Source: a virus
Length of the DNA: 40,467 bases
IMG/VR virus record: IMGVR_UViG_3300025909_000012
Span: 1-40,467 of that record
Strand: one strand, 5' to 3'
Of this stretch, positions 1 through 40,467 are shown piece after piece. The translations under genes and the position numbers were made by a program. The notes under the pieces are model-generated. The model saw nothing but the letters and a program-made list of their open reading frames with translations, had not been told where the DNA came from and ran no database searches. Position 1 is the stretch's first letter. Every line of letters begins with the position of its first letter.

Positions 1-31
1 GCCGCCGCTCGCGGCAACGCGGGCCTTTCGG

Positions 32-108
32 GGCGGAGTAGCTCAGCTGGTTAGAGCACGGGAATCATAATCCTGGGGTCGGGGGTTCAAGTCCCTCCTC
101 CGCTACCA
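32..108 (+). tRNA. tRNA-Met (CAT anticodon), elongator type
   Basis: The sequence folds as a full 77-nt cloverleaf. The acceptor stem is GGCGGAG (32-38) with CTCCGCT (98-104; one G-T pair), the D stem is GCTC/GAGC, the anticodon loop ATCATAA gives CAT, and the T loop is TTCAAGT. The discriminator A is followed by an encoded CCA (106-108). The first acceptor pair is G-U rather than the unpaired C-A of initiator tRNA, so this is an elongator Met tRNA; a lysidine-modified Ile tRNA cannot be fully excluded from anticodon alone. The 3' half is antisense to the end of the recombinase gene, which marks it as the prophage insertion site. Confidence 0.95.
65..108. other. Probable left attachment region (attL) inside tRNA-Met
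   Basis: The recombinase gene runs into the tRNA gene from the right and stops at the anticodon (TGA complement at 65-67), so its last 14 or so codons are the reverse complement of the tRNA 3' half. That is the usual appearance of an element integrated at a tRNA 3' end. The exact core cannot be set because the right junction is outside the window. Confidence 0.6.
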
Positions 109-1738
109 CCTCAAGCACTTGGCTTGATCCTTTGGTGGCTCTGACCCCGGTTGACCGGGGTGCGGCGGCGGGTTGTTGGCCCGTCGCGACCGACAGCACG
201 GCGGCCAGGCTTCCCAGCACTTCGACCCTTGCGCCGTTGAGTGCGGCGGGGTCGTCGGTGATCGTCACCGAATCGATCAGCGCGCGGATCGCCGGCAGGA
301 AGCGCGCGGCCTTGTCGCCGCGGGTGATGGCGTCGCCGATCAGGCCGATGCGGCGGCGATATTGCTCGACGATCTGCGGGTGCAGGATGATCGGCGGCAG
401 CGCCTGGTGCTCGGCGAGCTGGGCCTCGGCGATGGCCAGCGCCTCGCGCCGGCCGGCGATCGCGTCCCGGACCTCCGTCATGTCCATCCCGCCCGCGAGC
501 GCGGCGACGAGGTTGGCGATTTCCCCTTTCAACTGGTCGACGCGCGCTTCCGCCTTGCGCAGGCCCTGCGCCATCGCCTTGCGCTGCTCGGCGCGGGCTT
601 CGTGGTATCGTTTCACCACTTTGGCGACGACGTCGGGGTGGAGCAACTGCTCGCGCAAGCCGGTCAGCACGCGCGACTCGAGGTCGACGGTGGCGATGCG
701 GCGCGGGTTGGCGCAGATGCCGGCCGAGCGGTGGCCGCGGCATCCCCATTTGCCGCGATCGATGACGATATAGGCGTGGCCGCACGTCCCGCACCGCACC
801 AGCCCCGACAGCATATGCTTGGGGCGGACCAGTTGGCGGAACGGGATATGCGCGCGCGCCTCGCGCCGGCGCTGGATTTCCTGCCATGTCTCCTCGTCGA
901 CGATGCGCAGGTGCTCGGCCGCTTCCTCGACCCTTTCCTCGGCCTTGTTCGGGCGGCTGAGCCGGCGGCGGGTCTCGGGGTCCTTCACCATCCGGACCCG
1001 GTTGTAATGGATGCGCCCGGCATAGGCCGGGTTGTGCAGGATGCCGTTGGCGCGACCGCGCGACCCGTTGAGCGTCGACGACGTCCATAATCCCCCGCGC
1101 GGACCGCGCACGCCCTCGCGGTTGAGGCGATGGGCGATCGCCTTGGTGCTGTCGCCGGCCAGCGCCTCGGCGAAGATGCGGCGGATGATCGCGGCCTCTT
1201 CCTCGACGATCACGCGATGGCCGCGCTCGACGCTGCCGTCGTCGTGCAGCACCGGCGCCGGCCGATAGCCGTAGCACAGCCCGCCCGGCACGCGCCCGCG
1301 CGACACCGCGCCGCGCTGGCCGCGCCGGATCTTGCTGGCCAGTTCCTTGACGAACAGCGCGTTCATCGTGCCGAGCATGCCGACGTGGAGCTCGGTCACC
1401 TCGCTTTCGCTGATCGTGCACAGCCGGACGTCGGCGAATTGCAGGCGCTGAAAGATATGCGCGGTGTCGGCCTGGTTGCGCGACACGCGATCGAGCGCCT
1501 CGGCCAGCACGACGTCGAACGCGCGGGCATCGGCGGCGGCGAGCAGGGCGTTGAGCCCGGGGCGGTTGTTAGTGGTGCCGGATATGGCGAGGTCGGAATA
1601 GACCTCTACGACCTGCCAGCCCTGGCGCTCGGCATGGTCACGGCAGACGCGAAGCTGATCCTCGGCCGATCGCGCATTCTGCAGGTCGGTGGAGAAGCGG
1701 GCGTAGATCGCGACGCGCGGGGCGGGACTGGGCGACAT
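65..1738 (-). CDS. int: Large serine recombinase (phage integrase)
   Basis: A site-specific recombinase that would integrate and excise the prophage through a serine-DNA intermediate. Counted from the upstream ATG at 1753, the N-terminal resolvase domain has the YARFS motif with nucleophile Ser21 and an arginine-rich catalytic core to about residue 150. A recombinase domain follows (about 180-300), then a zinc ribbon with Cys321, Cys324, Cys338 and Cys347, and a coiled coil around 390-450. I chose the ATG at 1738 because GGAG lies 9 bases before it; the ATG at 1753 (562 aa) has no such site. The C-terminal tail EEGLEPPTPGL is translated from the antisense of tRNA-Met. It is the last gene of the minus-strand early operon. 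Serine integrases usually target protein-coding genes, so the tRNA location is unusual. Confidence 0.93.
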   Translation of the reverse strand: MSPSPAPRVAIYARFSTDLQNARSAEDQLRVCRDHAERQGWQVVEVYSDLAISGTTNNRPGLNALLAAADARAFDVVLAEALDRVSRNQADTAHIFQRLQFADVRLCTISESEVTELHVGMLGTMNALFVKELASKIRRGQRGAVSRGRVPGGLCYGYRPAPVLHDDGSVERGHRVIVEEEAAIIRRIFAEALAGDSTKAIAHRLNREGVRGPRGGLWTSSTLNGSRGRANGILHNPAYAGRIHYNRVRMVKDPETRRRLSRPNKAEERVEEAAEHLRIVDEETWQEIQRRREARAHIPFRQLVRPKHMLSGLVRCGTCGHAYIVIDRGKWGCRGHRSAGICANPRRIATVDLESRVLTGLREQLLHPDVVAKVVKRYHEARAEQRKAMAQGLRKAEARVDQLKGEIANLVAALAGGMDMTEVRDAIAGRREALAIAEAQLAEHQALPPIILHPQIVEQYRRRIGLIGDAITRGDKAARFLPAIRALIDSVTITDDPAALNGARVEVLGSLAAVLSVATGQQPAAAPRSTGVRATKGSSQVLEVVAEEGLEPPTPGL

Positions 1739-1865
1739 GCGGGACGGCTCCATGGCGTTGCGACTCGGCCGCGTGATCCTCGGCGGCCATGTCCTCGGCT
1801 ATGGCTAGCGCCAGATCGAGGATCAGGTCACCCGATAACGACGGAGGCGCGAAAGCGAAGGTCAC
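1638..1865 (-). CDS. Small protein of unknown function upstream of recombinase
   Basis: A 75-residue frame starting at a GTG that overlaps the stop of the preceding gene in a GTGA junction, as elsewhere in this operon. The first 40 residues look like real protein, with a hydrophobic-acidic helix (LILDLALAIAEDMAAEDHAAE). The last third reads out of frame through the start of the recombinase gene and is arginine-rich, like a frame shadow. The overlap with the recombinase start is about 100 bases, which is long. Its position directly before the recombinase would suit a regulator or directionality factor, but no family is recognisable and that role is only a guess. The real product could be shorter or absent. 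Confidence 0.45.
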   Translation of the reverse strand: MTFAFAPPSLSGDLILDLALAIAEDMAAEDHAAESQRHGAVPHVAQSRPARRDLRPLLHRPAECAIGRGSASRLP

Positions 1866-2344
1866 GCCGCGGCGCCGAACAGGGGCCCGGCGGGTTGGCT
1901 GCGTTGGCGGCTGGGCTGGGGAAGTGCTGGCGTCGATGGGACGGCGCGATCGGCGGCGATGCGCGCGCGGATCGCTAGGGTGGTGGTGTGGCAAAAGACG
2001 ATTTGCGGCGTGTCGATCGTCGGCGAGACTGGATCGAAATGCCAGGCGATCGCGGCGAGCGCCCGGGCGGTTTCCTGCGCCTGCAGGTCGCCCGACCGGG
2101 CCAGGGTGCGCTCGGTGGCGCGGCGGGTGGTGTCGGCCAGGTCGGCGCGCAAGGCGGCCCAGGGGACCGCGACAGCGGCGATCGTGCGGTGATTGCGGGC
2201 GGCATCGAGGATCGCCGCGATGCTCGCCATCGACATGACGCGCGGTTCCCCAGGCGGCAGCGCGGCGATGCGGTCGGCGTGGAGCCGGGTTGCGACGCTC
2301 GCGAGCGTGGCGAGGTCGCTGGCGAGGTCGGGGCGGTCTGTCAC
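1862..2344 (-). CDS. Hypothetical early phage protein
   Basis: A soluble, alanine-rich, mostly helical 160-residue protein of unknown function. The GTG at 2344 overlaps the TGA of the upstream gene (GTGA), the coupling pattern used by its neighbours, so I prefer it. In-frame starts at 2359, 2371 and 2380 would add 5 to 12 residues. No catalytic or metal-binding motif is visible. The C-terminal 30 residues are rich in Pro, Gln and Ser and probably disordered. It ends in a GTGA overlap with the next small frame toward the recombinase. Confidence 0.7.
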   Translation of the reverse strand: MTDRPDLASDLATLASVATRLHADRIAALPPGEPRVMSMASIAAILDAARNHRTIAAVAVPWAALRADLADTTRRATERTLARSGDLQAQETARALAAIAWHFDPVSPTIDTPQIVFCHTTTLAIRARIAADRAVPSTPALPQPSRQRSQPAGPLFGAAA

Positions 2345-2541
2345 GAGATTCGCCGCCATCCGAACCGCCATCCACGGCACCGTGCCAGCACCCGGACGCT
2401 GTGGCCAGCGCGTTCGCTATATAGCGGGCGGTTCCACGGCGCTTTGATAAACCAGAAGCGCTTGCCGATCCTGACCTGCCAGATGCCGAGACCCATCGAC
2501 CCGACAAAGCGAAGGTTTCGCGGGGCGTCAGGCCAGGACAT
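2341..2541 (-). CDS. Small basic phage protein
   Basis: A 66-residue basic protein of unknown function. The ATG at 2541 follows a good ribosome site (GGGAGG about 9 bases upstream); an in-frame ATG at 2583 would overlap the previous gene by 56 bases and has no such site. The middle contains FWFIKAPWNRPLYSER, an aromatic motif of a type seen in small phage proteins, followed by an arginine-rich tail (RCRGWRFGWRRIS). The start overlaps the end of the upstream zinc-finger-like gene by 14 bases and the stop overlaps the next start. No enzymatic motif is present. Confidence 0.75.
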   Translation of the reverse strand: MSWPDAPRNLRFVGSMGLGIWQVRIGKRFWFIKAPWNRPLYSERAGHSVRVLARCRGWRFGWRRIS

Positions 2542-2872
2542 CGCCACTATCCTCCCGGCAACAGGCTGAGCGATCACGCACATACTCCCCGCAACGCGGG
2601 CAGCGGCCTTCTTCGGGGTATGGCTCTAGCGTGTCCGTAAGGCGTGCGAGGGAATACTCAGCCTCGATGTCGGCCGGCGCGTCGATGACGACTTCCGTGG
2701 TCATCGACATCTGCGCGATCGCGACGATAAGGTCCGAGGGCACAAGGCACAGCTTGCCCTGTTTTATCCGGCTAGCGAGGCCGTGGAGATATTCCGCGCG
2801 CGGCGCGGCACGTTGGCCTATCGACCGCAGGCACGCGGCAATGGCATCGCGGGCTTCCTGTTCGCTCGCCAT
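2528..2872 (-). CDS. Small phage protein with C-terminal Cys motif
   Basis: A 114-residue protein of unknown function. It starts at an ATG overlapping the stop of the upstream gene (ATGA). The N-terminal half is helical and the C-terminal half carries RCPRCGEYVRDRSACC, a CxxC plus C-C arrangement that could bind one zinc. Such small zinc proteins in phage early operons may bind nucleic acid or host proteins, but nothing here proves it. It lies mid-operon, with short overlaps at both ends. Confidence 0.75.
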   Translation of the reverse strand: MASEQEARDAIAACLRSIGQRAAPRAEYLHGLASRIKQGKLCLVPSDLIVAIAQMSMTTEVVIDAPADIEAEYSLARLTDTLEPYPEEGRCPRCGEYVRDRSACCREDSGDVLA

Positions 2873-3075
2873 CACAGCCACCCCGCGAGCAGGGCGCGCA
2901 GGCCCTGGCCGACGAACATCAGCGTCATCGCCACGACGACGCCCTGCGTCACCCGGTCGACGACCTGCTCGGCGCGCGATGGCGGCTCGGGCTGGCGCAG
3001 GCGGCAAGGCCGGATCGGCTGGAGCGCCGGCGCATCGGCTGGCCGCTCGCGCGGCGGGAGGTCGAGCGCGGTCAC
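2872..3075 (-). CDS. Small protein with C-terminal membrane segment
   Basis: A 67-residue protein. The GTG at 3075 forms a GTGA overlap with the gene upstream. Residues 1-45 are proline- and charge-rich and likely cytoplasmic. Residues about 45-67 (GVVVAMTLMFVGQGLRALL) form one probable transmembrane helix at the very C-terminus, a tail-anchored layout. No family is recognisable. It is one of three consecutive very short genes in this operon and is probably translated only through coupling. Confidence 0.6.
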   Translation of the reverse strand: MTALDLPPRERPADAPALQPIRPCRLRQPEPPSRAEQVVDRVTQGVVVAMTLMFVGQGLRALLAGWL

Positions 3076-3209
3076 TTGTACCGCCCCAGCCACAGCCAGA
3101 TCACGAAGCGGCCCCAGCGCAGCGACGCATAACCGCCACGCGCGAGGCGCTCGCCATTCTCGACCATCTCGCGCTGGCCGCGCTCGATGCGGGGAAGGAA
3201 GGTCGTCAC
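3072..3209 (-). CDS. Very small basic protein
   Basis: A 45-residue frame starting with GTG in a GTGA overlap with the stop of the preceding gene and ending in the same kind of overlap. The sequence is amphipathic and basic, with a C-terminal aromatic stretch (FVIWLWLGRYK) that could associate with membrane. The longer upstream extension of this frame is arginine-serine noise, which supports the internal GTG. Function unknown. Confidence 0.55.
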   Translation of the reverse strand: MTTFLPRIERGQREMVENGERLARGGYASLRWGRFVIWLWLGRYK

Positions 3210-3334
3210 AGCGCTTTGCCCCAGATGAATGCGAAGACGCGCCCAAGAATGGTGATCGTCAACATTCTGCCGGCTGCGAGATCGCGCCAATCGTCGTCCT
3301 CGACGCCGCAGCGATATAAATGAACGCTGATCAT
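3206..3334 (-). CDS. Very small hydrophobic protein
   Basis: A 42-residue frame whose ATG overlaps the TGA of the upstream gene (ATGA). It contains an acidic patch (VEDDDWRDL) followed by a hydrophobic stretch (MLTITILGRVFAFIWG) near the C-terminus that may insert in membrane. Its position in the overlap chain is the main evidence that it is translated. Function unknown. Confidence 0.55.
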   Translation of the reverse strand: MISVHLYRCGVEDDDWRDLAAGRMLTITILGRVFAFIWGKAL

Positions 3335-3768
3335 CACGCGGCCACCTGCAACGGCAGCAACTGCAGGCTGACGCAGCGCTGGGCCCGGCCGTCGACCTTG
3401 CGGACGATCGCGCCATGGCCGTTGAGGTTGAGGAAGTGGCCGAACGCCATGCGCGACGGGGTCTGGAATTCCTCGACGCCGCGGGCGCGGGCGAAGGTCA
3501 CGAAGTCGCGATAGAGATCCTCGGTCGGCGTCGGGCACGCGTCGCCCTCAAGTGCGGTCGCCCGCTCGGCATACCACCGGTCCATCGGCTGGTCGGGCAG
3601 GCTGGCGTCGCTCAGCTGGGCGAGCTCGACCGTGCGGGTCAGCAGCGGGCGGCCGATGCCCTGGACCAGCCGGCGGCCATCGGGCTCGACGCGGATGATG
3701 CGCACGCGGCGCTCGCCGAGCAACGCCTCGCTGCCGGGATAGGGAAAGTCTGCTGGTGCCTTGAGCAT
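3334..3768 (-). CDS. First gene of left early operon, D5-C-terminal-like domain
   Basis: A 144-residue protein translated from an ATG with a strong ribosome site (AAGGAGG about 6 bases upstream). The N-terminal half is beta-rich (VRIIRVEPDGRRLVQ). Residues about 85-125 (EDLYRDFVTFARARG ... MAFGHFLN) resemble the winged-helix segment found at the C-terminus of D5/P4 phage primase-helicases; the helicase in this window has a comparable stretch near its own end. It may therefore be a free-standing DNA-binding module in replication or regulation, which is inference. It is the first gene read from the left early promoter and would be under repressor control. Confidence 0.8.
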   Translation of the reverse strand: MLKAPADFPYPGSEALLGERRVRIIRVEPDGRRLVQGIGRPLLTRTVELAQLSDASLPDQPMDRWYAERATALEGDACPTPTEDLYRDFVTFARARGVEEFQTPSRMAFGHFLNLNGHGAIVRKVDGRAQRCVSLQLLPLQVAA

Positions 3769-3795
3769 GATGCCCTCCTTGATTGGAGGGTGCTA

Positions 3796-3812
3796 GTTCG
3801 CACATTACGAAC
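3796..3812. promoter_or_regulatory. Phage operator OL1
   Basis: The 17-bp partial palindrome GTTCGCACATTACGAAC, with arms GTTCG and CGAAC around a 7-bp centre. It covers the -10 box of the left early promoter. The same site recurs inverted at 3830-3846 and, with the same arm spacing, at 4992-5008 and 5061-5077. The repressor or Cro-like protein is the likely ligand. Confidence 0.75.
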
Positions 3813-3829
3813 ATTGGCGCAATCGGAAA
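3802..3829 (-). promoter_or_regulatory. Left early promoter PL
   Basis: On the minus strand, TTTCCG (3829-3824) lies 16 bases before TAATGT (3807-3802), followed by a leader of about 26 bases with AAGGAGG and the ATG at 3768. The same TTTCCG-N16-xAATGT layout occurs before the Cro-like gene. The match to sigma-70 consensus is modest, so the shared layout and operator overlap carry the call. Confidence 0.5.
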
Positions 3830-3846
3830 GTTTGTAATGTGCGAAC
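3830..3846. promoter_or_regulatory. Phage operator OL2
   Basis: GTTTGTAATGTGCGAAC, the reverse complement of OL1 with one mismatch, 17 bases to its right. It sits directly upstream of the PL -35 box, so two bound dimers would bracket the promoter. Confidence 0.72.
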
Positions 3847-3931
3847 CGTGTATGGGCTGCCGGTTCGGCATTGCCCGACTCGCGGGTAAGGCTAGAGCGG
3901 TCGGTGATGTGTAGGAAAGCGAATATTTTGG

Positions 3932-4699
3932 TTAGGGCGCGCCGCGTTCCACGGCATCGGGCGCGCTATAGGCGATGTTGATATCGCAGTGCGGATCCCC
4001 CGCGACGATGAAGCTGCCGAATATCCATGCATATGGCGTCGTGCGGCGCGCGCCTTCCGTTTTGCCCGAAAAGGCGAAAGACGAGACGTAATCCTGCGAT
4101 CCGGGCGGGCCGCCAATGTTCGTCATATGCCCTGCCGGGGTGCGAACCGCTACGATCCGCACCGTGTGCGCTTTGTCGCGCGGCGATGCGCGATTGGTGA
4201 GGCCGCCAACCTGATCGCTCAGCCAGTCATAGCTGCGCCCCAGCAGATCGAGGCATTGCGCACGCGTGATGGCGCCCGACTTGCGATAATCGAGTTGCAC
4301 GTCGGTGAGCACGCCATGCTTGTTGAAGGCGAGCGCGACCCGGAACGGAATGCCGTCGATCATCGCTAACTCGCCGCCATCGTCGGCTCCGCGCAAAGTG
4401 CAGCCAGCGATCGCCATGCGGTCCTGGCATTGTCCCAGCGTGTAGGGGTCCCAGCGCATTCCCGCGTCGGCGGCCTTGGTATCCGTATAGAACATGCCGA
4501 GTCGGTAATCGCGCCAGCCGAGCGGCTCGGCGGACTTCCCGGCTGTCGGTGATTCGGCCGGCGCGGGTTGGGTCGCGCGGTCATGGCACGCACCGAGGCC
4601 CAGCAACGGCAGGGCGAGCGCGAATCGCCACAACGCTCGCGCGGGCGGTCGTCTAGCCAGCCTTGCGGTCCTGGTCGAGATCGGCTGGCGGCGCCTCAT
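3932..4699 (-). CDS. Prophage lipoprotein co-transcribed with repressor
   Basis: A 255-residue predicted lipoprotein. An arginine-rich N-region is followed by a hydrophobic core (FALALPLLGLG) and a lipobox LGAC with Cys38, so the mature protein should be lipid-anchored in the envelope. The mature part has four cysteines in its first two thirds and mixed alpha/beta character; I recognise no enzyme motif. The ATG at 4699 overlaps the end of the repressor gene by 47 bases; a TTG nearer the hydrophobic core is possible. It follows the repressor on the same strand without an evident terminator, so it should be expressed in the lysogen. That makes it a candidate for lysogenic conversion or superinfection exclusion (inference). 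No clear terminator follows it. Confidence 0.8.
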   Translation of the reverse strand: MRRRQPISTRTARLARRPPARALWRFALALPLLGLGACHDRATQPAPAESPTAGKSAEPLGWRDYRLGMFYTDTKAADAGMRWDPYTLGQCQDRMAIAGCTLRGADDGGELAMIDGIPFRVALAFNKHGVLTDVQLDYRKSGAITRAQCLDLLGRSYDWLSDQVGGLTNRASPRDKAHTVRIVAVRTPAGHMTNIGGPPGSQDYVSSFAFSGKTEGARRTTPYAWIFGSFIVAGDPHCDINIAYSAPDAVERGAP

Positions 4700-4991
4700 A
4701 AGGCAGGCGGTTGTCGGAGGCGATGCGCAGCGCGTCGGCGCGCATGCGGCGATAGGACTGGGCCTGGTCGGGCGGCATCAGCAATTCGAACGGCGCGATC
4801 TTCAGCGCGGCGGCGGCCTCTGCCAGGATCTCGGAATTGAAATCCTGCTGACCGTTATAGAGCTGGCTCATCTTCGCCTTCGACCAGCCGGTCAGCTCCA
4901 TCATGTCGGTTTGGCGATGGATGTGCTGGGTCGCCATCCATTCGCGCAAGTACCAGAGAAGCGGGTGTTTCGGGATGCCGCGGCGTGCCAT
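4653..4991 (-). CDS. Small HTH repressor (CI-like)
   Basis: A 112-residue DNA-binding protein, the likely lysogeny repressor. A helix-turn-helix of the Cro/CI class occupies about residues 27-66 (MMELTGWSKAKMSQLYNGQQ), followed by a helical tail. There is no LexA/S24 self-cleavage domain, so RecA-triggered autoproteolysis is not available to it. The ATG at 4991 is preceded directly by an operator and by a TACAAT -10 box only six bases away, and there is no ribosome site, which points to a leaderless message. It is divergent from the Cro-like gene and followed by the lipoprotein gene. Confidence 0.85.
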   Translation of the reverse strand: MARRGIPKHPLLWYLREWMATQHIHRQTDMMELTGWSKAKMSQLYNGQQDFNSEILAEAAAALKIAPFELLMPPDQAQSYRRMRADALRIASDNRLPYEAPPADLDQDRKAG

Positions 4992-5008
4992 GTTCGTATT
5001 GTACGAAC
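4992..5008. promoter_or_regulatory. Phage operator at repressor start
   Basis: GTTCGTATTGTACGAAC, arms GTTCG/CGAAC with a 7-bp centre. It touches the first base of the repressor ATG and contains the repressor -10 box, so occupancy would shut off repressor synthesis. Confidence 0.78.
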
Positions 5009-5026
5009 CTCGGTGCGCATTGTCGG
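4998..5026 (-). promoter_or_regulatory. Repressor maintenance promoter (leaderless)
   Basis: On the minus strand, CCGACA (5026-5021; 4/6 to TTGACA) and TACAAT (5003-4998; 5/6 to TATAAT) are 17 bases apart. Six bases separate TACAAT from the ATG at 4991, so transcription should begin at or next to the start codon. Confidence 0.65.
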
Positions 5027-5043
5027 CGCGCAGATCGCGAACT

Positions 5044-5071
5044 TTTCCGCTTGCCGGAAAGTTTGGAATGT
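5044..5071 (+). promoter_or_regulatory. Right early promoter PR
   Basis: TTTCCG (5044-5049), 16 bases, then GAATGT (5066-5071), the same arrangement as PL. The putative -10 lies inside the operator at 5061-5077 and about 14 bases before the ATG of the Cro-like gene. The hexamers are weak against consensus. Confidence 0.45.
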
Positions 5072-5077
5072 GCGAAC
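5061..5077. promoter_or_regulatory. Phage operator OR
   Basis: GTTTGGAATGTGCGAAC, nearly identical to OL2. The identity extends 6 bases leftward through CGGAAA, giving a 23-bp block shared with 3824-3846 apart from one base. It overlaps the presumed PR -10 region. Confidence 0.72.
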
Positions 5078-5085
5078 TGTTCGCC

Positions 5086-5418
5086 ATGACCAAACAGTTC
5101 GGCATCGCGGACCTCCGCGCGGAAATGGGCAAGACGCTGGAAGAATTCGGCGTCATCCTGGGCATTTCAAGCAAGGGGCACATGAGCACGATCGAGCGCG
5201 GCGAACGTCCGTGCTCGCTCGGCGTCGCGCTCAAGATCGAGGAACTCGCCGGTGGGCGAATCGACGCGGCGAGCCTGTGTGACGACGTGCGGGCAGCGCG
5301 GGCGGTGGTTCAACATGACGCCGTTCCTAGCGGGGCGCGCGCGACCGAGTCTCCCGATAGTGGCGGCGATCGTATCGGCATCGCAACGGCCGGTGAACCG
5401 ATGGAGGATGCGGCGTGA
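5086..5418 (+). CDS. Cro-like HTH regulator
   Basis: A 110-residue DNA-binding protein, first gene of the rightward early operon. Residues about 8-60 (LRAEMGKTLEEFGVILG ... MSTIERGERPCSLGVALKIE) form an HTH_3-type helix-turn-helix, and the C-terminal 40 residues look disordered. The ATG at 5086 is chosen; one at 5069 would add six residues but lies within the operator. No ribosome site precedes it and the predicted leader is very short. Opposite orientation to the repressor and shared operators suggest a Cro-like role in the lytic switch. The stop overlaps the next gene (GTGA). Confidence 0.8.
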   Translation: MTKQFGIADLRAEMGKTLEEFGVILGISSKGHMSTIERGERPCSLGVALKIEELAGGRIDAASLCDDVRAARAVVQHDAVPSGARATESPDSGGDRIGIATAGEPMEDAA

Positions 5419-5918
5419 GCACCGAACGCGGCGTCCTGCTGACGCACAAGCAGATCGACCTCAAGAACGCGACCGATGCGGCGTTCGACGCGGCGGGCGG
5501 GCAGGATAGGTTCGCCAAGGCGACCGGGCGGTCGCAATCGAGCATGTCCGACGCGGCCTCGCTCGACACGCCGACCTTTCTGCGGCTCGACGTGATCGGC
5601 GACCTCGAGGATTACGGGCGCGGGCGGCTGGGCCATCCGCACATCACGCGCGAACTGGCGCGGCGGCAGGGGTTCGAGCTGGTGCCATCCGGCAGCAGCG
5701 GCGACGAAGCGAGCCTGCCGATGCTGCTCGGCCAATTGGGCAGCGAGGTCGGCGACGTGTTTCGCGTGCTGGCCGCCCGCGTCGGAGCCGCCGCGCCGAT
5801 GAGCGTGCGCGACCACGACGACGCCATGCGCGAGCTCAACGAACTGTCCGACGCCGTCGCTGCGTTGCGCCATGCGCATGCCGCCAACCGACCGGGCGGA
5901 GCGCAACCGCCCGGCTGA
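5415..5918 (+). CDS. Phage regulatory protein, CII/CP76-like
   Basis: A 167-residue protein started by GTG in a GTGA overlap with the Cro-like gene. The N-terminal 60 residues (KNATDAAFDAAGGQDRFAKA, then GRSQSSMSD) look like a non-canonical helix-turn-helix as in phage CII/CP76-type regulators. The segment LARRQGFELVP and a helical C-terminus (MSVRDHDDAMRELNEL) match the general build of that group. It would regulate transcription or the lysis-lysogeny choice early after infection. The family assignment is by resemblance only. Confidence 0.7.
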   Translation: MSTERGVLLTHKQIDLKNATDAAFDAAGGQDRFAKATGRSQSSMSDAASLDTPTFLRLDVIGDLEDYGRGRLGHPHITRELARRQGFELVPSGSSGDEASLPMLLGQLGSEVGDVFRVLAARVGAAAPMSVRDHDDAMRELNELSDAVAALRHAHAANRPGGAQPPG

Positions 5919-5974
5919 GCCGGGGCGGGGATCGAGCGGGCAGTAATTTTCATCTGGCATAAGGGGTTACCGGG

Positions 5975-6304
5975 GTGAGTGGGGAAGAGATCGCAACGAC
6001 CGAGCGGCTGGCGTTGATCGCCGGGTGCGGCCAGCTGACCGTCGGGCATATCCGCCAATGGGTGGCGGGGGCGCAGCCTGGTGCGGTGATGGCCTATGCG
6101 CTGGGCTTCAACGCCGAGCGCGATGCCGCGCCATCGGTCGCCGAGGAACTGCGCGCGACCGAGTCGCTCGGCTATGTCTATCTCAAGCAGAAGCGGGTCG
6201 AGCCGTTCAAGCTGCTCTATCTCGCCGAGCGATCGTCGCGCCCGTTGACCGACCCGAAGAAGGGCACGCCGGCGCAGCGCCGTGTCGTGCGGGTTGGCGC
6301 GTGA
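5975..6304 (+). CDS. Hypothetical early phage protein
   Basis: A 109-residue soluble protein of unknown function starting at GTG. Helical N-terminal residues include LTVGHIRQWVAG; the C-terminus is basic (DPKKGTPAQRRVVRVGA). A 56-base gap separates it from the regulator upstream, the largest gap in this part of the operon, and its stop overlaps the next ATG by one base. No recognised motif. Confidence 0.7.
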   Translation: MSGEEIATTERLALIAGCGQLTVGHIRQWVAGAQPGAVMAYALGFNAERDAAPSVAEELRATESLGYVYLKQKRVEPFKLLYLAERSSRPLTDPKKGTPAQRRVVRVGA

Positions 6305-6534
6305 TGGGGCGGCTCACCTTGCCGATCGCTTCCAACCCGCGGCCAGCGATCGACTTCTGCACTAGCCATCGGTTTCGGCGCGTCATGCTGGCGCCGTGGT
6401 CGGCCATGCGCGGTGGCGACCTGCTGCCCAGCGCGACCGTCACCATCGATGACCGATCGGAGTCGGGCGCCTGGGCGCGCGCGCTGCGGGATACGCCGCA
6501 CATCGACCGGCAGTTGGGGAGGACGGGCGAATGA
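6304..6534 (+). CDS. Hypothetical small protein
   Basis: A 76-residue protein starting at an ATG that shares one base with the stop of the previous gene (TGATG). It ends in an ATGA overlap with the next. It contains SHRFRRVMLAPWSAMRGGDLLP and an acidic-aromatic tail. No membrane segment or recognised family. Overlap at both ends supports translation. Confidence 0.65.
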   Translation: MGRLTLPIASNPRPAIDFCTSHRFRRVMLAPWSAMRGGDLLPSATVTIDDRSESGAWARALRDTPHIDRQLGRTGE

Positions 6535-6635
6535 CCGTGCTTCTCGTCCTCATCGTGCTGCTGATCGTCGTCGCGGCGGCGCAGGCGGCTGGCGCGATCG
6601 CGGCGTGGTGGCGCTCCGGCGGTGTGCGGTGGTGA
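6531..6635 (+). CDS. Tiny single-helix membrane protein
   Basis: A 34-residue protein made almost entirely of one transmembrane helix (VLLVLIVLLIVVAAAQAAG), ending in a short basic tail with three tryptophans. The ATG overlaps the stop of the previous gene and the stop overlaps the GTG of the next. First of three consecutive tiny membrane proteins. Function unknown. Confidence 0.6.
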   Translation: MTVLLVLIVLLIVVAAAQAAGAIAAWWRSGGVRW

Positions 6636-6760
6636 GCCGGGCGCGGGCCTGGCTGGCCGACATGGCGATGATCGCCCTCGCGCTCGTCGTGCTGGCGATC
6701 CTGTGCGTCACGGTCGCGCCGATCGTGCTCTGGCGGATCATCCGGGGGATGCGGACATGA
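6632..6760 (+). CDS. Tiny single-helix membrane protein
   Basis: A 42-residue protein from a GTG start in a GTGA overlap. The central stretch MIALALVVLAILCVTVAPIV is a transmembrane helix followed by a basic end (RIIRGMRT), predicting a cytoplasmic C-terminus. The stop overlaps the ATG of the third small membrane gene. Function unknown. Confidence 0.6.
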   Translation: MSRARAWLADMAMIALALVVLAILCVTVAPIVLWRIIRGMRT

Positions 6761-6948
6761 AGGAATCCCTTGCCTCGCTCGTCCGCGAGATTTTCATCAT
6801 GCATGTTGCGGCGCTAGCTTTCGCCGTCGTGCTCTTGGTGCTCGGCGTCGCCGACCCCTTTGTGTGGGGCTGCGTCATCTCCCTCGGCGCGTCCACCGGC
6901 ATGCTCGGCCTGGCCGTCATCGGCATCGCGCGCGGAGATTTGCTGTGA
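6757..6948 (+). CDS. Small two-helix membrane protein
   Basis: A 63-residue protein with two hydrophobic segments (about 17-33, AALAFAVVLLVLGVAD, and 38-58, GCVISLGASTGMLGLAVIG) separated by a short turn, a hairpin topology with both ends on one side. Such hairpins occur in holins and other phage membrane proteins, but no endolysin or spanin lies beside it and its place in the early operon argues against a classical holin. Overlaps with the next gene (GTGA). Confidence 0.65.
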   Translation: MKESLASLVREIFIMHVAALAFAVVLLVLGVADPFVWGCVISLGASTGMLGLAVIGIARGDLL

Positions 6949-8267
6949 GCGCGGCCGATCAACGCAAGGTGGTCGCGGCGCTGCGCGGCGTCCCGCCCGA
7001 GGGTTGGGACCGCTGGACGCAGGTGGCGGTGGCGCGCGCGGCCGGGATCGGCAAGCCCGAGACCGACGCCGCGGTCCGCGCGCTGCGCTATGCCGGCAAG
7101 ATCAAGTTCGGTGCGCTCGAATTGAGTGCGTCGATGTTGGAGGAATACCGCGCGAAAGCGGGTGATGAAGCGGGGGAGGGACGAACTTGCGAATCCCCCG
7201 TGGAGCCCGTGAGTAGGGGTGCCGATGCCCGGTCATCGGCTGCAACGTCTGAGCTTATGGACGCGACGGCGGGAGAGACCGCACCAGTTTCCGGGCTAGC
7301 GGCGCAGGCCGTGACCGAAAGGCTGGATGACCTCGGCTCCGTCCAAGACGGCCTTCATAAATGTCCACGGACGGGCAGGGCGGGCGTGCCCTTGGTACGC
7401 GCCACGGTAACGGATGCCGATACAGTCGTGACGGCGGGAGAGACCGCACCCAATCACGAACCCGCGACCGAGCCCTGCGTCCACCCCGGATGCGAGCAGG
7501 GCGACGTCGCGGCGGCCGGGGTGGGTCGCCCCCCTCCCGAACAACCCCGGCCAACCCATCCCGCCGTGCGCGACACGGCGGACGAGGCGGGCGCGCCAGC
7601 TGTTAGGGCATCAAGCGCGCCCGCCCCGAGCATTCCGGCCCAACCCGGTAACCCGCTGGGCGTTGCGCTGCTCGATGAGATCGAGGCGTACCTCGCGCGC
7701 ACCCGGATGGGCGGGTCGCTGCTCGGCGAGTTGGCGGTCGGGCATCCCGGCTATGTCAATCTGCTGCGCAAGCGGCGCACCGCGCGCGCGCAGACCGCCG
7801 ATCCGATGCGCGCATTCATGAGACGCTGGCCCGAAGGTGCGACGCGCGACGCGGTCATGGCATCGCGCCACGCTGAAACTGCCGACAACGCGGCGGCCCT
7901 CCGCGCTGCGTCTATCGCCGCGGCGCATGGTGTCCGGTTCGTCGATGCGCGGGCGCCGGGGCCGGGTGAATCGCTGGCCGACGAAATCAAGGCCGAGGCG
8001 CTGGCGATCGGCGCGCGGCGGCGGCAGGCGAAATGCACCGGCACGGTCAAGGCGCCGCTGTCGGCCAATGTCGTCGCGATCCAGGCGGCGCTGCTCAGCG
8101 AGCCCGAGGATGCGTTCGTGTTCCTGCGGCGCAAATGGCCCGAGCTGCTGCGCCAGGTGATCGCGCTCGCCAAGGTCGAGGAAATTACCCCGGCGACGAT
8201 GCTGGTCCGCGTGATCGAAGCGGGGATCCTGTCGATCGCGGACAATCTGAGAGAGGAAGCGGCATGA
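6945..8267 (+). CDS. Putative DNA-binding replication/regulatory protein
   Basis: A 440-residue protein from a GTG in a GTGA overlap. Residues 1-60 (RWTQVAVARAAGIGKPETDA, then LRYAGKIKF) form a probable winged-helix DNA-binding domain. Residues about 70-235 are low-complexity and proline/alanine-rich with a 55-codon-spaced direct repeat. Residues about 240-440 are helical and ordered, including LRRKWPELLRQVIALAKVEE near the end. The layout, an N-terminal DNA-binding domain, a repeat-bearing linker and a C-terminal domain, recalls lambda O-type initiators. No sequence family is recognised, so initiator is only a hypothesis. It precedes the clamp gene. Confidence 0.75.
   Translation: MSAADQRKVVAALRGVPPEGWDRWTQVAVARAAGIGKPETDAAVRALRYAGKIKFGALELSASMLEEYRAKAGDEAGEGRTCESPVEPVSRGADARSSAATSELMDATAGETAPVSGLAAQAVTERLDDLGSVQDGLHKCPRTGRAGVPLVRATVTDADTVVTAGETAPNHEPATEPCVHPGCEQGDVAAAGVGRPPPEQPRPTHPAVRDTADEAGAPAVRASSAPAPSIPAQPGNPLGVALLDEIEAYLARTRMGGSLLGELAVGHPGYVNLLRKRRTARAQTADPMRAFMRRWPEGATRDAVMASRHAETADNAAALRAASIAAAHGVRFVDARAPGPGESLADEIKAEALAIGARRRQAKCTGTVKAPLSANVVAIQAALLSEPEDAFVFLRRKWPELLRQVIALAKVEEITPATMLVRVIEAGILSIADNLREEAA
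7265..7450 (+). repeat. In-frame direct repeat in linker of 6945-8267 gene
   Basis: A perfect 21-bp repeat at 7265-7285 and 7430-7450, starting GACGGCGGGAGAGACC. The copies are 165 bp apart, an exact 55 codons, so both encode TAGETAP. The region around them is less codon-biased than its neighbours. Confidence 0.8.
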
Positions 8268-8608
8268 GCGGCGTGCCCAAGCGCATTCGCCTGTCGCGGG
8301 TGAAGGGCTGGCGCATGCCGGCGAACACTCAGGCGGTCGACCGCACCACCCCGTGGGGCAATCCCTATCGAGCGGGCTTGCATTGCGACCAGCAGCACGC
8401 GGTCGATTGCCATACGTATCTGGTCACGCTGGGCCGTCCGGCCCGCAGTGCGCCCGATCCGGTCACCGACCCAGTGGTCTACCTGGCCTATGTGCGCGAG
8501 CACATTGGCGAGTTGCGAGGGAAGAACCTCGCATGCTGGTGCTCCCTCGACACCCCGTGTCACGCCGATCGGCTGTTGCAGCTGGCCAACGCGCCGGTGC
8601 AGCCATGA
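8264..8608 (+). CDS. DUF4326 domain protein
   Basis: A 114-residue protein that matches the DUF4326 family over its whole length. The N-terminal signature IRLSRVKGWRMPANT is followed by VDRTTPWGNP, and the C-terminal signature is NLACWCSLDTPCHADRLL. The conserved Cys and His residues suggest a catalytic or metal site, but the family has no established reaction that I know. These genes are common in phages and prophages. It starts in an ATGA overlap with the preceding gene and ends in one with the next. Confidence 0.88.
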   Translation: MSGVPKRIRLSRVKGWRMPANTQAVDRTTPWGNPYRAGLHCDQQHAVDCHTYLVTLGRPARSAPDPVTDPVVYLAYVREHIGELRGKNLACWCSLDTPCHADRLLQLANAPVQP

Positions 8609-8847
8609 CCGACGGCGGCTGCGCAGCATCGTCGCGTCCGTTCGATCGTGACAGCGATCTGACCGACGCGTTCGCCGCGGGCGAGGCCGCGCAGTCCGCG
8701 CGCAACGCGGACTATCTCGACGCTTATGCCGCCAAGCTGGGGGAGCGCTACGACCCCGACACCGCTGGCACGCTCGAGGCGATCATCGCCGGCCTCGCGA
8801 CCACGATCCGCGCCGGCCTCGCCGATTCCGATGGAGACCCACAATGA
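8605..8847 (+). CDS. Hypothetical small acidic protein
   Basis: An 80-residue acidic protein of unknown function, with helical segments (DLTDAFAAGEAAQSARNAD and LEAIIAGLATTIRAGL). ATGA overlaps on both sides, the downstream one with the sliding-clamp gene, make co-translation likely. Confidence 0.65.
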   Translation: MTDGGCAASSRPFDRDSDLTDAFAAGEAAQSARNADYLDAYAAKLGERYDPDTAGTLEAIIAGLATTIRAGLADSDGDPQ

Positions 8848-10160
8848 CCGACGAACCGCTGGCGCCCGACGCCGACACCGCGCCCGAGGACAATGCCGAT
8901 ACGGTCGAGGTCGACGGCCCGGCCGACACCACGGCCGACGCGCCCAAGCCCAAGCGCGGTCGCAAGGCCGCCATCGATCTGCGCCCCGACCCGTGCGATG
9001 ATGGCAAGCCCCGCGTGATCTCGGTCGCCGCGGGCACGCTCAAGACGGCGCTGGCCGGGATCGGCGCGGTGATCGAGCGGCGCAACACCATCCCGATCCT
9101 GTCAAACCTGCGGATCGAGGCGGTGCACGGGCGGGCCTCGCTGACCGGCACCGACCTCGGCCTGCAATGCGTGCGGATGATCGATGTCGAGCAGGATGCC
9201 GACGCGCCGGCGTTCGCCACCACGGTCAACGAAGCCACGCTCGAGGCGATCGTCAAGAAGATCGACGCCGAGGCGCTGGTCACGCTGACCCTTACGCCCG
9301 GCAAGATGCTGGTCACCGCCGGCCGCGCGCGCTTCACCTTGCCGACGCTGCCGATCGAGGATTTCCCGATGATGGTCTCGGGCGGCGTCGATCACCAGTT
9401 CGAGATCGCCGCGTTCGACCTGGCCGCGCTGATCGATGGCGTGCGCTTCGCGATGTGCACCGAGGAAACGCGCTATTATCTCAACGGCATCTATCTCCAC
9501 GCGACCGAGGCGCGCGGCCCGACCGGCGACGGCGAGGGCGTGGTGCTGGTGCTGCGCGGGGTGGCGACCGACGGGCATCGGCTGGCGCGGTTCGACCTGC
9601 CCCAGCCCGACGGCGCCGGTGCATTGGATGGGGTGATCATCCCGCGCAAGGCGATCGGCGTGCTCGACAAGATGCTCGACGGGGTAGAGGGCCCGGTCGA
9701 CGTCGCGATCGGCACCGGCAAGGCGGTGTTCGATTTCGGCGAAGTGGTGCTGACCACCAAGCTGATCGACGGCACCTTCCCCGATTACACCCGGGTCATC
9801 CCCAGCGCGAACGACAATATCCTGCTGATCGACCCGAAGACGCTGGCGGCGGCGGTCGATCGCGCGATGGTGATGACCAGCGGCAAGGAACGCGGGATCC
9901 GCGCCGACCTGACGCGCGACCTGGTCACGATCAGCTGCCGGTCGCCCGAGATGGGCGAGGCGAGCGAGGAATCGCCGTGCGACCATGACGGCGCCGACCT
10001 GATTGTCGGGTTCAACGGCCAGTATCTGGCCGAGATGCTCGGCCGCATCCAGGGCGACACCGCGCGGTTCGAGCTGAGCGACGCGGCGGGCCCGGTGCTG
10101 ATCCGCGACGCCAACGACGAAGCGCGCGGGCTGTACGTCCTCATGCCGATGCGGGTGTGA
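8844..10160 (+). CDS. dnaN: Phage DNA polymerase III beta subunit (sliding clamp)
   Basis: A 438-residue homologue of the bacterial replication clamp, which encircles DNA and tethers polymerase. An acidic-basic N-terminal extension of about 50 residues (ending KPKRGRKAA) precedes the clamp fold. Clamp signatures include VIERRNTIPILSNLRIEA, LTGTDLGLQ, RFTLPTLPIEDFP, VATDGHRLARFDLP and the C-terminal YVLMPMRV. Typical DnaN is about 370 residues, so the extra length is the extension plus a loop near residues 218-232. It would let the phage control polymerase recruitment. It lies between early hypothetical genes and the cupin-like gene, with overlaps at both ends. Confidence 0.95.
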   Translation: MTDEPLAPDADTAPEDNADTVEVDGPADTTADAPKPKRGRKAAIDLRPDPCDDGKPRVISVAAGTLKTALAGIGAVIERRNTIPILSNLRIEAVHGRASLTGTDLGLQCVRMIDVEQDADAPAFATTVNEATLEAIVKKIDAEALVTLTLTPGKMLVTAGRARFTLPTLPIEDFPMMVSGGVDHQFEIAAFDLAALIDGVRFAMCTEETRYYLNGIYLHATEARGPTGDGEGVVLVLRGVATDGHRLARFDLPQPDGAGALDGVIIPRKAIGVLDKMLDGVEGPVDVAIGTGKAVFDFGEVVLTTKLIDGTFPDYTRVIPSANDNILLIDPKTLAAAVDRAMVMTSGKERGIRADLTRDLVTISCRSPEMGEASEESPCDHDGADLIVGFNGQYLAEMLGRIQGDTARFELSDAAGPVLIRDANDEARGLYVLMPMRV

Positions 10161-10669
10161 CGATGAAGGCGCTGGCATATGCGAGCCGCGAGCAGATGGC
10201 GGCATGGGCGGCGGGCGTCATGGCGCGCGCGCCCGACTTCGTGATCGGCGAGGCGGCGAACCCGTATCTGCGCCGGTGGTGGATCATCCCGCGCAACGAG
10301 GCGTGCAACGTCTATCTCCACGAGATCCTGCGCAGCGACGACGATCGCGCCGGGCACGATCATCCTTGGCCCAATACGTCGTACATCATCGAGGGCGGCT
10401 ACGACGAAATCACCTATGAGCGCGACCGGCCCTGGCGCGACGACCGTCACTACGTCCGAAAGGTGGGCGATGTCGTCAGCCGCGAGGCGACGGACACGCA
10501 CCGGCTGATCGTGCCCGAGGGCGGTCGCTGCGTCTCGCTGTTCCTGACCGGCCCGAAGGTCCGCGACTGGGGCTTCTGGTGCCCGAACGGCGAGCGCTTC
10601 GTGCCTTGGCAGGTCTTCACCGGCGGCGAGCATGGCGAGTTGGTCGGCCGCGGGTGCGGCGAGCCGTGA
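10157..10669 (+). CDS. Cupin-like phage protein
   Basis: A protein of about 170 residues. The central GHDHPWPNTSYIIEGGYDE and the later DTHRLIVPEGGRCVSLFLTG are the two metal-binding strands of a small cupin barrel, with histidines of the HxH motif and the second-motif histidine present. Similar proteins occur in many phages; the substrate is unknown. Either the GTG at 10157 (overlapping the clamp stop) or the ATG at 10163 may start translation. The end overlaps the helicase GTG. Confidence 0.75.
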   Translation: MTMKALAYASREQMAAWAAGVMARAPDFVIGEAANPYLRRWWIIPRNEACNVYLHEILRSDDDRAGHDHPWPNTSYIIEGGYDEITYERDRPWRDDRHYVRKVGDVVSREATDTHRLIVPEGGRCVSLFLTGPKVRDWGFWCPNGERFVPWQVFTGGEHGELVGRGCGEP

Positions 10670-12060
10670 CCGAGACGGCATATCTCGACTTCCTGGCCCG
10701 CAAGGCGATCACCGATCCGCCGACAGGGATAGAGGCGGACGTCGACCTTCCTGACGCATTGTTCCCTTTCCAGCGCGATATCGTGCGGTGGGCCTTGCGT
10801 CGGGGGCGGGCGGCCGTGTTCGCCGGAACCGGGCTCGGCAAGAGCCTGATGGAATTGGCATGGGGGCAGGCGGTCAGCGCCGTTACCGGCAAGCCGATCC
10901 TGCATTTCGCGCCGCTCGCCGTAAGCTCGCAGATGGTGCGCGAGGCCGAGAAATTCGGGATCGCGGCGCGCCAGGTATCGAGCGCGGCCGGTTGCCGCGT
11001 GGGGATCAACGTCACCAACTATCAGAAGCTGGGCCAGTTCGACCTGTCCGATTTCGGCGGGGTTATCCTGGACGAGAGCAGCATCCTCAAATCGACCGAC
11101 GGGCATTATCGCACGAGCCTGATCGAGGCCGCGCGATCGATCCCGTTCCGTCTGGCGGCGACCGCCACCCCGGCGCCGAACGACTTCATGGAGCTGGGCA
11201 ACCACGCCGAGTTCCTTGGCATCATGTCCTATTCGGACATGCTCGCCACCTTCTTTACCCATGATGGCGGCGATACCCAGAAATGGCGGCTGAAAGGGCA
11301 TGCCGAGAACGAATTCTGGAAGTGGATGGCATCCTGGGCAGTGATGCTGCGCAAGCCGTCCGACCTCGGCTATGCGAATGACGGCTATGACCTTCCACCC
11401 CTGCGGTTCGAGCAGCATGTTGTCGGTGCCGATTATGCGACGGCGAGCGCGGCCGGCACGCTGTTCCCGATGCAGGCGGAGACGCTGCAGGAACGGATCA
11501 CGGCCCGGCGTGCGACCGTTGAGCAACGATGCCGCCGCGCCGCGGCGATCACGCCCGGCGATCGGCCGTTCGTCTGGTGGTGCAACCTCAACGCCGAGAG
11601 CGAGTTGCTCACGCGCCTCATCCCCGGCGCCGTCGAAACGCGTGGTTCGGACCCCGACGCCGTAAAGGAGCGAAAGCTCGACGCGTTCGCAGCCGGGCGC
11701 GTTCGCGTGTTGATCACCAAGCCCAGCGTCGCCGGGTTCGGGATGAACTGGCAGCATTGCGCTGACACCGGCTTCGTTGGACTCAACGACAGCTTCGAGC
11801 AATTCTATCAGGCGGTGCGCCGCTTCTGGCGGTTCGGTCAGACGCGAGCCGTCACCGCCCATATCGTCGCCTCCGAGATCGAGGGTGCGACCGTGGCCAA
11901 TATCCGGCGCAAGGAAGCCGATGCCGAGCGGATGGCGGCGGCGATGGTGCTGCACACCGCATCGCTGTCGCGCGCGGCCGTTCGGGGCAGCGTGCGCGAA
12001 ATCCCCAGCTATGACCCGCGCCAGCCGATGATCATTCCCGATTGGCTGGAAGCGGCATGA
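10666..12060 (+). CDS. SNF2-like superfamily 2 helicase/translocase
   Basis: A 464-residue SF2 ATPase. Walker A is GTGLGKS (residues 54-60), the DExx box is DESS (136-139), motif III is ATATPAP (about 165-171) and motif VI is RRFWRFGQ (near 385). The spacing and the WRFGQ form of motif VI fit small phage SNF2-type helicases. No nuclease or methylase domain is fused. It overlaps the downstream methyltransferase gene in an ATGA junction; the pair recurs in phages and suggests a joint act on DNA, such as ATP-driven modification (inference). Confidence 0.9.
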   Translation: MTETAYLDFLARKAITDPPTGIEADVDLPDALFPFQRDIVRWALRRGRAAVFAGTGLGKSLMELAWGQAVSAVTGKPILHFAPLAVSSQMVREAEKFGIAARQVSSAAGCRVGINVTNYQKLGQFDLSDFGGVILDESSILKSTDGHYRTSLIEAARSIPFRLAATATPAPNDFMELGNHAEFLGIMSYSDMLATFFTHDGGDTQKWRLKGHAENEFWKWMASWAVMLRKPSDLGYANDGYDLPPLRFEQHVVGADYATASAAGTLFPMQAETLQERITARRATVEQRCRRAAAITPGDRPFVWWCNLNAESELLTRLIPGAVETRGSDPDAVKERKLDAFAAGRVRVLITKPSVAGFGMNWQHCADTGFVGLNDSFEQFYQAVRRFWRFGQTRAVTAHIVASEIEGATVANIRRKEADAERMAAAMVLHTASLSRAAVRGSVREIPSYDPRQPMIIPDWLEAA

Positions 12061-13010
12061 CGATCATGGCCGTCGATCAGGTCGTCACCGACGACTATGC
12101 GATCTATCAGGGCGATAGCTGCGACCTGATCCGGGCATTGCCGGGCGACAGCGTCGGCTTTGGCATTCACTCGCCGCCATTCGAGGGCCTGTACAAATTT
12201 TCGAACTTCGATCGTGACATATCGAACAACGAAGGCCCGGCTTTCTGGGAACATTATGCGTTCCTGATCGCCGAACTGTTGCGCGTCACCAAGCCCGGCC
12301 GGTTGCACAGCGTCCACGTCATGCAGTTGCCGATGTCGAAGAAGCGATACGGTCATATCGGCATGCGGGATTTTCGCGGCGAGGTCGTGCGCGCCTATGA
12401 AGATGCCGGGTGGATCTTCCATAGCGAGGTCTGCATCTGGAAGGATCCGGTGGTTGCGCAGCAGCGCACCAAGAACATTCGGCTGCTGCACAAACAGGTC
12501 GTGAAGGACAGCGCGCTGTCGGGTCAAGGCCTGGCCGATTACATCCTGACCTTCCGCAAGCGCGGCGACAATCCCGATCCGATCGCAGGGGCATTCGCCC
12601 AGTGGATCGGCGAGGGCGACGGTCCCGATTTCGCCAAGTTCACCACGGCGGACGATGCGCGTAACTGGTATTCGATCGAAGTCTGGCAGCGCTACGCTTC
12701 GCCGGTCTGGATGGACATCAACCAGACCCGCACGTTGCAGTATCGCGGCGGGCGCGACGAAAAGGACGAACAACACATATCGCCGCTGCAGCTCGACGTG
12801 ATCGAGCGCTGCATCGAATTGTGGAGCAACCCCGGCGACACCGTTCTCACGCCGTTCCTCGGCATCGGAAGCGAGGTCTATTGCGCCGCGCGGATGGGCC
12901 GCAAGGGCATCGGGATCGAGTTGAAGCCGAGCTACTTCCGCCAGGCCGTTCGCAACCTCGATCGGATGAAGAACGACGGGTCGTCGCTGTTCGACGAGGC
13001 CGCAGCATGA
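12057..13010 (+). CDS. DNA N4-cytosine/N6-adenine methyltransferase (beta class)
   Basis: A 317-residue SAM-dependent DNA methyltransferase. The catalytic motif IV is SPPF (residues 39-42), and the SAM-binding motif I is TPFLGIGSEV (about 264-273) near the C-terminus, followed by GRKGIGIELKPSYF. This order, IV before I, defines the beta class. SPPF is more typical of N4-cytosine enzymes, but adenine specificity is not excluded. There is no cognate restriction gene nearby, so it is probably an orphan protecting or marking phage DNA, working with the helicase whose stop it overlaps. Confidence 0.92.
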   Translation: MTIMAVDQVVTDDYAIYQGDSCDLIRALPGDSVGFGIHSPPFEGLYKFSNFDRDISNNEGPAFWEHYAFLIAELLRVTKPGRLHSVHVMQLPMSKKRYGHIGMRDFRGEVVRAYEDAGWIFHSEVCIWKDPVVAQQRTKNIRLLHKQVVKDSALSGQGLADYILTFRKRGDNPDPIAGAFAQWIGEGDGPDFAKFTTADDARNWYSIEVWQRYASPVWMDINQTRTLQYRGGRDEKDEQHISPLQLDVIERCIELWSNPGDTVLTPFLGIGSEVYCAARMGRKGIGIELKPSYFRQAVRNLDRMKNDGSSLFDEAAA

Positions 13011-13378
13011 CGCTCCCGGCCTGCCTTCGCGTCCTGATCGCCGCGCGGATCGCGGCGCGTCAGCGGGTGCTGCTCGGCTCGCGCAACGGGCTCAAGACGC
13101 CGTGCCGGCTATGGACCGGCGCGCAGTCGAAGGGCGGCGGGCGTCCGTCGAGCGGGCCCTATGGATCGATCTGGATCCCCGGCATCGGATCGGTGCGCGT
13201 GCATGTCGCGGTCGCCTGGGCCGAGGGGATGCTGGCCGAGCAGCGCGTGCCGGCGGGGATGAACCTCGACCATCGCTGCGAGCGGACATTGTGCATCGAG
13301 CGCGACCATTACCAGCTGATCCCGGCGGAGACGAACCGCGAGCTGCGCTGGTCGCGCCGGCAACGGAGGGCTGCATGA
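13007..13378 (+). CDS. HNH endonuclease-like protein
   Basis: A 123-residue protein with an HNH-type motif at the C-terminus: NLDHRCERTLCIERDHYQLI, containing the DH pair, two cysteines and the final DH, as in small phage and homing HNH nucleases. The N-terminal half (CRLWTGAQSKGGG ... YGSIW) matches the companion strand of these proteins. It overlaps the methyltransferase gene (ATGA). It may act in packaging, replication or as a free-standing homing enzyme; context does not decide. Confidence 0.82.
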   Translation: MTLPACLRVLIAARIAARQRVLLGSRNGLKTPCRLWTGAQSKGGGRPSSGPYGSIWIPGIGSVRVHVAVAWAEGMLAEQRVPAGMNLDHRCERTLCIERDHYQLIPAETNRELRWSRRQRRAA

Positions 13379-13641
13379 AGCACGGGCGGCAGAGCGCGCA
13401 CGATTGCCCGGTGGCGGGATGCCCGCACACCCGGCTGTACTGGAAAGCGGTGTGCGATTCCTGCTGGCCACGGATCCCCGACGATATCCGCGGGCGGATC
13501 CTGTCGGCGCGCGCCGCCCAGGCCAAGCATCGCGAAGGGGCCGCGGCGATCGAGGCGGTCGACTGGCTCAACAAGCACAGCCCGGCGGCGATCGCCGCGC
13601 GGCGGCTGGGCGAGGGCGGTTTTCAAGAGGGAGTGTTGTGA
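13375..13641 (+). CDS. Small protein with Cys cluster
   Basis: An 88-residue basic protein. The N-terminal CPVAGCPHTRLYWKAVCDSC could coordinate zinc with four cysteines plus histidines; the remainder is helical. Start and stop overlap neighbouring genes. Function unknown, though a nucleic-acid role is reasonable for a small zinc protein in the replication region. Confidence 0.7.
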   Translation: MKHGRQSAHDCPVAGCPHTRLYWKAVCDSCWPRIPDDIRGRILSARAAQAKHREGAAAIEAVDWLNKHSPAAIAARRLGEGGFQEGVL

Positions 13642-14126
13642 TGGCGGACGCAGCAATGACGCCGTGGGTGACCCGGTTCGGCGATGATCCCGATACATGG
13701 AATTTGGGCGATGACGATCCCGATGGCGAAGAAGGTGGCGAGTGCACCGGTCTGCCGGGCATCAACTGCGTTGCCAACGCGGTCGGGACCTGGCGCCAGA
13801 TACTCGGCGAACCGTTGTTGGTCGAGCGCGTGGCGCTGGTGATGAACCTGCCCGCCGATCTGGCGGGGCTGGCGTTGGAAACCGCGCCCAAGGTGATGCG
13901 CTACACCAATGGCGAGGCGGTCGAGGTCAGCAACGACGAACTCGCCGACCTGCTGATGACATGGATCGCGCTGCGCGGTCGCGAGGCGAGTGTTGCCGAA
14001 GCGGCGACGACCTTCGACGTCCATGCCACGCGCGTGATGGAAGCGGCCGGGGCGGGCCTGTGGCTCTACCTTTGCGGCGACCGTGACGACCTCACGAACC
14101 TGATGATCGGGTGCGACGGGGAATGA
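13641..14126 (+). CDS. Hypothetical protein
   Basis: A 161-residue acidic protein of unknown function. The ATG at 13641 follows AAGAGGGAG, a good ribosome site. The N-terminal 35 residues are acidic and probably disordered (DDDPDGEEGGE). The C-terminal part (ELADLLMTWIALRGREASVA, then TRVMEAAG) has helices compatible with a helix-turn-helix. Ends in an ATGA overlap. Confidence 0.7.
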   Translation: MADAAMTPWVTRFGDDPDTWNLGDDDPDGEEGGECTGLPGINCVANAVGTWRQILGEPLLVERVALVMNLPADLAGLALETAPKVMRYTNGEAVEVSNDELADLLMTWIALRGREASVAEAATTFDVHATRVMEAAGAGLWLYLCGDRDDLTNLMIGCDGE

Positions 14127-14521
14127 TGGGCGGAAACCCTTGGGACAGCCGCGCCGGGCAGTACGACCGGCCGAGCTCGGGCGTGCCGGTGCGCGATGTG
14201 TCGGCCAGGCGCGAGACGGCACCGCCACCCCGCACGCGATCGTCGTTCATCGACCAGCGCGTCGCCGATGCCCGGCTGTCGGGGGTGATCGCGGTCGGCG
14301 CCGACACCATCCTGGCGCGGATCGACGCGGCGATCGACCGGTTGCGCGTCGACGGCCATGGCAACCCGCGCGCGATCTACCTGGTCGACGGCGACCTGAT
14401 CGCGTTTCGCGAGGCGCACAAGGGCGATGAATATCGCGACGTCTGCGTGTCGTCGGGGGCGACGAGCAAGGTCTATGGCGCGACCGGCGGTGCCCGCGCG
14501 GTGCGGAGGGCGGGCAAATGA
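14123..14521 (+). CDS. Hypothetical protein
   Basis: A 132-residue protein of unknown function. Two adjacent in-frame ATGs (14123 and 14126) are available; the first overlaps the previous stop. The N-terminus is basic and disordered, with a helical middle (ADTILARIDAAIDRLRVDG), then a short strand-rich part (RAIYLVDGDLIAFREA). It ends in an ATGA overlap with the DUF5131 gene. Confidence 0.7.
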   Translation: MMGGNPWDSRAGQYDRPSSGVPVRDVSARRETAPPPRTRSSFIDQRVADARLSGVIAVGADTILARIDAAIDRLRVDGHGNPRAIYLVDGDLIAFREAHKGDEYRDVCVSSGATSKVYGATGGARAVRRAGK

Positions 14522-15495
14522 GCGCCACGACCGGCATCGAATGGACCGACGCGACCATCAATTTCTGGTGGGGCTGCACCAAGGTCGGGCCGGGCTGCGA
14601 GCATTGCTATGCCGAGACCTGGTCCGAGCGGTTCGGCGGCGGGATCTGGGGCGTCGGCGCGCCGCGGCGCAAGATCAAGGGCGCGGTCAAGCTGATCCAT
14701 CGGCTCGACAACGACTATGCGTGGTGGTCGGCCGATTATCATATCGGGCAGATTCATGCGACGCCTCGGCGCCGGGTGTTCATCCAGTCGATGTCCGACC
14801 TGTTCGACACCGAGGTGCCAATCGAATGGTTCGACGAGGCGTGGGGCCGGATCGAAGCGTGCGACCGGCTGCAAATCCAGATCGTCACCAAGCGCATCAC
14901 GGTGATCGAGAAGCGGCTGGCGGCGATCGGCCGCACCGACTGGCCGCAGCACGCCGGGCTGATGATTTCGGTCGTCAACCAGGAAGAAGCCGACCGCGAT
15001 ATCCCGCGGCTGCTCGCGCTGAAGGCCAAGCTCGGCATTCCCTGGGTGGGGCTGTCGATCGAGCCGATGCTCGGCCGGATCGTGCTGCGCGACGAATGGC
15101 TGGCGCTGCTCGACTGGGTGATCGTCGGCGGCGAAAGCGGCAAGGGCGCGCGGCCGATCGACCCGTGCGGGCCGCGCGCCCTTCGCGATCAATGCGCAGC
15201 TGCCGGCGTTCCCTTCTTCTTCAAGCAATGGGGCGAATGGGCACCGGGCGATGCGTTCGGTCTGAATAGCGATCGCCCGATCGCCGACCGTTACGGCAAC
15301 GTGCGCGATTGGATGGCTCGCTATGTCGTCGCTCGTAGCGGCCACGGCGATGAGAGGGGCGACAGATTGCGCGCCCACACCTTTACCGGGCACTCGACGG
15401 ATTTATCGTACCGCGTCGGAAAAGCGCGCGCCGGACGCCTGCTCGACGGGGTCGAACACTCGGCGATGCCCGTCGCGTTCCGGGCACGATCATGA
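14518..15495 (+). CDS. DUF5131 / phage Gp37-Gp68 family protein
   Basis: A 325-residue member of the phage Gp37/Gp68 (DUF5131) family. Signatures are TGIEWTDATINFWWGCTK at the N-terminus, a three-cysteine cluster (Cys20, Cys27, Cys30 in CEHCYAE), VFIQSMSDLF, QIQIVTKR, and the C-terminal VIVGGESGKGARP and FFFKQWGEW. The cysteines suggest an iron-sulphur or zinc site; the biochemical role is not established. In many genomes it neighbours a TcmP partner gene, which I do not see here. The last 80 residues go beyond the usual end of the family. Confidence 0.9.
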   Translation: MSATTGIEWTDATINFWWGCTKVGPGCEHCYAETWSERFGGGIWGVGAPRRKIKGAVKLIHRLDNDYAWWSADYHIGQIHATPRRRVFIQSMSDLFDTEVPIEWFDEAWGRIEACDRLQIQIVTKRITVIEKRLAAIGRTDWPQHAGLMISVVNQEEADRDIPRLLALKAKLGIPWVGLSIEPMLGRIVLRDEWLALLDWVIVGGESGKGARPIDPCGPRALRDQCAAAGVPFFFKQWGEWAPGDAFGLNSDRPIADRYGNVRDWMARYVVARSGHGDERGDRLRAHTFTGHSTDLSYRVGKARAGRLLDGVEHSAMPVAFRARS

Positions 15496-15653
15496 GCGAC
15501 GGCGCTGATCGCGACACGCTGGTCGCCACGCTCAAATGGCATGCGTCGACCGCGATCGGCCGCAAGGATGCGCGCGCGTTCGGGCGGTTCCTCGATCGGC
15601 TGGCGCCGGCGCAATACCGGCTGCCGATAGGCCGCCCGCGCCCGCCCACCTGA
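15492..15653 (+). CDS. Hypothetical small protein
   Basis: A 53-residue basic frame starting at an ATG that overlaps the DUF5131 stop (ATGA). The first 40 residues (DTLVATLKWHAST, then KDARAFGRFLDRL) read as an amphipathic helix pair. A 66-base gap to the primase start follows, without an evident terminator. Function unknown. Confidence 0.55.
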   Translation: MSDGADRDTLVATLKWHASTAIGRKDARAFGRFLDRLAPAQYRLPIGRPRPPT

Positions 15654-15719
15654 CGCCACCACACACGCATGCCGGCCACGCGGGGTGGCCGAATTCTCCG
15701 ATTTCAGGGGTGGGTTCTT

Positions 15720-16850
15720 TTGTCGCTATCGCCGCAATTTCTGGACGAGCTGCGCGCGCGGACGTCGCTGTCGGCGCTGGTCGGCGCCTCGGTCAAGCTG
15801 ACCAAGGCGGGGCGCGAGCACAAGGGGTGCTGCCCGTTCCACAATGAGAAGACCGCTTCCTTCTACGTCAACGACGACAAGGGCTTCTATCATTGCTTCG
15901 GCTGTTCGGCGCATGGCGACGCGATCCGCTGGCTGACCGAGCGCCAGGGGCTGGGGTTCATCGACGCGGTCAAGGACCTGGCCGATCGCGCCGGGCTCGA
16001 CGTGCCGGCGCCGTCGCCCGACTATCGCGAGCGCGAGGAACGGATCGAGCGGGCGGGTGGTGTGCTCGAGGCGGCGGCGGACTGGTATGCCAGGCGGCTG
16101 GCGAGCGAGCCGGCGGCGATCGCCATGCTCGCCGATCGCGGCGTCGGCGCGGCGGCGATCGCGCGGTTCGGGCTGGGGCTGGCGCCGCGGATGGGCGGCG
16201 TTGCGGCGACCGGGCGGACGGTCGACGAGCTCGCCGCGGTCGGGCTGTTGGTCGAGTCCGATAACGGCTGGGTCGATTTCTTTCGCCAGCGGCTGATGAT
16301 CCCGATCCACGATGCGCGCGGGCGGGTGATCGGGTTCGGCGGGCGCGCTACGTCCGACCGGCAGCAGGCGAAGTACAAGAATTCGGCCGAGGGGCCGCAT
16401 TTCGACAAGGGGCGGACGCTGTACAACCTGCACCGCGCGGCGCCGGCGGCGCGCGAGGCGCGGCGGCTGGTGATCGTCGAGGGCTATTTCGACGCGATCG
16501 CGCTCGACGGCGTCGGCGTGGCCGAGGTGGTGGCGCCGATGGGCACCGCGCTGACCGAGGCGCAGCTCGAGCGCGCGTGGCGGGTGTGCGAGTGCCCGGT
16601 GCTGCTGCTCGACGGCGACAAGGCCGGGCGCGGCGCCGCGCTGCGCGCGTGCGAGCGGGCGATGCCGATGCTGGGCACGACGATGGCGGGGGCGGGCGGC
16701 GGCGCCAGCCTGTCGGTCGCTTTGCTGCCCGACGGGATGGATCCCGACGACCTGGCGCGCGCCGAGGGGCGCGAAGGCGTGGAGCGCGTGCTGTCGGCCG
16801 CGATGCCGCTGAGCGATTTCGTGTTCGAGGCTGTGGTGGGGGTGGCGTGA
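15720..16850 (+). CDS. dnaG-like: DnaG-type primase, lacking C-terminal helicase-binding domain
   Basis: A 376-residue RNA primase. The CHC2 zinc finger has CPFH and HCFGC (Cys38, His41, Cys59, Cys62). The RNA-polymerase-like core and Toprim domain follow, with VIVEGYFDAIAL (near 250) and LLLDGDKAG (near 295). The TTG at 15720, preceded by GGGGTGGG, gives the N-terminus LSLSPQFLDELRARTSL that matches DnaG starts; an ATG at 15669 adds a non-conserved stretch. Bacterial DnaG is about 600 residues, so the DnaB-interaction domain is missing. The gene could come from a sphingomonad dnaG. It overlaps the cytosine methylase (GTGA). Confidence 0.92.
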   Translation: MSLSPQFLDELRARTSLSALVGASVKLTKAGREHKGCCPFHNEKTASFYVNDDKGFYHCFGCSAHGDAIRWLTERQGLGFIDAVKDLADRAGLDVPAPSPDYREREERIERAGGVLEAAADWYARRLASEPAAIAMLADRGVGAAAIARFGLGLAPRMGGVAATGRTVDELAAVGLLVESDNGWVDFFRQRLMIPIHDARGRVIGFGGRATSDRQQAKYKNSAEGPHFDKGRTLYNLHRAAPAAREARRLVIVEGYFDAIALDGVGVAEVVAPMGTALTEAQLERAWRVCECPVLLLDGDKAGRGAALRACERAMPMLGTTMAGAGGGASLSVALLPDGMDPDDLARAEGREGVERVLSAAMPLSDFVFEAVVGVA

Positions 16851-18118
16851 CCGAGGTCCGCTATCTCGACGTCTGCTCGGGCTATTCGGCGTTCACGCTG
16901 GCGAGCGCGGGGCTGGGCTTTCGCTGCGCCGGCTATTCCGAGATCGAGCCGTTCCCGCGCGCGATGCTGCAGCAGCGGCACCAGGCGGTCGCGGTCGATT
17001 GGGATCATCGCTTCGCCGAGGGATCGAACGTCACACCGCTGTTCGGCGACTTCACCAGGATCGAGGAACACCATGTCGGGCCAATTGACCTTCTTACCGG
17101 CGGCACCCCCTGCCAGGCCTTCAGCGTCGCGGGAAAGCGGCTCGGACTGGACGATCCGCGCGGCAACCTCACGCTCGAGTTCCTGGCGCTGGCTCGACGC
17201 GTTCGCGCCCGCTGGCTGCTTTGGGAGAACGTCCCCGGCTTCCTGTCGCACGATGGAGGGCGGACGGCTGGAACCTTCTTCGGGCTCCTGGGGGAGTGCG
17301 GGTATGGGTGGGCCTACCGGGTGCTTGACGCTCAATATGTCCGAGTGGACGGGCACGAGAGGGCCGTGCCCCAGCGACGGCGGCGTGTGTTCGTTGTGGC
17401 ATGTCTTGGAGACGAAGCCGGTCCCGCGGCGGTATTATTTGAGCCAGAAAGCCTGCGCGGGGATCCTGCGCCGCGCCGCGAAACGGGGGAAGGAATTGCC
17501 GGGTTTGCTCGCTCGAGCGCTCCATGCGGTTGCCCAAAGGACGACGGAAGCAGGGTGATCGCCACGCTCGATGCGAGCTATGGCAGATTGCAGGGTTGCA
17601 GCGGGCAGGACGCTAACCACGGGCATAGTCACTTGGTGGCTCATGCTTTACGTGCCGACGGCTTCGACGCTAGTGAGGACGGCACGGGCCGAGGCACGCC
17701 GATTGTGCCGGTCGACCTGCGCAACGCCGACTCGGGCGGGTGTGTCGCCGGCACCCTTGGCACCGAGCATTCCGTAAGCAACGGGCAGGCGGTCGCCTTC
17801 GCTCAGAACAGCCGTTCGGAAGTCCGTATTTTCGGCGATGATGGCCAAACCGTTGGCGCTCTCGCGGCTGATGTCGGCGCGCAGCAGCAATGCTACATCG
17901 CCGACGCCTGGGCGGTGCGCCGCCTGACCCCGACCGAGTGCGAGCGGCTGATGGGCGTGCCGGACGGATTCACCGCGATCGCGTGGCGCGGCAAGCCGGC
18001 GGCCGACGGGCCGCGCTACAAGGTGCTGGGCAATAGCCAGTCGATCAACCAGATGCGCTGGATCGCGCGCGGGCTGGCCGACGTGATCGCCGCGCGGCGC
18101 CAGGCGGGGATGGAATGA
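16847..18118 (+). CDS. dcm-like: C5-cytosine DNA methyltransferase
   Basis: A 423-residue SAM-dependent enzyme that methylates cytosine at C5. Motif I is LDVCSGYSAFTLA, motif IV GGTPCQAFS with the catalytic Cys, motif VI ENVPGF, motif VIII QRRRRVFVVA, and motifs IX-X are RLTPTECERLMGVPDGF and YKVLGNSQ. A long variable stretch between VIII and IX (about residues 190-355) holds the target-recognition domain. It starts with GTG overlapping the primase stop and ends overlapping the helicase gene. No restriction partner is near, so it is probably an orphan phage enzyme. Confidence 0.95.
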   Translation: MTEVRYLDVCSGYSAFTLASAGLGFRCAGYSEIEPFPRAMLQQRHQAVAVDWDHRFAEGSNVTPLFGDFTRIEEHHVGPIDLLTGGTPCQAFSVAGKRLGLDDPRGNLTLEFLALARRVRARWLLWENVPGFLSHDGGRTAGTFFGLLGECGYGWAYRVLDAQYVRVDGHERAVPQRRRRVFVVACLGDEAGPAAVLFEPESLRGDPAPRRETGEGIAGFARSSAPCGCPKDDGSRVIATLDASYGRLQGCSGQDANHGHSHLVAHALRADGFDASEDGTGRGTPIVPVDLRNADSGGCVAGTLGTEHSVSNGQAVAFAQNSRSEVRIFGDDGQTVGALAADVGAQQQCYIADAWAVRRLTPTECERLMGVPDGFTAIAWRGKPAADGPRYKVLGNSQSINQMRWIARGLADVIAARRQAGME

Positions 18119-20247
18119 CCCCCCGCACCCCCGAAGCGCGGGCGGCGCTGTGGAAGCGGCTGGCGGCGATGGCCGGCGCGATCCGCGACGACGAGACGCG
18201 CGCGCAATATGTCGCGTCGTGGCGCGCGCGCTACGACCTCGCCTTTCCCCCGCCACCCCCGGGGCTGAGCGATGACGACATGCTTCCGAATGGAAGCATC
18301 GGGCCTTCCCTGTCCGATCAGGGGGCGGGGGTGCAGGCGGTGCTGCGGCGCGTCCACGGGCTGTGGCTCGATCGCGAGCGGTCGCGCGATGCGGTGTCGG
18401 ACAAGCAGGCCAACGGCTTCGCCTTCGCGCTGGGGAGGCGGATGCGGGCCGGGCTGATCGATTATGTCGAGGGCGAGGAAGCATTCGCCGACTTCGGGGA
18501 CGCGTTCGACCTGACCGCGATGCGCAAATCGTTCTGGGCGGGCGTGCGCAAGGGGTACGACCTGACCGGCGATTTGGCGACGCATCGCTGCGCCGGCTTC
18601 CAGCGCACCGACCTGGGCAATGCCGAGCGGTTCCGCGAGCGGTTCGGGCGCGATTTCCTCTATACCACGGCCAAGGGCTGGCTCGGCTATGACGGGCGCC
18701 GCTATCGCGTGCTGGTGCAGGAAAAGGACGCGACGCCGGCCGAGGTGCTGGGCGCGGTGTTCGAGACGGTGCGCGCGATCCAGGACGAGGCGCAGCTGGT
18801 CGCGGCGAGCGGCTTTTCGACCGACGGTCTGGTGATGGGCGACGAGGCGTGGGCGAACTTCGTCGCGGTGCACAAGCTGCGCCGCGATCATGTCGATGCC
18901 GAGGGCGCGATGGATCGCGCGGTCGTCGCGGGGAGCAAGACTGAGCCGCTGTCGAAGAAACTCGGCGCGTGGGGGCGATCGTCGGAAAGCTCGGGCCGGC
19001 TGGGGTGCATCGCCAACCTCGCCAAGCGCTGGCTGACGGTCGAGATCACCGATTTCGACACCGACCCGATGCTGCTCAATTGCCATAACGGCACGCTGCG
19101 CTTCATCCCGCCCGACGATGACGGGCCGGCGCGGGTCGAGCTGATGCCGCACGATCGCGCGCATCTGCTGACCAAGCTGACGTCGTGCGATTACGATCCC
19201 GACGCCAAGGCGGACGAGTGGCAGGCGCTGATCCGATGGGCCCAGCCGAAACGCGAGCGGCGCCGCTATCTGCGCCAGTGGCTCGGCTATTGCCTGACCG
19301 GCGACATGGGCGAACAGATCTTCCATATCTGGTGGGGCCCGACCGCGGCCAACGGCAAGTCGACCGTGGGCAATGCGGCGCGCGACGCCGCGGGCGATTA
19401 TGGTGAGATCACCAATGTCGAGACGTTCCTCGACGAAGGGATCAAGAAGCGCGGCGACCAAGCGACGCCTGACATCGTGCGCCTGCCCGGGGTGCGCTTC
19501 CTGACCAGCGGCGAGCCGGGGGCGGGGTCGAAGTTCAACGAACCGCTGATCAACAGCGTGACGGGCGGCGACCCGATGCTGGCGCGCGACAATTTCCGGT
19601 CGTTCTTCCGCTTCACGCCCAGCTTCAAGTGGACGATTTGGTGCAACAAGAAACCCGATATCGTCCAGGGGACCGAGGGCATCTGGCGGCGCGCCAAGGT
19701 GCTGTTGTGGGAATCGCACCTCGAGGAACACCAAAAGGATCGCGGGCTGCCGACGCGGCTGGCGGGCGAGCATGCCGGCATCCTGGCATGGATGGTGCGC
19801 GGGGTGGTCGACTGGATGCAGAACGGCTTCGTCGAGCCCGACGACGTCACCATCCAGTCGCTGGCCTATCGCGACGACAGCGACCCGCTGGCGAGCTTCC
19901 TGCGGCTGTGCACGGCCGAGGAAGAGGGCGCGCGGGTGCAATCCTCGGTGCTCTACAAGGTGTTCTGCGCCTGGGCCAAGGCCGCCGGCGAACTCGAATG
20001 GAAACAGAAGGGCTTCAGCCGCGCGATGAAGGATCGCGGGTTCGACAACAAGCAGTCGAACGGGATGCAATGGCTGGGGCTGCGGCTGACCCGGAACGAA
20101 TGGGACTTCGTCGACGACAAGGGCGAGGTGCGCACCGACATCGACCTGGCGATCGATCGCAACGCCGCGCCCGATGGCGGTGTCGATGACGCGCGTCCGC
20201 CGCCCGGCGACCCCGGCTGGCCGCCGTTCGACGACGGGCCACTTTGA
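18115..20247 (+). CDS. D5/P4-type phage primase-helicase (SF3)
   Basis: A 710-residue replication protein. The central D5_N-type region (AKGWLGYDGRRYRVL, near 184) leads into an SF3 helicase with Walker A GPTAANGKST (residues about 408-417), a Walker B-type segment around PGVRFLTSGEP, and the sensor FKWTIWCNKKP. The C-terminal winged helix is near 615-665 (LYKVFCAWAKAAGE). It unwinds DNA and may synthesise primers, as P4 alpha does. The N-terminal primase part is not clearly recognisable, which fits the presence of a separate DnaG-type primase. It is followed by the iteron region, the likely target of initiation. Confidence 0.93.
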   Translation: MTPRTPEARAALWKRLAAMAGAIRDDETRAQYVASWRARYDLAFPPPPPGLSDDDMLPNGSIGPSLSDQGAGVQAVLRRVHGLWLDRERSRDAVSDKQANGFAFALGRRMRAGLIDYVEGEEAFADFGDAFDLTAMRKSFWAGVRKGYDLTGDLATHRCAGFQRTDLGNAERFRERFGRDFLYTTAKGWLGYDGRRYRVLVQEKDATPAEVLGAVFETVRAIQDEAQLVAASGFSTDGLVMGDEAWANFVAVHKLRRDHVDAEGAMDRAVVAGSKTEPLSKKLGAWGRSSESSGRLGCIANLAKRWLTVEITDFDTDPMLLNCHNGTLRFIPPDDDGPARVELMPHDRAHLLTKLTSCDYDPDAKADEWQALIRWAQPKRERRRYLRQWLGYCLTGDMGEQIFHIWWGPTAANGKSTVGNAARDAAGDYGEITNVETFLDEGIKKRGDQATPDIVRLPGVRFLTSGEPGAGSKFNEPLINSVTGGDPMLARDNFRSFFRFTPSFKWTIWCNKKPDIVQGTEGIWRRAKVLLWESHLEEHQKDRGLPTRLAGEHAGILAWMVRGVVDWMQNGFVEPDDVTIQSLAYRDDSDPLASFLRLCTAEEEGARVQSSVLYKVFCAWAKAAGELEWKQKGFSRAMKDRGFDNKQSNGMQWLGLRLTRNEWDFVDDKGEVRTDIDLAIDRNAAPDGGVDDARPPPGDPGWPPFDDGPL

Positions 20248-20254
20248 ATTTGAT

Positions 20255-20509
20255 CCTTCCACTTTGGAAGGGACGCGGAACCATCGCGGAAGGGAGAAAG
20301 CGCGAATTTGTGCGGGTTTGGAAGGGTTGGAAGGTTTCTTGAAACTCCATGACAGGTGCGGGCGCGGGCAGGTGCGCATGCACAAGACAGGAAAACCCTT
20401 CCAATCCTTCCAATGGTTCCATGTGAGAAAATATAAACACTATTTCCAATGATTTAACTTGGCCGATTGGCTGGAAGGATTGAGCGATGACGGTTCCACC
20501 GATGGAAGG
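20255..20509. repeat. TGGAAGG iteron array, candidate replication origin
   Basis: Eight copies of TGGAAGG or its complement lie at 20255-20261 (inv), 20265-20271, 20319-20325, 20328-20334, 20397-20403 (inv), 20406-20412 (inv), 20472-20478 and 20503-20509. Pairs at 20319/20328 and 20397/20406 have 9-bp spacing and face each other; the first two form the palindrome CCTTCCACTTTGGAAGG. An AT-rich stretch (20424-20460) lies within. Placement right after the SF3 helicase resembles P4-type origins. Confidence 0.7.
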
Positions 20510-21203
20510 GAGCGACGATCGCATCGTGCGGCCAATGTCGCCTGCACGTGGCGTGGTGGTGCGGCGTCCGCGTGGCGGGGGTCTGCCGGTGCGGCACCAG
20601 GGTGCGCCTGCCGCTCGGCCATGGGAAGCGACGGGGTCGATGGACGTCGAGGCGCTGGCGGTGTGGGCGTATCGGGATCAGCGGGTGGATCGCTCGGGGA
20701 TGGGTGGTCTCTATGCGGTCGAGGCCGAGGCGATGGGCTATGAGCCGCGCGGTCGGTCGAGCGATGGCTGTGCGGTGCTCGCCGACATCGCGCACATGGG
20801 ATGCCGGGTGCAGGGATCGGGCGTGATCGTCCGCGACTGCGTCCATCCCGTGGCCGAGGCGGTCGCGCATGCGGTCGAGGGTCTGCCGGGAGGGGCGCTG
20901 GTGCGGCACTATGCCCGGCAGGCTGGCCGCCCCGATGGCTGGGCGGCCGAGCAACGCCACGTGCCGATCGGGTGGCTGCGGCCCGGCGAGGCGCATTGGG
21001 AAACCGCCGACGATGGTCGCGCGCGCTACTGCCCGATCATCACGATCGGATCGTTCGCCGAGGTGGCGCGCGCGCGGGTCGACTATGCCAAGTGGTGGGA
21101 GGCGCTCGACGCGCTGGCGTGGCAGCTGTCGATGCGCGCGCTCGGCTTCGTCGTGCTGCGCCCATCGGCACCGCGCCAGCCTTGGGCCGAGGTGGCGGCG
21201 TGA
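20487..21203 (+). CDS. Hypothetical protein after candidate origin
   Basis: A 238-residue protein of unknown function. The first 50 residues are basic and low in structure (VVVRRPRGGGLP). The rest is folded, with VWAYRDQRVDR, RHVPIGWLRPGEAHW and DYAKWWEALDALAWQLSM as the most distinctive parts. No catalytic motif is recognised. Its first codons lie inside the iteron array. It precedes the small-terminase gene, so a packaging or late-control role is possible but unsupported. Ends in a GTGA overlap. Confidence 0.75.
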   Translation: MTVPPMEGSDDRIVRPMSPARGVVVRRPRGGGLPVRHQGAPAARPWEATGSMDVEALAVWAYRDQRVDRSGMGGLYAVEAEAMGYEPRGRSSDGCAVLADIAHMGCRVQGSGVIVRDCVHPVAEAVAHAVEGLPGGALVRHYARQAGRPDGWAAEQRHVPIGWLRPGEAHWETADDGRARYCPIITIGSFAEVARARVDYAKWWEALDALAWQLSMRALGFVVLRPSAPRQPWAEVAA

Positions 21204-21421
21204 CGTCGGCAGCGGCCACCATCCGCCTGCGCGATGCCGCGGCACCGTCCGCCTGGGCACCCCCCCTTCGGGTCCTCCCAGCGCCCCCTGAACCAATGCG
21301 ATGCGGCAGCGCGAAGCGCGTGAATTGCGCCAAGTGGGTGATAATTCGTGGTTTTGTTTTGCTTTTTGGACTGGTTGGCGGGCTGCGGCGCGCCAAATTG
21401 GCCGGGGGCGACAGGAAATGA
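21200..21421 (+). CDS. Possible small protein before terminase
   Basis: A 73-residue frame from a GTG overlapping the previous stop, ending with TGA inside an ATGA overlap with the small-terminase ATG. It has a hydrophobic stretch (WVIIRGFVLLFGLVGGLRRA) near the C-terminus. The DNA at 21330-21380 is AT-rich and T-rich, unlike surrounding genes, so this may instead be a regulatory or packaging region (a cos site commonly lies just before the small terminase). The double overlap is the only support for a gene. Confidence 0.35.
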   Translation: MTSAAATIRLRDAAAPSAWAPPLRVLPAPPEPMRCGSAKRVNCAKWVIIRGFVLLFGLVGGLRRAKLAGGDRK

Positions 21422-21990
21422 GCGATGCGCTGATCGTCAACCTCGAGGAATTCGCCGAGCTGTGCGGGATCACGCCGGAGACGATGCGGGTGCACCTGCG
21501 GACGGTCGAGGGCGAGCCGGCGTGGCTGGTGCGCAAGGGCGATCGCGGTCGCGGCTATGAAATCGAGGCGCGGGGTGGCGTCGAGTGGTGGCAGAAACGC
21601 TGCGACGACGAGACCAACGCCAGCGCCGAACGCCGCGCGCAGCTGGCGCAGATGCGGCTCGACCTGGTCGGCGAGAATGCCGAGGCGCGCGACACGCTCA
21701 ACCTGTCGGGCCGCCAGCGCAAAGAGGAATATGAGGCAGCGTTCAAGGGCCTCGAATTCCGCAAGGCAATGGGCGAGCTGATCGAAAAGGCCGAGCTGCA
21801 GCATGTCCTGACCGGCGCCTGCGTCGAATTGCGGCGCCGGCTGGCGCTGAGCCCGGGCGAATTCGCGATCGTCGCGGGGCTCGAACCCGACCAGGTGCGC
21901 CCGCTCGAGGGCATCCTCGCCCGCGCCGTCGACGCCTTCGTCACCTCGCTCGCGCCGATCGGCGTCGGCTCAACCGGAGAAGAGTCGTGA
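21418..21990 (+). CDS. Terminase small subunit (Nu1-like)
   Basis: A 190-residue protein that would bind the packaging site and recruit the large terminase. The N-terminus (NLEEFAELCGITPETMRVHL) is a winged-helix DNA-binding domain of the Nu1 type, with WLVRKGDRGRGYEIEA as the wing. The remainder is a helical oligomerisation region (AQLAQMRLDLVGENAE ... LRRRLALSPGEF). Position two genes before a GpA-like large terminase matches cos phages of the lambda group. Confidence 0.88.
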   Translation: MSDALIVNLEEFAELCGITPETMRVHLRTVEGEPAWLVRKGDRGRGYEIEARGGVEWWQKRCDDETNASAERRAQLAQMRLDLVGENAEARDTLNLSGRQRKEEYEAAFKGLEFRKAMGELIEKAELQHVLTGACVELRRRLALSPGEFAIVAGLEPDQVRPLEGILARAVDAFVTSLAPIGVGSTGEES

Positions 21991-22298
21991 CCGAAACGCT
22001 TGAACAGTTTGGCGAACGCATCGCCAAGGAAACGCGCAGCGCGCTGATGTCGAAGCTCCCCGACGACGTGATCGGGCATATCAGGGAATCACACCTGGTG
22101 TTCGGAAAGGCATGCGTCATCGCGGCGATAACCTTCGCGATGGAGTCGACAGCTGCTGCGCGCCTTGCTGCTGTCCGTACCGATGCCGACGAGATCGCGG
22201 ACCCGCGCTGCCGCTGCCCGACTGCTACCGTCGAGCGGGTGATCCGCGATCACGGAACCTGCGGCATGGGTGGCTGCCCGTATGGCGGCGACATCTGA
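21987..22298 (+). CDS. Hypothetical protein between terminase subunits
   Basis: A 103-residue protein from a GTG in a GTGA overlap. It is helical with a C-terminal cysteine-rich part (PRCRCPTATVERVIRD and GTCGMGGCPYGG; five Cys). No family is recognised. It shares one base with the large terminase ATG. An extra gene between Nu1-like and GpA-like subunits is absent from lambda itself. Confidence 0.7.
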   Translation: MTETLEQFGERIAKETRSALMSKLPDDVIGHIRESHLVFGKACVIAAITFAMESTAAARLAAVRTDADEIADPRCRCPTATVERVIRDHGTCGMGGCPYGGDI

Positions 22299-24487
22299 TG
22301 CTCGACCCCGCCACCTCGACCCCGCCGGCGTTCGCCGACGCGCGCGCCGTGGTGGCGGACTGTTTCGCGGAGCTGCGCTTTCCCGAAAAGGTGTCGGTGT
22401 CGGAATGCGCGCGGCGCCACCGCGTGCTGGTCAATCCGCAGGGCTATAGCGGCCCCTGGGCGGACAGCCCGCACGACATGCGCTTCCTCGATCGGCCGAT
22501 GGACATGCTCCACGCCGACAGTCCCTATGATGAGGTGATCGTCGACGGCCCGTCACAGACCGGCAAGTCGGAGATCGGCAACAACTGGCAGCTGCACACG
22601 ATCCTCTACGACCAGGCCGATTTCCTGTCGGTGATGAGCGACAAGGGGTCGATGGCGTCCTACGTCACCACCCAGTTCGCGCCGATGATCGAAAGCGCGG
22701 TCGAGTGGCGGGCACCCGACGGCGCGATCCTGCCCCGTGCCAAGGATCGCCAGCTCGCCGGCGGCGCCGACAACGTCGTGCTGAAACAATTTCGCGGCTG
22801 CGACATGCACTTCCTGCACCCGGTCAGCACGACGTTCCGATCGCGCCCGTTCAGCCGCGGGCGCGAGGACGATTACGACGATTTCCCTGACGATATCGGC
22901 GGCGAAGGCGACGCTTTGTCGGGCCTGAAGGGTCGCATGGGTTCGTTCGAGATGATGGGAAAGACCAAGGTCTACATCAACTCGACTCCGAAAAAGGGCG
23001 ACCGCGCCGGCATCGTCGCGCTGCGCCTGGCGGGGACCAACGAATATTGGTGGGTCGACTGCCTCGATTGTGGCGAGCCGTTCCAGCTTGACACCGAACA
23101 CGTCCTGAAATTCGACACGACTGGGTCGGCTGAGGACGCCGCTAACAGCGCCGGCGTGGTGTGTCCAGCCTGCGGCGTCGATCATAAGCAGAGCGAAAAG
23201 CGCGCGCTGATGGCGACCGGCCGCTGGATCGGGCGCGGCGAACAAGCGGTCAGCCGGCGCGCCGAGCCCGAGGGGAAAACCGGCGAGCTGGTGGCGACCA
23301 AGCGCTGTTCGTGCCATTTCGACGGCCTGATGGGCATGAGGTCCTGGCAGGCGATGGCGCGCCAATGGCGCAATGCGGAGATCACCTATGCCACCTCGCA
23401 GGACGAGGGGCCACTGCGTGCTTTCTATCAGAACGTCATCGGCAAGAACTACGTCCTGCGCGGCACCGGCGAGCCCGGCGTCACCGAGGAAGAGCTGCTC
23501 GCCCGCACCCGCCAATCGACCCATCGCCTGCGCACCGTGCCCAACGGCGCGGCCTGCCTGATCGCCTCGATCGACCAGCACGGCAACCGGTTCGAGGTCG
23601 CGGTGTGGGCGTTCGGCAGCGGCTTCCGCGCCTGGCTGGTCGACCGGTTCGAGATCCTGACGATCGAACGCAACGGGCGCGCGGAGAAGTTGCGCCCGTT
23701 CATCCGTCCCGAGGATTGGTCGGTGCTCCACCAGCAGGTGCTGTCGCTTACCTATCCGATGGCGGACGGGCGGTCCGGACGCATGAAGATATTCTGCACC
23801 GCGGTCGACACCGGCGGGCTCGACAACGCGACCGACAACGCCTTCCAATGGTGGCACGCCATGGTGTCGGGCGACGTCGGGTCGGGCCGACCGAAAGTGC
23901 CGGCGACCGCGTTGACGCTGATCAAGGGCAACAACCGTCCGCAGGACAAGCTGCTGCCACCCCCGACGATCGACGCCAAGCGCCAGATCAAGGGCGCGCC
24001 ACAGGCCGAGCTCTACCGCCCCAACGTCAACCGGGTGAAGGACATGACCGACACCCGGCTCAAGATCGCCGATGGCGGCGGCGGGTCGATCACCTTCCCG
24101 GGCGACACCTTGCTGCGGCGTCGGGGCGAAGCCCTGCCGGCACTGGTCGCCGCGCCGTGGATCGCCGAGATGCGCGCCGAGGAAAATGTCGACGGCCAAT
24201 GGACGCGCCCCGATCATCGCGCCAACGAGACGCTCGACCTCTACGTCTATGCCTTCACCGTCGTGCTGCGCTTCGCCGATGGCGATGCGTCGATGGCCTG
24301 GGTCCCCGAATGGGCCCGGCCGCCCCGCGGTGCGGCGCGCAAGCTGGCCGCGCCGGAAAAGGCGCCGGTCGAGGATCGCGACGACGACGCGCCGGCCCGC
24401 GACACGCCCCCGTCCGCGCCCGCGCCCAGCCCGTCGCCGCGGCGTGGCGGGCCCAGGCGGTCGGTGCGGGTGCATCGGGCGCGGTGA
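22298..24487 (+). CDS. Terminase large subunit (GpA-like)
   Basis: A 729-residue packaging ATPase-nuclease. Walker A is GPSQTGKSE (about residues 84-92), and the segment REDDYDDFPDD near 190-200 supplies acidic Walker B residues. Zinc-type cysteines follow (CLDCGEPF and CPACG, about 250-292). The C-terminal nuclease part contains TAVDTGGLDNAT and the acidic region typical of GpA terminases. The last 60 residues are proline-rich and disordered. It cuts concatemers at cos and drives DNA into proheads. Confidence 0.93.
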   Translation: MLDPATSTPPAFADARAVVADCFAELRFPEKVSVSECARRHRVLVNPQGYSGPWADSPHDMRFLDRPMDMLHADSPYDEVIVDGPSQTGKSEIGNNWQLHTILYDQADFLSVMSDKGSMASYVTTQFAPMIESAVEWRAPDGAILPRAKDRQLAGGADNVVLKQFRGCDMHFLHPVSTTFRSRPFSRGREDDYDDFPDDIGGEGDALSGLKGRMGSFEMMGKTKVYINSTPKKGDRAGIVALRLAGTNEYWWVDCLDCGEPFQLDTEHVLKFDTTGSAEDAANSAGVVCPACGVDHKQSEKRALMATGRWIGRGEQAVSRRAEPEGKTGELVATKRCSCHFDGLMGMRSWQAMARQWRNAEITYATSQDEGPLRAFYQNVIGKNYVLRGTGEPGVTEEELLARTRQSTHRLRTVPNGAACLIASIDQHGNRFEVAVWAFGSGFRAWLVDRFEILTIERNGRAEKLRPFIRPEDWSVLHQQVLSLTYPMADGRSGRMKIFCTAVDTGGLDNATDNAFQWWHAMVSGDVGSGRPKVPATALTLIKGNNRPQDKLLPPPTIDAKRQIKGAPQAELYRPNVNRVKDMTDTRLKIADGGGGSITFPGDTLLRRRGEALPALVAAPWIAEMRAEENVDGQWTRPDHRANETLDLYVYAFTVVLRFADGDASMAWVPEWARPPRGAARKLAAPEKAPVEDRDDDAPARDTPPSAPAPSPSPRRGGPRRSVRVHRAR

Positions 24488-24654
24488 CGCTCGATCCGGC
24501 CGGTTCGGGGGCATGTCCAAAACGAGCATGATTGACGCGGCGTTCATTGATCCATGTGGTTGCGCGATTTTAGTGAAGGTCCAGAACGAAGGATCGACCG
24601 ATGTGGCGGGGCCCGGTCGCTGCGGGCGGTATGACCGCAGGGGAAGGGGAGGGA

Positions 24655-24915
24655 ATGGACCTTGGATCGGGAGAACACGTCAAGTTCATCAGCAGTATTG
24701 CTGATGCCAAGCGGCTCGCCGAAACGTGGCTGCACTTCAGGATCACGCTCGAATTGTTCGTCGCGGCGGGAATCTCGCTGCTCGACGCGATGGACGGCGA
24801 CGGCGATGCCGAAAGCGACGGCACCGAAAACGAGGATGACGAGGGGCAATATTCGATCCCTGGCCAGCTTTACCTGTGCGGCGCGATCGAGGACGATGAG
24901 CAGGACGATAATTAG
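24655..24915 (+). CDS. Hypothetical small acidic protein
   Basis: An 86-residue acidic protein of unknown function lying between terminase and connector genes. The ATG at 24655 has a purine-rich site (GGAAGGGG) upstream; ATGs at 24631 and 24601 are in frame. The sequence includes HFRITLELFVAAGISLLDAM and a strongly acidic middle (DGDGDAESDGTENEDDE). The 167 bases before it hold no clear gene, only a short frame from 24515 in another phase that is not convincing. Confidence 0.6.
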   Translation: MDLGSGEHVKFISSIADAKRLAETWLHFRITLELFVAAGISLLDAMDGDGDAESDGTENEDDEGQYSIPGQLYLCGAIEDDEQDDN

Positions 24916-25038
24916 CCAGCGATTATCGGTTGACTGCCGCGCGATACTTTGAACGCGCCTTTGTGACTGTGGGCGGGTTGACGCGCCACTCGATCATTTG
25001 ACAAGGCAGCAAACGTCGAAAAGTTGCGAGCATTGGAC

Positions 25039-25071
25039 ACCCGCCCCGGGATGACCGGGTGCGGGTTTTTT
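25039..25071 (+). terminator. Intrinsic terminator-like hairpin before gpW-like gene
   Basis: Stem ACCCGC/GCGGGT continuing through CCCGG/CCGGG with one bulged T and a GATGA loop, then six T residues. It is within a 258-base non-coding stretch (24916-25173) that shows no other clear feature except the hairpin at 25109-25132. Confidence 0.75.
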
Positions 25072-25108
25072 CGTGCCCGCTGCGGATCGGTATCCTCCCT
25101 TGCCTAGC

Positions 25109-25132
25109 GGGGCGGCCCGGCAAGGCCGCCCC
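25109..25132. other. Strong GC hairpin without T tract
   Basis: Perfect 9-bp stem GGGGCGGCC/GGCCGCCCC around a 6-base loop (CGGCAA), 42 bases before the gpW-like ATG. No T run follows. It may shape the mRNA leader or protect it; role unknown. Confidence 0.6.
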
Positions 25133-25173
25133 GTCATTGTGGCCGGGGACCCATTTCAAAGGCTCGGCATCAC

Positions 25174-25410
25174 ATGGCGGCAACGCAGCAAGAGATCGAC
25201 GACCAGCGCGACCTGGTCGCGCAATATCGTGCGTCGATCCAGGCCGCGCTCGGCAACCATTCATATACGATGCCCGACGGCCGCTCTCTTATCCGCGAAC
25301 CGCTCAAGGAGTTGCGCGCCGGATACAAGGAAGAGCAGGCCGTGCTGGCGCGGATGACCGGCGCCGCCATTGGTCGCGCGCGCCGCGGCGTGGCACGGAT
25401 CGGCTGCTGA
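25174..25410 (+). CDS. gpW-like head-tail connector
   Basis: A 78-residue protein. Its size, position between large terminase and portal, N-terminal helix (MAATQQEIDDQRDLVAQYR) and a beta-hairpin-like middle (SYTMPDGRSLIREPLKEL) correspond to lambda gpW, which joins the filled head to gpFII and the tail. The C-terminus is basic. Sequence identity to gpW is not obvious, so the call relies on synteny and pattern. Its stop shares one base with the portal ATG. Confidence 0.7.
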   Translation: MAATQQEIDDQRDLVAQYRASIQAALGNHSYTMPDGRSLIREPLKELRAGYKEEQAVLARMTGAAIGRARRGVARIGC

Positions 25411-27128
25411 TGCCCGTCCGGCTCAACCTGATCGACCGCGCGATCGGCTTCGTCTCGCCGTCGGCGGGCGTGCGTCGCATCGCCGAGCGCAGCGCAATGG
25501 CCGCGGCATCGGCGCTGACCAGCGACGTGCCGATCGGCGGGCTGACCGGGCCGAGCATCTACGACGCGGGTCGCCGCGGCGGCATCCGCGGCACCAAGCG
25601 CCGGCCGCGGTCGGCCAATGTCGATTATATCGGCGGCCAGACCACGCTGATCGGCGCGTCGCGCTACGCCACGGCGAACATGCCGCTGGCGACGGCGGCG
25701 ATCGAGCGCCCTATCGAATTCACCATCGGCACCGGGCTGATGGCGATTCCCGAGATCGACCCCGAAGAGGTCGGCATGACGCCCGAGGCGCTGGCGCCGA
25801 TCCTCAAGCGGATGCGGGTCGATTACGACGAATACATGGCGTCGAAGGATCCCGACGCCGAACAGTCGTCGACCGGCTATGCGCTGCAGGAAATCACCAT
25901 GCGCGCCGAGATGACCGGCGGCGACGTGCTGCAGGTCCGCGTGATGCCGGAAAGCCAGCGCGGGCGCCGCTCGGCGACGGCGTGGAAAATGTATGAGGCG
26001 GACTGGATTGTTTCGCCCAACGGCCACACCCAGGGTCAGAAGCTGACCAGCGGCCCCTATGCCGGGCGGGTGTGCATCGCCGGCGTGGTGCAGGACGATT
26101 ATGGCGCGCCGATCGCCTATAGCGTGCTCAAGCGCGACCCCGGCGCGTTCAATACCCGGATGGCGAACGACACGACGTTCATCCCGGCCTGGGGCGAAAA
26201 ATCAGGCTTGCCGACCGCGTTCCTGGTCGCGCGCAAGAAACGGCCCGGACAGACGCGCGGCTTTCCCTTCCTGGCGCCCGTGCTCGACATCATCCAGAAG
26301 GTGTCGACGCTGACCCAGGCGGAAGCGTTCGCCGCGGTGATGACGGCGATGCTGGCGATCACGTACAAGTCGCCGGGCGCGCAACCGCTGCCCGAGCCGG
26401 ACTATGCGGACGACGAGCACCGCATCGTCACCGGGGGCCTGCAGCCCGACGAAGCGGCACGGCCCGAATATACGCTTGAGCCCGGCACGGTGCTGGAAAT
26501 CGACAGCGACAGCGAAGTCGACATCAAGACGCCCGGACGCCCGAACCCGGCGTTCGATCCGTTTTTCATGGGGCTGGCGCGCCAGATCGGCGCGGCGACC
26601 GGCATTCCGGTCGAGGTGCTGCTGCTGCACTTCCTGTCGAGCTATACCGCCAGCCGCGCCGCGTTCGAAAGCCTGTACCAGATCCTGGTCAACCCGCGCC
26701 GCGACTGGCTGGTCGGGCAGTGCGAGCGCCAGCGCTACGAATGCTGGCTGTACGAGCAGGTCGCGCGGGGCCGCTACAAGCTGCCCGGCTTTCTGACCGA
26801 CGACAACAAGCGCGCCGCGTGGAGCCGAGTGCGGTTCCGCGGCGACGGCAAATTGTCGATGGACCCGGCGCGCGAGGCCAAGGCGCTGGAAATCCACGAA
26901 GCACATGGCTGGTCGACCGGTGCGCAGATCACGGCCGAACTCAACGGCGGCGATTACGACGCGAACGTGGCGGTGCGGATCGCCGAACATCAACGGTTCG
27001 TCGACGGCGGCCTGCCGATCCCCAACGTGGTCGGCGGCGGCAACGGCCAGCCCGAGGCGACCGACACGACCGACAACATCGCCGGCGGCGGGTCGGGTGG
27101 CACCGGCAGCGGCCAGGAAGGGAATTGA
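25410..27128 (+). CDS. Portal protein (lambda gpB family)
   Basis: A 572-residue protein that forms the ring through which DNA enters and leaves the head. Distinctive segments include RYATANMPLATAAIERPIEF, VSPNGHTQGQ, KVSTLTQAEAFAAVMTAM, PGTVLEIDSDSEVDIKTP and LARQIGAATGIPVEVLL, matching lambda-type portals. The tail (VVGGGNGQPEATD ... GSGGTGSGQ) is glycine-rich and disordered. Position and length agree with gpB (533 aa). Confidence 0.92.
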   Translation: MPVRLNLIDRAIGFVSPSAGVRRIAERSAMAAASALTSDVPIGGLTGPSIYDAGRRGGIRGTKRRPRSANVDYIGGQTTLIGASRYATANMPLATAAIERPIEFTIGTGLMAIPEIDPEEVGMTPEALAPILKRMRVDYDEYMASKDPDAEQSSTGYALQEITMRAEMTGGDVLQVRVMPESQRGRRSATAWKMYEADWIVSPNGHTQGQKLTSGPYAGRVCIAGVVQDDYGAPIAYSVLKRDPGAFNTRMANDTTFIPAWGEKSGLPTAFLVARKKRPGQTRGFPFLAPVLDIIQKVSTLTQAEAFAAVMTAMLAITYKSPGAQPLPEPDYADDEHRIVTGGLQPDEAARPEYTLEPGTVLEIDSDSEVDIKTPGRPNPAFDPFFMGLARQIGAATGIPVEVLLLHFLSSYTASRAAFESLYQILVNPRRDWLVGQCERQRYECWLYEQVARGRYKLPGFLTDDNKRAAWSRVRFRGDGKLSMDPAREAKALEIHEAHGWSTGAQITAELNGGDYDANVAVRIAEHQRFVDGGLPIPNVVGGGNGQPEATDTTDNIAGGGSGGTGSGQEGN

Positions 27129-27130
27129 CG

Positions 27131-28501
27131 ATGCGCTATTCGCTCGCCGACCTATCCGAGCATATGTTCAATCGCCCCGTGGCGATCTCGCGCCACAAGG
27201 CCGAGATCATCCTGGGCGTGATCGGGCCACGGCTCAATATCGCGTCTCTGGCGGTCGCCGGCGAGGATCGTGTGCGGCCGATCGCCGAGCTGCAGCAGCT
27301 CGCGGCGGCCGAAGCCGTCCAGATGGACGTGATGCCGGGTGACAAGGATATCGCGCGCCGAGACTGGGAAACCGGCGCGGTGCTCGATCCCTACGAAATT
27401 TGGAACGGCATCGCGATCATCAAGGTGCGCGGGACGCTGATGCCGGAGAACGGGCTCAACCCCGTATCGGGCATGACCGGCTACGACGGGCTTGCGTACA
27501 AGGCGCGCTACGCGCTGGCCGATGGCAGCGTGAAGGGTGTCATCCTCGACCACGATTCGGGCGGCGGGTCGGTGGTCGACATGGTCGAGACGGCGACCGC
27601 GCTGCGCGAGCTGGCGGCGGCCAAGCCGATGCGCTCGATCGTGCGCGGGTGCTCGGCCTCGGCCGATTACGCATTGGCCTGCTGTGCCAACGACATCACC
27701 TGCGCGCCGTATAGCTGGGTCGGGTCGATCGGTGCACTGATCGCGCATGCCGACTTTTCGGAAGCGTACAAGCAAGAGGGGATTGCGGTCACGCTGATCG
27801 CCTCGGCTCCGCACAAGACCGATGCGTCGAGCGATATTCCGCTCGATCCCGAAGTGCGGGCGCGGATGCAGAGCGACGTCGATTTGGTCGCCCAGGCATT
27901 CATCGCGCACGTCGCGGAGTGCCGCGGCCTGTCGGTCGACGAGATCACTGCGCAGGAAGCGCGCTTTTACACCGGCGAGGATGGGCTCAAGCTCGGCCTC
28001 GTCGACAAGATCATGCCCTGGGACGCTTCGATGAAAGAGTTCGCCCAGGCCGTGAACGGGGGTGCCTCGCGCACCGTCGCAACCGCGCCCGGTGCGCGAA
28101 TTCTGGAGACGAGCATGACCACCACTACGACCGCACCGGCGGCGGACGCCCCGGTACTCACCCAAGCCGATCTCGACGCGGCTGTCGCCAAGGCGACGAC
28201 CGATACCAAGGCGGCGACCGAGCAGGCCGAACGCGACCGCGTCGCCGGCCTGCAGGCCATCGCCGGCGAGGGCAACCAGGCCGCGCTGACGAAAGCGATC
28301 GCCGATGGCATCCAGCCGGGCGCTTTCGCGATCGCGCTGCGCAATGCCGAGGGCGAAGCCGCTGCGGCGGCGCTCGCCGGTGCCCAGGCCGACGCCGCCA
28401 AGCCCGACCTGCTGCCGGCCAAGGCGGCCGACACCCAGCCGGGCGCCAAGGTCAATCGCGGCCAGGCCTATGCCGCCAAGAAGGCGCAAGCCGCAAAGTA
28501 A
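27131..28501 (+). CDS. Prohead protease (S49, lambda gpC-like) with scaffold tail
   Basis: A 456-residue fusion. Residues about 85-300 are an S49 (SppA-like) peptidase: IAIIKVRGTLMP, LDHDSGGGSVVDMVETA and the nucleophile segment GCSASADYALACCANDI (Ser near 175), then YSWVGSIGALIAH and ARFYTGEDGLKLGLVDKIM. From about residue 329 a helical, Ala/Gln/Lys-rich scaffold follows. In lambda the protease gpC overlaps the scaffold Nu3 in the same frame. An internal ATG with its own ribosome site is present here (see 28115). It matures the prohead. Confidence 0.92.
   Translation: MRYSLADLSEHMFNRPVAISRHKAEIILGVIGPRLNIASLAVAGEDRVRPIAELQQLAAAEAVQMDVMPGDKDIARRDWETGAVLDPYEIWNGIAIIKVRGTLMPENGLNPVSGMTGYDGLAYKARYALADGSVKGVILDHDSGGGSVVDMVETATALRELAAAKPMRSIVRGCSASADYALACCANDITCAPYSWVGSIGALIAHADFSEAYKQEGIAVTLIASAPHKTDASSDIPLDPEVRARMQSDVDLVAQAFIAHVAECRGLSVDEITAQEARFYTGEDGLKLGLVDKIMPWDASMKEFAQAVNGGASRTVATAPGARILETSMTTTTTAPAADAPVLTQADLDAAVAKATTDTKAATEQAERDRVAGLQAIAGEGNQAALTKAIADGIQPGAFAIALRNAEGEAAAAALAGAQADAAKPDLLPAKAADTQPGAKVNRGQAYAAKKAQAAK
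28115..28501 (+). CDS. Nested scaffold protein (Nu3-like), internal start in protease frame
   Basis: An in-frame ATG at 28115 sits six bases after GGAG (28105-28108), inside the protease gene and immediately after its catalytic domain ends. It would give a 128-residue protein starting MTTTTTAPAADAPVLTQADL, then helical (AAVAKATTDTKAATEQAERD), with a basic C-terminus (AYAAKKAQAAK). This is the lambda C/Nu3 arrangement, in which a scaffold is made alone and as the protease tail. Direct proof of separate translation is lacking. Confidence 0.68.
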   Translation: MTTTTTAPAADAPVLTQADLDAAVAKATTDTKAATEQAERDRVAGLQAIAGEGNQAALTKAIADGIQPGAFAIALRNAEGEAAAAALAGAQADAAKPDLLPAKAADTQPGAKVNRGQAYAAKKAQAAK

Positions 28502-28560
28502 CCCCGGCGGCGACGCCGATGTGATCACTGGGCCTAAGCGGCCCAATTAGGAGACAGACG

Positions 28561-29226
28561 ATGGCTTATGATCGAGCCGATTACACCCAGGGCTCGCCGT
28601 TCGCGCCCAAGCAACTGCTCGCCGACGGCGATTACACCATGCGCAAGGTCACGATCCTGTCGGGCGCCTCGCTCGTCGCCGGATCGCTGATCGGCGCGGT
28701 CCTCGCCGCGGCATCCGCGACGGTGACTCCCGGCGCCGCGGTCAGCGGCTCGGGCGGCACCGTCGGCAACGGCGCGGTCGGCACCTGGACCAGCGATGCC
28801 GGCGCAATGGCCGGCACCTGGTATCTGGGCTTTACCGCGGCGGCGAGCAATGCCGGCAAATATGAGGTCGTCCGTCCCGACGGTACGATCGACGGCATCG
28901 GCACGGTTGGGGTCGCCTATAATGGCCAGATCAACGGCACCATCGCCGATGGCAGCGCCGACTGGGTCGTTGAGGATTATATCCCGATCGTGGTCAGCTA
29001 CGCCTCGGGCCTCAAGTACAAGCTGTCCGCCTCGGCCTCGACCGATGGCAGTCAGACGCCCGATCTGATCCTCGCGCAGGATGCTGACGCCAGCGGCGGC
29101 GATGTCGAGGCGATGGCCTATGAAAGCGGCACGTTCATCGAATCGGGGCTCACTTTGGGCGCCGGGATCACCGTCGCCGCGGTCCGTGAGGGACTGCGCC
29201 TCAAGGGCATCCTGATCCAGAGCTAA
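28561..29226 (+). CDS. Head decoration protein (gpD-like), enlarged
   Basis: A 221-residue capsid-stabilising protein. The N-terminal YTQGSPFAPKQLLADGDYTM and the C-terminal VEAMAYESGTFIESGL ... REGLRLKGILIQS match lambda gpD-type proteins. Between them, residues about 55-135 form an inserted Gly/Ala/Thr-rich beta domain (VTPGAAVSGSGGTVGNGAVG, later ADGSADWVVEDYIP). Lambda gpD is 110 residues, so this is about double. It has a good ribosome site (GGAG before ATG), and a short GGGCC/GGCCC hairpin just upstream. Confidence 0.87.
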   Translation: MAYDRADYTQGSPFAPKQLLADGDYTMRKVTILSGASLVAGSLIGAVLAAASATVTPGAAVSGSGGTVGNGAVGTWTSDAGAMAGTWYLGFTAAASNAGKYEVVRPDGTIDGIGTVGVAYNGQINGTIADGSADWVVEDYIPIVVSYASGLKYKLSASASTDGSQTPDLILAQDADASGGDVEAMAYESGTFIESGLTLGAGITVAAVREGLRLKGILIQS

Positions 29227-29260
29227 ATCCCCACCTATCATCGGGCCGCGTGCCCAGGCT

Positions 29261-29295
29261 GAAGGCCGTCCCGGTTGGGGCGGCCTTCGCTTTTT
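29261..29295 (+). terminator. Terminator-like hairpin between decoration and capsid genes
   Basis: A perfect 8-bp stem GAAGGCCG (29261-29268) / CGGCCTTC (29281-29288), extended inward by TCCC/GGGG around loop GGTT, then GC and five T residues. It is 13 bases before the major-capsid ATG. It may act as a partial terminator or an mRNA processing and stability element. Confidence 0.72.
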
Positions 29296-29307
29296 CGGAG
29301 AAAGACA

Positions 29308-30345
29308 ATGGCAGACGATTATGGCACGTTTCAGCCCGACGAGCTGATGCCGCTGATCCCGGACCTGTTCGTGTCCGGCAATTTCCTGACCCTGACGATG
29401 TTCCCCGGCGAATTCGAGTTCGACACGGCCGAGGTCTATTTCGACCGCGTCCTCGTCGATCGTCGCCGCGCGCCTTTGGTGGCGCCGCTGTCGCCGGGCA
29501 GCATCCTGCAGCCGCGCGGCTACCAGAAGGAAACGATCATCCCGGCGAGCTACAAGCCGAAGAACCAGATCACGCCGGGCGAAGTGCTGGCGCGCCTGCC
29601 CGGCGAGCGGATCGGCGGCGAGATGTCGGCAGCTGATCGCGAGGCGGCGATCCGCGAAAAATATCTGATGCAGCATCAGACCCGCATTGCGCGCAGCCTG
29701 GAATGGCAGGCCTCGCAGCTGTTGCAGGCCGGGTCGATGACGCTGGTCGGCGAAAACTATCCGTCTGCCTTCATCGATTTCAACCGCACCGGCAGCCACA
29801 CCAAGGCGCTGACCTCGACCGCGCGTTGGGGCGAAAGCGGCGTTTCGTCGGTCGACGATCTCGACGACTGGATGAACACGGTCGGGGAGGATTGCGGTGC
29901 GCCGGTCACTATCGTGATCATGGACCGCCTGGCCTGGGGCCTGCACACGCTCGACCCCAAGTTCGAAAAGCAGATCGACATCACCCTGGGCCAGACCACG
30001 GCGATGAACCTGGGCTTCACCCCGACCACGCCGGGTGCCCCGGTGTTCAAGGGCCGCTCGGGCAATGTCGAGTTCTACGTCTATAACGACCTGCAGGAAA
30101 CGCCCGACGGCACCCCCGAAAAGCTGCTGCCCGATTATTCGGTCGGGCTGATCGCGATGGGCGGGCTTGCCGGCGCGCGGCTCTATGGCGTCGTGCAGCA
30201 TGCCGAGAACCATTACGGCAAGGGCCGGTTCTTCCCGCACGAATGGATCGAGTCGGGCACCGGCGCGCATTTCGTCGAGACGATCAGCACGCCGATCTGT
30301 GCGCCTGGCCGCATCGACGCGAGCCTGTTCGCGACCGTCCGCTGA
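29308..30345 (+). CDS. Major capsid protein (lambda gpE family)
   Basis: A 345-residue HK97-fold shell protein, close to gpE length (341). Matching segments are FDTAEVYFDRVLVDRRRAPLVAP, PRGYQKETIIPASYKPKNQ, GEVLARLPGERIGGEMSAAD and the C-terminal HAENHYGKGRFFPHEWIESG. The ATG at 29308 has CGGAG eight bases upstream. Downstream of a hairpin with T tract and followed by another hairpin (30355-30377), it may be on a stabilised transcript segment. Confidence 0.95.
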   Translation: MADDYGTFQPDELMPLIPDLFVSGNFLTLTMFPGEFEFDTAEVYFDRVLVDRRRAPLVAPLSPGSILQPRGYQKETIIPASYKPKNQITPGEVLARLPGERIGGEMSAADREAAIREKYLMQHQTRIARSLEWQASQLLQAGSMTLVGENYPSAFIDFNRTGSHTKALTSTARWGESGVSSVDDLDDWMNTVGEDCGAPVTIVIMDRLAWGLHTLDPKFEKQIDITLGQTTAMNLGFTPTTPGAPVFKGRSGNVEFYVYNDLQETPDGTPEKLLPDYSVGLIAMGGLAGARLYGVVQHAENHYGKGRFFPHEWIESGTGAHFVETISTPICAPGRIDASLFATVR

Positions 30346-30354
30346 CCCCTGGGG

Positions 30355-30377
30355 CCGGGCGGCGGTTCGTCGCCCGG
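30355..30377. other. GC hairpin after capsid gene
   Basis: A 10-bp stem (one G-T pair) CCGGGCGGCG/CGTCGCCCGG with a GTT loop, 9 bases after the capsid stop. There is no T tract, so a stabilising or boundary role for capsid mRNA is more likely than termination. Confidence 0.55.
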
Positions 30378-30401
30378 TTACCCTGACGACCGGAGATTCC
30401 C

Positions 30402-30764
30402 ATGAAGACCATCTTTATCGCGCGGGCCGAGATTTCCGCGCTGATCCCAGCCGAAAGGGGCGGCAAGCCCGTCAAGCAGACGATCGATCCCGGCACGCCG
30501 GTGACCGACGCGCTGGCCAAGAAGTTCGGCCTCAAGGCCGAGGATCTCGCGACCCTGGTCGCCCGCGGCCATATCGTCGAGCGCTCGGCGCATGTCGTGA
30601 CCGAGGCTGGCGACAGTCCGACCGCGCTCGAGGTCGCCGCGGCTGAGAAGCGCGCGACCGATGCCGAGGCGCAGGTCAAGACGCTGACCGATCAGCTGGC
30701 CGCTGCCCGCAAGCTGCTCACGCCCGAGCAGATCAAGACCCTCGACGAGCCGGCCAAGGCCTGA
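30402..30764 (+). CDS. Hypothetical head/tail-region protein
   Basis: A 120-residue protein of unknown function after the capsid gene. The N-terminal part (DPGTPVTDALAKKFGLKAEDL) is helical, with VTEAGDSP as linker, and the C-terminal 45 residues form a coiled-coil-like helix (KRATDAEAQVKTLTDQLAAARKLL). Position corresponds to lambda FI, a head-completion protein, but no sequence match is evident. Confidence 0.7.
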   Translation: MKTIFIARAEISALIPAERGGKPVKQTIDPGTPVTDALAKKFGLKAEDLATLVARGHIVERSAHVVTEAGDSPTALEVAAAEKRATDAEAQVKTLTDQLAAARKLLTPEQIKTLDEPAKA

Positions 30765-30767
30765 CCC

Positions 30768-31130
30768 ATGCCGGTCGAGAGCGCGGCCGATCGCGCGTCC
30801 TTCCTGTCGGCGGACGAACACGCCGCGCCCGCGCGCTATACGGCGCCGGGCGGAGGCGACGCGATCGGCCCGTTCACGCTGATCTATGACAAGGGGCAGG
30901 CCCGCAATCGCTTCATGGCCAAGGACACCGAAGCGGTGACCAGCGAGCGCACCGTGTGGATATGCTCGGACGACGTCGCCCAGCTCGCGCGCGGCGGCAC
31001 GCTCGAAATCGGCCATTATGCCGATGACGCCGTGACCTTGGTGGTCGACGAGACGCTGACCATCGCCGCCTTGCCGAAGCTCGACGAAACCGGCGCCTTC
31101 TGGCTCGCCGAATTGCTGATCGCGGATTAG
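30768..31130 (+). CDS. Head-tail joining protein (FII-like position)
   Basis: A 120-residue beta-rich protein starting three bases after the previous stop. FLSADEHAAPARYTAPGGGD and the strand-rich end (EIGHYADDAVTLVVDETL) resemble head-tail completion proteins of lambda FII type, which is 117 residues and sits in this place. The assignment depends on size and order. Confidence 0.6.
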   Translation: MPVESAADRASFLSADEHAAPARYTAPGGGDAIGPFTLIYDKGQARNRFMAKDTEAVTSERTVWICSDDVAQLARGGTLEIGHYADDAVTLVVDETLTIAALPKLDETGAFWLAELLIAD

Positions 31131-31134
31131 GTTG

Positions 31135-31887
31135 ATGGCGCGCAAATCCTTCCCCGGCATGCTGGCAAGGCCGCGCGGCGGCTCGGTCATGAATGCGCAT
31201 AGTTCCGGCAGCGGCTTCACCGTCGAATTCCTCGACGTGAAGGGCATGCGCGCGTTCGCAGCAGGGATCGATGATGGCGCCTTGGTGATCGCCCAGGCCT
31301 CGATCGAATCGGTCGTGCTGACGATAGACCGGCTCAAGCAAAGCCTGCGCACGTTCTTCGACGGGGTGTTCACCGGGTCGGCGCCGACCCGCAACAATCA
31401 TCGCCGCGCAACCAATGCGATGGTGCAGTCGGCGCTCTATGACGACATGGCGGCGAAGGGCCAGTTCGCCGGGCTGATCTATTCCAAGCTTGGCCGCGGG
31501 CTGGGTCCGCAGAGCTTCGTCGACTATCTGCTCGCCCATCTCGACGGGGCGACGCTGCGCCCGCAAGGGGAGTGGCTGCGCATCGCCGAGGATGACCGGT
31601 CGGCGTTCCTGCAGGCGCGGGGCGGCTTCGTCCCGACCGGGTACAACAGGGCGACGCGGACGTCGGTCTATTGGAGCCCCGACCGCGACGATCCGAACAA
31701 GCTGTACCTGCTGCGCAAGGACGAGCGCACCGGGCACACCGATCTGCTCGACGTGCTGATGAAAAGCGTGACGCTGCCGCCTCGCCTGGGCGGGCTGCAG
31801 CCGATCCTTGACGAAAGCGAGGCGATTTTCGAGCGCAACATGGACCGCGTGTGGGATCGCCGCGCCGGTGAAGCGGGGCTCGCCTGA
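31135..31887 (+). CDS. Minor tail protein, possibly DUF6441/gpZ-like
   Basis: A 250-residue protein. The segment MRAFAAGIDDGALVIAQA resembles tail-completion proteins (gpZ or DUF6441), and the middle (GLGPQSFVDYLLAHLDGATLRP) and end (PPRLGGLQPILDESEAI) are compatible. An alternative ATG at 31189 would remove the basic leader. It shares one base with the next ATG. The family is not certain. Confidence 0.6.
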   Translation: MARKSFPGMLARPRGGSVMNAHSSGSGFTVEFLDVKGMRAFAAGIDDGALVIAQASIESVVLTIDRLKQSLRTFFDGVFTGSAPTRNNHRRATNAMVQSALYDDMAAKGQFAGLIYSKLGRGLGPQSFVDYLLAHLDGATLRPQGEWLRIAEDDRSAFLQARGGFVPTGYNRATRTSVYWSPDRDDPNKLYLLRKDERTGHTDLLDVLMKSVTLPPRLGGLQPILDESEAIFERNMDRVWDRRAGEAGLA

Positions 31888-32357
31888 TGGCATCGGTGCG
31901 GCGCCAGATCTTCGACGCGGTCGAGGCCAAGCTCGAGGCGGTGCGGGCCGATCTGGGCTGGAAGACGGTGCTGCGTAATCCACGCGAGAAGGTCGGCGAG
32001 GATCAGATGAACGCCATCGTTCTGAGCGAAGGCGGCGAGCATGAGCCCGATGATCTGACCGGATCGATCGAGATCCACGATTCCGCTTTCAGCGTGGGAA
32101 TGGTGATCCTCGAAAGCGGCGGAGACAAGGCCGAGGATATCCTCGACGCCGGCTTCGTCGCGATCTGCGACGCGCTGCAGGACCCGAACGATATCCAGCT
32201 CGGCGGGCTGGCGATCGGCGTGCTGCGCGGCGGCTTGTCACAGCCTTTCGTCGGCCGGTCGGTCGAGAACGGCGCTCGCGTCGTCGGCATCCAGACGATC
32301 GGTTTTACCGTCCAGTATATGGCGCGCGAGGGCGATGCCTCGACGCCTGGCCCTTAG
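31887..32357 (+). CDS. Tail terminator protein (gpU-like)
   Basis: A 156-residue protein. The N-terminal helix (SVRRQIFDAVEAKLEAVRAD), the motif VLRNPREKVGEDQMNAIVL, and the strand-rich centre with a final GFTVQYMARE fit the tail-terminator group that caps the tail tube below the connector. It lies just before the major tail protein, as U precedes V in lambda. Confidence 0.7.
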   Translation: MASVRRQIFDAVEAKLEAVRADLGWKTVLRNPREKVGEDQMNAIVLSEGGEHEPDDLTGSIEIHDSAFSVGMVILESGGDKAEDILDAGFVAICDALQDPNDIQLGGLAIGVLRGGLSQPFVGRSVENGARVVGIQTIGFTVQYMAREGDASTPGP

Positions 32358-32371
32358 GTAGGAGCACAACA

Positions 32372-32608
32372 ATGACCGAGCATATTCGCACGGGCGTCAC
32401 CGCCCGGAGCGGCGACACGCATGTCATCGACCCCAGCGTCGAGCATGCCGAGGCCGTCAATATCGACCGGCTCGACCGCTGCGGTCTGGCGCAGCCGGTG
32501 CCCGCACCGCGGCGCGCGAAAAAGGCAGCTGCCGACGGCAGCCTGACCAGTCTCTCCGGTGACGGCAGCGGTGTCGCTGCTGATCCGATCACCCCCGAAG
32601 CGGAGTAA
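32372..32608 (+). CDS. Hypothetical small protein
   Basis: A 78-residue protein with a clear ribosome site (TAGGAG eight bases before ATG). It begins TEHIRTGVTARSGDTHVIDP and has a disordered C-terminus (TSLSGDGSGVAADP). No family is recognised. It lies between tail terminator and tail-tube genes. Confidence 0.65.
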   Translation: MTEHIRTGVTARSGDTHVIDPSVEHAEAVNIDRLDRCGLAQPVPAPRRAKKAAADGSLTSLSGDGSGVAADPITPEAE

Positions 32609-32614
32609 CCGACG

Positions 32615-33778
32615 ATGAGCGATTTCCTGATGCGCAACCGGCTGGTGCTGGCCAAGGTAGAGACCACGTCGGGCACCGATCCGTCGCCGGTGCCGGCAAC
32701 CGACGCCGTGCTGGTCGAGGAGCCCAAGGCCAATCCCAATTTCGAGCTCGAGCAAACCGACGAAGTGTCGGGTTCGCTCGATTCGACCCAGTCGATCGTC
32801 GGCGGCGGCTATATGGAGCGCACGCACCGCTTCTATGCCAAGGGCAGCGGAACGCCCGGCACCGCGCCCGAATTCACGCCCTATCTGCAGGCGGCGGCGA
32901 TGGGCCTGACCACGCTGGCGGCCGACAGCGCCGGCACGGCGCGCGCCGGCACGTCCTCGACCATACAGCTGGCGAGCGGCGGCCCCGCGACCGACCTGAC
33001 CGGCTTCGTGCTCGAAACGACCGGCGGTACCGGGCCCGGCCAGACCCGTGTGATCACCGCCTATAACACCAGCACCAAGACGGCGACGGTCTATCCCGAT
33101 TTCGACGTCACGCCCGACAACACCACCACCTATTCGGTCAAGGCCGGCAATCTGTTCGTGCCGTCGTCGACCGCGCTGAAGACGATCACCGATTATCTCT
33201 ACAAGAAGAATTCGGGCAGCGGGAACGCGATCCTGCACATGATCACCGGTGGCGCGGCCAATCTCGCCTTCGCGATGCAGACTCGCCAGACCGGCAAGTT
33301 CACTGTCACGTTGCGCGGGATCATGCATGAGCCCCAGGACGTCGCCAACCCGACCGGCGCGGTGTTCGACAGCGTGCGTCCGCGCCCGCTGCGCGATGCC
33401 GATGCCTGGCTCGACGGCACGCGGGTGTGCTTCCGCAACTTCACCCTCGACCTCGGCAACCAGATCACCCAGGGCGACTGCCCGGGCGCGGAATTCGGCT
33501 ATGATCCGGCGCGCGTCACCTCGCGCAAGATCACCGGCCGCATCAACCCGCAATTGCTGGTGCTGAGCGACCGCAACGCGTTCGCCGACCTGATCGCCGG
33601 CGGCGTCAAGCCGTTGTGGCTCAATTGGGGCGAGGTCGACGGCAACCGCGTGTCGATGCTGATCCCGCGCCTCGCCTATACCGGGATCGAGGACGAGGAT
33701 CTGGACGGCATCAGCGCCGATGGCCTGCCGTTCGAGGCGATCGGCATCGATTCGGCGCTCTACCTGCTGTTCTGGTGA
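32615..33778 (+). CDS. Major tail (tube) protein
   Basis: A 387-residue tail-tube protein. The N-terminus (LVLAKVETTSGTDPSPVP), the motif LEQTDEVSGSLDSTQSIVGG, the phage-tube-like middle and the end GISADGLPFEAIGIDSALYL are typical of long tail-tube proteins. Residues about 105-175 form a Thr/Gly-rich beta segment, probably a decorating domain on the tube. It stands directly before the tail assembly chaperones. Confidence 0.82.
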   Translation: MSDFLMRNRLVLAKVETTSGTDPSPVPATDAVLVEEPKANPNFELEQTDEVSGSLDSTQSIVGGGYMERTHRFYAKGSGTPGTAPEFTPYLQAAAMGLTTLAADSAGTARAGTSSTIQLASGGPATDLTGFVLETTGGTGPGQTRVITAYNTSTKTATVYPDFDVTPDNTTTYSVKAGNLFVPSSTALKTITDYLYKKNSGSGNAILHMITGGAANLAFAMQTRQTGKFTVTLRGIMHEPQDVANPTGAVFDSVRPRPLRDADAWLDGTRVCFRNFTLDLGNQITQGDCPGAEFGYDPARVTSRKITGRINPQLLVLSDRNAFADLIAGGVKPLWLNWGEVDGNRVSMLIPRLAYTGIEDEDLDGISADGLPFEAIGIDSALYLLFW

Positions 33779-33782
33779 CATC

Positions 33783-34457
33783 ATGCTGGCACGGGTAAGC
33801 GACCTGCATTGGTGCGAGATCGGGAGCCTGAAATACGGCTTCCGCACGCCGACCGAATACGACACGCCGCTGCTGCGTCACGCGTTGACCAAGCGCGGCG
33901 TGCGGCGCCCGCTCCAGGCCGAAATCCGGGTCGCCGCGGCGGCCGGGATCAAGGCGCTGGGCGCGGCGGCGGGCGACCCGGCCGAGGCGAAGCGGCAGAG
34001 CGGCGTGATGGAGGACTGGTATCGGCTGGTCACGCCGATCACCGAGGACGAGATCGACGAGCCCGATTTCGAGGCGCGCGCGGCCGAGATGGCGCGGCTC
34101 AGGGCGGAGCGTGAGGCGGAATGCCGCGAGATCGGTCCCGAGGTGGCGGCGATCGAGGCGATGCTGGCGCGCCACTGGATGCCCTATGCCGAGTTGCTCG
34201 CCGATCGCGCGCTGTTCGACGATGTGTCGCAGATCGAAATCGTGCGCCAGCTGCTGGTGCGCCGTTCCGAGACGAAGGTGGAGCAAGGCGAGGACGATCA
34301 GCCGGTGACGCGCGAAATCGACGACGAATTGCCGCGCGATGTCGACGGGCGGCTGACCAGCGCGGCCTATCAGGCGATCCCCAAGGCCTATCGCCCAGTC
34401 CTGACCGGCTTCGCGATGCGCCTGCTCGTTCCCGACGAGGACCAGGAAAAAAACTGA
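33783..34457 (+). CDS. Tail assembly chaperone (gpG-like)
   Basis: A 224-residue, acidic, helical protein between tube and tape-measure genes, the place of lambda gpG. It binds and protects tape measure before tube assembly. Its last codons GAA AAA AAC precede TGA, forming a slippery heptamer (see 34448-34454) that lets a fraction of ribosomes continue in the -1 frame. Helices include EAIEAMLARHWMPYAELLAD. Confidence 0.82.
   Translation: MLARVSDLHWCEIGSLKYGFRTPTEYDTPLLRHALTKRGVRRPLQAEIRVAAAAGIKALGAAAGDPAEAKRQSGVMEDWYRLVTPITEDEIDEPDFEARAAEMARLRAEREAECREIGPEVAAIEAMLARHWMPYAELLADRALFDDVSQIEIVRQLLVRRSETKVEQGEDDQPVTREIDDELPRDVDGRLTSAAYQAIPKAYRPVLTGFAMRLLVPDEDQEKN
34448..34454 (+). promoter_or_regulatory. 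Programmed -1 frameshift site A AAA AAC
   Basis: Zero-frame codons GAA AAA AAC TGA place the canonical X XXY YYZ heptamer directly before the stop. After slippage the reading becomes AAA AAA CTG ATA CTC and runs to 34765 as plausible protein. This is the G/GT arrangement of lambda, where the site is GGGAAAG. Confidence 0.85.
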
Positions 34458-34765
34458 TACTCGCCGCGGCTTATGCCTTCGACCCGGAAGCATTTGCCGG
34501 TGGCGAGACCTTCACCCCAGCCTATCCGCTGCGCGGGGACACGTTCCTGCCGCAGCAAGGCGCCGGCATCCGCTGGCTCCATGTCCACCCCGATTATCTG
34601 ATCAGCGATCTCAGCTGGCTGGTGGTCAAGCTGGCGCGCAACCGGGAGGACGGGTTCCTTCCCGAGGATGGCGTGCCGATCCAGGCGGCCTGGACGATGG
34701 CGGCGATCCATATCGTGCGCCGCACCTGGGACAAGCTGCGCGCGGCGCGCGACCGGCGGGACTGA
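34454..34765 (+). CDS. Frameshift extension of tail chaperone (gpT-like domain)
   Basis: A 103-codon reading frame with no good start of its own, entered by -1 slippage at 34448-34454. The product is a fusion of about 327 residues. The T part (LILAAAYAFDPEAFAGG ... DTFLPQQGAGIRW) is clearly protein-like with helical ends (AAWTMAAIHIVRRTWDKLR). In lambda gpGT binds the tape measure while T contacts the tube protein. Confidence 0.8.
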   Translation: MILAAAYAFDPEAFAGGETFTPAYPLRGDTFLPQQGAGIRWLHVHPDYLISDLSWLVVKLARNREDGFLPEDGVPIQAAWTMAAIHIVRRTWDKLRAARDRRD

Positions 34766-34789
34766 CCGGTCCCGGAATTGATGTTCACC

Positions 34790-34820
34790 GGCCTCGCGGC
34801 GTCGTCGCGGGGCCCTTTTT
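34790..34820 (+). terminator. Terminator-like hairpin before tape measure gene
   Basis: A 9-bp stem (one G-T pair) GGCCTCGCG (34790-34798)/CGCGGGGCC (34806-34814), loop GCGTCGT, then C and five T residues. It ends 12 bases before the tape-measure ATG, and the ribosome site GGAG follows at once. Partial termination would lower tape-measure mRNA. Confidence 0.72.
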
Positions 34821-34832
34821 GTTGGAGCTCCG

Positions 34833-37800
34833 ATGGCCTCTCGCGATCGCGCCTTGAACTACGCCGTGCGGGTGAAGGGGCAGCAGGAAGCGGTCGCCGC
34901 GTTCCGCACGGTGGGGCAAGTCGCGTCGCAGAGCATCGACGCGATCGCGGCGGCGAGCGCCGCAGCGGGCGCGCACGACGAGGCGGTGGCCCGCGCGACC
35001 AATAGCGCGGCGGCGTTCGGCGTCGCCCAGGCCGAAGCGACGCGCAAGATGGCCGAGGCCAAGGCGGCCTTCGCTGCCGGCACGTCGGATGCCGAGCATT
35101 ATCAGCGCGCGGTGGCGGACGCGAAAAGCGGCCTGTCGGTGTTCAAGGCGGAAAACCAGGCGGCGGCGCGCGCGGTCGACGCGACCGCGCGGACGCTGGT
35201 CGCGGCGCAGCAGGAGGCGGCCGACTATGGCCGGCAACTCGCGGCGGCCAAGGCGGCTGGCGCTGCCCCGGTCGCGACGGGTGCCGTCGCGCCGGATCGC
35301 CGCACCGGTGCCCAGCGACTGGTCGCGGGCGACGCCTCGGTCGATCGCGCGGCGGTGTCGTCGGCAACGCTCGAGCAAGTGCTCGGCAGGGTCGCCACGC
35401 GCGGCCAGCAGGTCACCGCGGCAATGAATGCGGCGGCGCAGGCCGAGCGCGAGGCGGCAACGGCGTCGGATGCCCAGGCGACGGCTGCCGACCGGCTGCG
35501 CGCGCGCTACAATCCCCTATACGCAACGGTCACCAATTACCTGACGACCAAGCGTGAGATCCGCCAGGCCGAGCTCGCCGGCACATTGACAACCAACGAG
35601 GCGACGGCGGCGCTGCAGCGCGAGCGACAGGCGACGTTGGGCGCGATCGCTGCGATCAAACTGCAGACGGCAGAAATCGCAGCTGGCACCCGCGCGCAGC
35701 GCGCGGGCTTCACCAATCTGGGTTTCCAGATCAACGACGTCACCACCCAATTGTCGGCCGGCACGCCGGTCGCTCAAGTGTTCGCGCAGCAGAGTGGGCA
35801 GGTGCTCGGCGCTTTCCAGATGATGGCCAAGGAAGGCAGCACTGCGGCCTCGGTCCTCGGCGGTCCATGGGGTCTGGCGATCACCGCAGGCGTGTCGTTG
35901 CTCGGCCTGTTCGCCAGCAAATTGTTCGACGCCAGCCACGGCTTCGATTCGATGGTCCAGAAGCTGAAGGAGGATGCTGACGAGCAGGATAAAACCAACG
36001 CCGCGCATGTCGCTTTCAGCAAGACGCTGGAAGGCCAGATCGTCCTGCAGCAGAAGCTCAACGAGGAAATGGAGCGTGGCCTCAAGAGTCAGCGCGAAAC
36101 CAACCAACAGAATCTGACCGGCGCCCAGCAGAAGATCGACGACGCGCAGCGCACGCTGAGCACCCTGAGCAGGGACCTCGTCACGGCGCAGGCGGCGCTC
36201 AAGGACGTCTACAATACCGCGCCGGACACGATGACCGCTTCGGCCTCGGCGGCCTATAGCCAGCGTCTCGCCGAGGCGAAGGCAAAGGTGGCCGATATCG
36301 AGCGGCGCATCCAGACGGCCTATAAGGATATCGCGACCGCTCAGCAGGGCGTCCGCGACGCGAAAGCGGTCATCGCGGTCGACGAGGCGCAGGCGGCGGT
36401 CGACCCGCTGAAACAGATCGCCAACAAATATCAGGATCTTCGCGACGCGGCGATCGCCGCGGCGAAGGGCAACGATGCGCTGACAAAAAGCCTCACCGAG
36501 ACGCTGAAGGCGATCAACGTCAAGGAACAGGCCGAGCGCGACGCCGAGGAAAAGAGGCGAAAGAGCGGGCGCGATACCGAAACGACCGCATTCTCGATGC
36601 CGGTCAACGGTCCTATTTCGGGCCAGTTCGGCGAAAAGCGGCCGGGTCACCTTCATGCCGGGCTGGACATCGCCGTGCCGGTTGGCACACCGGTCAAGGC
36701 CGATGCCGGGGGCGTGATCATCGAGGCCGGAACGCTGCCCGGCTATGGCAATGTCGTGTTCATCGATCATGGCGGTGGCACGATCAGTCGGCTGGCGCAC
36801 CTCAGCAAGATCGACGTCACCAAGGGACAGGTTGTCACCGCGGGCGACGTCATCGGTTCGTCGGGCGGCGCCAAGGGAGCGCCGGGCTCGGGCGACAGCA
36901 CCGGTCCTCACCTCCATTACGAGGTGCGTGTCCGTGGCCGGTCGGTCGATCCGCGCAAGGGTCCTTTCCCGACCGATGCGCTGGGCTCGGCAGACAAGGC
37001 GGCGGACGCGCAGAAGCGCGCCGAGGAGGAAGCCCAGCGCCAGCGCGACGAGGCGATCCGCCACCAGAAGGAATTCGACGATCAATCAGCTCGGCTCGAC
37101 AGCGCGCTGCTATCGGCGAAGCGGGCCAACATCAACGATGCCGATGTCATCGCCAGGCTCAACAAAGAGCAGGTGCTGGTCGAGCAGCAGAAGACAGAGG
37201 TGGACATCAAGGCCAAGGTCGCCCTTGGCGATTATACCGACGCCCAGGGCAGGGTCCTGATTGAGAAATCGAAACAGCTTGCGGCGGAAGAACTGTGGAC
37301 GATCGCGACCGAGCAAGCGGCGCGCCATATTCAGGACGCGGCCGATACCGAGATCGACGTTAGCCGCAACAATCTCGACCTGCTCGATGCCCAGCAGGTG
37401 CTGGCCAAGACTGTCGCCGACCGGCGCGACATCGCGCTGGAAATTCTCTCCGAAGAGGAGAAACAGGCGCGGATCGCGGCGCAGAAGACGATTTACGACT
37501 ATGCGATCGGGCAGGCGACCAAGGCGCAGTATGACGCAGCCCAGCGCGCGCTCGCCAATATCGACAAGCTCCACCCGCTCAAGGTCGAGAGCATCAACCG
37601 CCAGAATCAGGGCGCGCTCGGCAAGTATCTGCAGGACACCGATCCCAAGACGATCAACGACCGCGTCGAGACGCTGGTCACCAACGAACTGACGCAGGTA
37701 CGCGACGGGATCGACGACGCGCTGACCAACGCGCTCGGCGTCAAGGATCCGATGCTCAAGGGCCTGCTCGAGATATTCCTCGATAAGGTGCTGTTCCGCC

Positions 37801-38549
37801 CGATCGCCGAGGCATTGAAAAAGGGGAACGGCGCCGGGGGAGATGGTGGGTTCGGCACCATCCTCTCGTCGCTGTTAGGCGGTGGTGGCGGCGGAAAGCA
37901 TGGGCATGCATCGCATGGCAGCGCCTCGACCGGGCTCGGCGGGATCAACGGCACCGGCGTGCTGATGGACGATAACCCGTTTGCCGCCAACGACAATCTG
38001 TCGGCGCTGGGCGATGCTGCCGGCAAGGCCACGGATGCACTCAATGCGCAGGTGCCGGCATTGGGCGTGTTCGGAAACGCGCTGCTGTCGATGCTTTCCG
38101 GCAGCGTCAGCGGCGGCGGCGGCTTTCTGCAGGGGGCGCTCGGCATCGCGTCGATGGTCGTCGGCAGCATCAAGGGCGGCGGTGGCGGCGTCGGAAAATA
38201 TCCGGGCTCCAATGGCACCGTCATCATGGAGAATCCGTTCGCCCCAGGTGTCAGCGGATTCGCGAGCGGCACCGACGACCTCCCGCGCGGCCTGTCCTGG
38301 GTCGGCGAGAATGGCAAGGAATTGCTGTTCAACGGCGGCGGCGGGCGGATCTCGGTACTCAACAATCAGCAGTCGCGCCAGATGCGGCCGGCGATCTCCG
38401 GTGGTGGCGGAGGGGTCACCGTCGTCAACAACTTCAATTCGCCGCAGCCCGGCAATCCGCGGCGCATCGGCGCCGTGGTCAGCCGCTCGGCGCAGCTCGG
38501 TGCCGCGCGCGCCGTCAACAAGGGGCTCGCTGCCCCAAGGGGACGATAG
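34833..38549 (+). CDS. Tape measure protein with M23 peptidase domain
   Basis: A 1238-residue tape measure. The N-terminal 250 residues are alanine-rich helix. A hydrophobic pair (GFQINDVTTQLS; LGGPWGLAITAGVSLLGLFA) follows near 295-360, then coiled coil to about 585. Residues about 590-715 form an M23/LysM-type zinc endopeptidase: GPISGQFGEKRPGHLHAGLD, then FIDHGGGTISRLAHL and GPHLHYEV, with the HxxxD and HxH metal ligands. A further long helical part ends in glycine-rich, tail-tip-like sequence (GGGGKHGHASHG, GFASGTDDLPRGL). The peptidase would help the tail penetrate peptidoglycan. The ATG follows GGAG five bases upstream. Confidence 0.93.
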   Translation: MASRDRALNYAVRVKGQQEAVAAFRTVGQVASQSIDAIAAASAAAGAHDEAVARATNSAAAFGVAQAEATRKMAEAKAAFAAGTSDAEHYQRAVADAKSGLSVFKAENQAAARAVDATARTLVAAQQEAADYGRQLAAAKAAGAAPVATGAVAPDRRTGAQRLVAGDASVDRAAVSSATLEQVLGRVATRGQQVTAAMNAAAQAEREAATASDAQATAADRLRARYNPLYATVTNYLTTKREIRQAELAGTLTTNEATAALQRERQATLGAIAAIKLQTAEIAAGTRAQRAGFTNLGFQINDVTTQLSAGTPVAQVFAQQSGQVLGAFQMMAKEGSTAASVLGGPWGLAITAGVSLLGLFASKLFDASHGFDSMVQKLKEDADEQDKTNAAHVAFSKTLEGQIVLQQKLNEEMERGLKSQRETNQQNLTGAQQKIDDAQRTLSTLSRDLVTAQAALKDVYNTAPDTMTASASAAYSQRLAEAKAKVADIERRIQTAYKDIATAQQGVRDAKAVIAVDEAQAAVDPLKQIANKYQDLRDAAIAAAKGNDALTKSLTETLKAINVKEQAERDAEEKRRKSGRDTETTAFSMPVNGPISGQFGEKRPGHLHAGLDIAVPVGTPVKADAGGVIIEAGTLPGYGNVVFIDHGGGTISRLAHLSKIDVTKGQVVTAGDVIGSSGGAKGAPGSGDSTGPHLHYEVRVRGRSVDPRKGPFPTDALGSADKAADAQKRAEEEAQRQRDEAIRHQKEFDDQSARLDSALLSAKRANINDADVIARLNKEQVLVEQQKTEVDIKAKVALGDYTDAQGRVLIEKSKQLAAEELWTIATEQAARHIQDAADTEIDVSRNNLDLLDAQQVLAKTVADRRDIALEILSEEEKQARIAAQKTIYDYAIGQATKAQYDAAQRALANIDKLHPLKVESINRQNQGALGKYLQDTDPKTINDRVETLVTNELTQVRDGIDDALTNALGVKDPMLKGLLEIFLDKVLFRPIAEALKKGNGAGGDGGFGTILSSLLGGGGGGKHGHASHGSASTGLGGINGTGVLMDDNPFAANDNLSALGDAAGKATDALNAQVPALGVFGNALLSMLSGSVSGGGGFLQGALGIASMVVGSIKGGGGGVGKYPGSNGTVIMENPFAPGVSGFASGTDDLPRGLSWVGENGKELLFNGGGGRISVLNNQQSRQMRPAISGGGGGVTVVNNFNSPQPGNPRRIGAVVSRSAQLGAARAVNKGLAAPRGR

Positions 38550-38589
38550 ATGAAATCTCTGTTCGATGCCGTCGCCGCGGAACACCGCT

Positions 38590-39222
38590 ATGACGGTTGA
38601 CGTGCGCCTCCCCGAGAAGTGGTCGAAGGGCTCGGCCGGCGGCCCGATGTTCTCGACCACGATCACCCAGGTCGATTCGGGGGACGAGTGCCGGATCGCC
38701 AAATGGGTGCATCCGCTGCCCAAATACGAAATCGCGCACAACGTGAAGACTCCGGCCGATCTCGCGGAGATCAGGGCATTTCATTACGTGCGGCGCGGGC
38801 GCCTCCAATCCTTCCTGCTCAAGGACTGGCTCGACTGGACCAGCGCGGCCGATGGCCGGTCGGCGCCGACGATGCTCGACCAGCCGCTCGGCATCGGCGA
38901 CGGCGCGACCACGACGTTCGACCTGGTCAAGCGCTATTCGGACGGCGCCGGCAACCATTACGATCGCCCGATCCTGTGGCCGGTGGCCGGGACGCTGATT
39001 GTCGCGATCGATGGGGTCGCGGTCGACAGTGGCGGTTTCAGCGTGGCGCGCGGCACGGGTGTGGTGACCTTCGACACCGCCCCGGCTGATGGTGCTGTGA
39101 TCACCGCTGGCTATCAGTTCGACGTGCCGGTGCGGTTCGACGACGACTGGCTGTCGGTCACCTTCGACACGATCAATTCGCAGAGCGCAGGCAGCATCCC
39201 GCTGGTCGGAGTGCGGGCGTGA
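38590..39222 (+). CDS. DUF2460 tail protein (GTA ORFg12-like)
   Basis: A 210-residue protein. It opens with VDVRLPEKWSKGSAGGPMFS; later IAKWVHPLPKYEIAHNVKT and FHYVRRGRLQSFLLKDWLDW are the conserved core of DUF2460 proteins, which build the distal tail of gene transfer agents and related phages. The Gly-rich end (TAGYQFDVPVRFDDDWLSV) is also typical. The ATG at 38590 begins the conserved part; an ATG at 38566 adds eight residues. It ends in a GTGA overlap with the next gene. Confidence 0.88.
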   Translation: MTVDVRLPEKWSKGSAGGPMFSTTITQVDSGDECRIAKWVHPLPKYEIAHNVKTPADLAEIRAFHYVRRGRLQSFLLKDWLDWTSAADGRSAPTMLDQPLGIGDGATTTFDLVKRYSDGAGNHYDRPILWPVAGTLIVAIDGVAVDSGGFSVARGTGVVTFDTAPADGAVITAGYQFDVPVRFDDDWLSVTFDTINSQSAGSIPLVGVRA

Positions 39223-40073
39223 CCCGCGTCATCACCGGATCGCTCGGCGCCTATCTGGCGGCGACCGAGGCGACTCCGGCCGATTGCCTGATGGTCCAGC
39301 GCCGTGACGGGCAGCGGTTCGGGTTCACGACGCTCGACGTGTCGGTCACGGCCGATCTGGGGGAGGGCGACGAGACCTATGCCTATGGCATGACCGTGGC
39401 GGCGCTGACGCTGGCGGTCGGGCTCGATGCCAGCTCGGCGGAGTTTCGCGGGCCGATCGGTCCCGTCGTGACCCGCGACGCGCTGCTGGGTGGCGCGTGG
39501 GACGATGCCGAGGCATGGTTTTTCCGCGCCTCGCCTGATGTCGACGGGATCGCGCCGATGCTGCACGGCCGCGTGCGCGAGGCGCCCGAGGACGGCGACG
39601 AGTTCGTGCTGCAGGTGCGCGGCGAGGCTGACCGCTTGAATCAGCCGATCGGCGACCTGATCATCCCCTATTGCAATGCCGATTTCGGCGACGCGCGCTG
39701 CACCAAGGTGGTCGATCCGGTCGACGGGACGGTCACCGATGTGATCGACAACATGCGGTTCGTCGTGTCGTTCGTCGGCGACTATGCCGACGGCTTTTTC
39801 GACCTCGGGACGGTGACGTTCACTAGCGGCGCTTTGGCTGGCGGCGAGCCGATGGAAATATTCGCATGGACCGCGATCGGCGGCTTGGTGATGTTCGAGC
39901 CGTTGGCGGACGCTCCCGAGATTGGAGATACGCTGACGTTCAAGGCCGGCTGCGCCAAGACGCGCGCGGCGTGCATGGCGTATGACAATATTCTCAACAT
40001 GCGGGCGTTCACCGAAGTGCCCGGCAGCGACCAAGTCCTAAAATATCAGGTGCCCGATGACGCCGGCGCATAA
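39219..40073 (+). CDS. DUF2163 tail protein (GTA ORFg13-like)
   Basis: A 284-residue protein from a GTG start. The N-terminal half (MVQRRDGQRFGFTTLDVSV) and the C-terminal YCNADFGDARCTK and FKAGCAKTRAAC, then NMRAFTEVPG, carry the conserved cysteines of the DUF2163/BR0599 group found in gene-transfer-agent tail tips. In this group the Cys-rich hub baseplate-like protein connects tail to fibre. It overlaps the peptidase gene by 17 bases. Confidence 0.88.
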   Translation: MTRVITGSLGAYLAATEATPADCLMVQRRDGQRFGFTTLDVSVTADLGEGDETYAYGMTVAALTLAVGLDASSAEFRGPIGPVVTRDALLGGAWDDAEAWFFRASPDVDGIAPMLHGRVREAPEDGDEFVLQVRGEADRLNQPIGDLIIPYCNADFGDARCTKVVDPVDGTVTDVIDNMRFVVSFVGDYADGFFDLGTVTFTSGALAGGEPMEIFAWTAIGGLVMFEPLADAPEIGDTLTFKAGCAKTRAACMAYDNILNMRAFTEVPGSDQVLKYQVPDDAGA

Positions 40074-40467
40074 CGAAGCGGCGGCGCTGGTCGCGGAGGC
40101 GCGGGCATGGCTGGGCACGCCGTTCGTGTGGGGCCAGTCGGTCAAGCTGCGCGGGTGCGACTGCAAGGGCCTGGTCGCCGGTGTCGCACGCGAGGTCGGG
40201 CGGCCCGAGGCGGCGAGCGTGCACGCGCTGGCGGGCGACTATCGCCAGGTCGATCCCCGGCGGTTGCGCGCCGGCCTGGCCGAGCTGTTCGACCGGGCGA
40301 GCGATATCCGCGCGGGCGACGTGCTGCTGCTCAAGGTGGCGGGCGCGGCGCAGCATCTGGCGATCGCGACCGGCGAGGGCAGCGTGGTGCATTGCTACGC
40401 CAAGGGGCCGCGCATGGTGATCGAGCAGGCGCTCGACGGCGTGCTCGGCATCTGGCCGCTCGACTCG
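40057..40467 (+). CDS. NlpC/P60 peptidase, partial at window end (GTA ORFg14-like)
   Basis: Partial: 137 codons with no stop before the window ends. WLGTPFVWGQSVKLRGCDCKG contains the catalytic-Cys motif of NlpC/P60 hydrolases in a CDCKG form instead of the common DCSG, and QHLAI and VVHCY supply the histidine strands. With DUF2460 and DUF2163 before it, this is the cell-wall peptidase of gene-transfer-agent tail tips, used to cross peptidoglycan. It starts with ATG inside the end of the DUF2163 gene. Confidence 0.88.
   Translation, partial: MTPAHNEAAALVAEARAWLGTPFVWGQSVKLRGCDCKGLVAGVAREVGRPEAASVHALAGDYRQVDPRRLRAGLAELFDRASDIRAGDVLLLKVAGAAQHLAIATGEGSVVHCYAKGPRMVIEQALDGVLGIWPLDS

Follow-up and report, generated by a model that had tools for sequence, protein, structure and literature searches.

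An iteron array directly downstream of a D5-family helicase gene as a likely replication origin in alphaproteobacterial temperate phages

What is the function of eight TGGAAGG copies packed into 255 bp behind the helicase gene of a phage? They could form a replication origin, a packaging site or an operator. We examined this computationally in a viral contig of 40,467 bp (the window) and, overall, in about 150 relatives. The window encodes a serine integrase, a DnaN-like clamp, a DnaG-like primase, a C5 methyltransferase, a D5/SF3 helicase, TerS and a GpA-type TerL. The phage-encoded DnaN-like sliding clamp lies at 8844-10160, and a beta-clamp gene is annotated in AmM-1 as well. In the segment 15669-18118, the C5-cytosine methyltransferase gene is located between the primase gene (15669-16850) and the helicase.

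The array and the preceding helicase

All eight TGGAAGG elements of the original prediction were confirmed, at 20255(-), 20265(+), 20319(+), 20328(+), 20397(-), 20406(-), 20472(+) and 20503(+) (Table 1). As it had claimed, the tandem pairs are spaced 9 bp start to start and face each other across 62 bases (exact gap 20335-20396), and the pair at 20255/20265 is palindromic (CCTTCCA-CTT-TGGAAGG). Its placement of the array, right after the SF3 helicase and running into the next gene, was also correct. The helicase stop codon ends at 20247, the array starts 8 bp on, and the last copy forms codons 6-8 of ORF 20487-21203 (MTVPPMEGS). The iteron at 20472 doubles as a Shine-Dalgarno-like site of this gene (20472-20486). 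The predicted AT-rich tract was found, but not between the facing pairs. The 40-mer from 20421, with 31/40 AT the most AT-rich of the whole window, lies inside the array, past the reverse pair and before the outer forward pair. The inner facing iteron sets flank a spacer of 44% AT instead.

Table 1 Features of the helicase gene, the array and the following gene. Positions are those of the window; AF2, AlphaFold2.
Feature	Position	Strand	Support or remark
D5-family SF3 helicase, 710 aa, proposed origin-binding initiator	18115..20247	+	Pfam, phrog, AF2
Winged-helix codons (residues about 605-658)	19927..20088	+	AF2 secondary structure
Wing residues Q647-S648-N649-G650	20053-20064	+	Covariation with motif
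Outer palindromic iteron pair CCTTCCA-CTT-TGGAAGG	20255..20271	.	Equivalent position in several relatives
Hairpin-like element AAAGCGCGAATTTGTGCGGG, conserved	20289..20318	+	AAAGCGCGGATTTCTGCGC in relatives; most TGGAAGG/CGGAAGG-class relatives
Forward tandem iterons TGGAAGG-GT-TGGAAGG	20319..20334	+	9-bp period
62-bp spacer between facing tandems	20335..20396	.	Alternating purine-pyrimidine stretch in relatives
Reverse tandem iterons CCTTCCA-AT-CCTTCCA	20397..20412	-	
AT-rich tract, candidate DNA-unwinding element	20413..20471	.	Relatives AT-rich at equivalent place
Two outer forward iterons	20472..20509	+	Both found in relatives too
Next gene, phrog_9306	20487..21203	+	Outside origin apart from first codons

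The cluster exceeds chance expectation. TGGAAGG occurs 12 times in the whole window, as compared with 2.8 expected copies, and none of 100 shuffles reached 12. At the array, one 7-mer is found eight times within 255 bp. The maximum elsewhere in the window was five, and 60 second-order Markov simulations of the whole window gave maxima of 4-6 copies of any 7-mer per 255 bp. The GC skew, proposed earlier as a check, had no clear inflection at the array. A search for DnaA boxes within the array gave just one site, with two mismatches. A DNA similarity search of the array against phage records returned no relevant match. In the literature, the letters TGGAAGG occur in papers, none of them concerning origins, and our search found no description of the motif.

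The helicase was recognized by its Pfam matches (D5_N, 8.8e-17; Pox_D5, 2.4e-4) and by phrog_1156 (1.6e-104). A profile search matched D5-type helicases and PDB 7ola/7om0, which we take to be a SaPI Rep. The AlphaFold2 model had a pLDDT of 87. A Foldseek search with the entire helicase gave, for the most part, one other D5-like viral primase-helicase and served as fold support only. At the C-terminus, the model has a confident winged helix (helices 610-624 and 631-640, strands 645-647 and 651-658), with residues 647-650 at the hairpin, or wing, that follows the recognition helix. A location of residue 647 in the recognition helix itself was rejected, because the model places it at the wing. 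Among PDB structures, the fold of the C-terminal domain was matched best (AlphaFold2 plus Foldseek) by the RFX1 DNA-binding domain on DNA (1dp7, E 3e-3), a winged helix of a eukaryotic transcription factor, the likeness being at the fold level only. The RFX1 domain reads DNA with its wing.

Arrays and helicase genes in relatives

An exact-pattern DNA scan of IMG/VR for two TTGGAAGG in tandem found at least 119 viral contigs. Among the matches listed, the clustered motif directly followed an ORF for a D5-type helicase, on its 3' side, in dozens of contigs. In the reverse search, which used the helicase protein alone, 179 distinct loci were found, and the 450 bp after the gene were examined. At least five copies of some 7-mer were present at 69% of these loci, compared with 1.7% of control windows, and at least six copies of one 7-mer at 53%, compared with 0.35% of controls. 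In many phages and prophages of Alphaproteobacteria, related arrays directly follow the 3' end of a D5/SF3 helicase gene, and the relatives in bacterial genomes were mostly from Sphingomonadales and Hyphomicrobiales. In whole bacterial genomes with the TGGAAGG class, the tandem pattern was confined to the array.

Some relatives, for example RcRhea, were without an array. One locus, L127, was rejected as an array-less case, because an ORF is inserted after the helicase gene and the array, with the motif TTGGGAAG, follows 380 bp further downstream. The inserted ORF (L127:7989-8369, 126 aa) resembles a stand-alone copy of the helicase winged helix. In the relatives L014, L027 and L031 a CHC2-TOPRIM primase and the helicase are fused in one ORF, and in L012, L016 and L034 there is a different N-terminal part, resembling prim-pol.

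The layout of the arrays was kept, with forward tandems, a spacer, reverse tandems (9-bp period) and then AT-rich DNA. The facing gap had a median of 73 bp (IQR 67.5-81). At 63 loci, the longest alternating purine-pyrimidine run in the spacer averaged 15.8 nt, compared with 6.5 nt in controls. The cultured phages RcapNL, AmM-1 and Pthi1 have an equivalent layout with unrelated letters, and Microcystis phage Mae-JY28 has an equivalent layout with TGGAAGG. Directly before the forward tandem, most TGGAAGG/CGGAAGG loci carry a hairpin-like GCGCGGATTTCTGCGC element.

The overlap of the copies with the start region of gene 20487 would suit an operator, with which a phage regulator, or the helicase as an autorepressor, controls the next genes. 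However, the arrays of several relatives end before any next gene, or are followed by a different one, while the adjacency to the helicase stays. A separate regulator would also leave the large facing-set layout and the covariation with the helicase wing (see below) unexplained. We therefore consider an operator extremely unlikely. Autoregulation by the helicase could coexist with an origin role.

Alternatively, the array could be a packaging site (cos/cosB) recognized by the small subunit of the terminase, as TerS starts about 800 bp downstream. In RcapNL, the annotated cohesive end lies about 35 bp past the reverse iterons, within the AT tract, and a copy of its GCGTCCC motif lies on the other side of this end. 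This annotation is uncertain, because the ends of RcapNL are listed as circularly permuted (PMC8601537). In our data, the array did not track the terminase genes. Arrays and both main motif classes were found beside two unrelated TerL families (PF03354/PF20441, 56 loci; GpA, 38 loci). The AmM-1 array lies at the helicase end, at about 44.3-44.6 kb, and TerL at 588, separated by three genes and more than 3 kb across the ends of the record. Because of these two observations a pure packaging site is disfavoured, and we regard it as very unlikely. Double use, in which the helicase would read the origin iterons and the AT tract (20413-20471) would also serve as the cos cleavage site, is suggested by the RcapNL layout, in which the cos annotation falls in the corresponding AT tract, and a cos would be well placed on the map where the early genes give way to the late ones. 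However, RcapNL is one uncertain precedent, and array and terminase are separated in AmM-1, which makes double use improbable.

Motif classes and the helicase wing

The motif classes TGGAAGG/CGGAAGG (GA), TGGGAGG/CGGGAGG (GG) and TGCAAGG each fill whole arrays, so that the layout is kept and the letters switch in concert. For example, the array of L129 (helicase identity 64%) is all TGGGAGG. A tree calculated without the winged-helix columns required at least seven motif-class changes.

Across 693 aligned helicase columns, the class information was highest at Q647 and second highest at G650. When whole 65%-identity clusters were left out, column 647 predicted the motif class with a balanced accuracy of 0.93; the next of 475 columns reached 0.67, and the median was 0.35. 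TGGGAGG/CGGGAGG arrays went with K647 or a residue other than G at 650 in 22/22 cases, and such wings were found in 0/74 GA-class rows. E647 was present in 3/3 cases with TGCAAGG and in 0/96 others. The first base was more often C with D649 (mean 0.60) than with N649 (0.23). The displaced array of L127, whose helicase has K647, again has G at base 4.

New loci with training-type wings were predicted correctly in 14 of 15 cases, among them five loci with K647 and 43-52% identity. The single miss was L312, which combines N647 with TGCAAGG. Over all out-of-sample loci, the simple wing rule missed 17 of 31, namely L312 and 16 loci that belong to a single divergent rhizobial clade, in which the wing is quite different and the motif is of a fourth class, TGCGAGG. 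The rule is therefore local to the training clade, and a genome-wide "K or non-G650" rule was rejected because it fails outside of it. The rhizobial prophages L403-L422 have an R-x-R-I/V type wing and TGCGAGG arrays, and at other loci clusters of ACTGTCG, CCCTACA or AGGGAGG were seen. More widely, the type of wing and the type of iteron are associated in these data, which consist of related sequences. Tree-independent pairs for GG/GA were few (four supported, all concordant, p 0.125), so phylogeny may explain part of the covariation.

A few amino acids of the helicase thus appear, from sequence covariation, to read the letters of the repeat. That the motif follows the helicase wing also argues against the packaging site. 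Within one terminase family, TerL columns predicted GA/GG as well as helicase columns did, which would fit packaging, but this test is not discriminating.

Comparison with known origins and proposed mechanism

The D5_N-type Cch2 and SaPI Rep use their C-terminal domains to bind iterons that directly follow their genes (PMC7581432), and PICI origins immediately 3' of the helicase gene sustain plasmid maintenance (PMC6092414). Both traits, a D5/SF3 helicase gene and iterons directly 3' of it, were found here. The PICI/SaPI Rep-ori systems (SaPI5 Rep, EcCICFT073 and others) share with the window an SF3-type initiator helicase with iterons immediately 3'; in them, recognition is by the C-terminal domain and the iteron sets lie around an AT-rich region (PMC7581432, PMC6092414). 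In contrast to these elements, the present arrays belong to complete tailed phages of Alphaproteobacteria, their iteron letters differ, and a spacer of alternating purines and pyrimidines is enclosed by facing tandems of 9-bp period, with the AT tract beside it. SCCmec Cch2 likewise belongs to the D5_N-family helicases, and its C-terminal domain, when isolated, binds direct repeats that lie just past the operon (PMC7581432). Its putative origin has three AAGTG-type iterons, whereas here there are 5-12 per array, in facing sets.

The original prediction of a P4-type origin was borne out for the protein, but for the DNA only in part. The P4 alpha protein also combines a primase and an SF3 helicase with a C-terminal winged-helix origin-binding domain, and this domain (1ka8) was a weak structural match to the C-terminal domain of our helicase. 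Unlike in P4, the primase of the window is a separate gene and the motif is different; the P4 iteron is GGTGAACAG, compared with TGGAAGG by eye only. P4 requires two separate cis regions, ori1 and crr. A distant crr-like region with the same repeats was searched for, and no other cluster was present in the window. With its position directly 3' of the helicase gene, the proposed origin resembles the arrangement of SaPI/PICI Rep and of SCCmec Cch2 more than that of P4 (PMC7581432, PMC6092414).

A likely replication origin, as originally predicted, is the best-supported reading, with the array tracking the helicase gene across many lineages and its letters covarying with wing residues. Based on this covariation and on the analogy to Cch2, SaPI Rep and PICI, the array is most likely a helicase-bound origin. 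We put the probability at roughly 0.84 that it is the replication origin of the phage and that its own helicase binds the TGGAAGG iterons through the C-terminal winged helix, with the wing doing most of the reading.

For replication at such an origin, we infer the following course. The winged helix of the D5/SF3 helicase would bind TGGAAGG, with Q647, N649 and G650 of the wing reading bases. Two hexamers of the helicase would be placed by the two facing tandem sets and loaded as a double hexamer, and the DNA would melt at the AT-rich tract on the right side of the tandems. The DnaG-like primase of the phage and the host replisome would then begin synthesis.

Helicase-linked iteron origins are a known kind, and the evidence supports the present arrays as a variant with a testable specificity code. 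More tentatively, one to three wing residues might set many replication-specificity groups. Single substitutions, together with a concerted change of the iterons, would then create mutually orthogonal origins, possibly escaping replication interference by satellites or co-resident prophages. For a widespread and unstudied group of alphaproteobacterial temperate phages, our results provide a likely origin, a candidate initiator and a residue-to-base hypothesis. The natural motif switches make origin specificity approachable by single-residue swaps, which could yield orthogonal replicons.
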